A program made the position numbers and the translations under genes. This document shows positions 1 to 64,000 of a stretch of 64,000 nucleotides of DNA, piece after piece. Under the pieces are notes generated by a model that did no database searches, was not told the DNA's origin, and saw nothing but the letters and a program-made list of their open reading frames with translations. Position 1 is the stretch's first letter. Each line of letters starts with the position of its first letter. Source of the DNA: Anaerolineae bacterium (GTDB lineage: Bacteria; Chloroflexota; Anaerolineae; Aggregatilineales; Phototrophicaceae); NCBI GenBank assembly GCA_022820125.1, contig JAJEGA010000053.1, positions 1 to 64,000 on the forward strand. Reading direction: 5' to 3'.

Positions 1-63
1 CAGGGCAATCGCTTCAAAACTGGCATCCGCTGCGACGAGCAAAACTAAACTGAAATTTAACCA
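1..63. repeat. Partial MITE-like element, end 1
   Basis: The first 63 bases nearly match bases 18216-18278, the left end of the 280-bp inverted-repeat element between ccmB and ccmC. The shared start is CAGGGCAATCGCTTCAAA. The copy is cut by the window edge and no matching right end follows, so it is a truncated or recombined copy. Confidence 0.7.
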
Positions 64-108
64 CAGTCCCTCGCAAGTCACGACTTGGCTCACACAAAAT
101 AACGAGCC
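62..108. repeat. Dispersed hairpin element, copy 1
   Basis: A CCACAG start, then the palindrome CAAGTCacGACTTG, then the tail CTCACACAAAATAAC. A nearly identical copy lies at 20992-21040. A copy with the same flanks but a different stem lies at 27034-27077. Function unknown; the conserved tail beside a variable palindrome suggests a structured mobile repeat. Confidence 0.6.
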
Positions 109-557
109 AGTAGCTTCGCGTGCAATCAGCAAAATGCCCGGAAACTCTGACACGATTGCGTGACAAAAAATATTCACCAGACACCAAATCTGCTGATTCG
201 GGCCCGCATTCGATTGAGTTTTCGTCTCACGCAGTTACTACAAATGGCAGCGCACGGTCGCTTAACCTCAATGGGCTAATCTTTTTTTGAGCCTCTAAGG
301 ACTATGCGTGACGACAGATCGACCAGTTATCGCAGACTGTGGTAGGCGCTCATCCCGATGAGGATGTCGCAAAGAGAACTGGCGCTTTCCGCTGCCACTT
401 GAAATGTAACACAAATAGAACGATTTGGACAAAATCCATGACAAAAACGGCAATATCGAGTCTAATTGACTCTACTAGAAATCTAGGCTCGTTAAAAAAG
501 AGGCACAGAGGGCACAGAGATTTTTTCGCCAAAGAGACGCGGAGGCACGGGGGAAAG
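109..557. other. Noncoding region with degenerate repeats
   Basis: I see no convincing gene here. Bases 494-557 carry a GAGGCACAGAGGGCACAGAGA-type repeat related to sequences near 18277, 24147 and 27134. The rest has a less GC-rich look than the coding DNA. It follows the end of the restriction-modification remnant, which is read from the opposite strand. Confidence 0.4.
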
Positions 558-1030
558 CTAGTCGGTCGATTCGGGGCGGAAGGGGAGTTCCGAGAGTTCT
601 TCGACAATATCGACCGTGCGCAAGCTGACGGTGATGACGCGTTCAATGAGCTTGAGGATGTACTGCTCGTCATCGCTGTAGCCGTTGGGATCGTGCGTGA
701 TGCCGCTGCGTTTGTCGGTTTTGACGCGGTATTGGTCGACGATCCAATCAAGGGCGCTGCGGTTGCCGAGGCGGTAGGCGAAGGCGCGCTCGGGGATGCC
801 GTGCAGGGTCAGGGTGTCGTTGTATTTGAGCGTGCTGTAGACCTTGTAATTGTCTTCGCTGGAATCGACTTTGCCTTTGGGCAGCATCTTTTCGACGCGG
901 TAGCTGACGGGTTTGCGGGTCGATTGCCAATCGAGTTCGCAGCGGTCGGCGGATTCGTAGTTGAGATGGAGCTCGGCGAGTTGCGCGCCGGCTTGGGAGA
1001 AGGCGTGGAAGCCGCCGGTTTGTCCATCGC

Positions 1031-1056
1031 GGGCGACCCGATGGGTAGCCCCTACG
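1031..1056. repeat. Palindromic GGGCGAC-type element inside a coding sequence
   Basis: GGGCGACCCGATGGGTAGCC followed by CCTAC: one member of the intergenic repeat family, here inside the restriction-modification reading frame. On the coding strand it translates as VGATHRVAR without a stop. Confidence 0.75.
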
Positions 1057-1906
1057 GCGTCGTTGGCGCGGGGAGGCGCGAAGGGAATGCGCGGCAGGTT
1101 GCGTTTGAGATCAAGGGCATAGCGTTCGCGGTAGCCGGGATGGTGCAGCAGCCCGTAGACATAATAGAAGATGTCCCACTTGCTGATAGCGGGGTCGCTG
1201 TAGTGGGCGCGGAATCGCGCGAGGGCGTAGTCGGTGATGTTCTCGCGGCGGTTACTGCCGTCGGCGTCGTAGGTGTAGAAGGGGAAACATTGTGTGTCGC
1301 CCGTTAGGTGAAAATCAGGCAAAATATACGACAATAGAATGTGAAAAGGTCTGTTTACACCAACCGAAGAGATACAAATTTCACGGTTTTCTGCTTCGGC
1401 GCGTTCGTCGGGGAAAAGCCGATGTTGCAAGAGCATTCGATCAATAAGCAAGTGATCTAAATAAAGCCATTTCTTCACAAATGGTCTCCAAAACGCAAAC
1501 CTGAGTTTAGCCGCATGAAAGTTCGTGTATCTAATTCTAGCCAAGTGCTGCTTTAATGTGGAACTCCATTTAATCAAGTCATAATTCACAAAGTTGTCAA
1601 CCTCTGGTTTCGGATTCTGCCGAGAATAACGGTCTACTTCGGCGTTGTAGTTTTCAACAAACTTGCGCATCCGTTTTGCCAGCGGGTCAAAGGCGAAGTC
1701 ATATACCCACTGGTCGCGGTTTGTTTTGACGCCGCCTGAAAAAGTCTTGAAAATTGTTTCGGGATTTGTGGCACTGGCGCGTTTGGCTGCTTTTGTGCCT
1801 ATTGGAAGGAAGCTGTCAAACTCGTCTTCGGTCTCGCTGCGCAGCCAAGTGTTTTTGCGGTTAGGGGCTAGACATTCCCAGGCGACTGTGATAGGCGCAG
1901 AATCAG

Positions 1907-1934
1907 CCTGCCGCCTGCCGCCTGCCGCCTGCCG
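1907..1934. repeat. Heptanucleotide tandem repeat CCTGCCG x4
   Basis: Four perfect CCTGCCG units lie in the restriction-modification coding sequence. With four units the frame breaks. Adding one unit (five) or removing two (two) joins the upstream frame to ADSAPITVAWECLAP without a stop. Contingency loci of bacterial restriction genes use this kind of repeat, but no length variation can be shown from one sequence. Confidence 0.75.
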
Positions 1935-2057
1935 CTAGAAGCGGAAGCGGGGAGTATTGAATTGTCCGATGCGGCTTGATTCGCTAAGAACTCCAGTTTC
2001 TCCGCTTTAGTCCATTCATCAGGAACGCGAAGGAAGAAGAGCTTGCCCCTAAGCTTA

Positions 2058-2366
2058 TCAGCGGACATAAGCGAATAGCGCGAACAAGACATCCACCACC
2101 ACTGGCGCAAATGTCAGGACAAGAACAACCATAACAGCAAGCGCCAACGCGAAATTCAGGTCATTGTTAATCCAATAGGTCTTATCGGTTTCTTTGCGCT
2201 TGCGCCGCCCAAAATGAAAGTTGAATATGCCGCGCGATCGGATCATCTCGGCTTTAGTCGCCATGTGCGGCTGGACGGCTTCCAGAGCGGCGACGCGTTC
2301 GCGTAACTGTTGGACAGTACGCTCCAGTTCGGCAATGCGAATTTGAGATTGGGAATCGTCGGGCAT
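2058..2366 (-). CDS. Small coiled-coil membrane protein (cassette gene 2)
   Basis: 102 residues of unknown function. Residues about 8-35 form a heptad-like coiled coil (RIAELERTVQQLRERVAALE), followed by PHMATKAEM, a basic stretch (GRRKRKETDK) and a strongly hydrophobic segment near residues 70-98, so it is probably anchored by its C-terminus. It shares the pattern EAxxPHxATxA(E/D) with the gene just upstream at 2379-2606, so the two look like diverged paralogues. Its stop overlaps the ATG that could restart translation of the restriction-modification remnant. It resembles the widespread uncharacterised small proteins with an ATKADL-type motif. Confidence 0.6.
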   Translation of the reverse strand: MPDDSQSQIRIAELERTVQQLRERVAALEAVQPHMATKAEMIRSRGIFNFHFGRRKRKETDKTYWINNDLNFALALAVMVVLVLTFAPVVVDVLFALFAYVR

Positions 2367-2378
2367 TGGCGGCTTCTC

Positions 2379-2606
2379 CTAGATGAGTTCGGCTAGACGG
2401 AGCGCCAGCATGATTAAGCCGCTCAAGCCCGCGAAAAGACCGATCTGCGTGGCGATGAACCACATTACAATCGTTTTGGTATGTCGTTCCAAATCCGCAT
2501 TGGTCGCAAAATGCGGCAAGGTCGCTTCAATCGTGGTGATTCGCTGAAGATTGGTATGCGGTGTAGGATTGGCTTCAATTTGCCCGATGTTTGCTTGCGT
2601 TGCCAT
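2379..2606 (-). CDS. Small membrane protein (cassette gene 1)
   Basis: 75 residues, function unknown. A polar N-terminal half with IEATLPHFATNADLERH is followed by a hydrophobic segment near residues 46-70 that likely spans the membrane. The ATG follows GAGGAGACAGC, a good Shine-Dalgarno sequence. It is 12 bp upstream of cassette gene 2 and shares its EAxxPHxATxA(E/D) motif. A promoter at 2638-2665 precedes it, so the pair can be expressed independently of the host gene. Confidence 0.6.
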   Translation of the reverse strand: MATQANIGQIEANPTPHTNLQRITTIEATLPHFATNADLERHTKTIVMWFIATQIGLFAGLSGLIMLALRLAELI

Positions 2607-2637
2607 GCTGTCTCCTCAATCGCTTCCCTTTGGTCGA

Positions 2638-2665
2638 ATTATATCGCAAACTCAGAGCAAATCAA
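2638..2665 (-). promoter_or_regulatory. Putative sigma-70 promoter of the cassette
   Basis: On the reverse strand TTGATT (2665-2660) is separated by 16 bp from a perfect TATAAT (2643-2638), with the first cassette ATG about 30 bp downstream. The -35 box overlaps the last codons of the interrupted upstream gene. Confidence 0.5.
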
Positions 2666-4422
2666 TCGGCTTGGCTCTGCCGGTTGCGTATCGCCAGCGT
2701 CACGCCGACGCCGACGCGAATATCGAAGACATTGCCAATTGACCGCCCCGGTCGATTCTTTCGGATATTCCCGCCCAAGTCCAAGTGATAGACCTTGTCA
2801 AAGTCTTGCAAGAGATGCTTGCGGAAACCATCAAAGGCATAGGCGTCGACGAAGCTGTTGTTGCTGACGTAGCAGACGATGCCCGGGCGCTCGCCCAGCC
2901 GATCGGTCGCCCAGCGCCAAAAGCGCACGTAGGCATCGTATAGCTGGTTCTTCAATGTCGCTTTTGAATCTTTAGCGTAGGTCTCGCGGATGCGCTGGTC
3001 GATGACGTCGTATTTGCGATTCTTATTGTTGTCGTTCTCGTTGACCTGGCCCACGTTGTAAGGCGGGTTGCCGATGATGACGTTGATGTCGGCGGCTTTC
3101 TGGCGTTCGACGCGGGCGGTGTTGGCTTCGGTGAGGAAGGTCATCTGGCGCTCGCGGGCGAGATCGAGGGTGTCGACGAAGCAGAGCCCCTCAAAGGGCG
3201 CGGCGCGTCCGGTGAGCTCGTAATATTCGCGCTCGATATTCAGCGAGGCGATATAGTAGGGCATGAGCATGACTTCGTTGGCGAAGAGGCGCTGGCGGTA
3301 AAAGTCCTCAAAATTGCGCAGATTCCGTTCATAAGCGCGGCGCAGCAGATTGACGACGAAGTTGCCGGTGCCGGTGGCCGGATCAATGATGACGACGCCT
3401 TCATCGCCGAGCTTCTTTCCGAACTCGGTTTCGAGGACTTCTTCAACGGCGGCGCACATGAAGTCGACGATCTCCTGCGGCGTGTAGACGATGCCGTGCG
3501 TGTCGGCGACTTTGACGCTGTAACCCTGAAAGAAGCGCTCGTAGACGGAATTGATGAAGGTCTGCTTGTCGCTGAAATCAAGGTCTTCGGCGGCGGCTTC
3601 GATGGCTTTGTGGAATTGATTTAGCGAACCGAGAAAGTCAGCGCGGTTGAAGTAGCGGCTGGTCAACGCGCGGATGACTTCTTCGATTTTGGCGGCGATG
3701 ACGTTGGTCTGGGCAAACTGGTCGGCATCAAAGACGCGGCGGATGATGCGCTCGGTCATCAGGTGCTGGATGAGCATTTCGTCGACGGCTTCGATGCTGA
3801 TGTTGGGATTGAGCGAGCGGCGGCAAAGCGCCATGAATTCATCGAACTGGCGCTGGAAGTCGGGGTTGTCGCTGTGAGCGGCGTCGATCTTGGCTTTGAG
3901 CTGCCCGGCGATGTCGCGGATCTGCTCGCCGTAAGATTGCACCGCTTCGTTGAAATTCTGGCGGGCGCGTTCCTTGTAGCTGAAGTATTGGCTCAGCAGC
4001 GCGGCGAAGTTTTTCTTCTCGCGGATGGCTGTGCGGCGGGCTTCGTAGCCGTCCTGGTAGAGAACGGCGGTGACGGTGTCCTCGAAGATGATGTTATCGA
4101 GGGGATAGCCTACCGCTTTCTTGTTTTCGATTTCGGCGAAGAGATTGTCGCTGCTGTCTTTGGCTTCCCAGAAGGCGAAGGGTCGCTTCCACTCGTCGAC
4201 CAGCGCGCCATCGGGACGGATATGGCGCCTGCCCTGTCCTTGCGTGGCGTATTCGTCTATGAGGGTCAGCTTGCGGCGGCGGCCGAGGCCGGTCAAGAGC
4301 GTGCCGAAGGCGCGGCGCAAATTGCCTTCGGTCGGCTTGGCTTGGGCGGCGCGCAATTCCTTGATGGCGCTGTAGTATTTGGTCAGGTGCCGGTCGTTCG
4401 GCTGGATGGTGATGGGCGGCAT
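2662..4422 (-). pseudogene. N-terminal nuclease-methyltransferase part of a type ISP/IIG restriction-modification enzyme
   Basis: 586 residues. Residues roughly 1-150 carry a PD-(D/E)xK-like nuclease pattern (RPDGAL, then FWEAKDSSDN). A gamma-class N6-adenine methyltransferase follows, with motif I DPATGTGNFVV and motif IV NPPYNVG. The reading frame stops at 2662 after RNRQSQAD, where a 608-bp cassette intervenes; the target-recognition part continues at 2068. Start chosen at ATG 4422 (MPPITIQPND): the longer frame to 4500 only translates a palindromic repeat. Family enzymes cut and methylate as one chain, so this half alone would lack most of its recognition domain. It may be inactive, or may work if the halves are translated separately. 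Confidence 0.75.
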
Positions 4423-4470
4423 CGGGTGGCTCTCCGCAAGCAGTAGTTCTATGTCTATTCTAGCGCGTTG

Positions 4471-4498
4471 CGGGCGACCTGATAAGTCGCCCCTACGC
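4471..4498. repeat. Palindromic GGGCGAC...GTCGCCCCTAC element
   Basis: Hairpin-forming repeat GGGCGACCTGATAAGTCGCC followed by CCTACG, between the restriction-modification gene and the respiratory operon. It is responsible for a spurious upstream extension of the reverse-strand reading frame. Confidence 0.7.
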
Positions 4499-4546
4499 AT
4501 TACGAATCTAGCGAGACAGACGAACCGAATCCCGAAAACTTTTTAC

Positions 4547-4576
4547 TTGTAACTCTCGCTTCGATTGTGATATATT
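4547..4576 (+). promoter_or_regulatory. Putative promoter of the Rieske/cytochrome b operon
   Basis: TTGTAA (4547-4552), 18-bp spacer, TATATT (4571-4576), about 80 bp before the Rieske ATG. It is the only good sigma-70-like pair I see in this gap. Confidence 0.4.
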
Positions 4577-4657
4577 TAACTATCGGTTCAGCTTGCCTGC
4601 GACGCGGCGCAGAATCCTGATCATTTCACGCGGCAGCCCTGTGGGAATGGAAGGCTT

Positions 4658-5257
4658 ATGGCAACAGCAGAACGCACTAATCCAACGGCGATGAGCGCGC
4701 CTGTGACGCGGGCGGCGGCGAGACCCAGCGTCCAGGTGGCGGCGCCCAGCCGGCGCGAATTCCTCTATTATATTTGGGGCGCGTCTATTGCTCTGCTGCT
4801 GGGCCAGACTTCCGCCGGGTTGATCTGGTTTGCTTTTCCGCGCTTCAAAGAGGGCGAATTCGGCGGCACCTTCGCCTTCAATCCGGAGGAGCTGCCGGGG
4901 GTGGGCGCGGCGCCGGTGACGGTGGCGTCCGGGCGCTTCCACATCTCGCACACGCCCGAAGGCATGCGGGCGCTGTATCAGGTTTGCACGCACCTGGGTT
5001 GTTTGCCGAAATGGGTGCCGACCAATTTCCGCTTTGAATGCCCCTGCCACGGCTCGAAGTTTGAGTTGAGCGGTGTGTGGATTGAAGGACCGGCGCCGCG
5101 GCATCTGGACAAATTCGTGGCGACTGTGACTTATGCCGATGGAACGACGGTGGAGACGCCGACCGATGGCGGGGCGATTCCGCTGGACCCCGAACGGCAG
5201 ATTACGAGCATACAAATCGACACGGGCGCGCGCATCATCGGCGAGCTGCACCCTTAG
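4658..5257 (+). CDS. qcrA: Rieske iron-sulfur protein of a bc-type complex
   Basis: 199 residues; carries the [2Fe-2S] cluster that takes electrons from quinol at the Qo site and passes them to a c-type cytochrome. Residues 35-60 form one transmembrane anchor. Cluster box 1 is C110-T-H112-L-G-C115 and box 2 is C128-P-C130-H131-G-S, giving all four ligands and the disulfide cysteines. The N-terminal 30 residues are low-complexity and cytosolic. It is the first gene of a four-gene run with cytochrome b 28 bp downstream and two c-type cytochromes, so it belongs to complex III or an alternative b6c-type complex. Identity of the family is certain; the choice between qcrA and petC naming is convention. 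Confidence 0.93.
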   Translation: MATAERTNPTAMSAPVTRAAARPSVQVAAPSRREFLYYIWGASIALLLGQTSAGLIWFAFPRFKEGEFGGTFAFNPEELPGVGAAPVTVASGRFHISHTPEGMRALYQVCTHLGCLPKWVPTNFRFECPCHGSKFELSGVWIEGPAPRHLDKFVATVTYADGTTVETPTDGGAIPLDPERQITSIQIDTGARIIGELHP

Positions 5258-5285
5258 CGCCGCTGGTCAAAACTGAGGAGTTGCC

Positions 5286-7100
5286 ATGACCATCCTCCCC
5301 TTCCCGTCCTTCCTCGATGACGTCAAGGAAAAAGGCTTCAAGAAAGCGGTCTTTGAAGGCATTGATGATTCGGTCGAGCGCTTGACCGCGGGCTTGAACG
5401 TACAGGACTTGCGCGAGGCATTCCGCGGCGAAACGGCGAGCCGGCGGCCGAACCCCCGTTTGACGCCGCATGCCGATGGCTTTTGGCTGCACATGCGCCC
5501 GTCTTATTTCAATCGCGATGTGACCGGCATGTACCCGACCTTTCGGCTGGGCTGGCTGTCTTCCTACTTTGTATTCTTCGAGACGATCACCGGCATTCTA
5601 TTGATGCTCTGGTATACGCCGTCGCCGGAGATCGCTTACGGCGATATGCTGACGATTTTGAGCAATGTGCCGCTGGGTCAGTTGATGCGCGATATGCACC
5701 GCCTGGGCGCCGAGTTCATGGTGGCGGTGGTGGCGATGCACATGATGCGAACCTGGATTACCGGTTCGTACAAGAAGCCGCGCCAGTTCACCTGGTTCAC
5801 CGGTTTGTTATTGTTAGTGATTACGGGATTTTTGAGTTTCTCCGGTTATTTGCTGCCCTGGGATCAGTTGTCGCTTTGGGCGGTGACGATCGGCGCGTCA
5901 ATGGCGGAAGCGACGCCGGTGGTTGGCGAGCAGGTCAACTTACTGCTGCGCGGCGCTCCGGAGCTGGGGGCGAATGGACTGCTGCGCTTTTATCTGCTGC
6001 ATGTCTTGGCGCTGCCCGCCTTGCTCTTCGTTTTCTTCGGCGTGCATTATTACAAGGTGGTGATCCACGGGCACAGTCTGCCGCCGCAGAAGGAGAATAT
6101 CGGCGAGGACACCGCCAAGCGCGTCCCGCTGGACAAGCGCGTTTATTTCATCCCCGACATGTTGACTTACGAGATGATGTGGCTGGGCGCGACGACCTTC
6201 ATCATAACTGTGCTTTGCATCTGGTTCTATCACGCGCCGCTGGAGAACCACGCTGATCCGCAGGTGACGCCGCTGGGCACGACGGCGCCTTGGTATTTCT
6301 TGTGGATTCAGGGGGCGCTGAAGCTGGGCGACAAGTTCTTCTGGGGCGTGGCTTTCCCGACGATCGCGCTGGGCGGTCTGGCGCTGCTGCCTTATCTTGA
6401 TGTGACGCCGAGCCGGCGTTACGCGCATCGCCGCTTTATGCTGACCATCGCCAGCCTGCTGATTTCAGTGACGACCATATTGAGTTATATGGGCTTGGCG
6501 AAATTCGCCGTTCAGACATCAGCCGAAACCGAGATCGTACACGAATTGACATTTGAGCCGGCGCACAGCAAGGTCGGCATTGGGCGAACGATCCCCTTCG
6601 ATCAGATGATTGTGGGGGCCTACAGCACGGCGCAGCTGCATTATGCGGACGATATGGCGGCGAGCGATGCGCTGGCGGCGATCAATGCCGAAGTCAGCGC
6701 GAATGGTCAATTCGATCAGATGATTCAAGAGCTTAAAGATCAACATGTTGGCGCGAATCAACTGCCGCTGCGCTTCCGCGCGATTCCCGCGGCTGAGGCG
6801 CCGACGCTGATGCGGGTGATGGAAGAGTTCGCTCATCACTTGGAGGCGGAGCCAAAAGAACTGCCAAACGTATGGGGCGCGCTTGTCATCACTGACAATC
6901 AAGGGAGCCTAAAGCGGCTCGATTGGATCGTCAGCTGGGACAGCGTTTTGATCGAAGGCGGCGAGGTCCAAACTGACGAAGCCGGCGATCCGATTCTGGT
7001 GTATTCCGATCAAGTGGATGCCGCGGGCAATCCGATTCCCGTCCGGCGCATTTTCAGCGATCATCTGTTCATTCACGAAGCGTCAGCGTATTTCGATTAG
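5286..7100 (+). CDS. qcrB: Cytochrome b/b6-type subunit with long C-terminal soluble extension
   Basis: 604 residues; the membrane core of a quinol:cytochrome c oxidoreductase. Heme ligands are H138/H152 in helix B (13 residues between) and H239/H254 in helix D (14 between), the b6-type spacing. PWDQ lies at 191-194. The whole cytochrome b, including the subunit IV-like part, is in one chain, with transmembrane segments to about residue 408. The Qo motif, usually PEWY, reads A-P-W-Y at 334-337, so the conserved glutamate is absent. About 196 residues follow the last helix (from FAVQTSAETEIV), hydrophilic and without a heme motif; I do not recognise this domain. A GAGG ribosome site precedes the ATG. 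Confidence 0.92.
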   Translation: MTILPFPSFLDDVKEKGFKKAVFEGIDDSVERLTAGLNVQDLREAFRGETASRRPNPRLTPHADGFWLHMRPSYFNRDVTGMYPTFRLGWLSSYFVFFETITGILLMLWYTPSPEIAYGDMLTILSNVPLGQLMRDMHRLGAEFMVAVVAMHMMRTWITGSYKKPRQFTWFTGLLLLVITGFLSFSGYLLPWDQLSLWAVTIGASMAEATPVVGEQVNLLLRGAPELGANGLLRFYLLHVLALPALLFVFFGVHYYKVVIHGHSLPPQKENIGEDTAKRVPLDKRVYFIPDMLTYEMMWLGATTFIITVLCIWFYHAPLENHADPQVTPLGTTAPWYFLWIQGALKLGDKFFWGVAFPTIALGGLALLPYLDVTPSRRYAHRRFMLTIASLLISVTTILSYMGLAKFAVQTSAETEIVHELTFEPAHSKVGIGRTIPFDQMIVGAYSTAQLHYADDMAASDALAAINAEVSANGQFDQMIQELKDQHVGANQLPLRFRAIPAAEAPTLMRVMEEFAHHLEAEPKELPNVWGALVITDNQGSLKRLDWIVSWDSVLIEGGEVQTDEAGDPILVYSDQVDAAGNPIPVRRIFSDHLFIHEASAYFD

Positions 7101-7151
7101 AGCCATAAATCTTAGGCGCGGCGCAGAGCGAAGCAATCACAGGACAGTCAT

Positions 7152-8390
7152 ATGAATCTACTTTTCATCCGGACAATCGAAGGTCGAATCCTCGCGGGAA
7201 TCACGATGTTTGTCGGCATGATGATTCTGGTGGGCTGGGTGGCGATCAACGAAGAAGCGCGGATGCAGGCTTTTGTACAGCAGCATACCGGTCGTTCAAT
7301 TGAGCGCGGCGCCGAGCTCTTCGCGTCTCTGTGTTCGGAGTGTCACGGCGAAGAGGGATATGGCGCTGGCGATCGCGCGCCGGGCTTGAATAACCCGCAT
7401 CTTTTTGGCTATGACCCGGTCGGCTTGCAGACCGCGGCGGTCACCAATGCCAATCGAGCGCTGGTGCGGCTGAACAAATCGGTCGACGGGTTGCTGGCGG
7501 AATTGACCGATTCAGAAGAGCCGCCATCGGAAGAACGGCAAAATGAGATTGTAGCCGCCATTGCGGACCTGGAAGCGCAGATTGAAGAGCAGAACATGGC
7601 GATTGCCGGCACCGTCGCCGAGCGCATAGCCATTCTCGAATCCTTGGATACGGCGGTCAACAACGGTCTCTTCCCGCTTTGGGATACGGTGGTTGATATC
7701 GAGCAAACGGGCGACAACGAGATCGAGGTATTCTTCAACACCAATGGGACGCGGCTGGCGCAGGTAGGCTGGGCTGGCGATCTGCAAGGGTATATCGTGA
7801 CCACCCTGATTCACGGGCGGCCCGGCAGCGCGCGGGTTTACCCCAACAGCACGGGAATGGCTGCTTGGTCGCAGACCGCTGGCGGGCCCCTGCGCCAAGA
7901 TCAGATCGAAGATTTAGCCGCCTACATCCTCAATTGGGATAAGGGCGCGGGCTGGACGACAGAAGACTTCATCGCAGTGGCGCAGTATGGCAAGCCGCTG
8001 GCTGACGGCTCCCTGCCTAGCGAGCCGCCGCCGCCGCCCGCCGGTGACAATGTCGAAGGCATCCTGCAGCGCTGGCAAGCCGAGGAAGTGATCGGCAGCG
8101 CCGTCAGTGGCGAGTTGCTCTACGACCAGGAATTCGGCTGCACCGATTGTCACCGCGATGGCGCGTCGGCGCCGGATACGATCGGGACGGCGGCGCGAAT
8201 TCGGGACGAGCGGCTGACGCTGCCGCAGTTCGCCGATTACACGCTTGAGCAGTATCTGGTGGAGAGCATCACGCGGCCCGGGGATTATGTGGTGGACGGC
8301 TATAGTTCGGGCTTGATGCCGGTGAACTTCGGCGCGCGCATGACCGATCAGCAGTTGGCCGATATTGTCGCTTTCCTGTTGACGCAGTAG
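7152..8390 (+). CDS. Membrane-anchored diheme c-type cytochrome of the bc complex
   Basis: 412 residues. An N-terminal hydrophobic segment (about residues 12-31) anchors it, with the bulk outside. Two heme c sites are visible: C61-S-E-C64-H65 and C330-T-D-C333-H334. Between the first heme and the middle of the protein lies a helical, probably coiled-coil insert (residues about 100-160, rich in Glu/Ala/Leu), then a domain ending in a PPPPPAGD linker before the second heme domain. Co-transcribed with the Rieske and cytochrome b genes, it is the likely electron acceptor of the Rieske centre, filling the role of cytochrome c1 or f. The start ATG follows GGACAGTCAT, a moderate ribosome site. Confidence 0.88.
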   Translation: MNLLFIRTIEGRILAGITMFVGMMILVGWVAINEEARMQAFVQQHTGRSIERGAELFASLCSECHGEEGYGAGDRAPGLNNPHLFGYDPVGLQTAAVTNANRALVRLNKSVDGLLAELTDSEEPPSEERQNEIVAAIADLEAQIEEQNMAIAGTVAERIAILESLDTAVNNGLFPLWDTVVDIEQTGDNEIEVFFNTNGTRLAQVGWAGDLQGYIVTTLIHGRPGSARVYPNSTGMAAWSQTAGGPLRQDQIEDLAAYILNWDKGAGWTTEDFIAVAQYGKPLADGSLPSEPPPPPAGDNVEGILQRWQAEEVIGSAVSGELLYDQEFGCTDCHRDGASAPDTIGTAARIRDERLTLPQFADYTLEQYLVESITRPGDYVVDGYSSGLMPVNFGARMTDQQLADIVAFLLTQ

Positions 8391-8447
8391 TGAGCGGCGG
8401 ACAGGGCGGCGAACAGGGCGTTGCGGAAAGGCATAGAGTTTGGCAAC

Positions 8448-8474
8448 GGGCGACCTGGTAGGTCGCCCCTACAG
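8448..8474. repeat. Palindromic GGGCGAC-type element
   Basis: GGGCGACCTGGTAGGTCGCC followed by CCTACAG, in the gap between the two cytochrome c genes. Confidence 0.7.
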
Positions 8475-8524
8475 AATCTACTGATATGATCAATCAAGAT
8501 GATACAGCCGCACATGTCAAGAGA

Positions 8525-8545
8525 GCCCCCTAACAGGGGGCTTTT
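8525..8545 (+). terminator. Putative rho-independent terminator
   Basis: Perfect stem GCCCCC-TAACA-GGGGGC followed by TTTT. It lies only 23 bp before the next ATG, so it may end the respiratory operon only partly or act as an attenuator for the downstream cytochrome gene. Confidence 0.6.
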
Positions 8546-8568
8546 GCATTTGCCTGGGGAAGCGAAAA

Positions 8569-9261
8569 ATGAAAAGGTTATGCTTGCTATTGCTGACTGT
8601 GCAGATGCTAGCGCTGCCGGCGGTGGCGCAGGATGTTTTCGTCGGCTGCCTGGACGAAGAGCTGACGCGACAGCAAGAAACCTTCGCCGGCTTCTTGACG
8701 CTGGATTTCGAGAACGACCGCGACATGGCGCTGGCAAATCTCTTTCGGCTGGGCGCGATATATCAGTCGATGGCGCTGGACTGCGGCTACCAGCCGAACC
8801 ATGCCGAAGTCAAGGTGATGCTGGAGCAGGTATTGGATTATGCCTCGCTAGATGACCTGATCGCGGCGCAATCGGTCGGCGCCGATGTGGACGAGATACT
8901 GCTCGAGCTGGAGACGATATACGGCGATCCGCTGACGGGGCAACTGCTTTACAATGGCTTGGAGCCGGCTCTGGGCGGTTCGCCGCTGGGCTGCGCCGGC
9001 TGCCACGAGAATGAGGCGATCGCGCCCTTGACCGCTGGCACCTGGACGCGAATCAATGATATCCGGCTGAACCTGCGGCAATTCGCCAATTATTCGCAGC
9101 GGCAATTTCTAGTGGAGAGCATCGTGCGGCCGATGGATTACATCACGCCGGATTATGCGGCCGTGATGCCGGAGTTTTATGGCGGTCAGCTGACGATTCA
9201 GCAATTGGCCGACCTGGTGGCGTTTCTCGATAGTCAGGATCAGTTGTTGCAGGGCGAGTAA
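8569..9261 (+). CDS. Periplasmic monoheme c-type cytochrome
   Basis: 230 residues with a clear signal peptide (MKRLCLLLLTVQMLALPAVA, cleavage near AQD). One heme site, C142-A-G-C145-H146. The C-terminal region (SIVRPMDYITPDYAAVMPEF, then QLADLVAFLDSQ) closely parallels the end of the preceding diheme protein (SITRPGDYVVDGYSSGLMPV, then QLADIVAFLLTQ), so the two C-terminal cytochrome domains are related by duplication. The Met in VMPEFY/LMPV is the likely sixth heme ligand. It probably shuttles electrons near the bc complex. The N-terminal 120 residues are helical and unassigned. Confidence 0.88.
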   Translation: MKRLCLLLLTVQMLALPAVAQDVFVGCLDEELTRQQETFAGFLTLDFENDRDMALANLFRLGAIYQSMALDCGYQPNHAEVKVMLEQVLDYASLDDLIAAQSVGADVDEILLELETIYGDPLTGQLLYNGLEPALGGSPLGCAGCHENEAIAPLTAGTWTRINDIRLNLRQFANYSQRQFLVESIVRPMDYITPDYAAVMPEFYGGQLTIQQLADLVAFLDSQDQLLQGE

Positions 9262-9352
9262 GCGTGGATAATGCGTTGCGCCGCTAAAGGCAGATACAGA
9301 ACGCCCCAACAATATCGAGGCGCACACGGTGTTCGAGAGTGCCGGGGAGATG

Positions 9353-9553
9353 TTATTGCTGGGCGCTGCGGTCGGCCGGGGGACGGCGGCGCTTTACCGT
9401 ATAATGGCTGAGGATGTTGGGCGAGAGCTTGGCAATTTCTTCGGGGTCGGTGATTATGCGGGTTCTGTTTCCTGTCCGTATCTTGCCCGAAACAACCTTG
9501 TTGTGAAAGGCGACAATTTCCTTGAGTTGCTTTGCGGTCAGCTTATTATTCAT
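9353..9553 (-). CDS. Small hypothetical protein
   Basis: 66 residues, basic, no recognised domain. It begins MNNKLTAKQLKEIVAFHNKV and ends with a basic, proline-containing tail. It overlaps the end of the 171-residue gene upstream by 8 bp and converges with the cytochrome gene at 9261. Codon usage is less GC-rich than the cytochrome genes, which may mean recent acquisition. Confidence 0.45.
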   Translation of the reverse strand: MNNKLTAKQLKEIVAFHNKVVSGKIRTGNRTRIITDPEEIAKLSPNILSHYTVKRRRPPADRSAQQ

Positions 9554-10061
9554 CGTATCCTCCGCTCTCAGAAGCAGTTATCGTTATCGAAAACTGCCCG
9601 ACCTCTCGGGTAGCGTGGCTGCCTGCCCAACGAACAATGAACGTATATAGCCCAGAATAAGTATACCCCAGTTTTTCCAATCTATGAACCAATACTACGG
9701 GATCAGAAGTGAATTCAAGCGGAGTATAGAAGTCGTCTGAAGCGTCGAAACTTATATTCTCCATGTATAACGTGAATCCCAGGGGGTCCCGGTATTCCAC
9801 TGTTGGCATAAGAGGATAGCCAACATCGACTTCATCAATCACCCATTTTGACTGAATCAGCCATGCAGGATCTAGTTCCTGCACCAGAGGCAGTTCTTCG
9901 ACCTCCGCCGCCGGGACAACGAAGTCGCTCAAAGGCAAGTCAAGCCATTCGGGCTCGCCGGCATCGTGCGTAACAGTTTGTTCAGTTGTTATCGTTGTCC
10001 AAAGGCGCCTCACAGTACCCTCATAATCCCAGGCTGGCGGCAAGCGCAGCACCGGCGCCAA
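9546..10061 (-). CDS. Hypothetical protein, possibly N-terminally incomplete
   Basis: About 171 residues, acidic, no recognised family. The C-terminal part (GLYTFIVRWAGSHATREVGQ) looks like a beta-rich domain. No ATG is available: the frame is open back to a TGA near 10070, so the start would be TTG 10061 or a nearby GTG, without a good ribosome site. It could therefore be a remnant. It is followed by the 66-residue gene with an 8-bp overlap, suggesting a small operon. Confidence 0.5.
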   Translation of the reverse strand: MAPVLRLPPAWDYEGTVRRLWTTITTEQTVTHDAGEPEWLDLPLSDFVVPAAEVEELPLVQELDPAWLIQSKWVIDEVDVGYPLMPTVEYRDPLGFTLYMENISFDASDDFYTPLEFTSDPVVLVHRLEKLGYTYSGLYTFIVRWAGSHATREVGQFSITITASESGGYDE

Positions 10062-10206
10062 CGCAAGTCAAGAAACCTTGGCTGCGCGAAAGCAGTCTCT
10101 GTTTTGGCGCTGGGAGCTGTGATAGAATGCGCCTATCAGCTGCGGCGCGGGCGCTTAGCCCATGGCGTTTTAGGCAAGCGACTGCGCTTTTGGGAGAGAT
10201 CGAAAA

Positions 10207-10596
10207 GTGGCGCTGAGTCGGGCGGACAACCTAATGGCGCGGCTGCTCCTCATTCGGTCAGGGGCGGGCTTGGCTTCGGCGGAGAGTGAAGCGGCGCTGA
10301 AGCGGGGGGCAGAGAACGCGCTGACGCTGTCGCTGATGTTTTCTGGCGCGCGCTGCATTCTGCAATACGCCTTGCTGCCCTTCCTGCTGCCGATCGTCGG
10401 GATTGCCGCAGACGCGACCGTGCCGATCCTGCTGCTAATCAACCTGATCGCGATGATATCGATATTCTTCAGCTTGCGGCGTTTCTGGACGATTGGTTAT
10501 GCCCATCGCTGGCGTTATCTGCTGGTGGCGGCGGCGGCGCTGGCATTGCTGGCGGCTTTTACGGTATATGACATTTTGAAGTTAAATGCGATCTAG
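10207..10596 (+). CDS. Hypothetical three-helix membrane protein
   Basis: 129 residues. Hydrophobic segments near residues 40-62, 66-88 and 99-122; the N-terminal 35 residues are basic/polar and probably cytosolic. I recognise no functional motif. It is the first gene of the forward run leading into the cytochrome c maturation operon, so a role near the respiratory chain is possible, but only position supports that. Confidence 0.65.
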   Translation: MALSRADNLMARLLLIRSGAGLASAESEAALKRGAENALTLSLMFSGARCILQYALLPFLLPIVGIAADATVPILLLINLIAMISIFFSLRRFWTIGYAHRWRYLLVAAAALALLAAFTVYDILKLNAI

Positions 10597-10649
10597 ATCG
10601 AGCGTGGGAATTTCCACCACCGGGGAAACGGACAACATAAAGGTTGGCG

Positions 10650-10883
10650 ATGCTGGAGAAACTGATGAACAAACTCGCAGGAATATGCGCGGCGAATCGC
10701 GCCTTTATCTTGCTGGCTCTGCTTGTCGGTCGCATTGGCTCGGCGCTGGCGCAGGATGGCGAAGCGTCTGCCTCGCCTGAAGGCATGACAACCCTGGTAT
10801 TGTTCTTGGGCATCGCCGGCATTATCAGCGTTTTTGTCATTCGCTGGAGCCAATCCACAGACGATGAGGACGAGCAAGGCTGA
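10650..10883 (+). CDS. Small membrane protein before ccmE
   Basis: About 77 residues. The N-terminal part (CAANRAFILLALLVGRIGSA, ending ALAQDG) resembles a signal peptide; a second hydrophobic segment (TTLVLFLGIAGIISVFVI) is followed by an acidic tail (DDEDEQG). ATG 10644 is an alternative start two codons upstream. It is 24 bp before ccmE. Size and topology are reminiscent of CcmD, a one-helix Ccm subunit, but there is no sequence motif that settles it. Confidence 0.6.
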   Translation: MLEKLMNKLAGICAANRAFILLALLVGRIGSALAQDGEASASPEGMTTLVLFLGIAGIISVFVIRWSQSTDDEDEQG

Positions 10884-10907
10884 GAATCGGGCGCATTGAG
10901 GACCTGG

Positions 10908-11435
10908 ATGACAGAGCTTAGTTGGCAGAAGCCTAAGCATCCGAAGAAGAAACGCTCTGAGCGGCTCAAGTTCATCAGCGCCGGACTTTTGATTCTGGTC
11001 GCGGTGTTGTACTTGCTGATATCGGGTACGCTGCAGGGCGCGCGCTATTTCATCACCGTGGGCGAGCTGCTGGATGAGGCCTCTTATCTGGGGCGGACGG
11101 TGCGAATATCGGGCGCGGTTGACGGCGAGAGCATTGAATACGACAGCGAGAAGGCGATCATCCGCTTTGAGATCGTCAATATCTCCAACGAATACGAAGA
11201 TCTGGCGACGGCGCTGCATGAGGCGCTGCTCGACAGCAATGCGCCGCGCTTGAAGATTGTGGTGGAAGACGCGGCGATTCCCGATTTGCTGCAGCATGAG
11301 GCGCAGGCGATTTTGACCGGCGCGCTGGGGCAGGACGGCGTTTTCGCGGCGACGGAACTGCTGCTGAAATGCCCGAGCCGCTTTGAAGAAAGCACCGCGC
11401 CCGAAGGTTTGAGCCGCATCCCGGAACATCAGTAA
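10908..11435 (+). CDS. ccmE: Cytochrome c maturation heme chaperone CcmE
   Basis: 175 residues with one N-terminal transmembrane helix (about residues 25-43) and a periplasmic OB-fold (YFITVGELL, GRTVRISGAV). CcmE receives heme from CcmABCD, binds it covalently and hands it to CcmFH. The usual heme-binding motif is HxxxY, with CxxxY in some lineages; here it is C155-P-S-R-F159, so Cys replaces His and Phe replaces the axial Tyr. Start at ATG 10908 after GAGGACC; a TTG at 10896 is possible. The stop overlaps the ccmF start as TAATG. Confidence 0.92.
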   Translation: MTELSWQKPKHPKKKRSERLKFISAGLLILVAVLYLLISGTLQGARYFITVGELLDEASYLGRTVRISGAVDGESIEYDSEKAIIRFEIVNISNEYEDLATALHEALLDSNAPRLKIVVEDAAIPDLLQHEAQAILTGALGQDGVFAATELLLKCPSRFEESTAPEGLSRIPEHQ

Positions 11436-13495
11436 TGCTCGCTGAGATTGGACTGGCGTCGCTTACGCTGGCTTTCGCGCTGGCGGTTTATGCGATCGCC
11501 GCCACCGCTTGTGGCGCGCGAAGGTCCTCCGCCGGGCTCGTTCTCAGCGGGCGAAATGCCGCGCTGCTGACCTTCCCCGCCGCCCTGCTGGCGACCAGCG
11601 CGCTGGTCGGCGCTTTGATGACGGAGCAGTATCAGTTCGCCTACGTCTATAGCGTGACCGATCCGCAAACGCCGGCGCTGTATAGATTCACGGCGCTCTG
11701 GGGCTCGCAGAAGGGGTCGCTGCTGCTGTGGTCGCTGTTGATGAGCGCCTTCACCAGCGCCGCGATTGGGCTCAACTGGCGGGCGGAACGGCGGCTGATG
11801 CCCTATGCCATCGCATTCATGATGGCGACGCTCGCGTTTTTCCTCGGCTTGTCGCTGTTTGTAGAGAATCCCTTTGAACGTTGGTGGATCTTGCCGGACG
11901 CGCCGCCAGCCGAGCAGGTTGTATCCACCGCGCTGATACCGCCGGGGGCGATCGCGCCGACGGAGGCGAACTTGCGGGCGGGCGCCGAGGGCTTGAACCC
12001 GCTGCTGCGGCATTTCGGCATGGTGATACATCCGCCGATGCTGTATTTGGGCTTCGTCGGTTTCACTATCCCCTTCGCCTTCGCTATGTCGGCGCTGGCT
12101 TCGGGCGATCTGTCGACCGGTTGGATCAAGGCGACGCGGCGCTGGTCGCTGATCGCCTGGATCTGCTTGAGCATCGGGCTGATATTGGGCGGCCGCTGGG
12201 CTTATGATGTGCTGGGCTGGGGCGGTTATTGGGGCTGGGATCCGGTGGAGAACGCCGCCTTCCTGCCTTGGCTGGTGGGGACGGCATTCATCCACAGCGT
12301 CATGATTCAAGAAAAGCGCGGCATGCTGAAGCTGTGGAATATGGCGCTGGTGATCGCCAGTTTTTCGGCGGTGATGTTCGGCGCCTTCGCCACCCGCAGC
12401 GGCGTGATCGAAAGCGTGCATAGCTTCGCCCGCAGCGAAGTGGGCTTCCCGATGTTGGCGTTTTGGGCGGCGCTGACGCTGGTTGCGCTGGCGATGCTGC
12501 TTTGGCGCTGGCGGCAGGGCGAATTGCGCGATGAGCGTCAGTTCGCCAATCTGCTCAGCCGCGAATCGTTGTTTGTGCTGAATAATGTGGTTTTCATCGC
12601 GCTATTCCTGGCGATATTCTGGGGCAGTTTCGGCTTGCCGATCACGTCTGAGCTGCTCTTGGGGAAAGAGGTGACGGTCGGGGCGGCGACTTTCGAGTTC
12701 TATGTCGTGCCGCTTTTCATCGCGATGTATGTGCTGATGGGCGTGGCGCCCTTATCGGCTTGGGGCGCGACCTCGTTACGCCGCCTCGGCGCAGCGCTGA
12801 AGTTGCCGCTTGGGCTGACCATCGCCAGCATCGCCGCAATTGCCTTGAGCGGGACGGGCATTGCCGTGGCGCTATTCGGTTATGGCGTCGTGGTTTTCGC
12901 CGCTTACGTCGCGCTGATTGAAATTTATCGCGGCGCGGCGGCGCGGCGGCGGGCGCTGGGCGAGGGCTGGCTGCGGGCGGTTTCGGCGCTGTTCCGGCGC
13001 AATCAACGGCGTTATGGCGGTTATATCGTGCATCTCGGCGTGACCGTAATCGGCATCGGCGTTATCGCGAGCACGGTATTTCAGACGGAAACGCAGCATA
13101 CGCTGGCGCGCGGCGAGGCGATAGCGGTGCAAGATTACGCGCTGCGTTATGACGACTTTATTCGGGCGCAGGCGGTGGATGGGCGCATGATGAATATCGC
13201 GGCGGTGACGGTCTTTCGCGCTGGCGGCGAGATCGCGCGGCTGCGACCGCGGATTGATGATTATCCGCAGCTGCCGATGAAGATCGCCGGCGCGCACAGC
13301 ACTTTGGAAAACGACTTTTATGTGCTGCTAATGAGCGGCGACCGCGAACGCGCGACCTTCCGCATCTATATTAACCCGCTGGTGAACCTGGTTTGGTGGG
13401 GCGGCATTCTGCTGGTGATCGGCACGGTGATTGCGGCATATCCGAAGGTGGCGCCGGCTAGCGCGGGGCCTAAGAGCGAGGCGGAGGCAACATGA
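11435..13495 (+). CDS. ccmF: Heme lyase subunit CcmF
   Basis: 686 residues, polytopic membrane protein of the cytochrome c heme ligation complex. The tryptophan-rich WWD signature WGGYWGWDPVENAAF lies near residues 264-278 between many hydrophobic segments. The C-terminal part (about residues 540-660) is a periplasmic domain, followed by a last helix. It starts one base inside the ccmE stop and its end overlaps the ccmH start as ATGA, so the genes are translationally coupled. Length is normal for the family. Confidence 0.95.
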   Translation: MLAEIGLASLTLAFALAVYAIAATACGARRSSAGLVLSGRNAALLTFPAALLATSALVGALMTEQYQFAYVYSVTDPQTPALYRFTALWGSQKGSLLLWSLLMSAFTSAAIGLNWRAERRLMPYAIAFMMATLAFFLGLSLFVENPFERWWILPDAPPAEQVVSTALIPPGAIAPTEANLRAGAEGLNPLLRHFGMVIHPPMLYLGFVGFTIPFAFAMSALASGDLSTGWIKATRRWSLIAWICLSIGLILGGRWAYDVLGWGGYWGWDPVENAAFLPWLVGTAFIHSVMIQEKRGMLKLWNMALVIASFSAVMFGAFATRSGVIESVHSFARSEVGFPMLAFWAALTLVALAMLLWRWRQGELRDERQFANLLSRESLFVLNNVVFIALFLAIFWGSFGLPITSELLLGKEVTVGAATFEFYVVPLFIAMYVLMGVAPLSAWGATSLRRLGAALKLPLGLTIASIAAIALSGTGIAVALFGYGVVVFAAYVALIEIYRGAAARRRALGEGWLRAVSALFRRNQRRYGGYIVHLGVTVIGIGVIASTVFQTETQHTLARGEAIAVQDYALRYDDFIRAQAVDGRMMNIAAVTVFRAGGEIARLRPRIDDYPQLPMKIAGAHSTLENDFYVLLMSGDRERATFRIYINPLVNLVWWGGILLVIGTVIAAYPKVAPASAGPKSEAEAT

Positions 13496-14070
13496 GCCTG
13501 CCCCGCCCCGAGACGCAGCTCTCTTGCCTGAGCAAACCGAACCCTGGACGCTCAGCCCGCAATGCCTGCTACCCGCTCCTGACGCTGCTTGCCCTGTTCG
13601 CGCTGTCGGCGCAGGCTTGGGCGCAAACTGGGGGCGTGACGGACAATGATGTGATTCGGGTGGCGGAGCGGATGTACTGCCCGGTCTGCGAGAATATTCC
13701 GCTGGATGATTGCGAGACGATCGCCTGCGTCGAGTGGAAAGAAGAGATTCGCGCTCAGCTGGCGGCGGGTCGCAGCGATCAAGCGGTGATTGACAGTTTC
13801 GTGGCGCGCTTCGGCGACAATGTCGTGGGCGTGCCGCAGGATCCGGTCTTGCGAGCGCTGACCGTGATTATGCCACTGCTGGCGACGGCGCTGGCGATCG
13901 GCGTTGGCGCATTCACCTTTCGCCGCTTTGGCGCGCAGCCAAGGTTAACCTCGCCCTCACCTTTGGGAACTTATGAATCGGACAGAGAATCTAGCGGAAA
14001 GAGCGCTGGCGAGATGACGGACGAAGCCCTTCGTCAGCGGCTGGAAGACGATGCGCGCGGGCGGCGCTGA
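13492..14070 (+). CDS. ccmH: Thiol reductase CcmH
   Basis: 192 residues. After a signal-like segment (about residues 28-45) comes the CcmH/CycL domain, then a transmembrane helix near 120-142 and a cytosolic tail. The family active site is LRCxxCQ; here it reads MYC63-P-V-C66-EN, followed by two more cysteines at C74 and C79 (LDDCETIAC), which most relatives lack. The enzyme keeps the apocytochrome CxxCH thiols reduced together with CcmG. Alternative internal starts would shorten the 30-residue polar N-terminus. It overlaps ccmF by 4 bp. Confidence 0.9.
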   Translation: MSLPRPETQLSCLSKPNPGRSARNACYPLLTLLALFALSAQAWAQTGGVTDNDVIRVAERMYCPVCENIPLDDCETIACVEWKEEIRAQLAAGRSDQAVIDSFVARFGDNVVGVPQDPVLRALTVIMPLLATALAIGVGAFTFRRFGAQPRLTSPSPLGTYESDRESSGKSAGEMTDEALRQRLEDDARGRR

Positions 14071-14080
14071 ACGCGTAATC

Positions 14081-14665
14081 ATGCGAAATCAAAGCGACCC
14101 ATTGGAGTTTCTGAGCAACGGCAAAAGGCAGCCAAAGCGCCGCGGATTCAGCCCTGGCTCACTGGCGCTGATGGCGGCGGTGCTGGCGCTGGCGCTGGCG
14201 CTGGGCTTGCAGCTTTCCCGCCGGAACGCGGCGCGCCCGACGAGTGGTCCGGCGCCCGATTTCTCGCTGGCGGGTTTCAGCGGCGACGAATTGCGACTGA
14301 GCGATTATCGCGGTCAGGTGGTGTTGATCAATTTCTGGGCGAGCTGGTGCCCGCCCTGCCGCGATGAAGCGCCCGACTTAAACGCGCTCTATGAAGATTA
14401 TCGGCGCGCCGGGTTCACCATCATAGGCGTCAATATGCTCGAGAGTTCGCGGCAGAAGGCGCTTGATTTCATTGACGAGTTTGACTTAGCCTATCCAAAC
14501 GGCGAAGACATCGGCGAGAAAGTGACCAACTTGTATCGCGTGGAAGCGCCGCCGGAGAGTTTTCTGATTGACCGGCGGGGTGATGTGCGCCGCTTCTTCA
14601 TCGGCAGCATTCGCTACTTCGATGCGCAAACCGCTATTGAGACGCTGCTGGCGGAAGAGCGATGA
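14081..14665 (+). CDS. ccmG: Thioredoxin-like protein CcmG/ResA
   Basis: About 194 residues; one N-terminal membrane anchor (about residues 23-43), then an extracytoplasmic TlpA/ResA-type thioredoxin fold: APDFSLAGFSG, FWASWCPPCRDEAPDLN with the redox pair CPPC, and the cis-proline region APPESFLID. It supplies reductant for the cytochrome c apoprotein thiols. Start set at ATG 14081, 11 bp after the ccmH stop; an in-frame ATG at 14051 would overlap ccmH. It shares 4 bp with the next gene (ATGA). Confidence 0.92.
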   Translation: MRNQSDPLEFLSNGKRQPKRRGFSPGSLALMAAVLALALALGLQLSRRNAARPTSGPAPDFSLAGFSGDELRLSDYRGQVVLINFWASWCPPCRDEAPDLNALYEDYRRAGFTIIGVNMLESSRQKALDFIDEFDLAYPNGEDIGEKVTNLYRVEAPPESFLIDRRGDVRRFFIGSIRYFDAQTAIETLLAEER

Positions 14666-15078
14666 GTGTCCCCGGTTTATTGATTGCGCTAATCCTGAGC
14701 GGCGTCGCCCTGGCGATTGTGGCGGGTCCGCTGCTGCGTCCGGCGCGCCGAGAAGGGGTGGCGGAAGAGCCTCTGCGGCGGCAGCGCGAGCGAATCCACG
14801 CTTATTATGAGCGCGTCCTGACGAATATCCGCGACCTTGATGAGGACTTCGCCACCGGCAAGATCAACGAAGGCGATTATCGGGAAGAGCGTGAGGTCTG
14901 GGCGCAGCGGGGGATTAGACTGCTGCGCGCGGCCGATCAGCTGGAGCGCGATGGCAGCCCAATTGCTGACGCTGATGAGGCCGAAGGGATTGACCGGGCG
15001 ATCGAAGAGGCGGTCGCCGCTTATCGCGTGGGAATGCGCGCGGCGCAAGGCGAATCGACTGCGGGAGAATCGACCTGA
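14662..15078 (+). CDS. CcmI-like membrane protein
   Basis: 138 residues: one N-terminal helix (LLIALILSGVALAIVAGPLL) and a cytosolic, highly charged helical domain with the pattern LRDLDEDFATGKINEGDYREER, typical of the N-terminal part of CcmI proteins, which dock apocytochromes to the heme lyase. The periplasmic TPR domain of full CcmI is absent. It overlaps its neighbours on both sides (ATGA and TGATG). Confidence 0.75.
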   Translation: MSVPGLLIALILSGVALAIVAGPLLRPARREGVAEEPLRRQRERIHAYYERVLTNIRDLDEDFATGKINEGDYREEREVWAQRGIRLLRAADQLERDGSPIADADEAEGIDRAIEEAVAAYRVGMRAAQGESTAGEST

Positions 15079-16805
15079 TGAGCGCAGGGCGCGGCTGCCT
15101 TTTGTCGCTATTGGCGCTGGCTCTGGTTGCTTGCGGCGGTTTGGGCGGGGAGCCGGAGATCGCCGCGACGGCGCCTCCGCCCGGCGCGCAAGCCATGGTC
15201 CCGGAGGCTGATCCCCGCTGGAAAGCGGACATTAAGCAGGGCGCGGCCATCTTCGCCGAGCGCTGCGTTGAATGCCATGGGATCGGCGGCGATGGGCGCG
15301 GAAACCTGGTGGCCGCCGGCAACGTCGAACGGCCGCTGGATATGACGAATCGGTCATTGGTGGCGGCGAAGTCGCCATTGGAATGGTTCGAGATCATCAC
15401 GACGGGTCGAATTGAAGTCCTGATGCCGCCCTGGGAAAACGCGCTTAGCGAGCGTGAACGCTGGGATGTGGCGCTGTATAGCTATACGCTGGCATACGAT
15501 GATGAGTTATTGGCGAGCGGCGAACGAGTCTGGCGCGAAGGCTGTGACGAATGCGAGCTGCCGGCAGTGATTCCGCCGGTTTTCAGCGATGTAGATTACG
15601 GCGCGAAGCTGAATCGCGAGCTTTTCCGCTCGGCGCTTACGGATGCTGAAGCGGAGGCGGCGGCCGCATACGCGCGCTTTGCCTCGCTCTCGGCGGCGGA
15701 AAAAGCCGAGCGCTTATCCGCAGGCGCGCTAAAAGGCCGGGTGCTGCCGGGCACGGCGGGGAGCCTGCTGCCGGAACAGACGCTCCTGCGGCTGCGCTAC
15801 GGGAATAACGAAGTCGGTTTCAGCTTTGCCGAGACGACAGCCGATGCCGAGGGCAATTTCCAATTCAATGAGATTCCGCTGACGGGCGAGTTCGAATATG
15901 TGATCGGCGCAGTGTATGGCGAGCGCTTTTTCAGCCGGCGCGTTTTCCCGGGTGAAGACCCTGCGCCGACCATAAGGGTTTACGATGCGACGCATGATCC
16001 GCTGGTCGTCAGCGTCGCGCGGATTGACATATTCATCGAGCCGGTTACTTTGCAGGACCTGGGCGCCGGGCTGTATATTTCGCAGATTCTGACTTATCGC
16101 AACAGTTCTGATCGCGTCTATACCAGCGGGCGCGGCTTTGATGACGGGCGCCAAGCTTCGCTGCTGATTCAGTTCCCGCTGGGCGCGCGATTCTTGAGCG
16201 GCGCTGCCGATGGGCGTTATGTCGTGGTTGAAGGCATTGAGCGGTTGCCCGACTCGGCAATCGACACGCAGCCGGTGCTGCCCGGCGAAGCGCATCAGGT
16301 TATCCACGAGTACTGGCTGCCTTATGCAGGCGCGGCAAAGTTCGAGCAGACTTTCAATAACTTGATCGACGCGGCGGTGACGGTGACGCTGCCGGACAGT
16401 TTGCTGCTGGATAGCGATTGGCTGCGGCTGACGCAAGAAGAAAGCGCTGAGGGCTACAAGACTTACGGCGCTGACCTAAAACTGGAGCGCGACCCGGCGC
16501 TGCGATTCGGCATCAGCGGCGATCCAACGGCGACAAGCAGCGATGATGGCTTGGTCGTCACGAGCGAGACGCTGCCCGCCCTGCTGCTGGGCGCAGTTGC
16601 CGTTGTGGGAGGGCTGCTGGGCGGCATCGGTTTGCTCAGGCGGCGCAAGGACCTATCTGGCAGCGAGATTGAGCGCTTGGTGGGGGAGCTGGCGCGGCTG
16701 GAGGAAGCTCACGATCAGGGGCAAATTAACCATGATTTGTATCACCATCGGCGGCGTGAACTGAAGGCGAAACTGGCGCAATTGATGGCGGATAGCGATG
16801 AATGA
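15078..16805 (+). CDS. Heme-binding lipoprotein in the ccm operon
   Basis: 575 residues. The lipobox LVAC at residues 16-19 predicts an outer-face lipoprotein. A cytochrome c domain follows with C63-V-E-C66-H67. A second, degenerate heme site C156-D-E-C159-E160 has lost the His ligand. Next come a carboxypeptidase-regulatory-like beta domain (residues about 215-310), a long beta-rich part, one transmembrane helix (TLPALLLGAVAVVGGLLGGI) and a cytosolic coiled-coil tail (ERLVGELARLEEAHDQGQIN). The tail resembles the charged helix of the preceding CcmI-like protein. It overlaps ccmA by 8 bp. It may be a substrate or an accessory factor of the Ccm machine. Confidence 0.8.
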   Translation: MSAGRGCLLSLLALALVACGGLGGEPEIAATAPPPGAQAMVPEADPRWKADIKQGAAIFAERCVECHGIGGDGRGNLVAAGNVERPLDMTNRSLVAAKSPLEWFEIITTGRIEVLMPPWENALSERERWDVALYSYTLAYDDELLASGERVWREGCDECELPAVIPPVFSDVDYGAKLNRELFRSALTDAEAEAAAAYARFASLSAAEKAERLSAGALKGRVLPGTAGSLLPEQTLLRLRYGNNEVGFSFAETTADAEGNFQFNEIPLTGEFEYVIGAVYGERFFSRRVFPGEDPAPTIRVYDATHDPLVVSVARIDIFIEPVTLQDLGAGLYISQILTYRNSSDRVYTSGRGFDDGRQASLLIQFPLGARFLSGAADGRYVVVEGIERLPDSAIDTQPVLPGEAHQVIHEYWLPYAGAAKFEQTFNNLIDAAVTVTLPDSLLLDSDWLRLTQEESAEGYKTYGADLKLERDPALRFGISGDPTATSSDDGLVVTSETLPALLLGAVAVVGGLLGGIGLLRRRKDLSGSEIERLVGELARLEEAHDQGQINHDLYHHRRRELKAKLAQLMADSDE

Positions 16806-17508
16806 GGCGCCGGCGATCATTGAAGCCGAGCAGCTGAGCAAGGCGTATGGCGATCTGCCTGTTTTGCGAGGCATTGACTTCACGGTGCGGCGCGGCGAAT
16901 TTGTGGCGCTGCTCGGCGCCAACGGCAGCGGCAAGTCGACGCTGCTGCGGCTGCTCAGTGGCTTGAGCAAGCCGACGGCGGGCGCGATCCGCATCGGCGG
17001 TTGGGAGATGCCGCGCGAGGCGATGGCGGTGCGGGCGCGGATCGGCTTGGTGGCGCATCAGCCGCTGCTCTACGAAAACTTGACGGCGCGGGAAAACCTC
17101 GATTTTTTCGGGAAACTGTATGGCATTGACCGGAACGAACGGGAGCGGCGGATCAATGACTTGCTGCGGTCGGTTGGCTTATCAAAACGGGCGGACAGCC
17201 GGGCGCGGACATTCTCACGCGGGATGAAGCAGCGTTTGAGCCTGGCGCGCGCCAGCTTGCATCAGCCCCATGTGCTGCTGCTGGATGAGCCTTACAGCGG
17301 GCTCGATCAAGCGGCTATTGAGCGGCTGGATGAGATGCTTGCCGCCGCAAGTGGCGCCGGGCGCACGATCATCATGAGTACGCATCAACTGGCGCGCATT
17401 CCGCCGGTGGCTGAGCGCGCGCTGGTTTTGGCGCGTGGTAAAATCGGCTACGACGATGCGATCCTCAGCCGCGATATGACCGAGATTTATCGCTCCGCCA
17501 GCGCATGA
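16798..17508 (+). CDS. ccmA: Heme ABC transporter ATPase CcmA
   Basis: 236 residues; complete ABC ATPase: Walker A GANGSGKST, Q-loop near VAHQPLLYE, signature SRGMKQRLSLARA, Walker B LLLDEPYSGLD and H-loop MSTHQ. With CcmB and CcmC it powers release of heme-loaded CcmE. It overlaps the preceding gene by 8 bp and ccmB by 4 bp (ATGA), so it is within the same operon. Confidence 0.93.
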   Translation: MNEAPAIIEAEQLSKAYGDLPVLRGIDFTVRRGEFVALLGANGSGKSTLLRLLSGLSKPTAGAIRIGGWEMPREAMAVRARIGLVAHQPLLYENLTARENLDFFGKLYGIDRNERERRINDLLRSVGLSKRADSRARTFSRGMKQRLSLARASLHQPHVLLLDEPYSGLDQAAIERLDEMLAAASGAGRTIIMSTHQLARIPPVAERALVLARGKIGYDDAILSRDMTEIYRSASA

Positions 17509-18182
17509 AAACACCCTTCATCAACTGTGTAGTTGCTATCATCAGCAAAGATCTGCGCGCCGAGATTCGAGCGCGGGAGTTGGTCAGCGTGATGGCGCTC
17601 TTCGCCCTTTTGAGCATACTGGTGTTCAGTTTCGCGCTGGAGCTGGACAAGGGCGCGCGGGAAGAAGCCGTCAGCGGCGTGCTGTGGGTGACGCTGATAT
17701 TCGCCAGCTTGCTGGGTTTCAATCGCAGCATGGCGCAGGAGCGCGAACAAGGGGTGCTCGACGCGCTGCTGCTGGCGCCGGTTTCACGCGCGGCGATCTT
17801 CGCCGGCAAGCTGCTGGGCAATTTCATTTTTACCCTGATAGTCGGGCTGGCGCTGCTGCCGCTGATGACGGCGCTTTATGGCATGGATCTGCTGGATGGC
17901 TGGATCATTTTGACGACGGCGTTCGGCCTATTCGGCTTCGCCACGATTGGAACGCTGCTGGCGACGATGACGGTTCAGACGCGGGCGCGCGAGGCGCTGC
18001 TGCCTATCGCGATGCTGCCAATCATCTTGCCCTTTCTTCTGACGGCAGTACGCGCGACCAAAGGCATCCTGGGCGGGGCGCCGGCGGCAGAATGGCAGGC
18101 CCCCCTAGGGATGCTGGCCGCCATCGCGCTGATTTATCTGGTATTGTGTCTGCTGCTCTACGAATACATTGTGGAAGAATGA
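17505..18182 (+). CDS. ccmB: Heme ABC transporter permease CcmB
   Basis: 225 residues with six hydrophobic segments. The early pattern KDLRAEIRARELVS and FNRSMAQEREQGVLDALLLAP are characteristic of CcmB. It is the membrane partner of CcmA. ccmC should follow directly but is displaced by about 390 bp of repeat DNA. Confidence 0.92.
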   Translation: MKTPFINCVVAIISKDLRAEIRARELVSVMALFALLSILVFSFALELDKGAREEAVSGVLWVTLIFASLLGFNRSMAQEREQGVLDALLLAPVSRAAIFAGKLLGNFIFTLIVGLALLPLMTALYGMDLLDGWIILTTAFGLFGFATIGTLLATMTVQTRAREALLPIAMLPIILPFLLTAVRATKGILGGAPAAEWQAPLGMLAAIALIYLVLCLLLYEYIVEE

Positions 18183-18572
18183 CGGCAATTCGCCGGAAAG
18201 CGAAGTGATTTGCGCCAGGGCAATCGCTTCAAAACTGGCATCCCTTGCGATGGGCAAACCTAAACTGAAATTTAACCACCGAGGACACCGAGAGCGCCGA
18301 GAAATGCGATTGATTAGAGATTTCGCGGCATTTTGTCGCAATAGTTTTGGATGGGAAGGAAGTTTGTCGACAAGGCAGCGGCATGCCTGCCTAATTCAAA
18401 CAGTGGATTTAGGGGAAGAGCCGGCAAAAGAACCTAAACTCTGTGTCCTCTGTGTACTCGGTGGTAAAAGATAAATTTGAAGCGATTGCCCTGGGATTCG
18501 CGCCTTAAACCTAGATATATCTGTAAATCCTTGCTAGAATTTTATAGTTTTCACGTTGCAGGGGAGGCTTAC
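18183..18572. other. Repeat-filled gap between ccmB and ccmC
   Basis: No gene. The gap is almost entirely the 280-bp inverted-repeat element described separately; after it come about 78 bp with the likely ribosome site of ccmC (GGGGAGG, 18561-18567). Confidence 0.7.
18215..18494. mobile_element. 280-bp MITE-like element with perfect 19-bp terminal inverted repeats
   Basis: Both ends carry CCAGGGCAATCGCTTCAAA (18215-18233) in inverted orientation (18476-18494). Just inside is a second, imperfect inverted pair: ACCACCGAGGACACCGAGAG near 18277 and its reverse-complement-like CTCTGTGTCCTCTGTGTACT near 18439. It has no transposase gene, so it would need one supplied from elsewhere. Flanks ATTTGCGCC and ATTCGCGCC are similar but do not sit exactly at the ends, so a target duplication is unproven. 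Confidence 0.75.
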
Positions 18573-19325
18573 GTGGGGGATAACAGAAAGTCAGCGGCAG
18601 AGGATTTGCGGATAGACTCAAGCCCGCAGCCGCGTCTGCTGCGAATACTGACGATCATCACCGCTTTAGGCTTCGCGGGAACGCTGGCGCTGGGGTTTGC
18701 GGTCGTCGGCACAGATATCCAGCAGGGTGAGATTCAGCGCATATTCTATATCCACATGCCATCGTTTTTTGGCGCCTTCACCGCCTTCGGGCTGACGGTC
18801 GTTGGCGGCGTCATTTATCTGGCGCGGAAGCGCGAGACTTGGGACCGAATCGCGCTGGCGGGCGTCGAGGTGGGCTTGGCTTTTTCGCTGATCAATCTGC
18901 TGACGGGCTCGATTTGGGCGCGGCCGATCTGGAATACCTGGTGGACTTGGGATCCGCGTTTGACATCGGCGGCGATCATGTGCCTGACTTACGCCGCTTA
19001 TTTGATGCTGCGCGCCGGCATTGACGATAAGGGCAAGCGCCGCGCCTTCATGTCGGTTTATGGCATTCTGGCTTTCGTGACGGTCTTGATCACGCTTTTC
19101 ATCATCCGCATCGTGCCGGAGACGATTCACCCGGTGATCGTTGGCGCCAGCCCACAGAATGCGCAGGGCAGCTTTGAAGCGACAAGCGGGGTGGCAACCG
19201 CGCTGCTGCCGAGCCTGCTGCTTTGGTTGACGCTGATGCCGATCACGCTGATCTGGCATCGCGTTCGGCTCGAGGCGCGCATTGAGGCGCTAAATCGCTT
19301 GAAGCTGCAAGTGCTTGGCGGGTAG
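18573..19325 (+). CDS. ccmC: Heme handling protein CcmC
   Basis: About 250 residues, six transmembrane helices, with the WWD-type motif reading WGRPIWNTWWTWDPRLTS-like (WNTWWTWDPRLTSAA) near residue 115. CcmC loads heme onto CcmE. The frame is open further upstream, but that part translates the MITE end; GTG 18573 with GGGGAGG five bases before it is the best start. The upstream element may disturb co-transcription with ccmB, so a new promoter inside it is possible. Confidence 0.9.
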   Translation: MGDNRKSAAEDLRIDSSPQPRLLRILTIITALGFAGTLALGFAVVGTDIQQGEIQRIFYIHMPSFFGAFTAFGLTVVGGVIYLARKRETWDRIALAGVEVGLAFSLINLLTGSIWARPIWNTWWTWDPRLTSAAIMCLTYAAYLMLRAGIDDKGKRRAFMSVYGILAFVTVLITLFIIRIVPETIHPVIVGASPQNAQGSFEATSGVATALLPSLLLWLTLMPITLIWHRVRLEARIEALNRLKLQVLGG

Positions 19326-19331
19326 CGATCG

Positions 19332-20204
19332 ATGAAACCCTTCAGCGCGATCTCATGTACCGTTTTGCTATTGGTTTCTATAACCGGCGGCATACTCAAA
19401 GCCGAAGATGGCGAGGGCGCGTCCACGCCTTATTTTCAGTCTTATGCCTTCAACGTGCCGATCCTCGCAGGCTGGGACGATCAGAGCACGGACGATATTG
19501 CGCAGTTCCAGCTGGCGGAGGCGCGGGCGACCATTCGCACGGCGACTGTGGCGGCCAGCGACGCCGTCGCCGGGGCGGAAGCGGAACTCGCCGCGATTAC
19601 GGGCGCCGCAGCGCCGCAGCCTAGCTATCGTGACAAAGTTAATCTGGCTGATGGCACCTGGCACGTGTTGGTCTATGACGTCGATGATGAGACGACGGCG
19701 TCGCTGATGGCGCGGCAAGCCGGCGCGCGCGTTGTGGTCATCAGCTTCGTCGAGCGCGACCCGGCGGCGCGAACCACCCTGCTGACGCTGGCGCAGGCGG
19801 ACGATTCCCATGACGACGCCTCGCCGGAAATCGCGCTGGCGGCCGAGGCGATTGGGGGGCTGGCGCTGAGCGAGCTCGCTGAAGCGGGACGTGAGACCTT
19901 AGCAAGCGGCGAGTGGGTTGTGTACACGGGCGAAGGCGCGGCGGCGATGGGCATGGTCTTCGGCAACGATAGTTATGTCGCGCTGCAAGTCGGCGCGCCG
20001 GGTGATCTCGCGGTACTGGCGGATGCCTGGAATCGGACGCTGCTCGGTTTCTTCATCACGCCCGATAATTCGCGTTACCTGGCGCTGGGGCTGGCGGTTG
20101 TGATTGTCATATTGGGGACGCTGGTCGGCAGTCTGTATTGGCGCGAGCGCAACCGGCGGAAGGATTTGGCGCTGCTGGAACAGTTGGCGCAAGAGGGAGA
20201 TTGA
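19332..20204 (+). CDS. Hypothetical exported membrane-anchored protein
   Basis: 290 residues. A signal peptide (about residues 1-24, ending ILKA) and one C-terminal transmembrane helix near 240-264 followed by a basic/charged tail give an extracytoplasmic domain of about 215 residues. I recognise no motif or cysteine pair. It lies 6 bp after ccmC and in the same direction, so it is probably co-transcribed; its role in cytochrome biogenesis is speculation. Confidence 0.7.
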   Translation: MKPFSAISCTVLLLVSITGGILKAEDGEGASTPYFQSYAFNVPILAGWDDQSTDDIAQFQLAEARATIRTATVAASDAVAGAEAELAAITGAAAPQPSYRDKVNLADGTWHVLVYDVDDETTASLMARQAGARVVVISFVERDPAARTTLLTLAQADDSHDDASPEIALAAEAIGGLALSELAEAGRETLASGEWVVYTGEGAAAMGMVFGNDSYVALQVGAPGDLAVLADAWNRTLLGFFITPDNSRYLALGLAVVIVILGTLVGSLYWRERNRRKDLALLEQLAQEGD

Positions 20205-20216
20205 GCGGAGCAATTA

Positions 20217-20415
20217 CCCCTCACCATTGCAATCTGACGACATGACAGTTTTTCGCTGGCGAATGTTCGAGCCCACAGTTGTGTATTTTCGCGTACCTTT
20301 TGGGCGACTCACAGAGTCGCCCCTACAAATTTCGCCTGATACGGGGCTTGAAACTCGCATTCTTTTCCAACTCGATGAAACCCGTGCTGTCCTCAGCCGT
20401 TGCAATGGAGAGGGG
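20217..20415. mobile_element. 199-bp MITE-like element
   Basis: Ends CCCCTCACCATTGCAA (20217-20232) and TTGCAATGGAGAGGGG (20400-20415) are inverted repeats with one mismatch over 16 bp, and similarity continues weakly inward (GACATGACAG against GGACAGCACG). No reading frame of note inside. Confidence 0.55.
20301..20328. repeat. Palindromic GGGCGAC-type element
   Basis: GGGCGACTCACAGAGTCGCC followed by CCTACAAA, nested inside the 199-bp inverted-repeat element. Confidence 0.75.
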
Positions 20416-20535
20416 AGCATACGGGCCGACAAGCCAAACACAAGCTCGGATATACTCCTTCGCAGTGGATTGCAACTATATTGACTGACGGGCGTATAGT
20501 TAGATGATGACGCTGAAGCAGCGAGGAGCGATGCG

Positions 20536-20907
20536 ATGAGCGAAGAGATGAATCCGGCGCCGGAGGAACCGGTGGGCGATGATGGCCAGACGCCGCTTGA
20601 ACAATTCATTTTTCATCAGCGCCGGGGCTTGGAAGAATTCGGCAAGGCGATGGAATCGCTGCTGCCGCCGCGCTTCAAGGAACATACGCAGGCGGCGGGC
20701 AACGAATTCGCCACTGGCTTCCGCGTGCTGATCGACGCCGCCATTGACGAGATCAAGAAAGCCAGCGAAATGGAAGATCACGATGCGCATGGCGAGGCTG
20801 AGCATGAGGCGCAGGCGCGCGCCAATCTAGCGGCGGACGACGAACAAGGCGAGGACGACAGCGCCGGCGGCAAGAGCGGCAAGATCAGGGTTGAGCTGGA
20901 CGACTGA
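20536..20907 (+). CDS. Hypothetical acidic helical protein
   Basis: 123 residues, strongly acidic (N-terminal EEMNPAPEEPVGDD and C-terminal DDEQGEDDSAGG). The middle (residues about 22-80) looks like an amphipathic helical domain: FIFHQRRGLEEFGKAMESLL. No signal peptide or known motif. A GAGGAGCG ribosome site precedes the ATG. Codon use matches the neighbours. Confidence 0.7.
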   Translation: MSEEMNPAPEEPVGDDGQTPLEQFIFHQRRGLEEFGKAMESLLPPRFKEHTQAAGNEFATGFRVLIDAAIDEIKKASEMEDHDAHGEAEHEAQARANLAADDEQGEDDSAGGKSGKIRVELDD

Positions 20908-20991
20908 GTCCGCAAGCAGTGGATAGGGCGCCGCTTTGCCCCTCCCACCGAAGGCGCCGAGATTTCTTAAGTTCACCGAGATTTTTTTCAC

Positions 20992-21040
20992 CACAGTTTC
21001 CCGCAAGTCACGACTTGGCTCACACAAAATAACAAGCCCG
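20992..21040. repeat. Dispersed hairpin element, copy 2
   Basis: CCACAGTTTCCCGCAAGTCA, palindrome CAAGTCacGACTTG, then CTCACACAAAATAACAAGCC. Nearly identical to bases 62-108. Confidence 0.65.
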
Positions 21041-21054
21041 CGACAATAAGAAGC

Positions 21055-21130
21055 TGTAGGGGCGTTTCGCCGAAACGCCCGAAGCGCATGTGGTCGGGAC
21101 AGTGGGCGGCTCACCGAGTCGCCGCCTACA
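21055..21130. repeat. Doublet of palindromic elements
   Basis: Two hairpins in opposite orientation: TGTAGGGGCGTTTCGCCGAA with ACGCCC (21055-21080) and GGGCGGCTCACCGAGTCGCC with GCCTACA (21103-21130). They sit just after the stop of the reverse-strand ArsA-like gene and could also end its transcript. Confidence 0.65.
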
Positions 21131-21153
21131 GACCTTGAAAGGGGCGGGCAGTT

Positions 21154-22350
21154 CTATACCGCCTGCTCCTCGAAGCGGATGTTGAGGAATTTCTCTTCGA
21201 ATTTGGCGCTGGTGATCTCTAGGCTGCGCAATTCGTCGGGCAGGACGATATTGCGGCGATAGGGACCGACGCTGAGGGTGATTTCCTCGCGCGAACGATA
21301 AAGATCGAGCTGCTCCTTTTGGGCAAAGCCAATGGGCACGCGCAGCATCCAACTCGAGTCGCCGTCAAGCTGTTCGAGCTTGTGCACGACGCCGTCAAAC
21401 ATGCGCTCGGCCGGGTTGCGATCGCCGTACAACTCATCAGCCAGGCGGCGCAGCATCTCCAAGCCGCCCATTTCTTCGCCGAAAAGCGGCGCTTTCAGCA
21501 GGGGCAGACTGCCAAAAGCCTCGCGCACGAAGGCTATATTCTCCGCCTGGCGTTCTTTCCAGCGCTTGAAAAAAGGATCGCTGATTTCGTCGGGGAAGAT
21601 GCGGTTGACGAGGATGGCGTCGGTGGCGTAGTCGTAAAGATTGAGATAGGTGTAGGTGCGCTGGGTCTCGCGGATGACCATGCGCTCGGGATTGACGACC
21701 AGACGAATGCTGGCGTGTTCGGGGTCGGTCAGCAGATCGCGCACGCCATCAAGGGTATCGAAGAGAAGCTGCACTTGATCCCAGGCGTTATCGGCGATGT
21801 CGATGCCGATGTCATTTTTCTTGCCGCGGGTGAAGAGCTTTTGCACCGGGCGGATGACGCTGTCTAAGCCGCGGGCGATGCGCATCAAGCGCTCCACCCA
21901 CCAGCGCGTCACATCGGGCAGGCTGAGCAGACGGATCGTCTCGGCAGTGGGCGCGGCGTCAACAATGAGCACATCGTATTCGTCAGCCTGGAAATATTCG
22001 CTGATCCAAAGCAACTGGGCGCCCTCTTCCAAACCGGGGATGATGGTCACTTCGGAAGCGTTGACCTTGGCAATGCCTTCGCGATTGAAAAAGGCGCCGA
22101 GGTATTCCTGGATTTTCCCCCAATACTTCTGCATCGAGTAACGGGTATCGAGCTCTTGCGCCCAGAGATTCTCGGCGATTTGCATCGCTTCGGGGCCGAC
22201 CTCGACATCAAGGGCGTCGCCCAGGCTGTGCGCCGTATCGGTGCTGACGACGATCGTCTTCAAGCCGAGCTCGGCGCAGCGCAGGGCGGTCGCCGCCGAG
22301 ATGCTCGTTTTGCCAACCCCGCCTTTGCCCGTATGCACAATGACGCGCAT
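21154..22350 (-). CDS. ArsA/Get3-family ATPase, single domain
   Basis: 398 residues. Deviant Walker A GKGGVGKTS at residues 8-16, switch I DTAHSLGDAL and Walker B-type VLIVDAAPTAETIR identify the ArsA/Get3/MinD superfamily, ArsA branch. There is only one ATPase domain, unlike E. coli ArsA. The C-terminal part (from about residue 300) ends in a small beta domain (WMLRVPIGFAQKEQLDLYR). No arsB, arsC or arsR lies nearby, so a role in tail-anchored protein handling or another membrane process is as likely as arsenite export. Confidence 0.85.
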   Translation of the reverse strand: MRVIVHTGKGGVGKTSISAATALRCAELGLKTIVVSTDTAHSLGDALDVEVGPEAMQIAENLWAQELDTRYSMQKYWGKIQEYLGAFFNREGIAKVNASEVTIIPGLEEGAQLLWISEYFQADEYDVLIVDAAPTAETIRLLSLPDVTRWWVERLMRIARGLDSVIRPVQKLFTRGKKNDIGIDIADNAWDQVQLLFDTLDGVRDLLTDPEHASIRLVVNPERMVIRETQRTYTYLNLYDYATDAILVNRIFPDEISDPFFKRWKERQAENIAFVREAFGSLPLLKAPLFGEEMGGLEMLRRLADELYGDRNPAERMFDGVVHKLEQLDGDSSWMLRVPIGFAQKEQLDLYRSREEITLSVGPYRRNIVLPDELRSLEITSAKFEEKFLNIRFEEQAV

Positions 22351-22476
22351 TTATCCACCTCGAATTGCTGTGACGAATAAAGTTGCCGATAGATGTCCAA
22401 CCACATAACAGTATACGCAGGATACGGGCGATTGGTTCGTTGGATTAGGCCCGAAACAGGCGCGCAACAATGGGGC

Positions 22477-22506
22477 TTGACAAGACTAGAACAAAAAATC
22501 TAAACT
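22477..22506 (+). promoter_or_regulatory. Putative promoter of the VOC gene
   Basis: Consensus TTGACA (22477-22482), 18-bp spacer, TAAACT (22501-22506). The ATG is 44 bp downstream, after a strong AAGGAGG ribosome site. Confidence 0.45.
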
Positions 22507-22549
22507 TGGCGGGGAGAACAAACATTCACTCTATCAAGGAGGAAAGATC

Positions 22550-22921
22550 ATGCGTCCAATTGTACATGTCGAGATTGCATCGGCGGATAATGATGCGCAG
22601 AAGGCATTCTATAACGCGCTGCTGGGCTGGCAGGCGCAGGAAGTCCCGATGAGCGAAGATTTCACCTACGTCATGTTCAATACCGGCGCCGATATGGGCG
22701 TGGCGCTGTCGGTGGTGGGTGAAGGCGTCAAGCCAGGCGATGTGATTTTGTATTTCCACAGCGATGACCTGGATGCCGATATGGCGCGCGTGCCGGAATT
22801 GGGCGGGACGGTGATACTGCAGCGCGAAGAGGTGCCCGGTTTCGGCGCGCTGGGCATGTTTCTTGATCCGACGGGGAATCGGGTGGCGTTCTGGCAGAGC
22901 GTGGATCCCGGGCAGGAGTAA
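22550..22921 (+). CDS. VOC superfamily (glyoxalase-like) protein
   Basis: 123 residues. Typical vicinal oxygen chelate fold: MRPIVHVEIASADNDAQKAF, YNALLGWQAQEVP, then the second half with GGTVILQREEVPGFGALGMF and DPTGNRVAFWQ. Putative metal ligands are the N-terminal His (HVEI) and residues of the second half. The substrate is unknown; relatives include antibiotic-resistance and glyoxalase proteins. Preceded by a perfect AAGGAGG. Confidence 0.85.
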   Translation: MRPIVHVEIASADNDAQKAFYNALLGWQAQEVPMSEDFTYVMFNTGADMGVALSVVGEGVKPGDVILYFHSDDLDADMARVPELGGTVILQREEVPGFGALGMFLDPTGNRVAFWQSVDPGQE

Positions 22922-22941
22922 ACGAACCAGATTGATTACGG

Positions 22942-22967
22942 CGGGCGACCCAAGGGTCGCCCCTACA
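22942..22967. repeat. Palindromic GGGCGAC-type element
   Basis: GGGCGACCCAAGGGTCGCCC then CTACAAT, 28 bp before the AlkC-type ATG. Confidence 0.75.
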
Positions 22968-22995
22968 ATTGGTAGCTGGAAAGCCGCTGAGAGTT

Positions 22996-24114
22996 ATGGC
23001 CGAGTTTCCGCTGTTGAAAGACTTCATAAACCGACAGTTGGTTGAGCAGATTGCGGACCGGATTGTCTCGGCGCATCCCGGCTTCGATGCCACCGGATTC
23101 GTGACGGCGGTCATGAAGGAGCTGGACGGGCTTGCGCTGAAGGCGCGTACGCTGCTGATCGCGGACAAGCTGCGAGAATACCTGCCGCCGGATTATCCAG
23201 CAGCGCTGCGGGTGCTGCTTTCGATCCTGGCGGAAGATCGCGGATTCGAGCCGATAGCGGACGCGGGACTGCGGCTGATGGCGATACCCGCTTTCATCGA
23301 GCGCTATGGCTTGCAGCACCCAAAAGAATCGCTGGAAGCCATGCCAGTCGTCACCCGCGTATCGTCATGCGAATTTGCCGTCCGCCCCTTTATCGTCAAT
23401 GAGCCGGAATTAACGATGGCGCGTTTGCGCCTGTGGGCGACAGCGAGCGATGAGCATCTGCGGCGGCTGGCCAGCGAAGGCAGCCGACCTCGCTTGCCCT
23501 GGGGCGCTCAACTAAAAGGCTTGATCGCTGATCCGACGCCGAGCCTCGCGCTGCTGGAGCGCTTGAAAGACGACCCCTCGCTGTACGTGCGGCGTTCGGT
23601 CGCGAATCACTTGAACGACATCGGCAAGGATCATCCAGAGCTGCTCTTGGCGCGAATGGATGCCTGGTCGCAGGGCGCGAGCAAAGAACGGCTCTGGCTG
23701 ATCAATCACGCGCTGCGGACGCTGGTGAAGCGCGGCGATCGACGGGCGCTGGCGATTTTGGGTTATGGACCGGCGGCGGTCGAACTGAGCGAATTGACGC
23801 TTGAACCGGCAATATTGCAGTTTGGGGATGAGCTTGAATTTGGATTCTCACTGCGCAATATCAGCGGTGAGCCCTGCAAGCTGATGATTGACTTCGTGAT
23901 TCACTTTGTCAAAGCGAATGGCAGGACCGCGCCGAAGGTATTCAAGCTGAAAAAGCTGCGCTTGCCCGCCGGTGAAGCAGTCTCGATCAGCAAGCGATTC
24001 GCAATCCGTCCGATTTCGACGCGAAAATATTATCCCGGGCGGCAGCGGCTGGAGATTCAGGTGAATGGGCGCGTGCTGGGCGGCGCCGATTTTGAGTTGG
24101 TGATGAACAATTGA
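22996..24114 (+). CDS. DNA alkylation repair glycosylase, AlkC type with Ig-like domain
   Basis: 372 residues. Residues about 1-255 are HEAT-like repeats of the AlkC/AlkD superfamily (MAEFPLLKDFINRQLVEQIA, LPWGAQLKGLIADPTPSLAL, LKDDPSLYVRRSVANHLNDI), which removes N3-alkylated bases without flipping them. The last 105 residues (from LTLEPAILQFGDELEFGFSL) form an Ig-like beta sandwich, as in the AlkC subgroup of this family. Start at ATG 22996: the longer frame begins inside the palindromic repeat. It stands alone, with no ada or alk genes near it. Confidence 0.88.
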   Translation: MAEFPLLKDFINRQLVEQIADRIVSAHPGFDATGFVTAVMKELDGLALKARTLLIADKLREYLPPDYPAALRVLLSILAEDRGFEPIADAGLRLMAIPAFIERYGLQHPKESLEAMPVVTRVSSCEFAVRPFIVNEPELTMARLRLWATASDEHLRRLASEGSRPRLPWGAQLKGLIADPTPSLALLERLKDDPSLYVRRSVANHLNDIGKDHPELLLARMDAWSQGASKERLWLINHALRTLVKRGDRRALAILGYGPAAVELSELTLEPAILQFGDELEFGFSLRNISGEPCKLMIDFVIHFVKANGRTAPKVFKLKKLRLPAGEAVSISKRFAIRPISTRKYYPGRQRLEIQVNGRVLGGADFELVMNN

Positions 24115-24460
24115 GGACGGATCGCGCTGTTCAAGATTTTTCAACTACAGAGGACGCAGAGCACACAGAAGTAAACGCAAGTAAGTCATGCGAAAAAGGG
24201 CGATGCTAATCTGATCTGAGATCTGTAGGGGCGAGACTTGTCTCGCCCACTATGTCGCCATTGTACATGTGGGCGACTCAAGAGTCGCCCCTACGACGTT
24301 CCTTCATTTTGTTGCATAACATTATTGGACTTACTGAGATTAGCGTTCAGGCAATCGGCTTCTGCGGTTGATGAGCCTAACAGCGTTCCCAAAGTAATAC
24401 CGCTGTTTTTCGATACAATCAGAATAGTAGACAAATGCCGCGCAATTGGAGAAACCCCAG
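24115..24460. other. Gap holding the left 158-bp inverted repeat
   Basis: No gene. Bases 24147-24171 carry an AGAGGACGCAGAGCACACAG repeat, 24177-24334 the inverted repeat described separately. The rest is promoter space for the metallohydrolase. Confidence 0.5.
24177..24334. repeat. Left 158-bp inverted repeat flanking the CehA/McbA gene
   Basis: From GCAAGTAAGTCATGCG to TTGGACTTAC. It contains two palindromes, TGTAGGGGCGAGACTTGTCT with CGCCC (24224-24249) and GGGCGACTCAAGAGTCGCCC with CTACG (24271-24295). The reverse complement is found at 27157-27314 with only a few mismatches and identical length. Confidence 0.85.
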
Positions 24461-27025
24461 ATGCCTGCCCCTGCCTCAGATTTATTCACGCCTATCAATC
24501 TTGAAGACAGCTTTAACTGTGACCGCGCGATGCTGGATGAGCGGCTGGCGCGGCGCGAAGACGATGCCTTTGGCGCGCAGAGCTACCGCGGCATTCCCTT
24601 TGCCTTTGGCGCCGCTGGCCAGGCGAATGCGATCCTGCTGGATGGCGGCGAAGTCCGCATATCGACCGACAGCCTCAAAGCGAGCTACCTGATCTTCGCT
24701 CACATCGTCGAAGACAGGCGGCCGGAACTACCCTCAGATCTCGCGGAAGTCGATGCGATTCAGCCAGGGGAAGGGACGATGGCAGCCAATGAGCTGGGTG
24801 ACCTGGTCGCGGAATATTCGCTGCGCTATGAGGATGGCGCCACGGCGAGCATACCGATTCGGCGGCGTTTCGCCATTCAGCAGGCGCGCGTTTACTGGGG
24901 CGCGAGCGCCTTCGCGGCTGTACCACATACGCGGGACACGGTGGTCCGCAGCGCTTCGGAAATGAGCGAGCTTGGACGCCTGCCGGCCGAGACCTATGGA
25001 CGGGGCGAGACGCGGCACGGCAGCGGACGAGACGCGGCCGGCGAGCACATCTGGCTCTACGCCTTGCCCAACCCCGAGCCAGACAAAGCCATCAGCGAAA
25101 TCCGCCTGGCAAGCAAAGGCGAGCGCGCCTTGATCTACGGCGTCAGCGCGACGCAAGTTGAAGCGCATCCGCTGCGCGCCTGGACGCGGCGAAAGCTGCC
25201 ATTGGCGCTGCCGGATGGGGTGAAGTTCAACGCGATCGGCGAACTGGATGGCGTTGATATCGATCTCGGCACGGTGATTTCGGCGAGGGCGCAACTGGAT
25301 TATGCGCGCGACGAGTGGTTCGGCGAGGCGACCAATGCGCAGCCGGCGCGCTCGGATAGTGCCGCGATCATCGAATTTGCGGCGCATCCGCAGGCGAAGC
25401 TGTATTTGCAGGCTGAAGACGGTGAATGGCTGACCACGGATCTCAGTCAGTCTGAGGGCTGGTCGGTATGGACTTATGAAGCGCGGCAGTTGGTTCGTGT
25501 GCTTGTGCGGGATGAGAGCGGGCGCGAGGTTGCCGCGCGCATCCATTTTCACGGCGAATACGGCGAGTACCTGCCGCCGCGCGGGAATCACCGGCGAGTC
25601 AACGGCTATTGGTTTGAAGACAACTACGGCGAATTCGTCAACGGGCAGAATCAGTACGCCTATATCCCCGGTCATTGCGAAGTGGAGCTGCCGCTGGGCG
25701 AGGTCTTCGTCGAGATCAGCCGCGGTTATGAGATAAAGCCGATAAGGACCAGCTTTCAGGTGACAGCGGAGACGGCGGAGATGACCTTCACCTTGGAGAA
25801 GCTGCTGGATTGGGGCGAGCGCGGCTGGGTCTCGGCGGACACGCACGTGCATTTTCTCAGTCCGCAGACGGCGCTGCTGGAGGGGTCGGCCGAGGGCGTC
25901 AATGTCGTCAATCTGCTGGCGAGCCAATGGGGCGAGATGTTCAGCAACGTCAGCGATTTTGACGGGCGGACGACCCTGGGCGCGAAGGACTTCGGCGGCG
26001 ATGGCGAGTTTTTGGTGCGCGTCGGCACGGAGAATCGCATGCAGGCGCTGGGGCATATTTCGCTGCTCGGTTATTCGGGGGCGATGATCCATCCCTTGTG
26101 CAGCGGTGGACCATCGGAATCGGCGATTGGCGATGCGCTGGATGTGAGCATGGCTGAATGGGCGGAGCGCTGCATTGAGCAGAATGGCTTGGTGGTGCTG
26201 CCGCATGCGCCCAACCCGCAGGCGGAGCGCGCCGCCGATATCGTGCTGGGTTTGGCGCATGCGATTGAGATGATGAGTTTCAATCCCTTCAGCGCGCAGA
26301 TTACGCCCTACGGGCTGCTCGATTGGTATCGCTATCTCAATTTGGGTTATCAGATTCCGGTTGTCGGCGGGTCGGACAAGATGAGCGCGGCTTCGCTTTT
26401 GGGCGGCATCCGCACCTACGCTCATTTGGGCGAGCGCGCATTCAGCTATGAGAATTGGATGGCGGCGGTCAAGGGTGGCAATACCTTTGTGACGGTTGGT
26501 CCGCTATTGGAGTTGGAAGTCGCCGGTTTGTCGCCGGGCGGGCGGCTTGATTTGCCAGTAGGCGGCGGCACGGTGGATCTGGCTTGGCGGGTCGAATCGG
26601 CGGCGCTGCCGATTGAGAAGATTGAAGTAGTGGTCGGCGGGTTCGCTATGGAGGCGCAGTCGGTTGATGGCGCGCTGGAGGCGGCGGGCGGCGCTTCGGT
26701 CTTCGTCAGCGAGTCGACCTGGATCGCCTTGCGCGTCCGCGGCAGCCACGGGGGACGGGCGGGCGAGATTGCGGCGCACAGCAGTTGCGTGCAAGTGTGC
26801 GTGGACGGGGCGCGTCCCTTCAAGCGAGAAGACGCGATTGCGGTTCTGGAGCAGATCGAGGGGGCGATTGCTTATGTGGACACGTTGGCGCCACGAGCGG
26901 CGGCGCGCCAATATAAGAAGACCCGCGCGGCGATCGAAGCGGCGCACAATCGCCTGCACCAACTGATGCATCGGCAGGGGATATATCACAAACACAATCC
27001 GCTGCATGAGCACGGGGAGCATTGA
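24461..27025 (+). CDS. CehA/McbA-family metallohydrolase (PHP-like)
   Basis: 854 residues. The N-terminal 450 residues are beta-rich, without transmembrane segments or signal peptide. The C-terminal half holds the PHP-like metal-dependent hydrolase domain: GWVSADTHVHFLSP (metal site HVH), then VLPHAPNPQAERAADIVLG, GGSDKMSAASLLGGIRTYA and KGGNTFVTVGPLLELEV, the usual order for the CehA/McbA family, which includes carbaryl hydrolase. The substrate is unknown. ATG 24461 follows GGAGAAA; TTG 24446 is an alternative. It stands alone, enclosed by 158-bp inverted repeats, so it may be a passenger that moves or inverts with them. Confidence 0.85.
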   Translation: MPAPASDLFTPINLEDSFNCDRAMLDERLARREDDAFGAQSYRGIPFAFGAAGQANAILLDGGEVRISTDSLKASYLIFAHIVEDRRPELPSDLAEVDAIQPGEGTMAANELGDLVAEYSLRYEDGATASIPIRRRFAIQQARVYWGASAFAAVPHTRDTVVRSASEMSELGRLPAETYGRGETRHGSGRDAAGEHIWLYALPNPEPDKAISEIRLASKGERALIYGVSATQVEAHPLRAWTRRKLPLALPDGVKFNAIGELDGVDIDLGTVISARAQLDYARDEWFGEATNAQPARSDSAAIIEFAAHPQAKLYLQAEDGEWLTTDLSQSEGWSVWTYEARQLVRVLVRDESGREVAARIHFHGEYGEYLPPRGNHRRVNGYWFEDNYGEFVNGQNQYAYIPGHCEVELPLGEVFVEISRGYEIKPIRTSFQVTAETAEMTFTLEKLLDWGERGWVSADTHVHFLSPQTALLEGSAEGVNVVNLLASQWGEMFSNVSDFDGRTTLGAKDFGGDGEFLVRVGTENRMQALGHISLLGYSGAMIHPLCSGGPSESAIGDALDVSMAEWAERCIEQNGLVVLPHAPNPQAERAADIVLGLAHAIEMMSFNPFSAQITPYGLLDWYRYLNLGYQIPVVGGSDKMSAASLLGGIRTYAHLGERAFSYENWMAAVKGGNTFVTVGPLLELEVAGLSPGGRLDLPVGGGTVDLAWRVESAALPIEKIEVVVGGFAMEAQSVDGALEAAGGASVFVSESTWIALRVRGSHGGRAGEIAAHSSCVQVCVDGARPFKREDAIAVLEQIEGAIAYVDTLAPRAAARQYKKTRAAIEAAHNRLHQLMHRQGIYHKHNPLHEHGEH

Positions 27026-27033
27026 TTTTTTCA

Positions 27034-27077
27034 CCACAGCCGCCCGGCGGCAGCGATATGGTCTGCCGCGCTCACAC
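27034..27077. repeat. Dispersed hairpin element, copy 3, with changed stem
   Basis: Same flanks as copies 1 and 2 (CCACAG at the start, CTCACACAAAATA at the end), but the stem is CGGCAG...CTGCCG instead of CAAGTC...GACTTG. Pairing is kept while sequence changes. Confidence 0.55.
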
Positions 27078-27156
27078 AAAATATCGAAACCGGTCCAATC
27101 GCAAGTTGTAGGGGCGTGAGCGGATTCAATAATAAAGAGGCACAGAGGTCATAGTA

Positions 27157-27314
27157 GTAAGTCCAATAAAGTAATGCAACAAAATGAAGGAACGTCGTAG
27201 GGGCGACTCTTGAGTCGCCCACATGTACAATGGCGACATAGTGGGCGAGACAAGTCTCGCCCCTACAGATCTCGAATCAGATTAGCATCGCGCTTTTTCG
27301 CATGACTTACTTGC
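27157..27314. repeat. Right 158-bp inverted repeat flanking the CehA/McbA gene
   Basis: Reverse complement of 24177-24334, from GTAAGTCC to the complement of GCAAGTAAGTCATGCG. Differences are scattered single bases (for example AATAAAGTAATG against the complement of CATAACATTATT). Confidence 0.85.
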
Positions 27315-27452
27315 ACCTACTGAGAAATACGAGTGCGCGTGACCAGAATGTTCGCCTATACAAAACTGCGACGGCGAGTTTTCTGTGTACGGGTCAACTG
27401 GCGGCTGACCCACATGTCGCGATCTTGTATTGATAATCCGACGGAACTTGCG

Positions 27453-27743
27453 TCAACTGCGGTTGTCAGCGGTGGGCTCGACGATGACGTTGACGAATTC
27501 AAATTTCTGCTTGTTGCGCGGCTGGTTGTTCTCGGCTTGGTTGATTTCCACCAGCGTCACCTGCGCGCCCAGGCTTTCGAGGACGTACTTGGTGTGCCAT
27601 TCGCCGGCTTGCTGCACGTTGCGCAGGTAGAGCAGCCGCCCCTTGGGATCCATCAAGCGGAGTTTGAATTTGGCGCGCCAGAGTCTCATGCGGCTGAGAT
27701 CATCAAGCAGAGCCCGGCGTTCGTCTTCGTTGAGATATGCCAT
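27453..27743 (-). CDS. Conserved-looking hypothetical protein
   Basis: 96 residues. Pattern: helical N-terminus (MAYLNEDERRALLDDLSRMR), a central beta part (KFKLRLMDPKGRLLYLRNVQ) and a C-terminal strand region. It may be a small OB- or Sm-like domain, but I do not recognise it. It diverges from xseA with 80 bp between the starts. The well-formed N-terminus and codon use support a real gene. Confidence 0.65.
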   Translation of the reverse strand: MAYLNEDERRALLDDLSRMRLWRAKFKLRLMDPKGRLLYLRNVQQAGEWHTKYVLESLGAQVTLVEINQAENNQPRNKQKFEFVNVIVEPTADNRS

Positions 27744-27823
27744 TGCCCATCCTCATTAGCCGATAATAGCGAAATCTGGGATAATTGTAGCGGTCGAAGC
27801 GCGGCATCACAACGGGATATGCG

Positions 27824-29014
27824 ATGCAAACTTTTTCCGTCGGCGAGATCACGAGCTACATCCACGAGCTCTTTGATGCGGACGATGTCCTGGCAGACGT
27901 TTGGGTGCGGGGCGAAGTCTCGAATCTGACGGTGGCGCGTTCCGGTCACTGGTATTTCACAATCAAGGACGCCGACGCGCAATTGCGCTGCGTGATGTTT
28001 CGCGGGGCGGCAAGGTCGGTGCGAATTGATGTGGGCGCCGGCGATGAAATCCTGGCGCGCGGGCGGGTCAGCGTGTATGAGGCGCGCGGCGAGTATCAGC
28101 TTTATGCCCGGAGCATTGAGGCGGTCGGCGGCATCGGGGATTTGCATCGGCAGTTTGAAGCGCTGAAAGCCAAGCTGGATGCGGAAGGCTTGTTTGACCC
28201 GGCGCGAAAGCAGCCGATTCCCGCCTTCCCTGTTCGCATCGGCGTGGCGACGTCTTCAACCGCAGCCGCCTGGCACGATATACAGAATGTGCTGCGCCGG
28301 CGCTTTCCATTGGCTGAGGTCGTATTGAGCCCGACGCTGGTGCAGGGGATGGAAGCGCCCGCGCAAATAGTGATGGCGCTGGAGCGACTCAATCGGCGCG
28401 CTGATATCGACACCATCATCATCGCCCGCGGCGGCGGCTCGCTGGAAGATCTCTGGGGCTTCAATGACGAGCGCGTGGCGCGGGCGGTGGCGAGCAGTCG
28501 CATACCGGTGATTAGCGGTATCGGACACGAAATTGACTTCACAATCGTGGATTTCGTCGCCGATCTGCGGGCGCCGACGCCTTCAGCCGCGGCCGAATTG
28601 GCGACGCCGAATCGCGATGATCTGCTGCTGGATTTGGATCGGCTGCGGGCGAGGCTTGCCGGGCTGCTGGGCAATAGCCTCGCCGAGCATTCGCGCGACC
28701 TTGGGCAAGCTCAGAGCGCGCTGCGTTTCTTCAGTCCGCGCAAAATGATAGCGGCGGCGCAGCGTGATGTAGCGGATGGAAGGCTGCGTTTATCGCGAGC
28801 GGCGGCGCTAAAGCTGGAGCGCCTCGGCGATCGGCTGGCGAGCGAGACCAACGCGTTGGAGGCGGCCAGTCCAGAGCACATTTTGGCGCGCGGTTATGCC
28901 TTGGTGACGGACGAAAGCGGCGCGCTTATCCGCGAGGCGGCGCAGGTCAGCAGAGATCAGCGATTGAACGTACAATTATCAAGAGACCGTATCCGGGTGA
29001 GGGTCGACGATTGA
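27824..29014 (+). CDS. xseA: Exodeoxyribonuclease VII large subunit
   Basis: 396 residues. N-terminal OB-fold (FSVGEITSYIHELFDADDVL, VWVRGEVSNL), then the catalytic domain with GVATSSTAAAWHDIQNVLRR, RGGGSLEDLWGFNDE and GIGHEIDFTIVDFVADLRAP, followed by a long helical region for XseB binding and the C-terminal LARGYALVTDESG. It degrades single-stranded DNA in both directions as a complex with several XseB subunits. The stop overlaps the xseB start. Confidence 0.95.
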   Translation: MQTFSVGEITSYIHELFDADDVLADVWVRGEVSNLTVARSGHWYFTIKDADAQLRCVMFRGAARSVRIDVGAGDEILARGRVSVYEARGEYQLYARSIEAVGGIGDLHRQFEALKAKLDAEGLFDPARKQPIPAFPVRIGVATSSTAAAWHDIQNVLRRRFPLAEVVLSPTLVQGMEAPAQIVMALERLNRRADIDTIIIARGGGSLEDLWGFNDERVARAVASSRIPVISGIGHEIDFTIVDFVADLRAPTPSAAAELATPNRDDLLLDLDRLRARLAGLLGNSLAEHSRDLGQAQSALRFFSPRKMIAAAQRDVADGRLRLSRAAALKLERLGDRLASETNALEAASPEHILARGYALVTDESGALIREAAQVSRDQRLNVQLSRDRIRVRVDD

Positions 29015-29220
29015 TGGATGACATAAAAAATCTGAGCTACGAAGCGGCTTACGACGAGTTGGCGGCGCTGGTGGCGCGGATGGAAAGCGGCGAGCTATCG
29101 CTGGAGAAATCGGTGGCGCTGTATGAGCGGGGGCAGAAGCTGTCCGCCCACTGTCAAGCGCTGCTGGAAGAGGCTCAGCTGAAGATCGCGCGGGTGGACG
29201 AAGCGGGTCCAGCGGATTAG
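29014..29220 (+). CDS. xseB: Exodeoxyribonuclease VII small subunit
   Basis: 68 residues, the usual size. MDDIKNLSYEAAYDELAALV, then MESGELSLEKSVALYERGQK is the family signature. ATG 29014 overlaps the xseA TGA as TGATG; a TTG one codon earlier is possible. It coats the helical arm of XseA. Confidence 0.93.
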   Translation: MDDIKNLSYEAAYDELAALVARMESGELSLEKSVALYERGQKLSAHCQALLEEAQLKIARVDEAGPAD

Positions 29221-29247
29221 CCGGCGGCTAGCGGGAAAGCGCGACGC

Positions 29248-30489
29248 ATGATTGACTACAGCAGGCTGCCAACCGCGGCGGAGAAGAACATCTCGGTGCG
29301 CGTCAAGGGCGCGGCCGAGCGGGCGCTGCGGCAGGGGCATCCCTGGGTCTTTGAAGAGTCCATCCTGCGGCAGAGCCACCTGGGCAACGCCGGCGACCTG
29401 GCGGTCATCTACGACCGGGCGAAGAACAACTTCCTGGCGGTGGGCTTGTACGATCCGCTGTCGCCAATTCGCATCAAGGTCTTGCAGACGCTTGAACCGC
29501 TTCGGATTGACCGCGCCTTCTTCGCCGAGAAGCTGAAGGCGGCGCAGGCGACGCGAAGCCCGCTGATCAACGAAGGCACAACCGGCTACCGGCTCGTTTA
29601 TGGCGAGAGCGATGGCTTCCCGACGCTCATCATCGACCGCTATGGCGAAACGCTGGTGATGAAACTGTATAGCACCGCCTGGCTGCCTCATCTTGAAGCG
29701 CTTATCGGCGCGCTGGAAGAGACGATTGTCTTCGATAATCTGGTATTGCGCTTGAGCCGCGCGCTGCAGTCGGATCGGCTGAATGTCGCCAAGCTTTATG
29801 GCTTGGAGGATGGGCAACGGCTGATTGGAGACGGCGCTGACGAACCGGTCCAGTTTGTGGAGAACGGCTTGCTTTTTCAAGCTGATGTGAAGAAGGGGCA
29901 CAAAACCGGCTTTTTCTTCGATCAGCGGGACAATCGGCAGAAGGCGCGCGAACTGGCGAAGGGACGGCGCGTGCTTGATGTCTTCGCCTATACCGGCGCA
30001 TTCTCTGTGTATGCGCTGGCGGGCGGCGCGCGGGCGATCACGGCGCTGGATGCCAGCGAGCCAGCGCTGGAGACGCTCAAGCGCAATGTGGAGAGCAACG
30101 GATTCGATACGGAGTTAATTGATGTGGCGCCGGGCGATGCCTTCGCCAGCTTGACGCAGCTGATCCAGGCGCGGCGCAAGTTCAATATGGTGATTGTCGA
30201 TCCACCCGCTTTCGCCAATAGCCGCGCCAGCATGCGCAATGCGGTGCTGGCATATCGGCGCCTGGTGGAGATGGCCCTGCGGCTGCTGGCGGATGAAGGC
30301 CTATTGGTGATGGCCTCCTGCTCAAGCCGCATCCATGCCGAGATGTTCTACCAATTGGTGGAGCGCTCGGCGATGGTGGCCGGTTTCAAGCTGGAGATCA
30401 TAGTGAAGACCGGCCACGCCTTGGATCATCCGGTGGGCTTCCCCGAAGCCGCTTATCTGAAGGCGCTTTTCGCGCGGGTGAAGACCTAA
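29248..30489 (+). CDS. Class I rRNA large-subunit methyltransferase, RlmI-like
   Basis: 413 residues. N-terminal PUA domain (RVKGAAERALRQGHPWVFEE), central EEHEE-like domain, and a C-terminal Rossmann methyltransferase: GFFFDQRDNRQKARELAKGR, motif I VLDVFAYTGAFSVYALAGGA and catalytic-region NMVIVDPPAFANS. RlmI makes m5C1962 in 23S rRNA; the group also has proteins of unproved target. It follows xseB by 27 bp. Confidence 0.88.
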   Translation: MIDYSRLPTAAEKNISVRVKGAAERALRQGHPWVFEESILRQSHLGNAGDLAVIYDRAKNNFLAVGLYDPLSPIRIKVLQTLEPLRIDRAFFAEKLKAAQATRSPLINEGTTGYRLVYGESDGFPTLIIDRYGETLVMKLYSTAWLPHLEALIGALEETIVFDNLVLRLSRALQSDRLNVAKLYGLEDGQRLIGDGADEPVQFVENGLLFQADVKKGHKTGFFFDQRDNRQKARELAKGRRVLDVFAYTGAFSVYALAGGARAITALDASEPALETLKRNVESNGFDTELIDVAPGDAFASLTQLIQARRKFNMVIVDPPAFANSRASMRNAVLAYRRLVEMALRLLADEGLLVMASCSSRIHAEMFYQLVERSAMVAGFKLEIIVKTGHALDHPVGFPEAAYLKALFARVKT

Positions 30490-30500
30490 TTTACGGGTGG

Positions 30501-30577
30501 TTGTAGGGGCGACTCTTGAGTCGCCCGATATATTGGAGAAAACTTCATTGATGGGCGACCCAAGAGCCGCCCCTACA
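30501..30577. repeat. Doublet of palindromic GGGCGAC-type elements
   Basis: TTGTAGGGGCGACTCTTGAG with TCGCCC (30501-30526) and GGGCGACCCAAGAGCCGCCC with CTACAG (30552-30577), in inverted orientation between two convergent genes. They may serve as a bidirectional terminator. Confidence 0.75.
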
Positions 30578-30597
30578 GGTTCTTCGTTTGTGAGACG

Positions 30598-31335
30598 CTA
30601 CTGCGAATCGCGGCGCATCAGGCTGAAGCTCTGACCCGTTGGACCGGTCAGCGGCTGGGTCGCCAAGAAGAGCGCCAGCGGCAGAACGTCTTCGGGCTGC
30701 TTGAACCACTCGGCGCCGAATGCGGTATCGTCCGAACGATTGACCGCCGCCGTAATCTCCGTCTGCACCAAGCCCGGAATCAGTTCATTGACGCAGATAT
30801 GGTCGGGGCGCAGCTCAGCCGCCAGGGCGCGGACGAACATCCAGGCGCCCGCTTTGGCCGCGCCGTAGGCCGAATGCGCGTCATCGACGACGCGGTGACC
30901 GACGCCGGAGCCGACCACGATGATATGCCCGCCCTGCCCTTTCATATCGGGAATGGCGTATTTGCAAGTGTAGTAGACGCCGAGGAGATTGACGCGCAGG
31001 GTCCGCTCCCAATCGGCGATGTCGCTCTCTTCGACCGAGGCGCGCGAGAAGTTGCCCCCGGCGTTGGCGATGACGATATCGACCGGCCCGAATCGGGCGC
31101 GGGTTAAGGTATAGAGGCGCTTGACAGCGGACGCGTCGGTGACATCGCAGCGGACGGCAATGGCGTCGCCGCCGGCGGCGCCTATTAAGCCGACCGTCTC
31201 GTCAATCTGTGTTTGCGTGCGGGCGGCGCAGGCTACCTTGGCGCCCTGCTCGGCGAATCCGATGGCGATGGCGCGCCCGATGCCCCGCCCGGCGCCGGTG
31301 ATGACCGCGACTTTGCCTTCAAGTTGGTTGGTCAT
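30598..31335 (-). CDS. Short-chain dehydrogenase/reductase
   Basis: 245 residues, classical SDR. NAD(P)-binding TGAGRGIGRAIAIGFAEQGA near residues 14-33, NAGGNF at about 91, catalytic Tyr-Lys in SAYGAAKAGAW. The arginine after the second beta strand (AARTQ) suggests NADPH preference. The substrate is unknown. It stands between two repeat-rich gaps with no co-directional partner close by. Confidence 0.88.
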   Translation of the reverse strand: MTNQLEGKVAVITGAGRGIGRAIAIGFAEQGAKVACAARTQTQIDETVGLIGAAGGDAIAVRCDVTDASAVKRLYTLTRARFGPVDIVIANAGGNFSRASVEESDIADWERTLRVNLLGVYYTCKYAIPDMKGQGGHIIVVGSGVGHRVVDDAHSAYGAAKAGAWMFVRALAAELRPDHICVNELIPGLVQTEITAAVNRSDDTAFGAEWFKQPEDVLPLALFLATQPLTGPTGQSFSLMRRDSQ

Positions 31336-31370
31336 GGTTCAATCTTTTCTCTACAATCTGTTGGCCGAGT

Positions 31371-31479
31371 GGGCGACTCACAGAGTCGCCCCTACAGTTC
31401 CTATTGTGCGGGCGACCCTGTGACGCGCCCTTACCATTCATTTAATGCGCGGGTGGGCGACCCAAGGGTCGCCCCTACA
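31371..31479. repeat. Triplet of palindromic GGGCGAC-type elements
   Basis: Copies at 31371-31396 (GGGCGACTCACAGAGTCGCC), 31410-31434 (degenerate: GGGCGACCCTGTGACGCGCC) and 31454-31479 (GGGCGACCCAAGGGTCGCCC), all in one orientation, in the 177-bp gap between the SDR and murJ. Confidence 0.75.
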
Positions 31480-31512
31480 ACTAGCATTGGCAAGCGGGCA
31501 AGAAACAATGGC

Positions 31513-33147
31513 TTAGTCCCTGAAAGGCAGCAGGCGGCGGACAAAGGGTTCGAGCAAGGGGCGTATCTCGCTAATGTTTAACAGGTAGCCGCCGCCGAAG
31601 AAGATCAGCGCCGCCAGGGCGCAGCCGCTCAGCGCCAGGCTTAAACCGCCTGCGGGCAAAGCCCCCGTCAGAAGCCCGAGGGCGGCTGCCATCAGGAGTG
31701 ACAGGAGCAAGCTTCCGCCAGCGCTCGTCAGAATGTCGCGATCGTGGATGCCGGGCGTCGAACCCAGGCCCGACAGGCGTCGGCGCATCAGCCACCAGAG
31801 CGCCAGCGCTTCCACGATCGTGGTCAGGGCATTGGCGAGCGCCAGCCCGGCAAACGCGCCCCGCGCCAGACTGCCGGGATCGCCAATGATTTTTATGAAG
31901 ATGAGATTGAGCGCGATATTGCTGATCATGGCGATCGCCCCGGCGATGGCGGGCGTTCTTGTATCTTCCAGGGCGTAAAAGGCGCGCGAGAGCACTTCCA
32001 GCAGGGCGAAGCCGCCGATGCCGATGGCGTAGAAGCCCATTGCCCAGGCGACCGCGCTCGTGCTCTCCGCCGTCCATTCGCCGCGCTGAAGCACGCTGAC
32101 CAAAGGCTCGCCCAGAACAATCAGCAGGGTCGAGGCGGGAAAGGATAAACAGAGCACATTGCGCATGGCGCGCGAAAGGCGGTCTTTGAAGCCATCGTAA
32201 TCGCCCTCGGCTTTGAGCGCCGCCAACGTGGGAAAGACTGCCGAGCCCTGGCTCTGGGCGATGATGCCGAGCACGAAGAAGGTCAGCATGAAAGCGTAGC
32301 GGACAGCGCCGACGCTGCCGGCGGCCATGGTGTTTGCCAGGATGATATTGACGTGAAAATTGATCTGCACGACGGCGAGACCGAAAACGCGCGGACCCAT
32401 CAAGCGCAGGACATCCAGCACGCCGGGGGCGCCAGGCGCGAGCAGGGGGCGCAGGCGCGTCGGCAGCTTGACGACGCCGGGCAGCTGCACCAGCAGATGC
32501 AGCAGCGCGCTTAAGACAGCGCCATAAGCCAAGCCCATGATGTTCAGATCGCCGACTTGGCCCACGTCCGGATGCGGCGAGAGCGCTGGCGCGATAAAAA
32601 GCGCGCCGATGATGATGCCGATATTGTTCATGCTCAGAGCGATTGCCGGCAGCCAGAAGGCGGTGTGTGATTGCAGCAAGCCCATCAAGAGACCGCTGAT
32701 GCTGAAGACAACGGGCGTCAGCATCATCAGGCGCACCATATCGATCATGAGCTGCTGTTCCTGTGGCGGGCGCTCGCGATAGAGGATGAGCGTCACCAAC
32801 TGCGGGGCGAAGGCGTGGACGAGCAGCCCGAGCAGCGCGGCGCCAGCAGCCGACAGGCTCATCACAGCGCTGGCGAGGCGGGAGGCCGCTTCCTGGTCGC
32901 TGATGCGGAATTTGGCGTAGATGGGGATGAAAGACGAACCGAGCGCGCCCCCGGCGACCAGCACAAAAACCGACTCGGGCAGTTGCTGGGCGGCGGCGAA
33001 GGCATCGTAGGCGGCGCCGGTGCCGAATTGCGCGCCGACCACCGCCAGGCGAACCAAGCCGAGCAAGCCGCTCGCCACAAAGCCAGCGAGCACGATGACC
33101 GCTTTTTCGATGATTTCTCGATTGTCCAGGACGTCGCTTTGCGTCAT
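31513..33147 (-). CDS. murJ: Lipid II flippase MurJ
   Basis: 544 residues, about 14 transmembrane helices, MOP superfamily. Typical features: N-terminal VIVLAGFVASGLLGLVRLAV, GAAYDAFAAAQQLPESVFVL and SSFIPIYAKF. It flips lipid-linked peptidoglycan precursors. Length fits the family. ATG 33147 follows GGGAAAGGTC on the reverse strand. It diverges from rplI across a gap holding two palindromes and the rplI promoter. Confidence 0.93.
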   Translation of the reverse strand: MTQSDVLDNREIIEKAVIVLAGFVASGLLGLVRLAVVGAQFGTGAAYDAFAAAQQLPESVFVLVAGGALGSSFIPIYAKFRISDQEAASRLASAVMSLSAAGAALLGLLVHAFAPQLVTLILYRERPPQEQQLMIDMVRLMMLTPVVFSISGLLMGLLQSHTAFWLPAIALSMNNIGIIIGALFIAPALSPHPDVGQVGDLNIMGLAYGAVLSALLHLLVQLPGVVKLPTRLRPLLAPGAPGVLDVLRLMGPRVFGLAVVQINFHVNIILANTMAAGSVGAVRYAFMLTFFVLGIIAQSQGSAVFPTLAALKAEGDYDGFKDRLSRAMRNVLCLSFPASTLLIVLGEPLVSVLQRGEWTAESTSAVAWAMGFYAIGIGGFALLEVLSRAFYALEDTRTPAIAGAIAMISNIALNLIFIKIIGDPGSLARGAFAGLALANALTTIVEALALWWLMRRRLSGLGSTPGIHDRDILTSAGGSLLLSLLMAAALGLLTGALPAGGLSLALSGCALAALIFFGGGYLLNISEIRPLLEPFVRRLLPFRD

Positions 33148-33184
33148 GACCTTTCCCTGAGAAGCGCGCTATGGCCGCAGGCGC

Positions 33185-33250
33185 GGGCGACCCGATGGGT
33201 AGCCCCTGCAGCCGGTTGCGATGCGAGCGACCCGATGGGCAGCCCCTACG
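33185..33250. repeat. Two palindromic GGGCGAC-type elements in tandem
   Basis: GGGCGACCCGATGGGTAGCC with CCTGC (33185-33210) and GAGCGACCCGATGGGCAGCC with CCTACG (33225-33250). They are the same subtype as the copy inside the restriction-modification gene. Confidence 0.7.
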
Positions 33251-33280
33251 GCTGGACGCCTGCGCGGGTTGGATTGCCAC

Positions 33281-33308
33281 TTGGCAGGGGCGGCGATATC
33301 GCTATAAT
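33281..33308 (+). promoter_or_regulatory. Strong putative promoter of rplI
   Basis: TTGGCA (33281-33286), 16-bp spacer, perfect TATAAT (33303-33308), 67 bp before the rplI ATG. Confidence 0.6.
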
Positions 33309-33375
33309 ATACCAGTTTAGTTTAGGGAAGACGCGGCCTGCGCGGCAGTTGACGCGGAATATGCGAGGGTATCGG

Positions 33376-34017
33376 ATGCAGGTGATTTTGCTTCAAGACT
33401 TGTACAAACATGGCGTCGCCGGTGAAGTTGTCAAGGTCGCCGATGGCTTCGCCCGCAATTACCTGATCCCGCGCAAGATGGCGGTGTCGGCGACGAACTC
33501 GGCGCTGCGGCAGACGGAGACGATCCGCGAAAATGTCGAAGCGCGCAAGGCGCAGTATAACAATATGTTAAACGACTTGGCGCGTCAGATTGATGGCCGC
33601 GAGTTGATTTTCGGCCGCCGGGCGGCATCAACGGGCAAGCTCTTCGGCTCGGTGACGACGCAGGAGATCGCTGATGAACTGGAGCGCGAGACCGGCGTAG
33701 ACATCAATCGGCGGCGCATCAGCCAGCAATCGCTGCGCGAAGTGGGGACGCACGCGGTGCCGGTGCGCCTGGGCACGGAGTTCGCGCCAACGTTGACCGT
33801 CACGATTGTGCCGGAAGATGACTTGCCGGAGTTCCTGGCGGCGCGCGCGAGGGGCGAGATCGTCAGCGCCGAAGACATAATGGCGGATGGATTCCGCTAC
33901 GCAACATCGGCGGAAGACGAAACTGAGGAGAACGCCGAAGAAACGGCGGAGCCGCAAGAAGAGGCGGCGTCGGCAGCCGAAGAAAACCCAGAGACGGACG
34001 CCGAAATGGTTAGCTAG
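33376..34017 (+). CDS. rplI: Large-subunit ribosomal protein bL9 with acidic tail
   Basis: 213 residues against about 150 for a typical bL9. The N-terminal rRNA-binding domain is canonical: MQVILLQDLYKHGVAGEVVK, VADGFARNYLIPRKMA; it is followed by the connecting helix and the C-terminal domain up to about residue 150. About 55 extra residues follow, ending in a Glu/Ala-rich tail (ENAEETAEPQEEAASAAEEN). ATG 33376 is chosen because the GAGGG at 33365-33369 sits just upstream; an in-frame ATG at 33361 is less likely. Confidence 0.93.
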   Translation: MQVILLQDLYKHGVAGEVVKVADGFARNYLIPRKMAVSATNSALRQTETIRENVEARKAQYNNMLNDLARQIDGRELIFGRRAASTGKLFGSVTTQEIADELERETGVDINRRRISQQSLREVGTHAVPVRLGTEFAPTLTVTIVPEDDLPEFLAARARGEIVSAEDIMADGFRYATSAEDETEENAEETAEPQEEAASAAEENPETDAEMVS

Positions 34018-34143
34018 AAGCATAGAATATAGGGTTAGCGCCGTCAGCGCTCCGCGAGCGCCGGGCGAGACGAAATACGTAGCCCCGCTGGTTGCAGGTT
34101 ATACTGGACGGCGGGGTTATTTGATTGAGGGTCGTCACAGCTG

Positions 34144-35238
34144 ATGGATGCCTACTCCCTCGGGCAGATTCTGCGTGAAGCGCGCGAAGCCAACGAGATC
34201 ACAATTGAAGACGCGGTCGCGGCGCTGAGGATCCGCCAGCCAATCCTGGAAGCCTTTGAAGCCGGCGAATTCGAGATCGCTGGCGTGCCGGAGATTCAAG
34301 TGCGCGGCATGCTGCGGATCTACGGGCGCTTCCTCAAGCTGGACGAAGAGGATGTGCTGCGGCTCTACGACCAAATGCGGGTGGCGCAGGAGCGGGCGCG
34401 GCGCAGCCGGCGCGGGCGGAGACGGCGGCCGGAAGAAGCGGAAGCGGAGCGCGCGCTCAGTTCCACGCAGCCGATGCAGGAGATGCAGCTGGCGGATCGG
34501 CGTTCGTCCACCTGTGGCAGCCTGCTGCGGATGCTGCTGCTCTTGTTGTTTTCGGCGGGGGCAATCGCCACCATCGCCTATGTGACGGTTGAATTGGTCG
34601 GCTTTGAAAATATCATTGCGCCGCGTCAAGATGCGGAAGCGACCGCCCCGCCGCCGACCGAGACTGAAGCGCCCGCGCCGACCGATACCGTTGTCAGCGC
34701 GCCAACCCGAACGGACCGGGCGCAATATGGCGGCCGCGGCATCCTGGTCAGCATTTTGCTGACGCAGCGCAGTTGGATTACCGCGCAGGTGGATGGCGTC
34801 GAGCAGTTCAGCGGAATCGCGGCGCCGGGGACTTTGCTGGAGTACAATGCGGTGAGCGAAATCACGCTGGCGGCGGCTAATGCGATGGCGCTCGATCTGA
34901 TCTGGAATGGGCAGCAGCAGGGGCAAATCGGCGGGCGCGGTCAGAGAGCCGACATCCGCTTCACAGCCGCCGAAGCAATCGTCGAGTTGGGACCGGCGGG
35001 GGCGCCGACCTTGGTTCCCCCAACAGTGGAAGCGACAGTTCCAGCCGCGAATGTTTCGCCGGCGACTGCGGGACCAAGCCCCACGCCGACCATCACGTTG
35101 GTCCCAAGCGCGACGCCGACGCCTCGGCCCACGATGACGCCGGTCCCGAGCGCGACGCCGACGCCGGGTCCGCCGACAGCGATTTTGCCGCCGCGGGTGA
35201 CGCAGGCGGGTCTGCCGCCGACGAAGGAAGGGGCGTGA
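34144..35238 (+). CDS. RodZ-like membrane protein with helix-turn-helix domain
   Basis: 364 residues. N-terminal HTH of the RodZ type (MDAYSLGQILREAREANEIT, then AALRIRQPILEAFEAGEF), a basic juxtamembrane stretch (RRSRRGRRRR), one transmembrane helix near residues 125-146, a DUF4115-like beta domain (ILVSILLTQRSWITAQVDGV) and a Pro/Thr-rich C-terminus with the repeated unit PSATPTP. RodZ links MreB to the cell wall machinery; no mreB is in the window. The low-complexity tail is unusually long and presumably extracellular. Confidence 0.82.
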   Translation: MDAYSLGQILREAREANEITIEDAVAALRIRQPILEAFEAGEFEIAGVPEIQVRGMLRIYGRFLKLDEEDVLRLYDQMRVAQERARRSRRGRRRRPEEAEAERALSSTQPMQEMQLADRRSSTCGSLLRMLLLLLFSAGAIATIAYVTVELVGFENIIAPRQDAEATAPPPTETEAPAPTDTVVSAPTRTDRAQYGGRGILVSILLTQRSWITAQVDGVEQFSGIAAPGTLLEYNAVSEITLAAANAMALDLIWNGQQQGQIGGRGQRADIRFTAAEAIVELGPAGAPTLVPPTVEATVPAANVSPATAGPSPTPTITLVPSATPTPRPTMTPVPSATPTPGPPTAILPPRVTQAGLPPTKEGA

Positions 35239-35308
35239 CGCTTGTGTGCAAGAGGCATCTCGCCGTCATCGGTGACTGTTTTCGACTGATGTGGAAATAA
35301 CGGAAAAG

Positions 35309-36760
35309 ATGAAAATGCCTGCCAAACGCAAAAACAACTACTACCTGCTCAGCCTGGGCTGCGCCAAGAACACGGTGGACAGCGAGAGCATGGCGCAGGT
35401 GCTGAACCACGAAGGCATGCGCGGCGTCGGCGATCCCGAATCGGCTGAAGTGCTGATCGTCAACACCTGCGGCTTCATTAACGCGGCGAAGGAAGAATCG
35501 GTTAATGCCCTGCGCGAGTTGGTGGAGATCAAGCGAGCCGATCAGATGGTGATCGCGGCCGGCTGCTTGTCGCAGCGCTACGGCGATACGCTTGCCCTAG
35601 AAGCGCCCGGGCTGGATGGCGTAATCGGCACGCGGCGCTGGATGGATATTTTCGATCTCATCCGACGGCTGCGCGGGCGAAAGCACCCCGAGCCGCTTTA
35701 TCATCTGCCGGGCGAGGCTCATGTGGTCGGCAGTGATGAGCGCGGCGTGCTGCGGGCGAGCGTGCAGGGCGCTTCCGCCTACCTCAAGATCGCCGATGGC
35801 TGCCGGCGTCCCTGCGCCTTCTGCGCCATCCCGCGGATCAAGGGCACGGCGGTGAGCAGACCGCTGGAAGCGATTGTGGCGGAAGCGATTCGGCTGCAGG
35901 AGATGGGCGTCAAGGAAGTGATGCTGATCGCCCAGGACAGCACCGATTATGGCTATGACCTGGGGCTGAAGAACGGTCTGGCGCATCTGCTGGACGCGAT
36001 TGTCGAAGCGGCGCCGGGCATCCCCTGGCTGCGCATCCTCTACGCCTATCCCGGTTATGTGACGCGGCGGCTGATGGAGACGATGGCGCGGCACGAGCAG
36101 GTGCTGCCCTATCTCGATATCCCGCTGCAGCATGGGCACCGCGAGACGCTCAAGCGCATGAAGCGGCCCGCGAAAGTAGAATGGGTTTACGAGACGATCG
36201 GGACGCTGCGCCAATTGATGCCGGCGTTGGCGGTGCGCACCACCTTCATCGTCGGCTATCCGGGCGAAACTGAGGAAGAATTCGAGGCGCTGCTAAAGAT
36301 GGTTCGCGAGTTGGAATTTGACCGCGTCGGCGCTTTCCAATACAGCTACGAATTGGGCACGCCCAGCGCGGCGCTGCCGAATCATGTCGATGACGCCATC
36401 AAGCAAGAGCGATACGAGCGCCTGATGGAATTGCAAAGCGGGATCAGCCTGCGGAAGAATCAAGCGCTGGTCGGGCGGACGCTGGAGATACTGGTCGAAG
36501 GGCATGGCGCCAGCGAAGATGAAGCTGGCGCGGAAACCGGCGATGTTATTAGCCTCGGGCGCAGCTATCGCGACGCCCCGGAAATTGATGGCTATGTGCT
36601 GGTTGAGGGCGAGCTGCCGGTCGGGGAGATTGTGCCGGTGCGCATCACTGGCGCGACGACATACGATTTGATCGCGACGGTTGATGTTGGGGCGCCGATC
36701 GTGATTGAAGCCGGTCGAGTCTATGGCGAGGGGATGATTGATATCGAGGCGGTGCAGTGA
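35309..36760 (+). CDS. rimO: Ribosomal protein uS12 methylthiotransferase RimO
   Basis: About 483 residues. N-terminal MTTase domain with LSLGCAKNTVDSE, NTCGFI and AAGCLSQRY (three cluster cysteines), radical SAM core with CRRPCAFCAIP, and a C-terminal TRAM-like domain. RimO adds a methylthio group to Asp89 of S12. LGCAKNTVDSE and the lack of tRNA-type MiaB motifs favour RimO over MiaB. ATG 35309 and ATG 35315 are equally plausible starts (GGAAAAG just before); GTG 35291 would lengthen it. Confidence 0.92.
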   Translation: MKMPAKRKNNYYLLSLGCAKNTVDSESMAQVLNHEGMRGVGDPESAEVLIVNTCGFINAAKEESVNALRELVEIKRADQMVIAAGCLSQRYGDTLALEAPGLDGVIGTRRWMDIFDLIRRLRGRKHPEPLYHLPGEAHVVGSDERGVLRASVQGASAYLKIADGCRRPCAFCAIPRIKGTAVSRPLEAIVAEAIRLQEMGVKEVMLIAQDSTDYGYDLGLKNGLAHLLDAIVEAAPGIPWLRILYAYPGYVTRRLMETMARHEQVLPYLDIPLQHGHRETLKRMKRPAKVEWVYETIGTLRQLMPALAVRTTFIVGYPGETEEEFEALLKMVRELEFDRVGAFQYSYELGTPSAALPNHVDDAIKQERYERLMELQSGISLRKNQALVGRTLEILVEGHGASEDEAGAETGDVISLGRSYRDAPEIDGYVLVEGELPVGEIVPVRITGATTYDLIATVDVGAPIVIEAGRVYGEGMIDIEAVQ

Positions 36761-36761
36761 G

Positions 36762-36851
36762 CGGGCGACCCAATGGCTGACGGTCAGTGTCTACGCGACC
36801 CGCCCCTACAGATTGTCGCAGCAACGGGCGACTCACAGAGTCGCCCCTACA
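36762..36851. repeat. Two palindromic GGGCGAC-type elements, one expanded
   Basis: The first (36762-36810) starts GGGCGACCCAATGGCTGACG and closes with CGACCCGCCCCTACAG, with about 20 extra bases in the loop. The second (36825-36851) is GGGCGACTCACAGAGTCGCC with CCTACAA. This is the last copy seen in the window. Confidence 0.65.
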
Positions 36852-36869
36852 ACATTCGAAACGTATCAG

Positions 36870-37511
36870 TCAGCCGATCTTGACGCCGAGAGCGATGCCA
36901 TCGCCGACTTCAATGATTGTGCTGTCGAACTGCGGATGTTCCGCCAGCCGGCGATTGAAGGCGACCATGGCCTGGTCATCTTCGGTTTGCGGGTTGAAGA
37001 TATTGCCGCCCCAGAAGGCGTTGTCCGCCACCACCGCCCCGCCCAAGCGCAGGTGGTCCGCCGCCCACGCTAGATAATTGTGATAATTGCCTTTATCGGC
37101 ATCGATAAACATGAGGTCGTATGGCGCGTCGACAGCCAGCTTCGGCAAGACGTCCATGCCGGCGCCGTGCCGGACTGTCACTTTCTGCGCCAAGCCCGCA
37201 TACTCGAAATGGGCGCGCGCCACTTTGGCGTGCAGGCTGCTCACTTCGATGGTGATTAGCTGGCCGTCGGCGGGCAAAGCGCGGGCGATGCAGATGCCGC
37301 TGTAGCCGGCGAGCGCGCCAATTTCGATGACGCGCCGGGCGCCGCTGAGCCGCACCAGCAGCTGCAGCAGTTTGGCTTCGTTCGGCTCCAGGCTGATCTG
37401 CGGCATGCCATGCGCCGCCGTCTGCTGACGCACGTGGCGCAGCGTGTCGTCTTCGCGCGCGAAACGTTCTTTGACGTAAGCGTTGCGGCGTTCCCAATCA
37501 TTCTGGCTCAT
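36870..37511 (-). CDS. SAM-dependent O-methyltransferase (family 3 type)
   Basis: 213 residues. Motif I VIEIGALAGYSGICIARALP, metal/SAM region LMFIDADKGNYHNYLAWA and VADNAFWGG match the cation-dependent O-methyltransferases (catechol/caffeoyl-CoA type). Substrate unknown. The start is ATG 37511, with AAGGAGG nine bases upstream; ATG 37517 lies too close to it. It overlaps the end of the RNase Z gene, so it ends the reverse-strand run. Confidence 0.88.
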   Translation of the reverse strand: MSQNDWERRNAYVKERFAREDDTLRHVRQQTAAHGMPQISLEPNEAKLLQLLVRLSGARRVIEIGALAGYSGICIARALPADGQLITIEVSSLHAKVARAHFEYAGLAQKVTVRHGAGMDVLPKLAVDAPYDLMFIDADKGNYHNYLAWAADHLRLGGAVVADNAFWGGNIFNPQTEDDQAMVAFNRRLAEHPQFDSTIIEVGDGIALGVKIG

Positions 37512-38502
37512 CTTCATTCGCCTCCTTGGGCAATTCATCAGCGGCAGGCTGGCGCTCTTGGGTTTCGATCTTTTGCGGCCGCTTATCGCGAAAGATGGCG
37601 AAGTGATCGAGATCGCGCGCGACGTAGGAATCGGGAAAGTACCTGCGGACTTCGCTAATCACTTCAAATTCGCGGTAGCGGCGCGAGATATGGGTCAAGA
37701 AGAGAAACTTGACCTGGCAGTCGCGCGCCAGCTCAGCCGCCTGACGCGCGCTGATATGGCCAACTTCGCCCGCGATATCGGCGTCACGGTCGAGGTATGT
37801 TGATTCGATCACAAGGGCATCGGCGCCTTGGACAGCGTCGTAAATGTCATCGACGCGCGCCAGATCGCCAGTGATGACGACCTTCGCGCCTTTGATGACT
37901 GCGCCCAGGACTTCGTCGGGATGCACGACGCGGCCCGCGGGCGTGATGATGGATTCGCCGGCGACGAGCTGCCGCCGCTCGGGCCCGAAGGGAACGCCAA
38001 GCGCTTCCGCCCTGTCCGCCAAGAAGGGCCGGCGCGCGTCCTCCTCAAATATGTAGCCATAGCATTCGCGGCCGCGGTGCGATACGGGGAAGGCGCGCAC
38101 GGTGAAACCCCGCCCCTGAACGAGAATCTCGTCGGGCAATGTGCGATAGAAGTAAATTGGAACGGGCGGCGTCTGGCGGCGGAATATCACTTGATAAACC
38201 AGGGATTGCACTCGTTCGATGGCGGGCAACCCGCCCCAGATGTGGATTTCGTCCAGCGCTTCCCAGCGGCCGTAGGTTGAGAGCAAGCCGCCCAAACCGA
38301 GAATATGATCCAGGTGCGCATGGGTCAGGAAGATGCGATTGAGCCGTTTGAAGCCGATGCCACTGCGGAGTATTTGGCGCTGCGTGCCTTCGCCGCAGTC
38401 GACCAAAAAGCGCTGCTCCCCCGCCAGCACCGCCAGCGCTGGCAAGCCGCGATAGATGGACGGCGCGGAGGCCGATGTGCCCAAGAAGACCAACTCAAAC
38501 AT
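37498..38502 (-). CDS. rnz: Ribonuclease Z
   Basis: 334 residues. Metallo-beta-lactamase fold with the tRNase Z motif FLTHAHLDHILGLGG (HxHxDH) near residues 58-72, later metal ligands in VISGD/VITGDLARVDD and LFLTHISRRY. It removes the 3' trailer of tRNA precursors. The ATG overlaps the stop of the upstream glycosyltransferase as TAATG, an unexpected partner. The C-terminal 25 residues (ETQERQPAADELPKEANEDE) are acidic and not part of the fold. Confidence 0.92.
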   Translation of the reverse strand: MFELVFLGTSASAPSIYRGLPALAVLAGEQRFLVDCGEGTQRQILRSGIGFKRLNRIFLTHAHLDHILGLGGLLSTYGRWEALDEIHIWGGLPAIERVQSLVYQVIFRRQTPPVPIYFYRTLPDEILVQGRGFTVRAFPVSHRGRECYGYIFEEDARRPFLADRAEALGVPFGPERRQLVAGESIITPAGRVVHPDEVLGAVIKGAKVVITGDLARVDDIYDAVQGADALVIESTYLDRDADIAGEVGHISARQAAELARDCQVKFLFLTHISRRYREFEVISEVRRYFPDSYVARDLDHFAIFRDKRPQKIETQERQPAADELPKEANEDEPE

Positions 38503-40592
38503 TAGCCGCCGCTTTCATCAGTGTCCGTCAATGGCAGCACTTCAATGTCGTAGAGGAAGATGCGGTCGCCATGCGGTTGATCGTCTTTCAAAACCGGCAG
38601 GCGCACCTGGTCGCTCTCTCGATAGGCGCCGACGGAGACGGTGTATTTGCCCGGCAGGGTATTTTCGCGCAGTTGAACTGGCGTCACTTGAATGAAGACA
38701 TCACGCTCGCGCAGCATGAGCGGGTTAATGCTCATGACATCACGGATGCCTATCGGCGTGACCGGGTCGGCGAGGATGTGATTCTTGAGGATGATATCGG
38801 GCAGGAATTCGCCCTCCACCCGCCAGTAGGTGATGACATCGACGCTCTCGCCGGGCAGGAATTCGCGCTTGACATCGGGCTCATAGCCGAGCAGGGTCAA
38901 ATTGCCGCCGAAGCGGATTGGCGGGGCAATCGGCTCGAGCAGGCCCACTTCGGGCGCGTAAGAGAGCGGCGCGGTAGTCGTCAAGGCGCCGGCGCGATCA
39001 GCCAGCAACTGAGCCGTATCCAGCTCAACGATGGTATCGCGCGGCAGGTTGCCGGCGACCCACTGCCCATGCGAAAGCCATTCCTGCAAATAGGGATGCA
39101 CGTAATCAAGCGCCGCTTCGTCGAAAAAGACGATCCGCTGTTTCTCGCCGCCATTGGTGAGCAAGAGGCTCTGCCGGCAATCAGCTTCGTGATAGGCAAA
39201 CTGCGAGCGATTCATCATCAGCCGGGTTTTGTCGCCGTCCCCCAAGTCCGGTTTCGGCTCGCTATTGGCCCAGGCTGAATAGCAGAAAACGGTCGGCGTC
39301 TCGTCGCCGACGACATCAAGATAGTGGGCAATCTGCCCAAGCTCGCCATTGACAAGCGGCATAACTGCTTCGTCATCACGCCAACCGGCGAAGAGATCGG
39401 TCCAGGTCCAGACGACTTTGATGGCCAGCAAGATCAACACGCCGGCGACCGCCATCCGCCGAAATATGACATCGGCGAAAACGGGCGCGCGAATCAGCGA
39501 ATAGAAACCCATGCCAAAGAAGATCGCGAGTTGCGGCATTATGACCGGCATACGGGCGAAATTCGGGCTGTTCTCCACCAGCAGGGCCGCCGGCAGCGCC
39601 ATAACAAACATAATCAGCACCAGCATAAACCGCGGACGGTGCCGCCGCAGCACACAAATGATGAACCCGACGATCATCAGCAAGCCGCTGAAGGCATCCA
39701 CCAGGGGCCGCCCGGGCAGGTTGTGCCGCGGGTCCAAGTCGCCTCTGGCGAAAATCCCCAGCAGACCATCAGCCGCCGAGCGCAGAATGCCATCGTCGTA
39801 TTGCGACAATATGCGCTGGACCGCCGCGTACTGGGGCAGATTGATCGACGAAATCAGATAGGGCATGCAGATAATGATCATCAGCAAAATCGCAAACCCG
39901 GTATAGCTGCGCCGCTCGCGAAACAGGATGTTTCGAATATAGAGCAGATGGGCTATGTAGGCCATGGCGCCAAGGATGATGAATAGGCTGGAAGGATGCA
40001 GGTAGACGCCGATGCCCAGCAGCGCGCCCAAAGCAGCGAAAGAGCCAATGTTGGAGGTGACGACGCGAGTCCGCCGATAGACGGGTAGCGAGCGCGCCAA
40101 TGCCAGCATAATCGCCGAAACAAGGAAAATAACAGTGGCATCGCTGGAGACGGCGCGCGCCAGCAGAATGCTGCTCATGTTGACGGTGACCAGCCCGGCA
40201 GCGAGCACGCCGACGATCGGATTAAACAGATGGTTGCCAAGCGTGTAGATAATGGCGATCGAAATAAGACTCAGCCAGACTGAGGCAATGCGGAAGCCGA
40301 TCGTGCCTTCACCGACAAATGAGGTCACAAAGGCGATGAAGACGTGATACGCGCCTTCGCGCCCGCCATCCTCACTGGGATAGAAGACAAAGATATCCCC
40401 CTGCCGGACGTTGTGGACCAAGCGAATGTTGACGATCTCGTCTTCGCTGAAGCCCAGCGGCAAATTCGCCAGGTCATAGGTGCGCAATAGCGCAGCGAGC
40501 AAGAGCAAGTAGATGACCAGGACATAACTCATCCTGCTGGTCATCAGGGCGTGCCCCTTGAAAAAATTGATCCATGTCGATTTGCTTGTCAT
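38502..40592 (-). CDS. GT39/PMT-like membrane glycosyltransferase
   Basis: 696 residues. About 11-12 transmembrane helices in the first 430 residues, with an extracytoplasmic acidic pattern FSEDEIVNIRLVHNVRQGDI near the first loop, as in polyprenyl-phosphate-dependent GT-C enzymes (Asp/Glu after the first helix). The C-terminal 270 residues form a soluble beta-rich domain. It probably transfers a sugar from a lipid carrier to a surface protein or glycan. It is coupled to rnz by TAATG and follows the three GH-like genes. Confidence 0.8.
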   Translation of the reverse strand: MTSKSTWINFFKGHALMTSRMSYVLVIYLLLLAALLRTYDLANLPLGFSEDEIVNIRLVHNVRQGDIFVFYPSEDGGREGAYHVFIAFVTSFVGEGTIGFRIASVWLSLISIAIIYTLGNHLFNPIVGVLAAGLVTVNMSSILLARAVSSDATVIFLVSAIMLALARSLPVYRRTRVVTSNIGSFAALGALLGIGVYLHPSSLFIILGAMAYIAHLLYIRNILFRERRSYTGFAILLMIIICMPYLISSINLPQYAAVQRILSQYDDGILRSAADGLLGIFARGDLDPRHNLPGRPLVDAFSGLLMIVGFIICVLRRHRPRFMLVLIMFVMALPAALLVENSPNFARMPVIMPQLAIFFGMGFYSLIRAPVFADVIFRRMAVAGVLILLAIKVVWTWTDLFAGWRDDEAVMPLVNGELGQIAHYLDVVGDETPTVFCYSAWANSEPKPDLGDGDKTRLMMNRSQFAYHEADCRQSLLLTNGGEKQRIVFFDEAALDYVHPYLQEWLSHGQWVAGNLPRDTIVELDTAQLLADRAGALTTTAPLSYAPEVGLLEPIAPPIRFGGNLTLLGYEPDVKREFLPGESVDVITYWRVEGEFLPDIILKNHILADPVTPIGIRDVMSINPLMLRERDVFIQVTPVQLRENTLPGKYTVSVGAYRESDQVRLPVLKDDQPHGDRIFLYDIEVLPLTDTDESGG

Positions 40593-40734
40593 ATTGCTGG
40601 CAAGTATACCTTACATCGTCGGATAACCGCTCTTTGCGAGCGAAGACGTCGAAGTATTGTCGCTGGTGTTCCAGCGTCGCAAACACGCGCGCTACTCAAG
40701 CAGCTTGTATCACAAAGCCTGAATCGGCGGGTCC

Positions 40735-41952
40735 TCAAGCCGGGCAAATTGGCGCCTTGACTTTGCCCAAAGCCACCAGCCCATCGGAGGCGCGTTCGGG
40801 AATGACAAAATCGCCGCAGACCTTGCGCATATTGGCGACCGTGATATAAGCTGGCCGGGGCCCGCTGCCATCGGGCTCGAGAATGGACCACCAGTATTCT
40901 TCGTCTGTGGGCTGCCATCCTGGATCGGGCAGATAGATCAGCACCATCAAGCCGACCCAGGGGCGCCAGTTGGCGATGACGTATTCATAAGCGCGCTCCA
41001 GGTATTCAGCTTGTTGTTTTTCGGTCACGCTGAACCATTGATAGGCTGGGTTGAGGCGGTCGATGGTGTAGCCGAATTCCAAAATCGCCATTTGCCTCGC
41101 CTCATCACCATAGTTTAGCATGATTTTTCGCAGGTCTTCGACGCGGCGGAAGGTAAACCAGCGCTGCTGCGTCTCCTCGTCATCGGGTCCGATCTCGGGT
41201 GGCGCGTAACCGGGCGCGTGGACGCCAACGACGTCAATGTAGCGTTGGAATCCCCGGCGATAGAGATGGTCGAAATAAACATCATCGGGGAGCGCATGGT
41301 CATTGTTGGTGCCGGTGGGCGCCAAACCAGCGGAAATCAGAACAGCGGCGCGGTCGGCTTCGCGGATGGCGCTGCTGCAGGCGGCGAGCAATTCAACATA
41401 GCGGGCGGCGTCAGGCGGCTGATCGCCCCATTCTCGGCTGAGATTGGGCTCGTTCCAGATTTGATAGGCGCTGACGCGGCCCTGATAGCGCTCGGCAACC
41501 GCAGCGCAGAAAGCGCGCCACTGCGAGAGATCGGCCGGCGGCGCGTCGTGGGCGAGCAGGGCGCCGGGGGCGCGCGCCCAATCCGGCGACTGGCCGAGAC
41601 GGACGACGAGCCTCAAACCGCGGCTTTCGATTTCGCCGAGGATGCGGTCCGCCTGCCGCCAGTCCCAGACGCCGGGCTGCGGTTGAATATCGCGCCAGGC
41701 GAAGGTCTGCTTCACGTGGCTGAACGACATCAGCCTGACAAGGTCCAGGTGTACGCGGGCTCTGCCCCCGTCCCACCAAAGGAAGGTCTGTACGCCATAG
41801 GTCAATGAGGGGAAAGGCGCGTCGGCGATAGCGCCTGCTTTGAATGGATCCCGGTTGGGCTGCGTGAGAGTCCAGCCAAAAAAGCCCAAGGCGGCTGCCA
41901 AGAGGCAAGCGAGCGCCAAGGCGACGAGCTTCTTGTTCCATAGACCGGGCAT
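40735..41952 (-). CDS. Clan GH-A glycoside hydrolase-like protein, third of a triplet
   Basis: 405 residues, with an N-terminal membrane anchor or signal (LVALALACLLAAALGFFGWT). TIM-barrel features: YQIWNEPNLSREWGD with acid/base E168, and MAILEFGYTIDRL with nucleophile E292, both intact. It resembles GH5/GH39-type proteins; the substrate is unknown. It begins one base after the stop of the second paralogue. The three paralogues share WNExNLxREW and the VISAGLAPTGTNN-like strand. Confidence 0.8.
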   Translation of the reverse strand: MPGLWNKKLVALALACLLAAALGFFGWTLTQPNRDPFKAGAIADAPFPSLTYGVQTFLWWDGGRARVHLDLVRLMSFSHVKQTFAWRDIQPQPGVWDWRQADRILGEIESRGLRLVVRLGQSPDWARAPGALLAHDAPPADLSQWRAFCAAVAERYQGRVSAYQIWNEPNLSREWGDQPPDAARYVELLAACSSAIREADRAAVLISAGLAPTGTNNDHALPDDVYFDHLYRRGFQRYIDVVGVHAPGYAPPEIGPDDEETQQRWFTFRRVEDLRKIMLNYGDEARQMAILEFGYTIDRLNPAYQWFSVTEKQQAEYLERAYEYVIANWRPWVGLMVLIYLPDPGWQPTDEEYWWSILEPDGSGPRPAYITVANMRKVCGDFVIPERASDGLVALGKVKAPICPA

Positions 41953-41953
41953 C

Positions 41954-43393
41954 TCAGGATTCCAGCCGAGCGAGATAATCCTGCTGCCAAGCCTTTATCG
42001 AAGCGTAGGCGGGTCGAAAGGTGAAGCCCGGACCGATAAGCGAGTATGGAACATTGTCGTTGCCGATGGCGTAACCGGCATGGGGACCATAATTGAAGTT
42101 CCAGACGAAAGCCAGCCAAACGAATCCACCGGCTTCCATGTTGCTCATGGCTTTGGGAATCCACTCCGCCTGTTCTGTCAGCGTATTATCCAGCGAGAAT
42201 TCAAAGCCTTGGCGCGCGCCGCCGAGGTCTTCAGAAGTGGGCCAGCCGAATTTAGTTACGCAAAGCTGGGTGTCTTTTCCAGCTGCGCGGATGCGTTGGG
42301 CATAGCCTTCCAAGGTGCTGCGGAAGCTCCAGCTATGATGCCGGTTGATGAATGGTCCCCTGAATATCGCTGTCGGGTCATCGGGGATATCGAGATAGCG
42401 AAAATCGGGGCTGATATTGTAGCCGTTGTGCTGAGCGCCGACGCAGTCGGCCCAATCGAGGGCGCCAGCATCAATCTGCCGCTCCAGATATCGGAAGTCG
42501 TCCACAGCAGAGACGCCGTCATCGACGCCGGTCGGCGACAAGGCGCCGCTGACGACGATGGTCCCAGGCTCAATGGCTTTCACCGTTTGATAGGTCACAC
42601 GCAGGAGCTCGACATATTTTTCCGCATCAAGCCCATGCACCGAAGTCCATTCGCGGTTGAGGTTTTGTTCGTTCCAAACTTCAATGGCGTGAATCTGACC
42701 GCGATAGCGATTCAAAATCGCGGCGACGAAACCGGCATAAGCCTGTGGATCGGCGGGCGGTCCCCTCCTTTCGAGGACGGCTTCCGGTTCGCGCGCCCAG
42801 GCTGGCGCCCCCACCACAGAAAGCAGCATCTTGATATCGAATTTTCGCGCGCTTGGCATAACAAAATCGAGCAGGCGCCAGTTGATTTCGCCCGCTGCCG
42901 GCTCCAGCTGATCCCAGCGCACTTGCTGTTTCACCCAGCGCATCCCCAGATCGGCCGCCACTGAACGGTACCAATTGTCTTGATTTTCAGAATTGAAATC
43001 GGGCGCCGCTTCCACCTGGATGCCGACTTCAAAGCGCTTGACATCCACCGGAAAGGGCGTTGGCACCGGCGTCGATGATGGCGTCGGCGTCAATGTCGGC
43101 TCAAGCGTAACTTCTTCGAGGAAGACCGGCATCGTGGGCTCGGGCAAGGTTAAGGTCGGCGCTGCCGTTGGCTCCGGCGACGCGCTCGGCAGCGCAACCG
43201 CGGCCTCGGTCGCTTCTTCCGCTGCATCGTCGGCGGTGGACAGCGACAGCGGATTGCCCGAAGCCGGCTGGTTGCTCAGGGTGTCGGATGTGAAATAGAT
43301 GGCGAGAAAGGTAGCGATCACTATGATGAGCGTGATGGCGAGCCAAATGATCACAAAGCCGCGAATCTGCTTATGTACCGCCTTGGTTACCAT
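41954..43393 (-). CDS. Clan GH-A-like protein with lost nucleophile, second of a triplet
   Basis: 479 residues. One N-terminal transmembrane helix (residues about 12-34), a Pro/Thr-rich stalk (to about residue 115) and a GH-A TIM barrel. Acid/base E242 is present (EVWNEQNLNREW), but the position of the nucleophile is K381 (CVTKFGWPTSED), where both paralogues have Glu; the codon is AAA at 42251-42253. If the alignment is right, it is a non-hydrolysing binding protein or pseudoenzyme. It directly precedes the third paralogue. Confidence 0.8.
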   Translation of the reverse strand: MVTKAVHKQIRGFVIIWLAITLIIVIATFLAIYFTSDTLSNQPASGNPLSLSTADDAAEEATEAAVALPSASPEPTAAPTLTLPEPTMPVFLEEVTLEPTLTPTPSSTPVPTPFPVDVKRFEVGIQVEAAPDFNSENQDNWYRSVAADLGMRWVKQQVRWDQLEPAAGEINWRLLDFVMPSARKFDIKMLLSVVGAPAWAREPEAVLERRGPPADPQAYAGFVAAILNRYRGQIHAIEVWNEQNLNREWTSVHGLDAEKYVELLRVTYQTVKAIEPGTIVVSGALSPTGVDDGVSAVDDFRYLERQIDAGALDWADCVGAQHNGYNISPDFRYLDIPDDPTAIFRGPFINRHHSWSFRSTLEGYAQRIRAAGKDTQLCVTKFGWPTSEDLGGARQGFEFSLDNTLTEQAEWIPKAMSNMEAGGFVWLAFVWNFNYGPHAGYAIGNDNVPYSLIGPGFTFRPAYASIKAWQQDYLARLES

Positions 43394-43467
43394 TTCAACT
43401 CCTGGGCGCCAAAGCCCGCCCCGATCTTACACCGGGCTGCGCCCGCGCGTCAGTCGCTTTACCCGCG

Positions 43468-46320
43468 TCAGCGCGCGCCAGCCAATGCCTGACATGCGGG
43501 GCAAGAGCCATCCGGACGGATGATGGCGTAGCCCGCTTGTGGATCCGTCCCGTAATGGGTGAAGTCGATATTCCAGACGATAAACAAGCGCACTTGCCCG
43601 CTCTGCGATGCCAGCGCCGCCGCCCCCGCCAGCCAAGCCGCTTGCTGCTGAACAGTGACGTTCCGCGCCCAACTGAAATACGACGGCAGAGCGGGAAGCC
43701 CCTCGGATGTAAGATAACCCAATTCGGTAAAGCAAATGGGGCGCCTCGTGATGCCATAATAGGTGTTGAGCATACCGTAGAAGAATCGCGTATAGTAGCC
43801 GTCGCGCGGGTCGCCGCTGGATTGATTCGGCGGGATGATGCCTTCGTTGTAGTGCGCGCCAACGCAGTCGAGATAATTCAAGCCGCCGCCAGACACCATC
43901 TCGCGCAGCCAGCGGTCATCATTCATGACTTGGCCCGGGAAGGCGGCTTCAGCGCCAGTTGGGGCGGGCGCCGCGCTGATGACCATGGTGGCGCCGTTTG
44001 CCGCCTTGATCTTTTGATAAGCGCTCTCCAGCATCCGCGCGTAGGCGACGCCGCTGATCTGGCCGCGGGGCCATTCCCGGTCGAGGTTGGGCTCGTTCCA
44101 GACTTCAATAGCATCGGCGCCTTGCCAGGCAATTCGCTGAAGCCAGTCGGTGTAGGCATTGACATAAGCTGGTCCGCCATTCGCCATTTCCGCCGGGTTG
44201 CCGACAGTCCCGACGAGGATTTTGAAACCGTTGCCGTGCGCGCTAGCGATTTCGCCGGAGAGATCGGCTTGCGCGTGCTGATAGAAACGCGACTGGATTT
44301 TCATCCATGACATGCCAGCCGAGCGCATCGCCCCAATCGTTCGCCCGCTGCTCGTGCTTTGGACGTGGCCGCCGAGCTCGATGCTGATGCTGCCGGGCGG
44401 TGGCGCGACGGCGGCGAATCTGGGTGGCTCGGGCGCGCTGGCGTCTTCGGCCGGCGCCACAATGACGGCGCGCCGTGGGGCTGGCGTTGGACTTGGAACT
44501 GGCGTTGGACTTGGTGTTGCGGTCGGCCGGAACAATGGAATGACGGCGCCGCGGCGGGCGCTCTGGACGCCGGATTCGTCGACGGCAGCCCAGTTGACGG
44601 CGTAATTGCCATCGGGCGCGTCGAGCGTCAGCACTAGCTCGGCATCAAGGCTCGCATGCGCTTGATCAAGCGGCCCCGCCTCGCCCGCGATCGACCAGCG
44701 CGCCTGCAGCTGCATGGGCTGCGCGTCTTCAGCGCCCCCGGCCTGGAAGTCGAATATGGCGCCCGGGAGACTCGGGCTGTGATCAGCCGCCAGCAGGTCG
44801 TCAAAGGCGACGCCGGCAATCCCGTAGGCTGCCGCGCGCCCCAGGCGATGGCGCATGGCGGCGGCATCAGCCAGCCAGACACGCGCAATTGCCGCGGCTG
44901 AATCATCAAGATAATCGACGTAGGCTGTTTGAATGCTTGGCTGCAATCCCCAGCGCGCGCTGTATCCGCTGAGCGAGGCGCGGATGATCGTGCCGGGCTC
45001 AATCGAGCCGGTCTGGCTGACGGCGTCCGCGCTGAGCACAACATCGCCAAGCGCGGCGAAAGCGGCGTGCCAGCCGATAGGGCTTTGCAGCTGCCCGACT
45101 TCGCGGACGGAACGCGCGCTTAAACCAAGCAGGACTTTGTTGCGGGCGATGCGGCCGGTCATCCGCCGCAGGAGATCGTCAACAGCGCCCATGCCGTCTT
45201 GCCGGTAAGCGCGGGGATTGATCAGCGGGCGGAGCTGGACATAATCCGCCGCTTCGCCGATGAGACGCCAGTCGTAAGCGGCGCTGCGCCAAGCGCCATC
45301 AGCAGCGCGCTCCGGCTCAATGACGACGCCGAGGCGCAGGTCTCGCAGCGCAAAACTCGCCGCCAACTCGGCAATGAATAGCGCGAAATCCTCCCGCAGA
45401 TGAGGCGGCAAGCCGCGATAATCAATAAAGTTGCCGTCAAAACGGTTGTAGCTCGCCAGATCGCTGATGCGGGCGATATGCTGTTTTCGCAATGCGGGGC
45501 GCGAGATGAGCGCGTCGATGGTCGCGATATCGATGGCGCGCGCATCAGAGAAATTGCGTATCAAGGGCATGAACAGATACTGCGCGCCGCTGGATCCGCC
45601 TGGCGCCAGGCTCCCAATCAAGCTGCCGTCGCTCGCAGCGCGCAAACCCGCCGGGCTCAGAATCGTCGCGAGCGCGGCCCGCTCCTCAGCCAAATCATGT
45701 GTGACCTCTTGGGAAAGCAAGACGATGGGCGCCGCGGCGCGGAGTTGGAAAGCGGCGACCGCGAGCGGGGCAAAGTCCACCTCGCCTTGCAGCGCGTCAA
45801 CGACAAACTCGGATGGGATGAAGCGCCAACTTGCCCCGTTCCAGCCATATAGCGCGAGCCGGTTTGCGGGCATCGGCGCGTCAGCCGGCGGCGCGAGTTC
45901 AATGCGCAGATTCGCTGGCGGCTCGCCGCGAGATTCGATCAGGTAGAGGGGGCTGCCCTGCTCCAGAAAGTCTGGCAGCGCCAAACGCGCGACTGTGAGC
46001 CAGTCTGGACGCTGGGCCTCCGCGGATTTGAATTCGTCGACCGACATGCGCTTGATCTTGACGCCGTAATCGGCGGCTGTTTCGCCGGGCTGCAAGCTGA
46101 GGCGGAAGTCGCTCTCAAGGGCGACAATGGGCGACTCGGCATTGAGCGGGCTGAATTGCGCGGCGAGCAGGCGCTCGGGCAGGTTGATGGGCGGCAGGAG
46201 GAGGCTGAGGACGATGAGAGCGGAGCTGATGAGAAGCGATGCGAAGGCGACGAGCCAGCAGCCGAAGCTGCGGCCTGGGCGTTTGGGACGGGAAGCGATA
46301 AAGGCGGGACTATGTCCCAT
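43468..46320 (-). CDS. Large two-domain glycoside hydrolase-like protein (GH18-like plus GH-A), first of a triplet
   Basis: 950 residues. N-terminal membrane anchor (residues about 20-45), a region of unknown type to about 260, a GH18-like barrel (about 265-540) whose catalytic motif reads FDGNFIDYRG with R302 in place of the catalytic Glu, a Pro/Thr/Ser linker (PTATPSPTPVPSPTPAP, near 630) and a C-terminal GH-A domain with E743 (WNEPNLDREW) and E866 (CFTELGYLTSEG). So the GH18-like part may only bind glycan and the last domain may be the active one. ATG 46320 overlaps the stop of the HNH endonuclease (TGATG). Confidence 0.8.
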   Translation of the reverse strand: MGHSPAFIASRPKRPGRSFGCWLVAFASLLISSALIVLSLLLPPINLPERLLAAQFSPLNAESPIVALESDFRLSLQPGETAADYGVKIKRMSVDEFKSAEAQRPDWLTVARLALPDFLEQGSPLYLIESRGEPPANLRIELAPPADAPMPANRLALYGWNGASWRFIPSEFVVDALQGEVDFAPLAVAAFQLRAAAPIVLLSQEVTHDLAEERAALATILSPAGLRAASDGSLIGSLAPGGSSGAQYLFMPLIRNFSDARAIDIATIDALISRPALRKQHIARISDLASYNRFDGNFIDYRGLPPHLREDFALFIAELAASFALRDLRLGVVIEPERAADGAWRSAAYDWRLIGEAADYVQLRPLINPRAYRQDGMGAVDDLLRRMTGRIARNKVLLGLSARSVREVGQLQSPIGWHAAFAALGDVVLSADAVSQTGSIEPGTIIRASLSGYSARWGLQPSIQTAYVDYLDDSAAAIARVWLADAAAMRHRLGRAAAYGIAGVAFDDLLAADHSPSLPGAIFDFQAGGAEDAQPMQLQARWSIAGEAGPLDQAHASLDAELVLTLDAPDGNYAVNWAAVDESGVQSARRGAVIPLFRPTATPSPTPVPSPTPAPRRAVIVAPAEDASAPEPPRFAAVAPPPGSISIELGGHVQSTSSGRTIGAMRSAGMSWMKIQSRFYQHAQADLSGEIASAHGNGFKILVGTVGNPAEMANGGPAYVNAYTDWLQRIAWQGADAIEVWNEPNLDREWPRGQISGVAYARMLESAYQKIKAANGATMVISAAPAPTGAEAAFPGQVMNDDRWLREMVSGGGLNYLDCVGAHYNEGIIPPNQSSGDPRDGYYTRFFYGMLNTYYGITRRPICFTELGYLTSEGLPALPSYFSWARNVTVQQQAAWLAGAAALASQSGQVRLFIVWNIDFTHYGTDPQAGYAIIRPDGSCPACQALAGAR

Positions 46321-46904
46321 CAGGGCGTCCAGTCAATGTGACCATTCACGTCATGTTTTGCAAAGACTTCAAGTACTTCGCGACAGAAGGTCAATACATC
46401 CTGGTTATCTTTGCCCTTCGCTGCTTCATAGAGGCGAATGAAGAGCCGTTTGCCCGATTCAGTTGCGTCGAGGTTCTTTTTTAGAAAGTTGTGCTGGGCG
46501 CAAAGCACTTGGCCATTGTCAATGATGGCGCGCCCACCCTTATCGCGCGGAACAATATGGTCAATATGCAATTCGATTCCATCAGCACGGCTCTTGCCAC
46601 AGACCACACAGCGATGCTGGTCTCTTACAAATATGTAATTCTTTTGCTGCTCCGTGAATTCTTCCAGCGTAGGATCGTAGACCAAACGCGGATCGTACTT
46701 GTAAACGCCTTTTCGTACCTTTTGCAGCTTGCCCTCTTCATGCAGCTTGCGGGCGGCGCGCCAAGGATCGCGAGGAACTCGACCGTGCAGATCTTCATAT
46801 TGGCGCATGACTTCATCCACCCAATCATCGTGCGCCAGTTCAACAAAGGGACGTTGTTCAAAGTACGCAAACACCAGACTTGCAAGCGACGGTTTCTTGC
46901 TCAC
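46320..46904 (-). CDS. HNH restriction endonuclease of a type II system
   Basis: 194 residues. N-terminal helical/winged domain (about 1-85) likely for DNA recognition, then an HNH zinc-type fold: CVVCGKSRADGIELHIDHIV, PRDKGGRAIIDNGQVLCAQH and NFLKKN. The GTG start follows AGGAAGAGAAT. It lies 9 bp after the methyltransferase on the same strand, the usual arrangement of a small type II restriction-modification pair. The specificity is unknown. Its TGA overlaps the ATG of the next gene, a glycoside hydrolase-like protein. Confidence 0.82.
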   Translation of the reverse strand: MSKKPSLASLVFAYFEQRPFVELAHDDWVDEVMRQYEDLHGRVPRDPWRAARKLHEEGKLQKVRKGVYKYDPRLVYDPTLEEFTEQQKNYIFVRDQHRCVVCGKSRADGIELHIDHIVPRDKGGRAIIDNGQVLCAQHNFLKKNLDATESGKRLFIRLYEAAKGKDNQDVLTFCREVLEVFAKHDVNGHIDWTP

Positions 46905-46913
46905 ATTCTCTTC

Positions 46914-47705
46914 CTAGAGCATTACCAGTTGACTGCGTTCATTCAATGCCGCTTCTATGCGGTTCTGCGCCAATGCGCAATAACCTTCATCAATGTCGAT
47001 TCCGACGCCCAAGCGATTATTCATCATTGCCGCAACCAGAGTCGTGCCGCTGCCAAGGAAGGGGTCAAGCACGGTATCTCCCACATAGCTGAAGAGCTTA
47101 ATGCAGCGCGTCGGCAGCTCAATTGGGAATGGGGCGGGATGCCCGATTCGCTTCGCGCTCTCGCCATTGAATGTCCAAACGCCATTCGTCCAAGCCATGA
47201 ACTCGTCGCGCGTGATGTCGTTCTCGCGCGAGCCAGACGTTTTCTTCCAAGAGTCTTTGTACAGCACAACAATCAGTTCTACAGGAGCGATGACATAGGG
47301 TGCGGAGGCGCTCATCCAGGAGCCCCAAGCCGTACGGCGTGAAATATTTCCCTCATTCCAGACGATAGTCGAGTGATACTGGAAGCCGATCTCTTTGGCA
47401 ATCGTGGTCAAATCCGCGCCGACGCTTTGCTGGCCCCCTTTGTTTTTATCGAGCGGAATGTTGAGACAGAATCGCCCATCACTTTTCAGCCAGTCAAAAC
47501 AGCGAGACATCCATTCACGAGAGAACTCCAGATACTCCTCGTAAGTGAGATCGTCTTTGTTGCTCTTGTACTGAATATCGACGTTATAAGGCGGAGAGGT
47601 CACAATGAGGTCAATGGATTCAGCGCTGACCGCTTCTGTTATCAGCAGGTCATCGTCTATTATTGCAACATCATCGCGGTAGAAGTAGTAATGTGATGAT
47701 TGCAT
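46914..47705 (-). CDS. Type II DNA methyltransferase (beta class)
   Basis: 263 residues. The motif order is IV first (DLIVTSPPYNVD), then the target region, then motif I late (DPFLGSGTTLVAAMMNNRLG), so beta class. TSPPY is commoner in N4-cytosine than N6-adenine enzymes, but both use it. It protects the site cut by the HNH enzyme encoded next. The ATG at 47705 has no strong ribosome site in view. Codon use is less GC-rich than the flanking genes, which suggests horizontal transfer of the pair. Confidence 0.88.
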   Translation of the reverse strand: MQSSHYYFYRDDVAIIDDDLLITEAVSAESIDLIVTSPPYNVDIQYKSNKDDLTYEEYLEFSREWMSRCFDWLKSDGRFCLNIPLDKNKGGQQSVGADLTTIAKEIGFQYHSTIVWNEGNISRRTAWGSWMSASAPYVIAPVELIVVLYKDSWKKTSGSRENDITRDEFMAWTNGVWTFNGESAKRIGHPAPFPIELPTRCIKLFSYVGDTVLDPFLGSGTTLVAAMMNNRLGVGIDIDEGYCALAQNRIEAALNERSQLVML

Positions 47706-47768
47706 TGTTTATCCTACATGGCTGTCTTGTGTTCCGTAAAGCATACCATGCAGCGCGGCCATTCGCAC

Positions 47769-48104
47769 CTATGGCGGAATCCGCCACTCTTTCTCAGTGA
47801 TTTCGGCGCGCTTTTCCTTTATTATCCTTTCCATTGTTTCTTCCGTATTTCTGCGTAATCCTGTTATCGTATGGAAATTAAGCGAACGATAGGCGGCTGT
47901 GAGCGCCTCTAGCTCCAGCAGCTTTTCCGAAGTCTCGAGCAACTCCTCGCCGGTTGGCAATATTTTGCGAGGCAAGCTTTGCAAGACCCTAGTCTCCACG
48001 TAATCCACCAGGTATTCACGCTCAATAAATGGCTGGACACGGTCAGCTATGTCTATTTCTTCAAGTATGTAATCGATATCTGAATCACTCAAATAGATAC
48101 TCAT
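47769..48104 (-). CDS. Hypothetical helical protein upstream of the type II system
   Basis: 111 residues, predicted all-helical and charged: MSIYLSDSDIDYILEEIDIA and EELLETSEKLLELEALTAAY. No HTH or known motif. It is on the same strand as the methyltransferase with a 63-bp gap, and shares its lower GC look, so it may have arrived with the system. A control-protein role is not supported by a visible DNA-binding motif. Confidence 0.6.
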   Translation of the reverse strand: MSIYLSDSDIDYILEEIDIADRVQPFIEREYLVDYVETRVLQSLPRKILPTGEELLETSEKLLELEALTAAYRSLNFHTITGLRRNTEETMERIIKEKRAEITEKEWRIPP

Positions 48105-48179
48105 TCTGATCTCCGATACACCACCTATTCCGTTAGGCTCTCCGGTATCGAATTACGAAAGTAAAGTCAAGGCGCAATT

Positions 48180-48818
48180 TTATTCCCGCCCACTCCCCAC
48201 CGCATTGACCAGAATCCGCGCGCGGCTGCGCAGCTTGGACTTCGACCAGGTCCCATCGCCGACCAGCCAGGCGCCCATGCCACAGGCGACCGCGCCCGCC
48301 CGGATGAATTCGCGCGCGTTATGATCGTTCACCGCGCCGTTGCACATGAAAGTCATGTGTTTGAGCGGACCGAACAGCGCCGTGAAATAATCAATCCCCA
48401 GCGCGCCAATCGGGAATAGCTTGATGAGCGGCGCGCCCATGCCCCAGGCGGCGACCGCTTCCGACGGCGTCGCGGCCCCCGGCCCCATCAAGACGCCGCG
48501 CGCCATAACCGCGCTCACGACATCGGGCTGGAAAGCGGGCGAGACAACGAAATCAGCGCCGGCGTCAATCACAGACCGCGCCGTATCGACATCTAGCACG
48601 GTGCCCATGCCGACGCAAGCCTCGGCGCCAAATTCAGCTTTGACCGCGCGCATCGCCGCGATCGGCGCCTCCGAGTTCATCATCAGCTCAAAGACGCTAA
48701 TGCCCTCGTTCATAAGGACATCAGCGACATGGAGCGCGACATCGGGCGGGAAAGCGCCGCGCATGCCGGCGACGATGCCGCTGGATTGAATTGCCTTAAG
48801 CGCCGTGTTCCTGTCCAT
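48180..48818 (-). CDS. KDPG/KHG aldolase (Eda family)
   Basis: 212 residues. TIM-barrel class I aldolase: VFELMMNSEAPIAAMRAVKA, ACVGMGTVLDVDTARSVIDA, DFVVSPAFQPDVVSA and Schiff-base lysine in PLIKLFPIGALG. It splits 2-keto-3-deoxy-6-phosphogluconate or a related keto acid. The usual LRT after the first catalytic Glu is MNS here, so the substrate may differ from KDPG. It diverges from a glycerate 2-kinase, pointing to sugar-acid breakdown. Starts are about 120 bp apart. Confidence 0.88.
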   Translation of the reverse strand: MDRNTALKAIQSSGIVAGMRGAFPPDVALHVADVLMNEGISVFELMMNSEAPIAAMRAVKAEFGAEACVGMGTVLDVDTARSVIDAGADFVVSPAFQPDVVSAVMARGVLMGPGAATPSEAVAAWGMGAPLIKLFPIGALGIDYFTALFGPLKHMTFMCNGAVNDHNAREFIRAGAVACGMGAWLVGDGTWSKSKLRSRARILVNAVGSGRE

Positions 48819-48937
48819 CTCTGCCCCGCCTCATGCTGATATAATTGTAAGCGATTCATCCTCTATAGTGTCGTTTATAACAGCCTGATTCAAGGGAGCG
48901 TTTGGAGCGCCTTTTACCGATGACCGAAGGCGAGCGC

Positions 48938-50074
48938 ATGAAAATCCTGGTAGCGGCCGGCGCTTTCAAGCAGAGCCTGAGGGCGACTGAAGCCAGCGCC
49001 GCGATTGCGCGCGGGCTCGAGGAATCCGGTCTGGGCGCTGTGGTCGAGCAGCTGCCAATCGCCGATGGCGGCAACGGCACGCTCGACGCCTTTCTGGCAG
49101 CCGGCGGGGAACGAATTACGATCCCGGTGATGGACCCCCTGATGCGTCCAATCGAAGCCGACTATGGGTTGATCGACGGCGGCAAGACGGCGGTGATCGA
49201 GATGGCGCTGGCTTCAGGCTTGGAGTTGCTGAAGCCTTCCGAATTGAATCCGCTGGCTGCCAGCACCTATGGCACGGGACAGCTGATGGCGGATGCGCTG
49301 ACGCGCGGCGTCGAGCGCATGATTATCGGTCTGGGCGGCAGCGCGACGGTCGATGGCGGCATGGGTTGCCTTGGCGCGCTGGGCTTGAAGCTGCTGGACA
49401 GGAGCGGGAATGCGATCCCGGCTGGCGGCGCTGGATTGGCGGCGCTCGCTACAATAGACGCGGGCGGCTTGGACGAGCGCTGGCGCGATGTCGAGATCGT
49501 GATCGCTTCCGATGTGGAGAATCCGACCCTGGGCGAGCGCGGGGCGGCGCGCGTATTTGGACCGCAAAAGGGGGCGGACGCGGCGATGGTGGAATTGCTT
49601 GAGCGCAACTTAAGTCACTGCTTCACGGTCGTTTATGAGCAGCGCGGCGTCGATGTGAGAGCGGCTGTGGGCGGTGGCGCGGCTGGCGCTTTCGCCGCTG
49701 GATTGATGGCTTTTCTCAATTGTCGGCTCAAATCGGGCATAGACCTGGTGCTGGCGCAGAATCGTTTTCGCGACAAGCTGGATCATTGCGCGCTGGTCAT
49801 CACCGGCGAGGGGCAGATCGACGGGCAGACGCTTGATGGCAAAGGACCGCTGGGTGTGGCGAAGCTGGCGGCGGCGCGGGGCATCCCGACCATTGCCATT
49901 GTCGGCGGGCTCAATATCGATGACAGCGCCCTGCATAAAGCGGGTGTGCAAGCGGCTTTCTCTATCGTGGACAAGCCGATGCCGCTGGAAGAGGCGCTGG
50001 CGCAAGCTGAAGACCTGACCCGGCGGGCGGCGCTGCGGCTGGGTTACGTGCTGCGATTGGCGGGCTGGGATTGA
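48938..50074 (+). CDS. Glycerate 2-kinase (GarK/GlxK family)
   Basis: 378 residues. Family features: MKILVAAGAFKQSLRATEAS, PIADGGNGTLDAFLAAGGER, IGLGGSATVDGGMGCLGALG and GEGQIDGQTLDGKGPLGVAK. It makes 2-phosphoglycerate from D-glycerate, linking sugar-acid breakdown to glycolysis. ATG 48938 fits the family N-terminus and has AAGG seven bases upstream; ATG 48920 and TTG 48902 are alternatives. Paired by divergence with the Eda-type aldolase. Confidence 0.9.
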   Translation: MKILVAAGAFKQSLRATEASAAIARGLEESGLGAVVEQLPIADGGNGTLDAFLAAGGERITIPVMDPLMRPIEADYGLIDGGKTAVIEMALASGLELLKPSELNPLAASTYGTGQLMADALTRGVERMIIGLGGSATVDGGMGCLGALGLKLLDRSGNAIPAGGAGLAALATIDAGGLDERWRDVEIVIASDVENPTLGERGAARVFGPQKGADAAMVELLERNLSHCFTVVYEQRGVDVRAAVGGGAAGAFAAGLMAFLNCRLKSGIDLVLAQNRFRDKLDHCALVITGEGQIDGQTLDGKGPLGVAKLAAARGIPTIAIVGGLNIDDSALHKAGVQAAFSIVDKPMPLEEALAQAEDLTRRAALRLGYVLRLAGWD

Positions 50075-50166
50075 GCGGATCGCCTGCCAACCGAGCGGAT
50101 GAAGCGCTGTTCCGCCTACCAAGCTGAGGCAAGCTGCCATAAAATGCCCGCCAGGAGGGGCATCCA

Positions 50167-51261
50167 ATGCGGCGGATCGTGCTCAAGCTGGGCACAAGCG
50201 TGCTGACCAAGGGCACGCCAAACTTGAATCGGCAGCGCATGCTGGAATTGGCGCAGCAGGTGGCTGGCTTGCACGAAGCCGGCTACGAAGTCATCGTCGT
50301 GTCTTCGGGCGCGCAGACCGCCGGGCGCAGCCAGCTCAATTTTCCCGATTTGGGCAAGTCGGTGCCAGCGAAGCAGATGCTCAGCGCGGTTGGTCAAAGC
50401 CATCTCATGCGCATTTACCAGGATCTCTTCGACCTCTTCGAGATCACGGCGGCGCAGATCCTGTTGACGCGCGACGACCTAAGCCACCGCACCCGTTACC
50501 TCAACGCGCGCGATACGCTGGACACGCTAATCGAGCAGCGCATCATCCCCATCGTCAACGAAAATGACACAATCGCCACCGAAGAGATTCGCGTTGGCGA
50601 TAACGACAACCTTTCGGCGCTGGTCGCCAGCGTGGTTGATGCCGACCTGCTGATCATCCTCACAGACCAGCCGGGCATCTTCACCGATGATCCGCGCAAG
50701 AATCCAAGCGCGGCGCTAATTAGGACGATCTCGCAAGTATCGGATGAACTGTTTGAATTGGCTGGCGGCGCCGGCAGCGCTATCGGGACCGGCGGCATGG
50801 TCACCAAGATTCAGGCGGCGCAGATCGCGAGCCGCAGCGGCATCGAGACCATCATCGCCAGCGGCAGCGAAGTGGATGTGATCAAGCGGCTGGTGGCCGG
50901 CGAGCGGCTCGGCACACGCATTCAAGCGGCAAAAGACCGCTCGGAGAGCCGCAAACGCTGGCTGCTGACGGATCGTTCGCAAGGTTCGGTGGTGGTGGAT
51001 GCGGGCGCGGCGCAAGTCTTGCTGCGTGGCGGGGCGAGCCTGCTGCCGGTGGGCATACGCGAGGTGCGCGGCGAATTTGAGCGCGGCGCCACGCTGGCGG
51101 TGCTGACGCCCGAGGGGCAGGCGATCGCGCAGGGCATGAGCAATTATCGCAGCGAAGACCTGCGCCAAATCTGCGGCCGCAAGTCGAGCGACATCGCTGA
51201 CATTCTGGGCTATAGCTACGGCGACGCGGCGCTGCATCGTAATAACCTGGCGCTGCTGTAG
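50167..51261 (+). CDS. proB: Glutamate 5-kinase
   Basis: 364 residues. Amino acid kinase domain (VLKLGTSVLTKGTPNLNRQR, VSSGAQTAGRSQLN, NENDTIATEEIRVGDNDNLS, TGGMVTKIQAAQIASRSGIE) with a C-terminal PUA domain from about residue 270. It is the first step of proline synthesis. The usual GA of VSSGAI is present as VSSGAQ. GAGGGGCATCC precedes the ATG. proA lies 1.9 kb downstream, separated by two unrelated genes, so the classical proBA operon is split. Confidence 0.94.
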   Translation: MRRIVLKLGTSVLTKGTPNLNRQRMLELAQQVAGLHEAGYEVIVVSSGAQTAGRSQLNFPDLGKSVPAKQMLSAVGQSHLMRIYQDLFDLFEITAAQILLTRDDLSHRTRYLNARDTLDTLIEQRIIPIVNENDTIATEEIRVGDNDNLSALVASVVDADLLIILTDQPGIFTDDPRKNPSAALIRTISQVSDELFELAGGAGSAIGTGGMVTKIQAAQIASRSGIETIIASGSEVDVIKRLVAGERLGTRIQAAKDRSESRKRWLLTDRSQGSVVVDAGAAQVLLRGGASLLPVGIREVRGEFERGATLAVLTPEGQAIAQGMSNYRSEDLRQICGRKSSDIADILGYSYGDAALHRNNLALL

Positions 51262-51338
51262 CGCCAGTACGCAGATGGACCAAACTTTGCCTCGCCGTGA
51301 TAGAATCGCCTTAAGTGGGATGAGGACAAAATTCGGAT

Positions 51339-51914
51339 ATGGAAGTCCAAAAGCGCCTCTATACCGTGGATGATGTCTTGGAGTTGCCGGGTTGGGACGG
51401 CGCGCGAGACAGAAAATATGAGTTGATCAATGGAGAACTCATTGAAATGTCGCCGACGAATCTACTGCACCAATGGCTTGCCTTTGAGATTGCAGGCGAA
51501 TTACGGGATTATTTGAAACAGCATGATATAGGTTACGGTGGTGTTGAAGGTGGTTTTTCGCCGCCCGATGATCGCCACAATTTGTATGCGCCGGATGTCG
51601 CTTTCGTGCGTAAGGAAAGGATGCCGTCACCGCCATTTCCGCAGACGTACGCGGGTTTCATGCCCGACCTCGCGGTCGAGATCGCCTCGCCCAGCAACAC
51701 AGTCGCCGAACTTCACGAGAAGGCGGCGATTTATCTGCGCAACGGCACTCGACTGGTTTGGCTTCTGTTTCCTGAACGCAATAGCGCCGAAGTCTGCCGG
51801 CTCGACGAAGACGACAAACTCAAGATAGAATCCGTCGGCACAGATGGCAAGCTGGATGGCGAAGGCGTTCTGCCCGGCTTTGAACTGGAGTTGCGCCAGC
51901 TTTTCAAAGGCTAA
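51339..51914 (+). CDS. Uma2-family (DUF820) putative endonuclease
   Basis: 191 residues. PD-(D/E)xK-like pattern typical of Uma2: YELINGELIEMSPTNLLHQW, YAPDVAFVRKERM, PDLAVEIASPSNTVAELHEK and LVWLLFPERNSAEVC. Such proteins are abundant in Chloroflexi and cyanobacteria, probably linked to mobile DNA; the biochemical role is not settled. It sits between proB and proA. Confidence 0.9.
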   Translation: MEVQKRLYTVDDVLELPGWDGARDRKYELINGELIEMSPTNLLHQWLAFEIAGELRDYLKQHDIGYGGVEGGFSPPDDRHNLYAPDVAFVRKERMPSPPFPQTYAGFMPDLAVEIASPSNTVAELHEKAAIYLRNGTRLVWLLFPERNSAEVCRLDEDDKLKIESVGTDGKLDGEGVLPGFELELRQLFKG

Positions 51915-51920
51915 GCGCGT

Positions 51921-52940
51921 TTAGCCGCCCCGGGCTTCGGCGCTGGTCAAGGCGCGAAAACGGCTGACCACCATAGCCGCCCCCAAGTAGATTCCGTACA
52001 TCGCAAACAAGACTATATATTCGATTAGAGGGATGCGGATCACCTCATTCACCTGATAAGGCTCGCGCATGACCAAGTAGACATAGAGCGTGAGCAGCAA
52101 GAAAGAACCGTAAAATGCCTGGCGCACCCAGCGCTTCAGCCCAAGACCATGCATCTGGGTGATGAGGAATATCGCGGCGAAACCAAAGAAAAACATTGGC
52201 CAGATATCGTTCCCCTGATTCAGCGCGACTTGAAAGGCGTGTGGCAAGACCAAGATTTCCAGCAAGAACATCCAGCGCTTGTTCAGGTGGACGCGCAGGA
52301 ACATGAGCGAGCCTTGCGTCATCACCAGCACAACGTGAATGAAGCCGATCAGATGCCCCCAAGTGGGTATCATGGGATGAAACCAGAAGGTGTAGATCAC
52401 AGCGAAGCTAAAGAAAAACCCATGGTACTTGCGCAGACCGTCGGTGAAGGCTTTTCGAAAGCCAATTTTCCTTCCGAAAAATAATCCACGCCGCTGGTTC
52501 TCCATGCCCAGGACGACAATCAACATTAGGGCGACAGCGAATTGCGCCGTCCAGCTCGGCAGGTCTTGGGCGATGCCATCATAAAAGAACATCGTTTGAA
52601 GATAATGGAGGACAACAAAAACGAAATTAATGCCAATCGCCCACAAATTCACCGGGCGAAGGGCAGTGCCGTAATCGCGCTTGCTGTAACGGTTCTGGGC
52701 GTAAGCGATCGTGCCCCAGATCAGCACCTGATGCATGGCGAAACCCAGCCAGGCGGTGAGCTGCCCCCAAGCCGTTGGTTCTGCCAGCTGCCATTCGTAT
52801 ACGAAACCGTCCTCGGGCAAGGGAATGACCTCAAACTGGCTTAGCGCGCCGCCCAGCGCAATGATGGCTGCGCAAAGCAAGACGGAAAAGATGAGGCTCC
52901 AATTTACGATCTGCTCGCCTTTCAAGCGAGAAAATAGCAT
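51921..52940 (-). CDS. Hypothetical polytopic membrane protein
   Basis: 339 residues with about 9 hydrophobic segments and short loops. Histidines within or next to helices (GFAMHQVLIWG, FVVLHYLQTMFF, FWFHPMIPTWGHLIGFIHVV) are frequent, which might suggest metal or cofactor binding, but I recognise no family. It reads against proB and proA between them and overlaps neither. Codon use fits the genome. Confidence 0.7.
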   Translation of the reverse strand: MLFSRLKGEQIVNWSLIFSVLLCAAIIALGGALSQFEVIPLPEDGFVYEWQLAEPTAWGQLTAWLGFAMHQVLIWGTIAYAQNRYSKRDYGTALRPVNLWAIGINFVFVVLHYLQTMFFYDGIAQDLPSWTAQFAVALMLIVVLGMENQRRGLFFGRKIGFRKAFTDGLRKYHGFFFSFAVIYTFWFHPMIPTWGHLIGFIHVVLVMTQGSLMFLRVHLNKRWMFLLEILVLPHAFQVALNQGNDIWPMFFFGFAAIFLITQMHGLGLKRWVRQAFYGSFLLLTLYVYLVMREPYQVNEVIRIPLIEYIVLFAMYGIYLGAAMVVSRFRALTSAEARGG

Positions 52941-53186
52941 CTGCGATTACCTCTTCGCGTCTAAAATTGACCGCCTTTGATGTCCGCCGATGCGGCACTG
53001 CGACAGACGAGAAAGAGTTTAATCCTTGATCAGCCGTTCAACAAGATGGCGGCTTCTAGCCACTAACAGGCGCAAACTGCCTGATGGATCGTCCTGAATC
53101 GGCATCACGGCGCTTGCTGTTGCAATTCGCGCGCCGCTGTAGTAAATGTTAATGTGCGGCATCACGGGAAGAGGAAGGCGCCATAT

Positions 53187-54461
53187 ATGGAAGCCACTAT
53201 CGAAGCTATCGACTTGAAGCAAATGGGCAAGCGAGCTAAAGCGGCCGCGGCCCGGCTGGCTCAGCTTCGCACAGCCGACAAGAACGCGGCGCTGCTGGCG
53301 ATCGCCGAAGCGCTGGAAGCCAACAGCCTGAGCATACTGGAAGCCAATCGGCGCGACCTGGAACTGGCGGCGCGCAACGGCGTCGATCCAATCTGGATAC
53401 GCGACCGCATCGACCTGGAAGAACGAATGGCGGGCATCATTGCCGATGTAAAAAAGGTGGCTGAATTGCCCGATCCAGTGGGCGAGGCGCTGCTGGATTC
53501 GACCCTGGACAACGGCTTGCGCTTGATGAAACGCCGTACGCCGCTCGGCGTGCTGGGGACGATTTACGAATCGCGGCCGAATGTGACGGTGGATGTGTCC
53601 ACGCTGGCGTTGAAGACGAGCAACGCCGTTATTCTGCGCGGCGGCTCCGATGTGCTGCACAGCAATATGGCGCTGACGCGCGTGATGCGGAAGGCGCTGG
53701 CGGCGCATGAGATTCCGACTGATGCGATTCAATACATCAGCAGCGCTGACCGCCGCTATGTCACTGATATGCTGCGGCTGCATGAATACATTGACATGAT
53801 CATCCCGCGCGGCGGCAACGGCTTGCATACCTTCTGCCGCGAAAACAGCAGCATACCGGTGATCACGGGCGGCATTGGCGTCTGCCACATTTTCGTGGAC
53901 GCGAGCGCCAAACTGGACAAAGCGCTGCCGGTCTTGGACAACGCCAAGACGCAGCGGCCCGCCGTCTGCAATTCGATGGAGACCCTGCTGGTTCATCGGT
54001 CTCTAGCCGCTGATTTGCTGCCGCAAGTGGTTGATGTTTTGGGCGCGGCCGGCGTCGAATTCCATGCCGGCGAGCGCGCCTACAAGATTGTCGGCGGGGA
54101 CGATCGCGTCGTGCCGGCGGCTGCCGACGATTTCGACACCGAATGGTACAATCTGACGCTGAACTTGAAAGTCGTCGATGATGTGGACGAAGCGATTGCC
54201 CATGTCGGCCGCCACGGCACGCAGCATTCGGACAGCATCCTGACCGAGAACGCGGCAAACGCCGAGCGCTTCCTGAACGAGGTCGATTCGGCGGCGGTAT
54301 ACTGGAACGCCAGCACGCGTTTCACCGATGGCAGCGCCATGGGTTTGGGCGCCGAAGTGGCGATCAGCACACAGAAACTCCACGCGCGCGGGCCAATGGC
54401 GCTGGAGGAATTAACCACCTACAAGTGGATCGTCAAGGGAGACTATACAACTCGGCTCTGA
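53187..54461 (+). CDS. proA: Gamma-glutamyl phosphate reductase
   Basis: 424 residues, ALDH superfamily. Signatures: KRRTPLGVLGTIYESRPNVT, SNAVILRGGSDVLHSN, IPRGGNGLHTFCRENSSIPV, ITGGIGVCHIFVDASA, and catalytic Cys in NAKTQRPAVCNSMETLLVHR. Second step of proline synthesis. ATG 53187 follows AGAGGAAGG; an upstream in-frame ATG at 53154 lies before it. It may use its own promoter (TTGCAA, 17 bp, TAAATG near 53115-53143) since it is away from proB. Confidence 0.94.
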   Translation: MEATIEAIDLKQMGKRAKAAAARLAQLRTADKNAALLAIAEALEANSLSILEANRRDLELAARNGVDPIWIRDRIDLEERMAGIIADVKKVAELPDPVGEALLDSTLDNGLRLMKRRTPLGVLGTIYESRPNVTVDVSTLALKTSNAVILRGGSDVLHSNMALTRVMRKALAAHEIPTDAIQYISSADRRYVTDMLRLHEYIDMIIPRGGNGLHTFCRENSSIPVITGGIGVCHIFVDASAKLDKALPVLDNAKTQRPAVCNSMETLLVHRSLAADLLPQVVDVLGAAGVEFHAGERAYKIVGGDDRVVPAAADDFDTEWYNLTLNLKVVDDVDEAIAHVGRHGTQHSDSILTENAANAERFLNEVDSAAVYWNASTRFTDGSAMGLGAEVAISTQKLHARGPMALEELTTYKWIVKGDYTTRL

Positions 54462-54490
54462 GCCGCTCGCCGAGAACTTCCAATATCCAC

Positions 54491-54520
54491 TTGACATTAA
54501 AGGGCGCGGCAATCAATAAT
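54491..54520 (+). promoter_or_regulatory. Putative promoter of the pheS T-box leader
   Basis: Consensus TTGACA (54491-54496), 18-bp spacer, AATAAT (54515-54520). Transcription from near 54527 gives a leader of about 285 nt before the terminator, a normal T-box length. Confidence 0.55.
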
Positions 54521-54526
54521 GACGGC

Positions 54527-54822
54527 GGATGAAAACGAATCCACAGGCGATGACGAAGACAGTCCGCATGAGCGCGGCGACGCGTCTGCCAAGCCAGGGA
54601 GTGGGCGCCTTAGACTGGAAGCGCCCGCGGCGGCAGTTGCGGAATTCCCTTCCGAGCTGAGGGGTGAACGGGCGAGCAAGCGCGCCTGAGTAGCCCGCTC
54701 CGCCCGTCCGGCGTGAATGGACGAAACAAGCGCGGCGCTGGTTATTGGCGCTGAATCAGGGTGGTACCGCGGGAACCTTTGCGCTCTCGTCCCTGTTGGG
54801 GATGAGGGCGTTTTTTATCGCG
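54527..54822 (+). promoter_or_regulatory. T-box riboswitch, Phe-specific (UUC specifier)
   Basis: The T-box sequence AGGGTGGTACCGCGG is at 54758-54772; its UGGU can pair with the ACCA end of uncharged tRNA-Phe. In Stem I, GAAGACAGT (54555-54563) opens the specifier loop; CCGCA then pairs with TGCGG, CTGCC with GGCAG, and GGGCGC (54603) with GCGCCC (54620). The loop closes as GCGGAA-TTC, so the specifier is UUC at 54645-54647, a Phe codon. A terminator follows. Uncharged tRNA-Phe would favour antitermination and expression of pheS. Confidence 0.9.
54781..54816 (+). terminator. T-box regulated terminator
   Basis: GCGCTCTCGTCCC, loop TGTT, GGGGATGAGGGCG, then TTTTTT. Its 5' arm overlaps the side of the antiterminator fold, as in other T-box leaders. 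Confidence 0.85.
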
Positions 54823-54867
54823 GGCGGATTCCAGCTGCATCGCGGCGAGCATGGAGAAGGAGGCGAG

Positions 54868-55902
54868 ATGTCTGACTCAATTGCGGAGATTCGTCAAGAC
54901 GCGCTGGCTGCGCTGCAGAATGTCAGCGAGCAGGAAGCGCTGTCCGATTGGCGCAGCCGCTATTTGGGGCGGCGAGGCGCGGTTGGCGCGCTCTTCAGCG
55001 GGATTGGCGGGCTGCCGCCGGAAGAACGGGCTAGCTTTGGGCAGCGGGTTAATGCCTTGAGGCAGGAGCTTAGCCAGGCATTCGACGAGCGCGAGTCCCT
55101 GATACAGAGCCAGCTCCTCGCGCGCGATCTGGAAGAAGGCGAGATCGATATCAGCTTGCCGGCTTATCCCCGGCGCGGCGGCGGGCTGCACCCGTCCACC
55201 CGCACCCACCGCGAGTTCCAGACGATCTGGGCTGATATGGGTTTCCAGGTCTATCAAAGCCGCGATGTCGAAGAAGACGAGTTCAACTTCACGCTGCTGA
55301 ACCTGCCGCCGCATCACCCGGCGCGCGATATGCAGGATACGTTTTACACCAAGGATCCACGAGTTTTGCTGCGCACGCATACCTCGCCCGGGCAGATCCG
55401 CGCAATGCGAGAGTTGGGCGATGGCGGCACGAAGCCGATTCGCGTCATCTTGCCCGGCATGTGCTATCGGCAGGAGCAGGTGACGGCGCGCAGCGAGATC
55501 CAGTTCACCCAGGTTGAGGGGTTGGCGATCGGGCGTAATATTCGCATGAGCGACCTCAAGGGCGCCATCGCCGAATTCGCCAAGCGCATGTACAGCCCTG
55601 ATGCGAAGGTGCGTTATCGCGCCTCTTATTTCCCCTTCACCGAGCCGAGCATGGAAGTGGATGTCGAGTGTTTCCTCTGCGGTGGCAAAGGCTGCCGCGT
55701 CTGCAAATATACCGGCTGGCTGGAGATCGCCGGCAGCGGCATGGTGCATCCCGATGTGCTGCGCAACGGCGGTTACGACCCCAGCGTATGGAGCGGCTTC
55801 GCCTTTGGCATGGGGCCCGAGCGGATTACGATGCTGAAACACGGCATCCAGGATATCCGCTATTTCTGGGGCAACGACTTGCGTTTCCTGCAGCAGTTCT
55901 AA
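54868..55902 (+). CDS. pheS: Phenylalanyl-tRNA synthetase alpha subunit
   Basis: 344 residues. N-terminal coiled coil (MSDSIAEIRQDALAALQNVS, SRYLGRRGAVGALFSGI), then class II core: HPSTRTHREFQTIWADMGF, DTFYTKDPRVLLRTHTSPGQ, ARSEIQFTQVEGLAIG and motif 3 FGMGPERITMLKHGI. ATG 54868 is preceded by AGAAGGAGGCGAG, an ideal ribosome site; the open frame upstream only translates the T-box leader. It contains the pair CFLCGGKGCRVCKYTGW, four cysteines seen in several pheS branches. Confidence 0.96.
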   Translation: MSDSIAEIRQDALAALQNVSEQEALSDWRSRYLGRRGAVGALFSGIGGLPPEERASFGQRVNALRQELSQAFDERESLIQSQLLARDLEEGEIDISLPAYPRRGGGLHPSTRTHREFQTIWADMGFQVYQSRDVEEDEFNFTLLNLPPHHPARDMQDTFYTKDPRVLLRTHTSPGQIRAMRELGDGGTKPIRVILPGMCYRQEQVTARSEIQFTQVEGLAIGRNIRMSDLKGAIAEFAKRMYSPDAKVRYRASYFPFTEPSMEVDVECFLCGGKGCRVCKYTGWLEIAGSGMVHPDVLRNGGYDPSVWSGFAFGMGPERITMLKHGIQDIRYFWGNDLRFLQQF

Positions 55903-55918
55903 GGCGAGCGAGGTTCCA

Positions 55919-57835
55919 TTGAGCGCATTGGCAAGAGGCAGGCGCGCGATCGCTGGCGGCGGCGAACGCTGGCTGGGGCACTGGATCTGGGTGATCCCGA
56001 TTCTGCTCTTTGTCACCGGCATGAGCGCGCGCCAGCTGGACCTGGTTGTGCCCGAAGTGGACGAGTTCTACTTCATGAACGACGCTGGCTTGGTCATTGA
56101 AGGTCCCTATTCGCCATTGGATGTGCTGGAGTCGGTCACGCGGAACAGCCCCAATCACGCGCCGCTCTACTTCATACTGCTCAATTTGTGGAGCCATCTC
56201 GTCGGCCACGAGATTGCGATTCTGCGCGTGCTAACCTTCTTCACCGGCGTGCTTTCGCTGGCGATGATTTACCGGCTGGCGCGAGATTTCGTTGCGCCGC
56301 CGGCTGGGCTGCTGGCGCTTATCGTCATCGTCAGCAATGCCTTCTTCAACTTCTATTACGCCAACGCGCGCATGTATCCGCTGCTTATGCTGGCTGGCGC
56401 GGTCTCGCTCTGGCTTTACCTGCGCCTTTGCCAACGCGACCGGGCGGCGAAGAAAAGCGACTACCTGGCGCTGACGGGCGCCTGCTATGCGCTGGCAAAT
56501 ACACACGTATTCAGCGCGCTGCTCTTCGTCGCGCTCGGCGCCTATCACCTGCTGCACCAGCCTAAAGACCAGCGCTGGCTGCGCATCGCCCTGGCGGTGG
56601 GGGCAGGTCTGCTGCTGTTTTCGCCCTGGCTGGGCGTCCTGCTCACCGGCGGCATCGAGCGAACCTTCGCGTTCTGGCAGGCGGAGGACGCTGACCCGGG
56701 GCAGGTGCTCGCCGCTTTGCACGCGGTTGGATTCAACGGAAGCCTGGTCCTGCTGCTGGCGACAGCGGCCGGTTTGATGCTGGGCTGGCGCCAGCGAACG
56801 ATTAATGTGACAGGCCCAATCCTGATCAGTTTGTATTTCTTGATCGCCTTCAGTCTCGTCGCGCTGCTGAGCGATGCCTTCGCCATTAGCAAAGTGCGCT
56901 TTACCCTCGGCGGCTGGCCCGCTTTCCTTCTTGTAGTCGCCGGCGGGCTCTATGGCTTGATTCGCTGGCGCCGCTGGCTGGTTGTTGCGCTGCTGCTATT
57001 TCCGCTGGCTGGCATCGAATTCCAGCGGGAGGCCGATTGGGCGGCTTTGTTTCGCGGGCGCGAGTTGCCCTTCAAGCAACCAGCCTGGCACGTCGTCAGT
57101 CGGCTTGCGGGGCAATCCGCGCTGCCGGCGCCGATCCTCACTTATGGCGTTGACCTCACCTCGCTGCATTGGCCCGCCTACATCAATTATCCGCAGAGCA
57201 AATACTATTTTGCCGATCGCGGCTTGGAGCTTGTCACGCCAGCGGATACAAGCGAATTCAGGATTTATGTCGGGCAGAACGCTATCATTGAGCCGTTCCT
57301 GCGCGTCTTCTATCAGCCGTCCACAATTACGGACGCCGATGCGGAGGCTTTGGAACCCTTCATGCGCGGGGCGAATTACGAGCTATGCGCAGCGCAGGAG
57401 TTCGGCATCGACACCGTTTACCTAACCTTTGGCTGGCCCTTGCTGAATTGCCAGAGCGCCTCAGTGATGATGGCTAGCGCAACAGAGCAAATAGGGTATG
57501 ACTTCGTCGGCGCCACAGTCAGCGCGGACGGCGGCCGAGCGCTCTTCATCGACCGCTGGGCGGCGCTAGCGGATTTCCCTGCGGAGGAATACAGCCTGTC
57601 TCATCAATTGATCAGCGCCGACTGGCGGAATGTCGCCCAACTCGATTTGCCGCTGGTGCACGAAGGCCGGCTGCGCCAATTCTCAATTGATGTTGGCGGC
57701 GCGCCCGCAGGCAAATACGAGCTGGTGGCGATTCTCTACAACAACCAGACGGGCGAACGGATTGACTGGAACGACAGCCAGAGCCAGCCGCCTTATATGC
57801 TGCGGCTGGCGCAGCTGGAGATTCCCGAACGGTAA
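55919..57835 (+). CDS. GT39-like membrane glycosyltransferase between pheS and pheT
   Basis: 638 residues. About 10 transmembrane helices in the first 370 residues, with acidic PEVDEFYFMNDAG in the first outside loop, as expected for a GT-C enzyme using a polyprenyl-phosphate sugar, then a C-terminal soluble domain of about 250 residues. It starts 17 bp after pheS, most likely at TTG 55919, and ends 43 bp before pheT, so it would be under the same Phe T-box. It is related in design to the GT39-like gene at 38502-40592. An intruder between synthetase subunits. Confidence 0.8.
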   Translation: MSALARGRRAIAGGGERWLGHWIWVIPILLFVTGMSARQLDLVVPEVDEFYFMNDAGLVIEGPYSPLDVLESVTRNSPNHAPLYFILLNLWSHLVGHEIAILRVLTFFTGVLSLAMIYRLARDFVAPPAGLLALIVIVSNAFFNFYYANARMYPLLMLAGAVSLWLYLRLCQRDRAAKKSDYLALTGACYALANTHVFSALLFVALGAYHLLHQPKDQRWLRIALAVGAGLLLFSPWLGVLLTGGIERTFAFWQAEDADPGQVLAALHAVGFNGSLVLLLATAAGLMLGWRQRTINVTGPILISLYFLIAFSLVALLSDAFAISKVRFTLGGWPAFLLVVAGGLYGLIRWRRWLVVALLLFPLAGIEFQREADWAALFRGRELPFKQPAWHVVSRLAGQSALPAPILTYGVDLTSLHWPAYINYPQSKYYFADRGLELVTPADTSEFRIYVGQNAIIEPFLRVFYQPSTITDADAEALEPFMRGANYELCAAQEFGIDTVYLTFGWPLLNCQSASVMMASATEQIGYDFVGATVSADGGRALFIDRWAALADFPAEEYSLSHQLISADWRNVAQLDLPLVHEGRLRQFSIDVGGAPAGKYELVAILYNNQTGERIDWNDSQSQPPYMLRLAQLEIPER

Positions 57836-57878
57836 ACTGAAGGCGCTGGAATAAGCGCATGGAAGGATTTGACGACCG

Positions 57879-60425
57879 ATGCTAGTCCCCGTTTCATGGC
57901 TGAAGGACTTTGTCGACATTGATGCGCCGGTGGAATTGCTGGCTGAGCGGCTGACCGTGGCCGGGTTGGAAGTGGCGCATCTCAAGTATATCGGCGTGCC
58001 TCAGGACTCAGCGCCGGGCGTCCGCATGCCGCGCTCGGATCATCTGGTCTGGGACAGGGAGAAGCTGCTGCTGGCGCGCATCGTCGAGGTAAAGGCGCAT
58101 CCCAATGCCGATCGGCTGGTGCTGGCGCTGGTCGATTATGGCGGCGAGCGACTGGAGCAATGCGTCACCGGAGCGACCAATCTCTTCCGCTACAAAGACG
58201 CTGGCCCCATTAACCCGCCGATCTGGAGCGCCTTCGCCATGGAAGGGGCGGAAGTCTGGGATGGGCGCAGCGACAAACCGAAGCGGATGACGCTCAAAGG
58301 CAAGGAGCTGCGCGGCGTCTACAACAAAAGCATGGTCTGCTCGGAGAAAGAGTTGGGCATATCGGACGAGCACGAAGGCGTGATAGTGATGGAGCACGAG
58401 GCGCGTTATGTCGCTGGCGCGCCGCTCGCGGATGTGCTGGGCGATGTCGTTCTCGATATCGAATTCACGCCCAACCTGGCGCGCTGCTTCAGCATGATTG
58501 GCGTGGCGCGGGAGGTGGCGGCCATCCTTGGCGTCGAGATGAAATACCCGTCATTTGATTTCGTCGCCGAGGGCGATCCAATCGAGGATCAGGTGAAAAT
58601 CGACATCCGCGAGCCGGAATTGAATCCGCGCTTCACGCTTGCGCTCCTGCGCGATACCCGCGTTAAGGCGTCGCCTTTCTGGCTGCAGCGCCGCCTCAAA
58701 TTAGTCGGCCAGCGCCCGCGGAACAACATCGTCGATGTGACCAATTATCTGACCTTTGAGCTGGGCCAGCCCATGCACGCCTTTGATTACGACAAGCTGG
58801 TCGAGCGGGCTGGCGGCATTCCGACGATCATCACGCGCCTGCCCCAAGCCGGCGAGCAACTGGAGACGCTGGATGATGTCCTGCGCGATTTGGGACCCGA
58901 GACGATCCTGGTGGCTGATACAGCCGGCGCTTTGAGCCTGGGCGGGGTCATCGGCGGGGGTGACAGCGAGATCAGCGCGGCGACGCGAAACGTGCTGCTG
59001 GAAGCGGCCGCCTGGAACAATATCAGCATCCGCAAGACGATTCGGGAACAGCGCGTTCACACCGAAGCATCGACCCGCTTCAGCCGCGGCGTACACCCGT
59101 CGCAGTCGATTCTGGGCTGCCAGCGCGGCATCGAGCTGATGCGGCAGTTGGGCGGCGGGGCAGTTGCGCAAAGCCTGCTGGACGCGTATCCAGCGCCGCC
59201 GCAATCGCCGACCGTTGAGCTGAGCGTTGAGCGCATCAACAGGCTGCTGGGCATGGAAGTCACCATTCAGCAGGCGGCTCAGGTTTTGCGGCGGCTCGAA
59301 TTTGAAGTGGCGATCGCGGGTGACATCATTCGGGCGACGGCGCCCGATCACCGGCTGGATATCAGCGCTGATCCAGTCGCGGGCCAGCATGACCTGCTGG
59401 AAGAGATCGCCCGCATCATCGGTTACGATCAGATTCCGGATACAATCATGGCTGATGAAATGCCGCCGCAGCGAGAGAACGCGGCGGTGCTGATTGAAGA
59501 GCGCATCCGGGATATTCTGGTGGCGCAAGGCTTGTATGAAGTAATCAATTATCGCTTCACCAGCCCGCAGAGCGAGGCGCTGCTGACGCCGGCGGGCATG
59601 GAGTCGTCGCTGCCGGCGGCGGATTATGTGGAGATTGCCAATCCAGCCGCCAGCGAGCGCAATGCCCTGCGCCATACGCTGATGATCAACATGCTGGAAA
59701 ACGCAGCCAATAATGCGCGCTACCAGCAGACGCAGCAGGTCTTCGAGATCGGCAAAGTGTATTTGGGCGGCGATGAATTGCTGCCGGAAGAACCACTGCG
59801 TCTGGGCATTTTCTTGACCGGAGCGCGAAACGGCGCCTGGTGGGGCGGCGGCTCGGCCGAGGAGATGGACTTCTTCGATATGAAAGGCGTGGTGGAGCGC
59901 TTGCTGCAGGCTTTGCATATCGGCAACTTCGCCTTAGAGCGCGGTACGCACAGCAGTTACCATCCCGGCCGATCGGCTGATCTGCTGGTCTCAGGCGAGC
60001 GTATCGGCAGCTTCGGCGAGATCCACCCGCAAGTGGCTGCGCGCTTCAAGCTGGCGGAGGCGAAGGCGCTCTACGGCGAATTCGCAGTCGAGCCCTTGAT
60101 CCGGCGGCATCAGCGCTTGCACGCGATTGAGGCGCTGCCAACGACGCCGGCTGTCCTTGAGGATATCGCGCTGGTCGTGAATGCCGATACGCCGGCGAGC
60201 GAGGTGGAAGCGGTGATCCGGCAGGCGGGCGGGCGGCTGCTGAAAGAGGCGCAGCTCTTTGACGTCTACGCTGGCGATCAGATCCCGCCGGGGAAAAAGA
60301 GCCTGGCTTATGCGCTGACCTATCAGGATGAGAGCAGGACGCTGACGGACAAAAACGCCGCCAAGATTCGCAAGAAGATCATCGGCGCGGCGCGGCATCG
60401 GCTGAAGGCGGAGCTGCGTTCCTGA
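57879..60425 (+). CDS. pheT: Phenylalanyl-tRNA synthetase beta subunit
   Basis: 848 residues, full length. MLVPVSWLKDFVDIDAPVEL, EMAP-type tRNA-binding domain (LLARIVEVKAHPNADRLVLA), B3/B4 editing region (PRNNIVDVTNYLTFELGQPM), B5 domain (VELSVERINRLLGMEVTIQQ) and C-terminal anticodon-binding FDX-ACB domain (PTTPAVLEDIALVVNADTPA, YALTYQDESRTLTDK). It pairs with PheS as a heterotetramer. A short insertion with charged residues near 60-75 (QDSAPGVRMPRSDHLVWDRE) is unusual. Confidence 0.95.
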   Translation: MLVPVSWLKDFVDIDAPVELLAERLTVAGLEVAHLKYIGVPQDSAPGVRMPRSDHLVWDREKLLLARIVEVKAHPNADRLVLALVDYGGERLEQCVTGATNLFRYKDAGPINPPIWSAFAMEGAEVWDGRSDKPKRMTLKGKELRGVYNKSMVCSEKELGISDEHEGVIVMEHEARYVAGAPLADVLGDVVLDIEFTPNLARCFSMIGVAREVAAILGVEMKYPSFDFVAEGDPIEDQVKIDIREPELNPRFTLALLRDTRVKASPFWLQRRLKLVGQRPRNNIVDVTNYLTFELGQPMHAFDYDKLVERAGGIPTIITRLPQAGEQLETLDDVLRDLGPETILVADTAGALSLGGVIGGGDSEISAATRNVLLEAAAWNNISIRKTIREQRVHTEASTRFSRGVHPSQSILGCQRGIELMRQLGGGAVAQSLLDAYPAPPQSPTVELSVERINRLLGMEVTIQQAAQVLRRLEFEVAIAGDIIRATAPDHRLDISADPVAGQHDLLEEIARIIGYDQIPDTIMADEMPPQRENAAVLIEERIRDILVAQGLYEVINYRFTSPQSEALLTPAGMESSLPAADYVEIANPAASERNALRHTLMINMLENAANNARYQQTQQVFEIGKVYLGGDELLPEEPLRLGIFLTGARNGAWWGGGSAEEMDFFDMKGVVERLLQALHIGNFALERGTHSSYHPGRSADLLVSGERIGSFGEIHPQVAARFKLAEAKALYGEFAVEPLIRRHQRLHAIEALPTTPAVLEDIALVVNADTPASEVEAVIRQAGGRLLKEAQLFDVYAGDQIPPGKKSLAYALTYQDESRTLTDKNAAKIRKKIIGAARHRLKAELRS

Positions 60426-60446
60426 TTGCGAAGGGAACGAGCGGCT

Positions 60447-61463
60447 CTAGTAACCCTTGGCGCGATCCAACTGATTGAGCAGCGGGCGGTTCTCGAGGTA
60501 ACGGGTCAAGTTCTGCTTGAAGACGAGCGCCGCCTTGTCATGATAATCGCGCGTGAAGCCGGAAAAATGCGGCGTGATGATTACGTTGTCGAGATTCCAT
60601 AGCGGGCTTGTATTCGGCAGCGGTTCTTCTTCGAAGACATCCAGCCCGGCGCCGCCGATTTGGCCCGAGGACAAGGCGGTGATCAGGGCCTTCTCATCGA
60701 CGATGGCGCCCCGCGATACATTGATCAGCACTGCCGATTCCTTCATCGCCTCAAAGACTTCGTCGCCGATCAGATGCTCGGTGGCGGCGGTCTGCGGCGT
60801 CGTCACGACCAGGTAATCGCAGTCTTTCGCCATTGAAGCGACCGTTTCCGCCGGATAGATGCGATCAGGGATATCGCCGGTGGGGTCGCCCGTGCCTTCC
60901 ATGGCGAAGGCGTTCACCTCGGCAGTATTGCTCAAGTCGCGCTTTGAAGCCAGCACGGTCATGCCCATATTCGCGCAGAGGCGCGCCAATTCGCGGCCGA
61001 TGCTGCCATAGCCGACGATGCCGACCGTTCGCCGATCCATATCCACAGGCGTGAACAACTCATGCGGATGCTGGGGCCACTCGGCTCTGTTCTGCAATTC
61101 AAAAGCGGCGCGCATTTGGTAATTGAACATCAGCATCATCATCAGGCAGTAATGCGCCATATTGGTAGCGTGGATGCCGCTGGTGGAGGTCACAATGATA
61201 TCTTCCGCCTGGACGATGCTGTGCCCCAGGGCCTGATTCATGCCAGCCGAATTCATCTGAATCCAGCGCAGCTTGGGCGCCTGTTCCGGCTCAGGATAGT
61301 AGCCAGTTGTATAGAGGACTTCGGTTCTGGCGATGACATCGGGCGGCGCCTGCGGGAAGTGGCGCTCGATATGCAGCCGCGGCGAAATCTCGCGCAATTC
61401 GTTCAGGATCTCATCGGAGAAGTCGATGGCGATGGTGACAAAAATGCGCTCAGGTTCAGACAT
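60447..61463 (-). CDS. D-2-hydroxyacid dehydrogenase
   Basis: 338 residues. Rossmann motif VGIVGYGSIGRELARLCANM near residues 148-167, catalytic Arg in NVSRGAIVDEKALI, Glu in DVFEEEPLPNTSPL and His in VIITPHFSGFTRDYH. The substrate-binding part (TSTSGIHATNMAHYCLMMML) is typical of the glyoxylate/hydroxypyruvate type. The adenine-binding acidic residue after the second strand is replaced (LASKRDLSN), which suggests NADPH use. It converges with pheT. Confidence 0.9.
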   Translation of the reverse strand: MSEPERIFVTIAIDFSDEILNELREISPRLHIERHFPQAPPDVIARTEVLYTTGYYPEPEQAPKLRWIQMNSAGMNQALGHSIVQAEDIIVTSTSGIHATNMAHYCLMMMLMFNYQMRAAFELQNRAEWPQHPHELFTPVDMDRRTVGIVGYGSIGRELARLCANMGMTVLASKRDLSNTAEVNAFAMEGTGDPTGDIPDRIYPAETVASMAKDCDYLVVTTPQTAATEHLIGDEVFEAMKESAVLINVSRGAIVDEKALITALSSGQIGGAGLDVFEEEPLPNTSPLWNLDNVIITPHFSGFTRDYHDKAALVFKQNLTRYLENRPLLNQLDRAKGY

Positions 61464-61658
61464 GGGTCGGCTCCAACTGTCGCGGCAGCGTTTGCGCCGC
61501 CAAGCATGAGGTTAGCAGGTCGGCCGGCTGCGGTCAATGCGGTCGTGGTCTGGCAGGCGCCAGATCTATGCGATATTATAGCTATAGAAAGAACCGATGA
61601 CGGTGGCGCCGCTGGAAGAGACGATAGCGGTTGCAGTATGCAGTATGCGGGAGGCGTC

Positions 61659-61997
61659 ATGAGCGAATGGGAAGACATTACGATTGTTCGACACGATAAG
61701 AAGCAAAGTCAAGCTCCTACAGTTGATGATGTTGAACTGACCAAGCAAGTCTTAGTGCTGTCAGCTCTGCCCCCACCGCGATGGGCGGAGATCTGTACCG
61801 CCGCATTGGGGGGCACGCCCGGGAGATTAGGCAGGATGGCAGCGGTCAAAGGGCAGAATCTGGTTGTTTGGGGCGGCCCCAAAGTTTTTGACGAGCGCGA
61901 CGCCGAGCACCTCAAGAAGCTAGTCAATTACAGCAACGATAAGTATCGCGAGATACTGGAACCCGCGGATCTCAGCGGCTTTGACATATTCGGTTAG
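61659..61997 (+). CDS. Hypothetical small protein
   Basis: 112 residues. MSEWEDITIVRHDKKQSQAP, a helical middle (LPPPRWAEICTAALGG) and a conserved-looking VVWGGPKVFDERDAEHLKKL. No known domain. ATG 61659 follows GGGAGGCGTC; ATG 61638 is a weaker option. It is followed by another small gene 18 bp downstream, probably as an operon with fabI. Confidence 0.65.
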   Translation: MSEWEDITIVRHDKKQSQAPTVDDVELTKQVLVLSALPPPRWAEICTAALGGTPGRLGRMAAVKGQNLVVWGGPKVFDERDAEHLKKLVNYSNDKYREILEPADLSGFDIFG

Positions 61998-62015
61998 CTG
62001 AGGGGGCGCCGCTAT

Positions 62016-62327
62016 ATGATAGATGGAAACCTCATCCTGGGCTTTGCCGGAGGATTGATCGCGGTACTGGGAGGCGTATGGACAGCTTACCGTTTGCTTG
62101 CGCACGCTATCCAAAGAGAGCTTGACAGTCATAGCGAGCGCATCGGCAACCTGGAGACGAGGGTCGACAGTCACAGCCGGGACGTGAACAACCGGCTAGA
62201 CCGAGAAATGGCGCAGCGGCATCAAAATGAGATGGACGCGCAGGACGGGCGCGCCAGCTTGACTGCGCGAATCCAATTTCTTGAAGCTGAGCTTCGACGC
62301 CAGGCCAGCAGCCGACAGGACGATTAG
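62016..62327 (+). CDS. Small membrane coiled-coil protein
   Basis: 103 residues. One N-terminal transmembrane helix (LILGFAGGLIAVLGGVWTAY) followed by a long polar coiled coil (ERIGNLETRVDSHSRDVNNR, LTARIQFLEAELRRQ). Design is similar to the two cassette genes near 2.1-2.6 kb, but it lacks their PHxATxA motif. It lies 28 bp before fabI and 18 bp after the 112-residue gene. Function unknown; a holin- or scaffold-like role is speculation. Confidence 0.65.
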   Translation: MIDGNLILGFAGGLIAVLGGVWTAYRLLAHAIQRELDSHSERIGNLETRVDSHSRDVNNRLDREMAQRHQNEMDAQDGRASLTARIQFLEAELRRQASSRQDD

Positions 62328-62355
62328 ACGACGCGGCAACAAGGGCGAGGACAAC

Positions 62356-63156
62356 ATGGGTTTACTGGAAGGCAAGATCGCGCTGATTTTCGGCGTCGCC
62401 AACAAGAACTCCATCGGCTGGGGCATCGCCCAAGCCTTGCAGCGCGAGGGCGCCACCATCGCGTTGAGCTACGCCATGGACAAGCTGGAACGGCGCGTAC
62501 GGCCCCTGGGCGAGTCGATCGGCTGCGAATTATTCATCAAGGCTGATGTCGCCAACGCGGACGAGATGGACGCGGTTTTCGCGGCGGTGGAAGAGAAATA
62601 TGGGGTGCTGGATGTGCTGGCGCATTCCGTCGCATTTGCCGAGCGCGACGCTCTTGGCGGGCGCTTCGTCGATTTGCGGCGCGAAGCCTTGCTCAGCGCG
62701 ATTGACATCAGCGCCGTCAGTCTGATCGAGTTGACGCGGCGCGCCGAGCCGCTGATGAAGCACGGCGGCAGCATCATGAGCCTGACCTATAACGCGTCGC
62801 GCAAGGTTATCCCGAATTACAACGCGATGGCGATCGCCAAAGCGGCGCTGGAAGCGATTACGATGTACCTGGCGGCTGATATGGGGCGCAGCAAAATCCG
62901 CGTCAACGCCATCAGCGCTGGCGCCATCAAGACGCTTTCCGCCGGCGGGATCCGCGGCTTCCGCGATCTGCTCAAATACGCCGAGGTCACCTCGCCGATG
63001 AAGGAACTGGTGAGCCAGGATGATGTCGGCGATTTGGCGCTTTTCCTCGCCTCAGATCTCTCGCGGCGCATCACGGGCGAAGTCATTTATGTTGACGCCG
63101 GCTACAACATTATGGGATTCACCGATGTCGAAGCACTGTTGAGCGAGCGCCTGTAG
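62356..63156 (+). CDS. fabI: Enoyl-[acyl-carrier-protein] reductase FabI
   Basis: 266 residues. Atypical SDR with the FabI nucleotide motif GVANKNSIGWGIAQAL, active-site PNYNAMAIAKAALEA (Tyr-x6-Lys), LTYNASRKVI and VNAISAGAIKTLSAGGIRGF. It carries out the last reduction in fatty-acid elongation. ATG 62356 is chosen by homology with the family N-terminus (MGLLEGKIALIFG); the upstream open frame overlaps the small membrane gene. Confidence 0.95.
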   Translation: MGLLEGKIALIFGVANKNSIGWGIAQALQREGATIALSYAMDKLERRVRPLGESIGCELFIKADVANADEMDAVFAAVEEKYGVLDVLAHSVAFAERDALGGRFVDLRREALLSAIDISAVSLIELTRRAEPLMKHGGSIMSLTYNASRKVIPNYNAMAIAKAALEAITMYLAADMGRSKIRVNAISAGAIKTLSAGGIRGFRDLLKYAEVTSPMKELVSQDDVGDLALFLASDLSRRITGEVIYVDAGYNIMGFTDVEALLSERL

Positions 63157-63181
63157 CGGTTTTGTGGGGGGAGTGTTTCAC

Positions 63182-64000
63182 TTGCCAAGGATAGGGATCA
63201 TTCTTGTTGTTGTCGGCTTGCTGACTTTGTCTGTCAATGCGCAGGGGGATGACCAACTCGGTCCGCCCTGCGATAGCAAGGCAAGCGCCCATCGTAATGC
63301 TGTCGCGCAAGGCATGGAACTTTACGACGGCCTTCGCGCGATAAATCGCCTCGACCCAACCAATTACTTCGTCCAGCAGTTCAGGTTAAACGAAATGCCG
63401 GTTACCTGCGCCGAGGTGTCGGTTTGGACTCTTATCGGGGTAGCAATCCTGGAGGCGCTTCCTTTTGAGCTGGTAGGCACGCCGCTCGGGTTCGGCAACA
63501 GCGAAGATTTCGCGCCGCTGCTTGAGAAATGGCAGGCCTGGGCAACGCACTTCCTGTCCGAAACGAACGTCCTTTCCGAAGGGCTAAAGACACAATTCTG
63601 GCTGGGCAGCTTCAGCAATTACCAGGGGCGCGGCATTGAGGTCGGCTGCGAGAGTTACCTGCTCCCAGTCGATACGGGCTTGGCGCGCGGAAGCAACACG
63701 CTGGCGGAGCTTTCGCTGGCTTTGAGCGCCCTCTTTGATCCGGAACGGAATCATCCGGACCCCGATGTCGAGACCGAAGACTGGATCAAGCTGCTGGGCT
63801 TGTCGGTTGCTGGCATTCACATCGACGAGGGCACAGCGGAGATTACGTTGAGCGGGCGACTCATGGGCATCGGCACTTGCGGCGACGCCATCCTGGAGGC
63901 GCAGATCCTGCGAACCGTATTTCAATTTGCGGACATTAGACGCGCGAGGATTACAGACGGTGAAATGAACCTTCGGGAAGTCGTCGATATGAGCGATCGA
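63182..64000 (+). CDS. Secreted protein with GerMN-like end, incomplete
   Basis: The frame is open from TTG 63182 to the window edge (273 codons). A GGGGGGAG ribosome site lies about 8 bp upstream. The first 20 residues (LPRIGIILVVVGLLTLSVNA) are a signal peptide. Two cysteine-containing segments (GPPCDSK, PVTCAEV) and C in VGCES/GTCGDA may form disulfides. The last 60 residues (HIDEGTAEITLSGRLMGIGT, TVFQFADIRRARITDGEMNL) resemble the GerMN domain of spore germination and Chloroflexi lipoproteins. The full length is unknown. Confidence 0.7.
   Translation, partial: MPRIGIILVVVGLLTLSVNAQGDDQLGPPCDSKASAHRNAVAQGMELYDGLRAINRLDPTNYFVQQFRLNEMPVTCAEVSVWTLIGVAILEALPFELVGTPLGFGNSEDFAPLLEKWQAWATHFLSETNVLSEGLKTQFWLGSFSNYQGRGIEVGCESYLLPVDTGLARGSNTLAELSLALSALFDPERNHPDPDVETEDWIKLLGLSVAGIHIDEGTAEITLSGRLMGIGTCGDAILEAQILRTVFQFADIRRARITDGEMNLREVVDMSDR

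What the first reader, a model, noticed from the sequence alone, without database searches (positions are those of the whole stretch)
558..4422. Type ISP restriction-modification gene interrupted by a precise 608-bp cassette
Seen: the upstream half stops after RNRQSQAD and the downstream half resumes with ADKLRGKLFF. Deleting exactly 608 bp between the repeated GAT codons joins both in frame with no residue lost. The cassette has its own promoter and two paralogous small coiled-coil membrane genes. Inference: it is a cassette inserted, and possibly excisable, in a defence gene, so its loss would restore (with the heptamer change) a full enzyme. Small membrane proteins nested in restriction genes could be immunity or anti-phage partners.
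Basis: partly seen in the sequence, partly recalled or inferred. Interest (0 to 1): 0.7.

Follow-up and report, generated by a model that had tools for sequence, protein, structure and literature searches.

The report
Split restriction enzyme with nested genes
A bacterial DNA-defence enzyme that is normally one protein is here encoded as two separate genes with small membrane-protein genes between them, and its target-reading half carries a repeat that probably switches it on and off; the same split recurs in many related bacteria and, with different genes in the gap, in distant ones.

Summary
In detail: window 4422-558 (minus) is one restriction-modification gene in two halves, with two small coiled-coil/membrane genes (S1, S2) between. 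It is not an accident in one genome. In the same sponge-associated Chloroflexota genus, ten orthologues end their nuclease-methyltransferase half at the same linker, 5-9 codons past the methyltransferase; five are fused. The split-off specificity halves mostly stay open with their own starts, under the same constraint as fused ones (omega 0.23 vs 0.24). Best reading: a working two-subunit enzyme, not a defence gene knocked out by an excisable cassette. The enzyme is Type IIL/IIG, not Type ISP (no helicase). In six loci the -35 box TTGA of the small-gene promoter supplies the upstream half's TGA stop. The specificity half of three species, the window included, carries a heptamer array found nowhere else in 46 genomes, with different copy numbers and frames: likely phase variation, off in this assembly. 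S genes are multicopy, genus-restricted as far as tested, and enriched beside DNA-methylase/defence genes (29/46 vs 2/37 controls). In Pseudanabaena and another Chloroflexota, toxin-antitoxin-type genes fill the same gap. Excision is not supported. What S1/S2 do is inference.

The parts
2662..4422 (-). N-half (RM subunit): PD..EAK nuclease-like region, ISP-type coupler, N6-adenine methyltransferase; stops 7 codons after VGVGVTLAIR
   Evidence: PF22240 1.4e-15, PF02384 2.6e-10; 7lo5 residues 8-577, E 8e-121; dN/dS 0.08-0.24 against orthologues
2638..2665 (-). Promoter TTGATT-16-TATAAT; its -35 box contains the TGA stop of the N-half
   Evidence: same overlap in L032, L033, L034, L041, L044
2379..2606 (-). 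S1, 75-aa coiled-coil/membrane protein
   Evidence: Multicopy family in genus; dN/dS mostly 0.05-0.3; helix 36-74 hydrophobic at the C-terminus; no Pfam, NCBIfam or PADLOC match
2058..2366 (-). S2, 102-aa coiled-coil protein with C-terminal membrane segment 73-91
   Evidence: Orthologue in L034, dN/dS 0.20; KD19 2.85; two helices
1868..2068 (-). Start of the C-half (specificity gene), ATG at 2068 overlapping the S2 stop by 11 nt; frame ends at 1868 because of the heptamer frame change
1906..1935 (-). Heptamer array (GGCAGGC), 4.3 units, between the two frames of the C-half
   Evidence: also in L039 (5.0 units, frame open) and L037 (7.1 units, out of frame)
558..1934 (-). Rest of the C-half: specificity (target recognition) domain, open 458 aa in the other frame
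   Evidence: PF18135 8.5e-81; LlaGI, LlaBIII, 7lo5 specificity domains; dN/dS about 0.25

Best explanation
This is a Type IIL/IIG restriction-modification enzyme (nuclease, methyltransferase and specificity domain in one chain in most relatives) that exists here as two genes: an RM subunit and a separate specificity subunit. The breakpoint is the short linker between the methyltransferase and the specificity domain, where a separate chain can plausibly re-associate, as in two-chain systems such as BcgI (inferred). The linker holds a promoter-bearing module of small coiled-coil membrane genes whose -35 box ends the RM gene (shown by sequence). From that promoter S1, S2 and the specificity gene are probably transcribed together, the last one restarted by overlap with the S2 stop (inferred). 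A heptamer array in the specificity gene probably switches specificity on and off while the RM subunit and small genes stay on (inferred from three species). Modules and specificity genes change by recombination behind the methyltransferase end (supported by sequence). S1/S2 are most likely membrane-anchored accessory, or addiction/abortive, partners of restriction systems (weakest step).
For: Same breakpoint in ten orthologues of the genus and in Pseudanabaena and a Lake Pavin Chloroflexota MAG. Seven split C-halves open for about 440-500 aa, nearly all with an own start 2-13 codons before the domain. C-half dN/dS the same for split and fused loci, 0.23 and 0.24. N-half and S1+C-half open on different contigs in G014. 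-35 box overlapping the stop in six loci. Heptamer only in this gene, three species, three copy numbers, one frame open. Recombination at the methyltransferase end. S family enriched beside R-M/defence genes, 29/46 vs 2/37. Toxin-antitoxin-type genes in the same gap elsewhere.
Against: No expression, methylation or protein data. Two of the three heptamer loci, the window included, are out of frame, so the enzyme is predicted off in this assembly. C-half divergence may largely predate the split, so dN/dS alone does not prove function after it. L036/L052 could reflect an incomplete bin. S genes also lie beside ordinary genes in 17 of 54 loci, and two fused loci have no S genes.
Confidence: 0.62

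Rival explanations
1. Disrupted enzyme: small-gene modules inserted into the gene and inactivated it; the C-half is a remnant on its way to decay.
For: The window and L037 C-halves are out of frame; G014 lacks a C-half next to its N-half; L054 keeps only a short C-half fragment in this slot.
Against: Seven split C-halves are open over their length with own starts; constraint equals that of fused genes; the only lesion in the window and L037 C-halves is at a heptamer array shared by three species; N-halves keep dN/dS 0.08-0.24.
Confidence: 0.17
2. Excisable cassette: the 608-bp unit moves by a site-specific mechanism and its loss restores one enzyme.
For: Fused relatives exist (L035, L038, L040, L043); the S unit with its own promoter occurs at many places; stop at +21 nt in seven loci.
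Against: No recombinase in the unit, no shared terminal or direct repeat, no empty site with the same flanks; the flanking methyltransferase end changes together with the state; the joined linker would be 12 residues instead of 8; gaps differ in content and length, 343-1586 bp.
Confidence: 0.06
3. The enzyme is split and functional, but S1/S2 are neutral passengers: a proliferating small-gene family that lands in defence islands and other permissive places, with no role in restriction.
For: S genes also lie beside non-R-M genes (17 of 54 loci), sit downstream of the fused gene in L040 and L055, and are absent at the fused loci L035 and L038; nested genes differ between loci.
Against: Strong enrichment beside several unrelated R-M/defence gene types; purifying selection on S1 and S2; toxin-antitoxin-type genes at the same position in distant groups.
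Confidence: 0.35

Closest known systems
Type IIL/IIG single-chain enzymes (PDB 7lo5/7lvv, which I recall as DrdV; TaqII/TaqIII, PMC5587805)
   Same: Same domains in the same order; the fused congener L035 aligns over its full length with 7lo5
   Different: Here two genes, with small genes and a promoter between them, and a heptamer array in the specificity gene
Type ISP (LlaGI, LlaBIII; PMC4872093, PMC4666363)
   Same: Coupler, methyltransferase and specificity domain are homologous
   Different: No SF2 helicase-like ATPase; not one chain
Two-chain Type IIB enzymes BcgI and BsaXI (PMC4027205, PMC11997821)
   Same: Nuclease-methyltransferase subunit plus separate specificity subunit
   Different: Their S subunit has two recognition domains; here one ISP-type domain, derived by splitting a Type IIL gene; genes lie between the halves
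Pneumococcal tvr Type I locus (PMC6265443)
   Same: Toxin-antitoxin genes between methyltransferase and restriction genes of a phase-variable R-M locus
   Different: tvr shuffles hsdS by a recombinase; here the genes interrupt what is one reading frame in relatives, with no recombinase
Phase-variable Type IIG enzymes (Campylobacter jejuni, PMC4889913)
   Same: Phase variation of a Type IIG enzyme that alters methylation patterns
   Different: Here a heptamer array in the separate specificity gene, so only specificity would switch
Fused and separate M/S subunits of Type I systems (EcoKI, PMC3510504; PMC6158711)
   Same: Joining M and S leaves activity, so one- and two-chain forms are interchangeable in principle
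   Different: Engineered fusions there; natural, repeated change between states here

Membership tests
Type ISP restriction-modification | SF2 helicase-like ATPase between nuclease and coupler | tested here: not met
   No helicase family match in the N-half; collinear with helicase-less 7lo5; fused L035 likewise
Type ISP restriction-modification | ISP coupler and ISP C-terminal specificity domain | tested here: met
   PF22240 1.4e-15, PF18135 8.5e-81
Type IIL/IIG enzyme | Nuclease, helical/coupler, N6 methyltransferase and specificity domains without a motor | tested here: met
   the nuclease by the RPDG...FWEAKD motif and alignment to 7lo5 only
Type IIL/IIG enzyme | All functions in a single polypeptide | tested here: not met
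   Stop after the methyltransferase in the window and nine congeners; met in L035, L038, L040
Type IIL/IIG enzyme | Cuts at a fixed distance from its site and protects by methylating one strand | not testable with these tools
   Needs biochemistry or methylation data
Type IIB (BcgI-like) | Separate S subunit with two recognition domains | tested here: not met
   One Type_ISP_C domain in the C-half; two-domain S subunit described in PMC11997821
Toxin-antitoxin module (S1/S2) | Match to a known toxin or antitoxin family | tested here: not met
   No Pfam, NCBIfam or PADLOC family at its cut-off for S1 or S2
Toxin-antitoxin module (S1/S2) | One product toxic, the other relieving it | not testable with these tools
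   Needs expression tests
Site-specific mobile cassette | Recombinase, terminal repeats or target duplication, empty site with the same flanks | tested here: not met
   only partial copies of the methyltransferase end in L032 and L034, of different length (26 and 62 nt)
Phase-variable gene (simple sequence repeat) | In-gene repeat with varying copy number that changes the reading frame | tested here: met
   4.3, 5.0 and 7.1 units in three species; frame closed, open, closed
Phase-variable gene (simple sequence repeat) | Copy-number variation within one population | not testable with these tools
   No reads available here

The most novel reading that the evidence does not exclude
The methyltransferase/specificity linker of Type IIL enzymes is a recurrent slot where a single-chain restriction enzyme is converted into a two-subunit one with embedded, promoter-driven small-gene modules (membrane coiled-coil proteins in sponge-associated Chloroflexota, toxin-antitoxin-type pairs in cyanobacteria and other Chloroflexota). 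These couple expression of the specificity subunit to an addiction or abortive-infection module, and in some species specificity alone is under phase-variable control.
Probability: 0.3. Interest if true: 0.78.

Novelty: new variant of a known kind. Interest (0 to 1): 0.6.

Why it matters
It shows natural, repeated change between one-chain and two-chain forms of a restriction enzyme at a defined linker, among close relatives, with intact halves in both states and even in separate places in one genome (G014). That makes an old idea about restriction-enzyme evolution directly testable. It also points to a small membrane-protein family that travels with restriction and defence genes, and to phase variation that would act on specificity alone in an uncultured, sponge-associated lineage.

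Tried and rejected
Assembly error: rejected, the same breakpoint appears in ten assemblies of the genus and outside it. Clean excision at the GAT repeat: rejected. A structured RNA in the gap: no Rfam match in the gaps of the eight loci searched (the one hit is a distant tRNA). Phage-borne S genes: no match in 50,697 phage records; one distant relative (43%) on a viral contig, L220. S as a known toxin-antitoxin family: no match. Short C-half frames elsewhere in the phylum (G306, G160, G184): not splits at this linker but truncated or differently broken genes, or a contig end. The antisense gene pair in L032, L034 and L042 has no significant family match. Structure models of S1 and S2 from single sequences have moderate confidence (mean pLDDT 74-75) and were used only for secondary structure, so no fold search was made.

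Full report
WHAT IS THERE. On the minus strand of the window, 4422-2662 encodes 586 aa with an ISP-type coupler (PF22240) and an N6-adenine methyltransferase, preceded by a nuclease-like region with the motif RPDG...FWEAKD. It aligns collinearly with residues 8-577 of PDB 7lo5 (E 8e-121). Seven codons past VGVGVTLAIR it stops. S1 (2606-2379) and S2 (2366-2058) follow; an ATG at 2068, overlapping the S2 stop by 11 nt, opens the specificity half, whose frame changes at a heptamer array (1935-1906) and continues as a Type_ISP_C domain to 558.

WHAT KIND OF ENZYME. The fused congener L035 aligns over its full length with 7lo5 (1029 aa, E 1e-195), whereas LlaGI and LlaBIII match only from the coupler on. 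There is no helicase. [quoted passage not shown] PADLOC also calls it IIG. That 7lo5 is DrdV is from memory.

THE SPLIT IS A RECURRENT STATE. Among 33 congeners searched, 13 carry an N-half at 70-89% identity, and G023 has a second, more diverged copy at 66%. With the window, ten N-halves end 5-9 codons after the same motif and five run on into the specificity domain: L035, L038, L040, L043 (to its contig end) and L047 (later frameshift). Nearly all lie in one genomic slot, between a divergent Rieske gene and, where the contig extends that far, a CorA-like gene. The 80 best relatives from GTDB genomes are mostly fused, commonly at about 1000-1060 aa. Outside the genus the same linker is split in two Pseudanabaena genomes and a Chloroflexota MAG (LacPavin), and probably in a Cyanothece MAG whose contig ends there. 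Source names of the MAGs suggest sponge and other marine samples; the sponge origin is my reading of isolate names, not a record field.

THE HALVES ARE MAINTAINED. Seven split specificity halves (L032, L033, L034, L039, L042, L044, L052) are open for about 440-500 aa; nearly all have a start codon 2-13 codons before the conserved motif. Their dN/dS among split loci (median 0.23) equals that among fused ones (0.24). In G014 the N-half and an S1+C-half unit lie on different contigs, both open. That the halves are expressed and assemble as two chains is inference.

THE JUNCTION. In the window, L032, L033, L034, L041 and L044 the best promoter match in the 75 nt after the methyltransferase end has its -35 box starting one base before the TGA stop (TTGATT, TTGACT or TTGACA) with a -10 box at the right spacing (shuffle p 0.004-0.08 each). 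L039 keeps the stop position but not the full promoter; L036, L037 and L042, which have no S gene directly there, have TAG stops and no promoter. S genes at other loci often have a similar promoter about 60 nt before their start. So the unit looks like promoter plus small gene, and its -35 box ends the upstream gene.

HOW THE STATES CHANGE. On the N-half tree the split/fused label changes four times, at least three forced by well-supported branches. L042 (split) and L043 (fused) are sisters, mostly 90-97% identical along the N-half, but fall to 75-86% in the last ~100 codons: the methyltransferase end is exchanged together with the state. L032 and L034 keep second partial copies of the methyltransferase end (26 and 62 nt) behind the S genes, followed by an antisense gene pair and the C-half, as in L042. 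This fits recombination of modules, not precise excision.

THE HEPTAMER. (GGCAGGC)n of this length occurs in 3 of 46 genomes and only in this gene: window 4.3 units, L039 5.0, L037 7.1. The window and L037 are out of frame, L039 in frame. Phase variation is the best reading; variation within a population could not be tested.

THE SMALL GENES. S1 has no family match and S2 only sub-threshold hits. Both are helical with a C-terminal hydrophobic segment. The family is multicopy in the genus (24 of 25 genomes) and was not found in 16 genomes of other genera of the order. Of 54 other S loci, 37 have an R-M or defence gene in the fetched region, 33 within 1.5 kb, against 2 of 37 control stretches. 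Without the eight loci that supplied reference proteins it is 29 of 46, Fisher p 2e-8; many loci are orthologous, so this p overstates independence. Neighbours include several DNA-methylase types, a Type IIG enzyme, Mrr and an AAA_15 ATPase. Two fused loci have S genes downstream of the enzyme instead (L040, L055). In Pseudanabaena the gap holds a DUF433 protein and a ParE-family toxin, in LacPavin a DUF4258 protein and an MqsA-like antitoxin. By position, S1/S2 are most likely accessory, addiction or abortive partners; this is inference, and neutral passengers remain possible.

COMPARISON. It works like a two-chain RM+S enzyme (BcgI, BsaXI: PMC4027205, PMC11997821) but is not a member of that family, as it has one recognition domain. 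Fusing M and S of Type I enzymes leaves activity (PMC3510504, PMC6158711), so one- and two-chain forms are plausible alternatives. Toxin-antitoxin genes inside a restriction locus are known from pneumococcal tvr (PMC6265443), and phase-variable Type IIG enzymes from Campylobacter (PMC4889913). I found no paper on a Type IIL gene split at this linker with nested genes, in a library that lacks most subscription journals.

VERDICT. Observation confirmed; first interpretation partly supported. A new variant of a known kind, with an unexplained small-gene family as its most interesting part.

Noticed in passing
L084 5001-9113 and L081 5001-8717 (Anaerolineae MAGs): A DUF559 endonuclease-like domain (PF04480, E about 1e-37) flanked by repeat-derived peptides is inserted in frame into the specificity domain of related Type IIL enzymes, at two different positions.
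   Followed up: partly
L089 189-4403 (Hydrogenedentota MAG): A Y1 (IS200-like) transposase domain with repeat peptides lies in frame inside the specificity region of a Type IIL enzyme, in one open frame of 1404 aa.
   Followed up: partly
L032 5627-6272; L034 oriented 5463-6117; L042 oriented 4602-5253: An antisense gene pair (80-aa coiled coil and 140-aa protein, no significant family match) fills the same gap between the enzyme halves.
   Followed up: partly
L053 1407-3266: In G020 an AAA_15/AAA_21 ATPase gene overlapping an S gene occupies the slot beside the Rieske gene that holds the restriction enzyme in congeners.
   Followed up: partly
L220 3001-3180: A distant S-family relative (43%) lies on a 19-kb contig of the viral collection, close to small Cro/XRE-like repressor genes.
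   Followed up: no
G035 (L049-L051 and other contigs): A same-family genome has 18 matches to the N-half on many contigs, several cut by contig ends: an unusual expansion of Type IIL enzymes or fragments.
   Followed up: no
L042, L034 and L052 (C-halves and their 3' flanks): Palindromic repeat-derived peptides (such as TPNPSPTSREGL..SLILGEGAGGWGQ) are inserted in frame in specificity halves of this genus.
   Followed up: no
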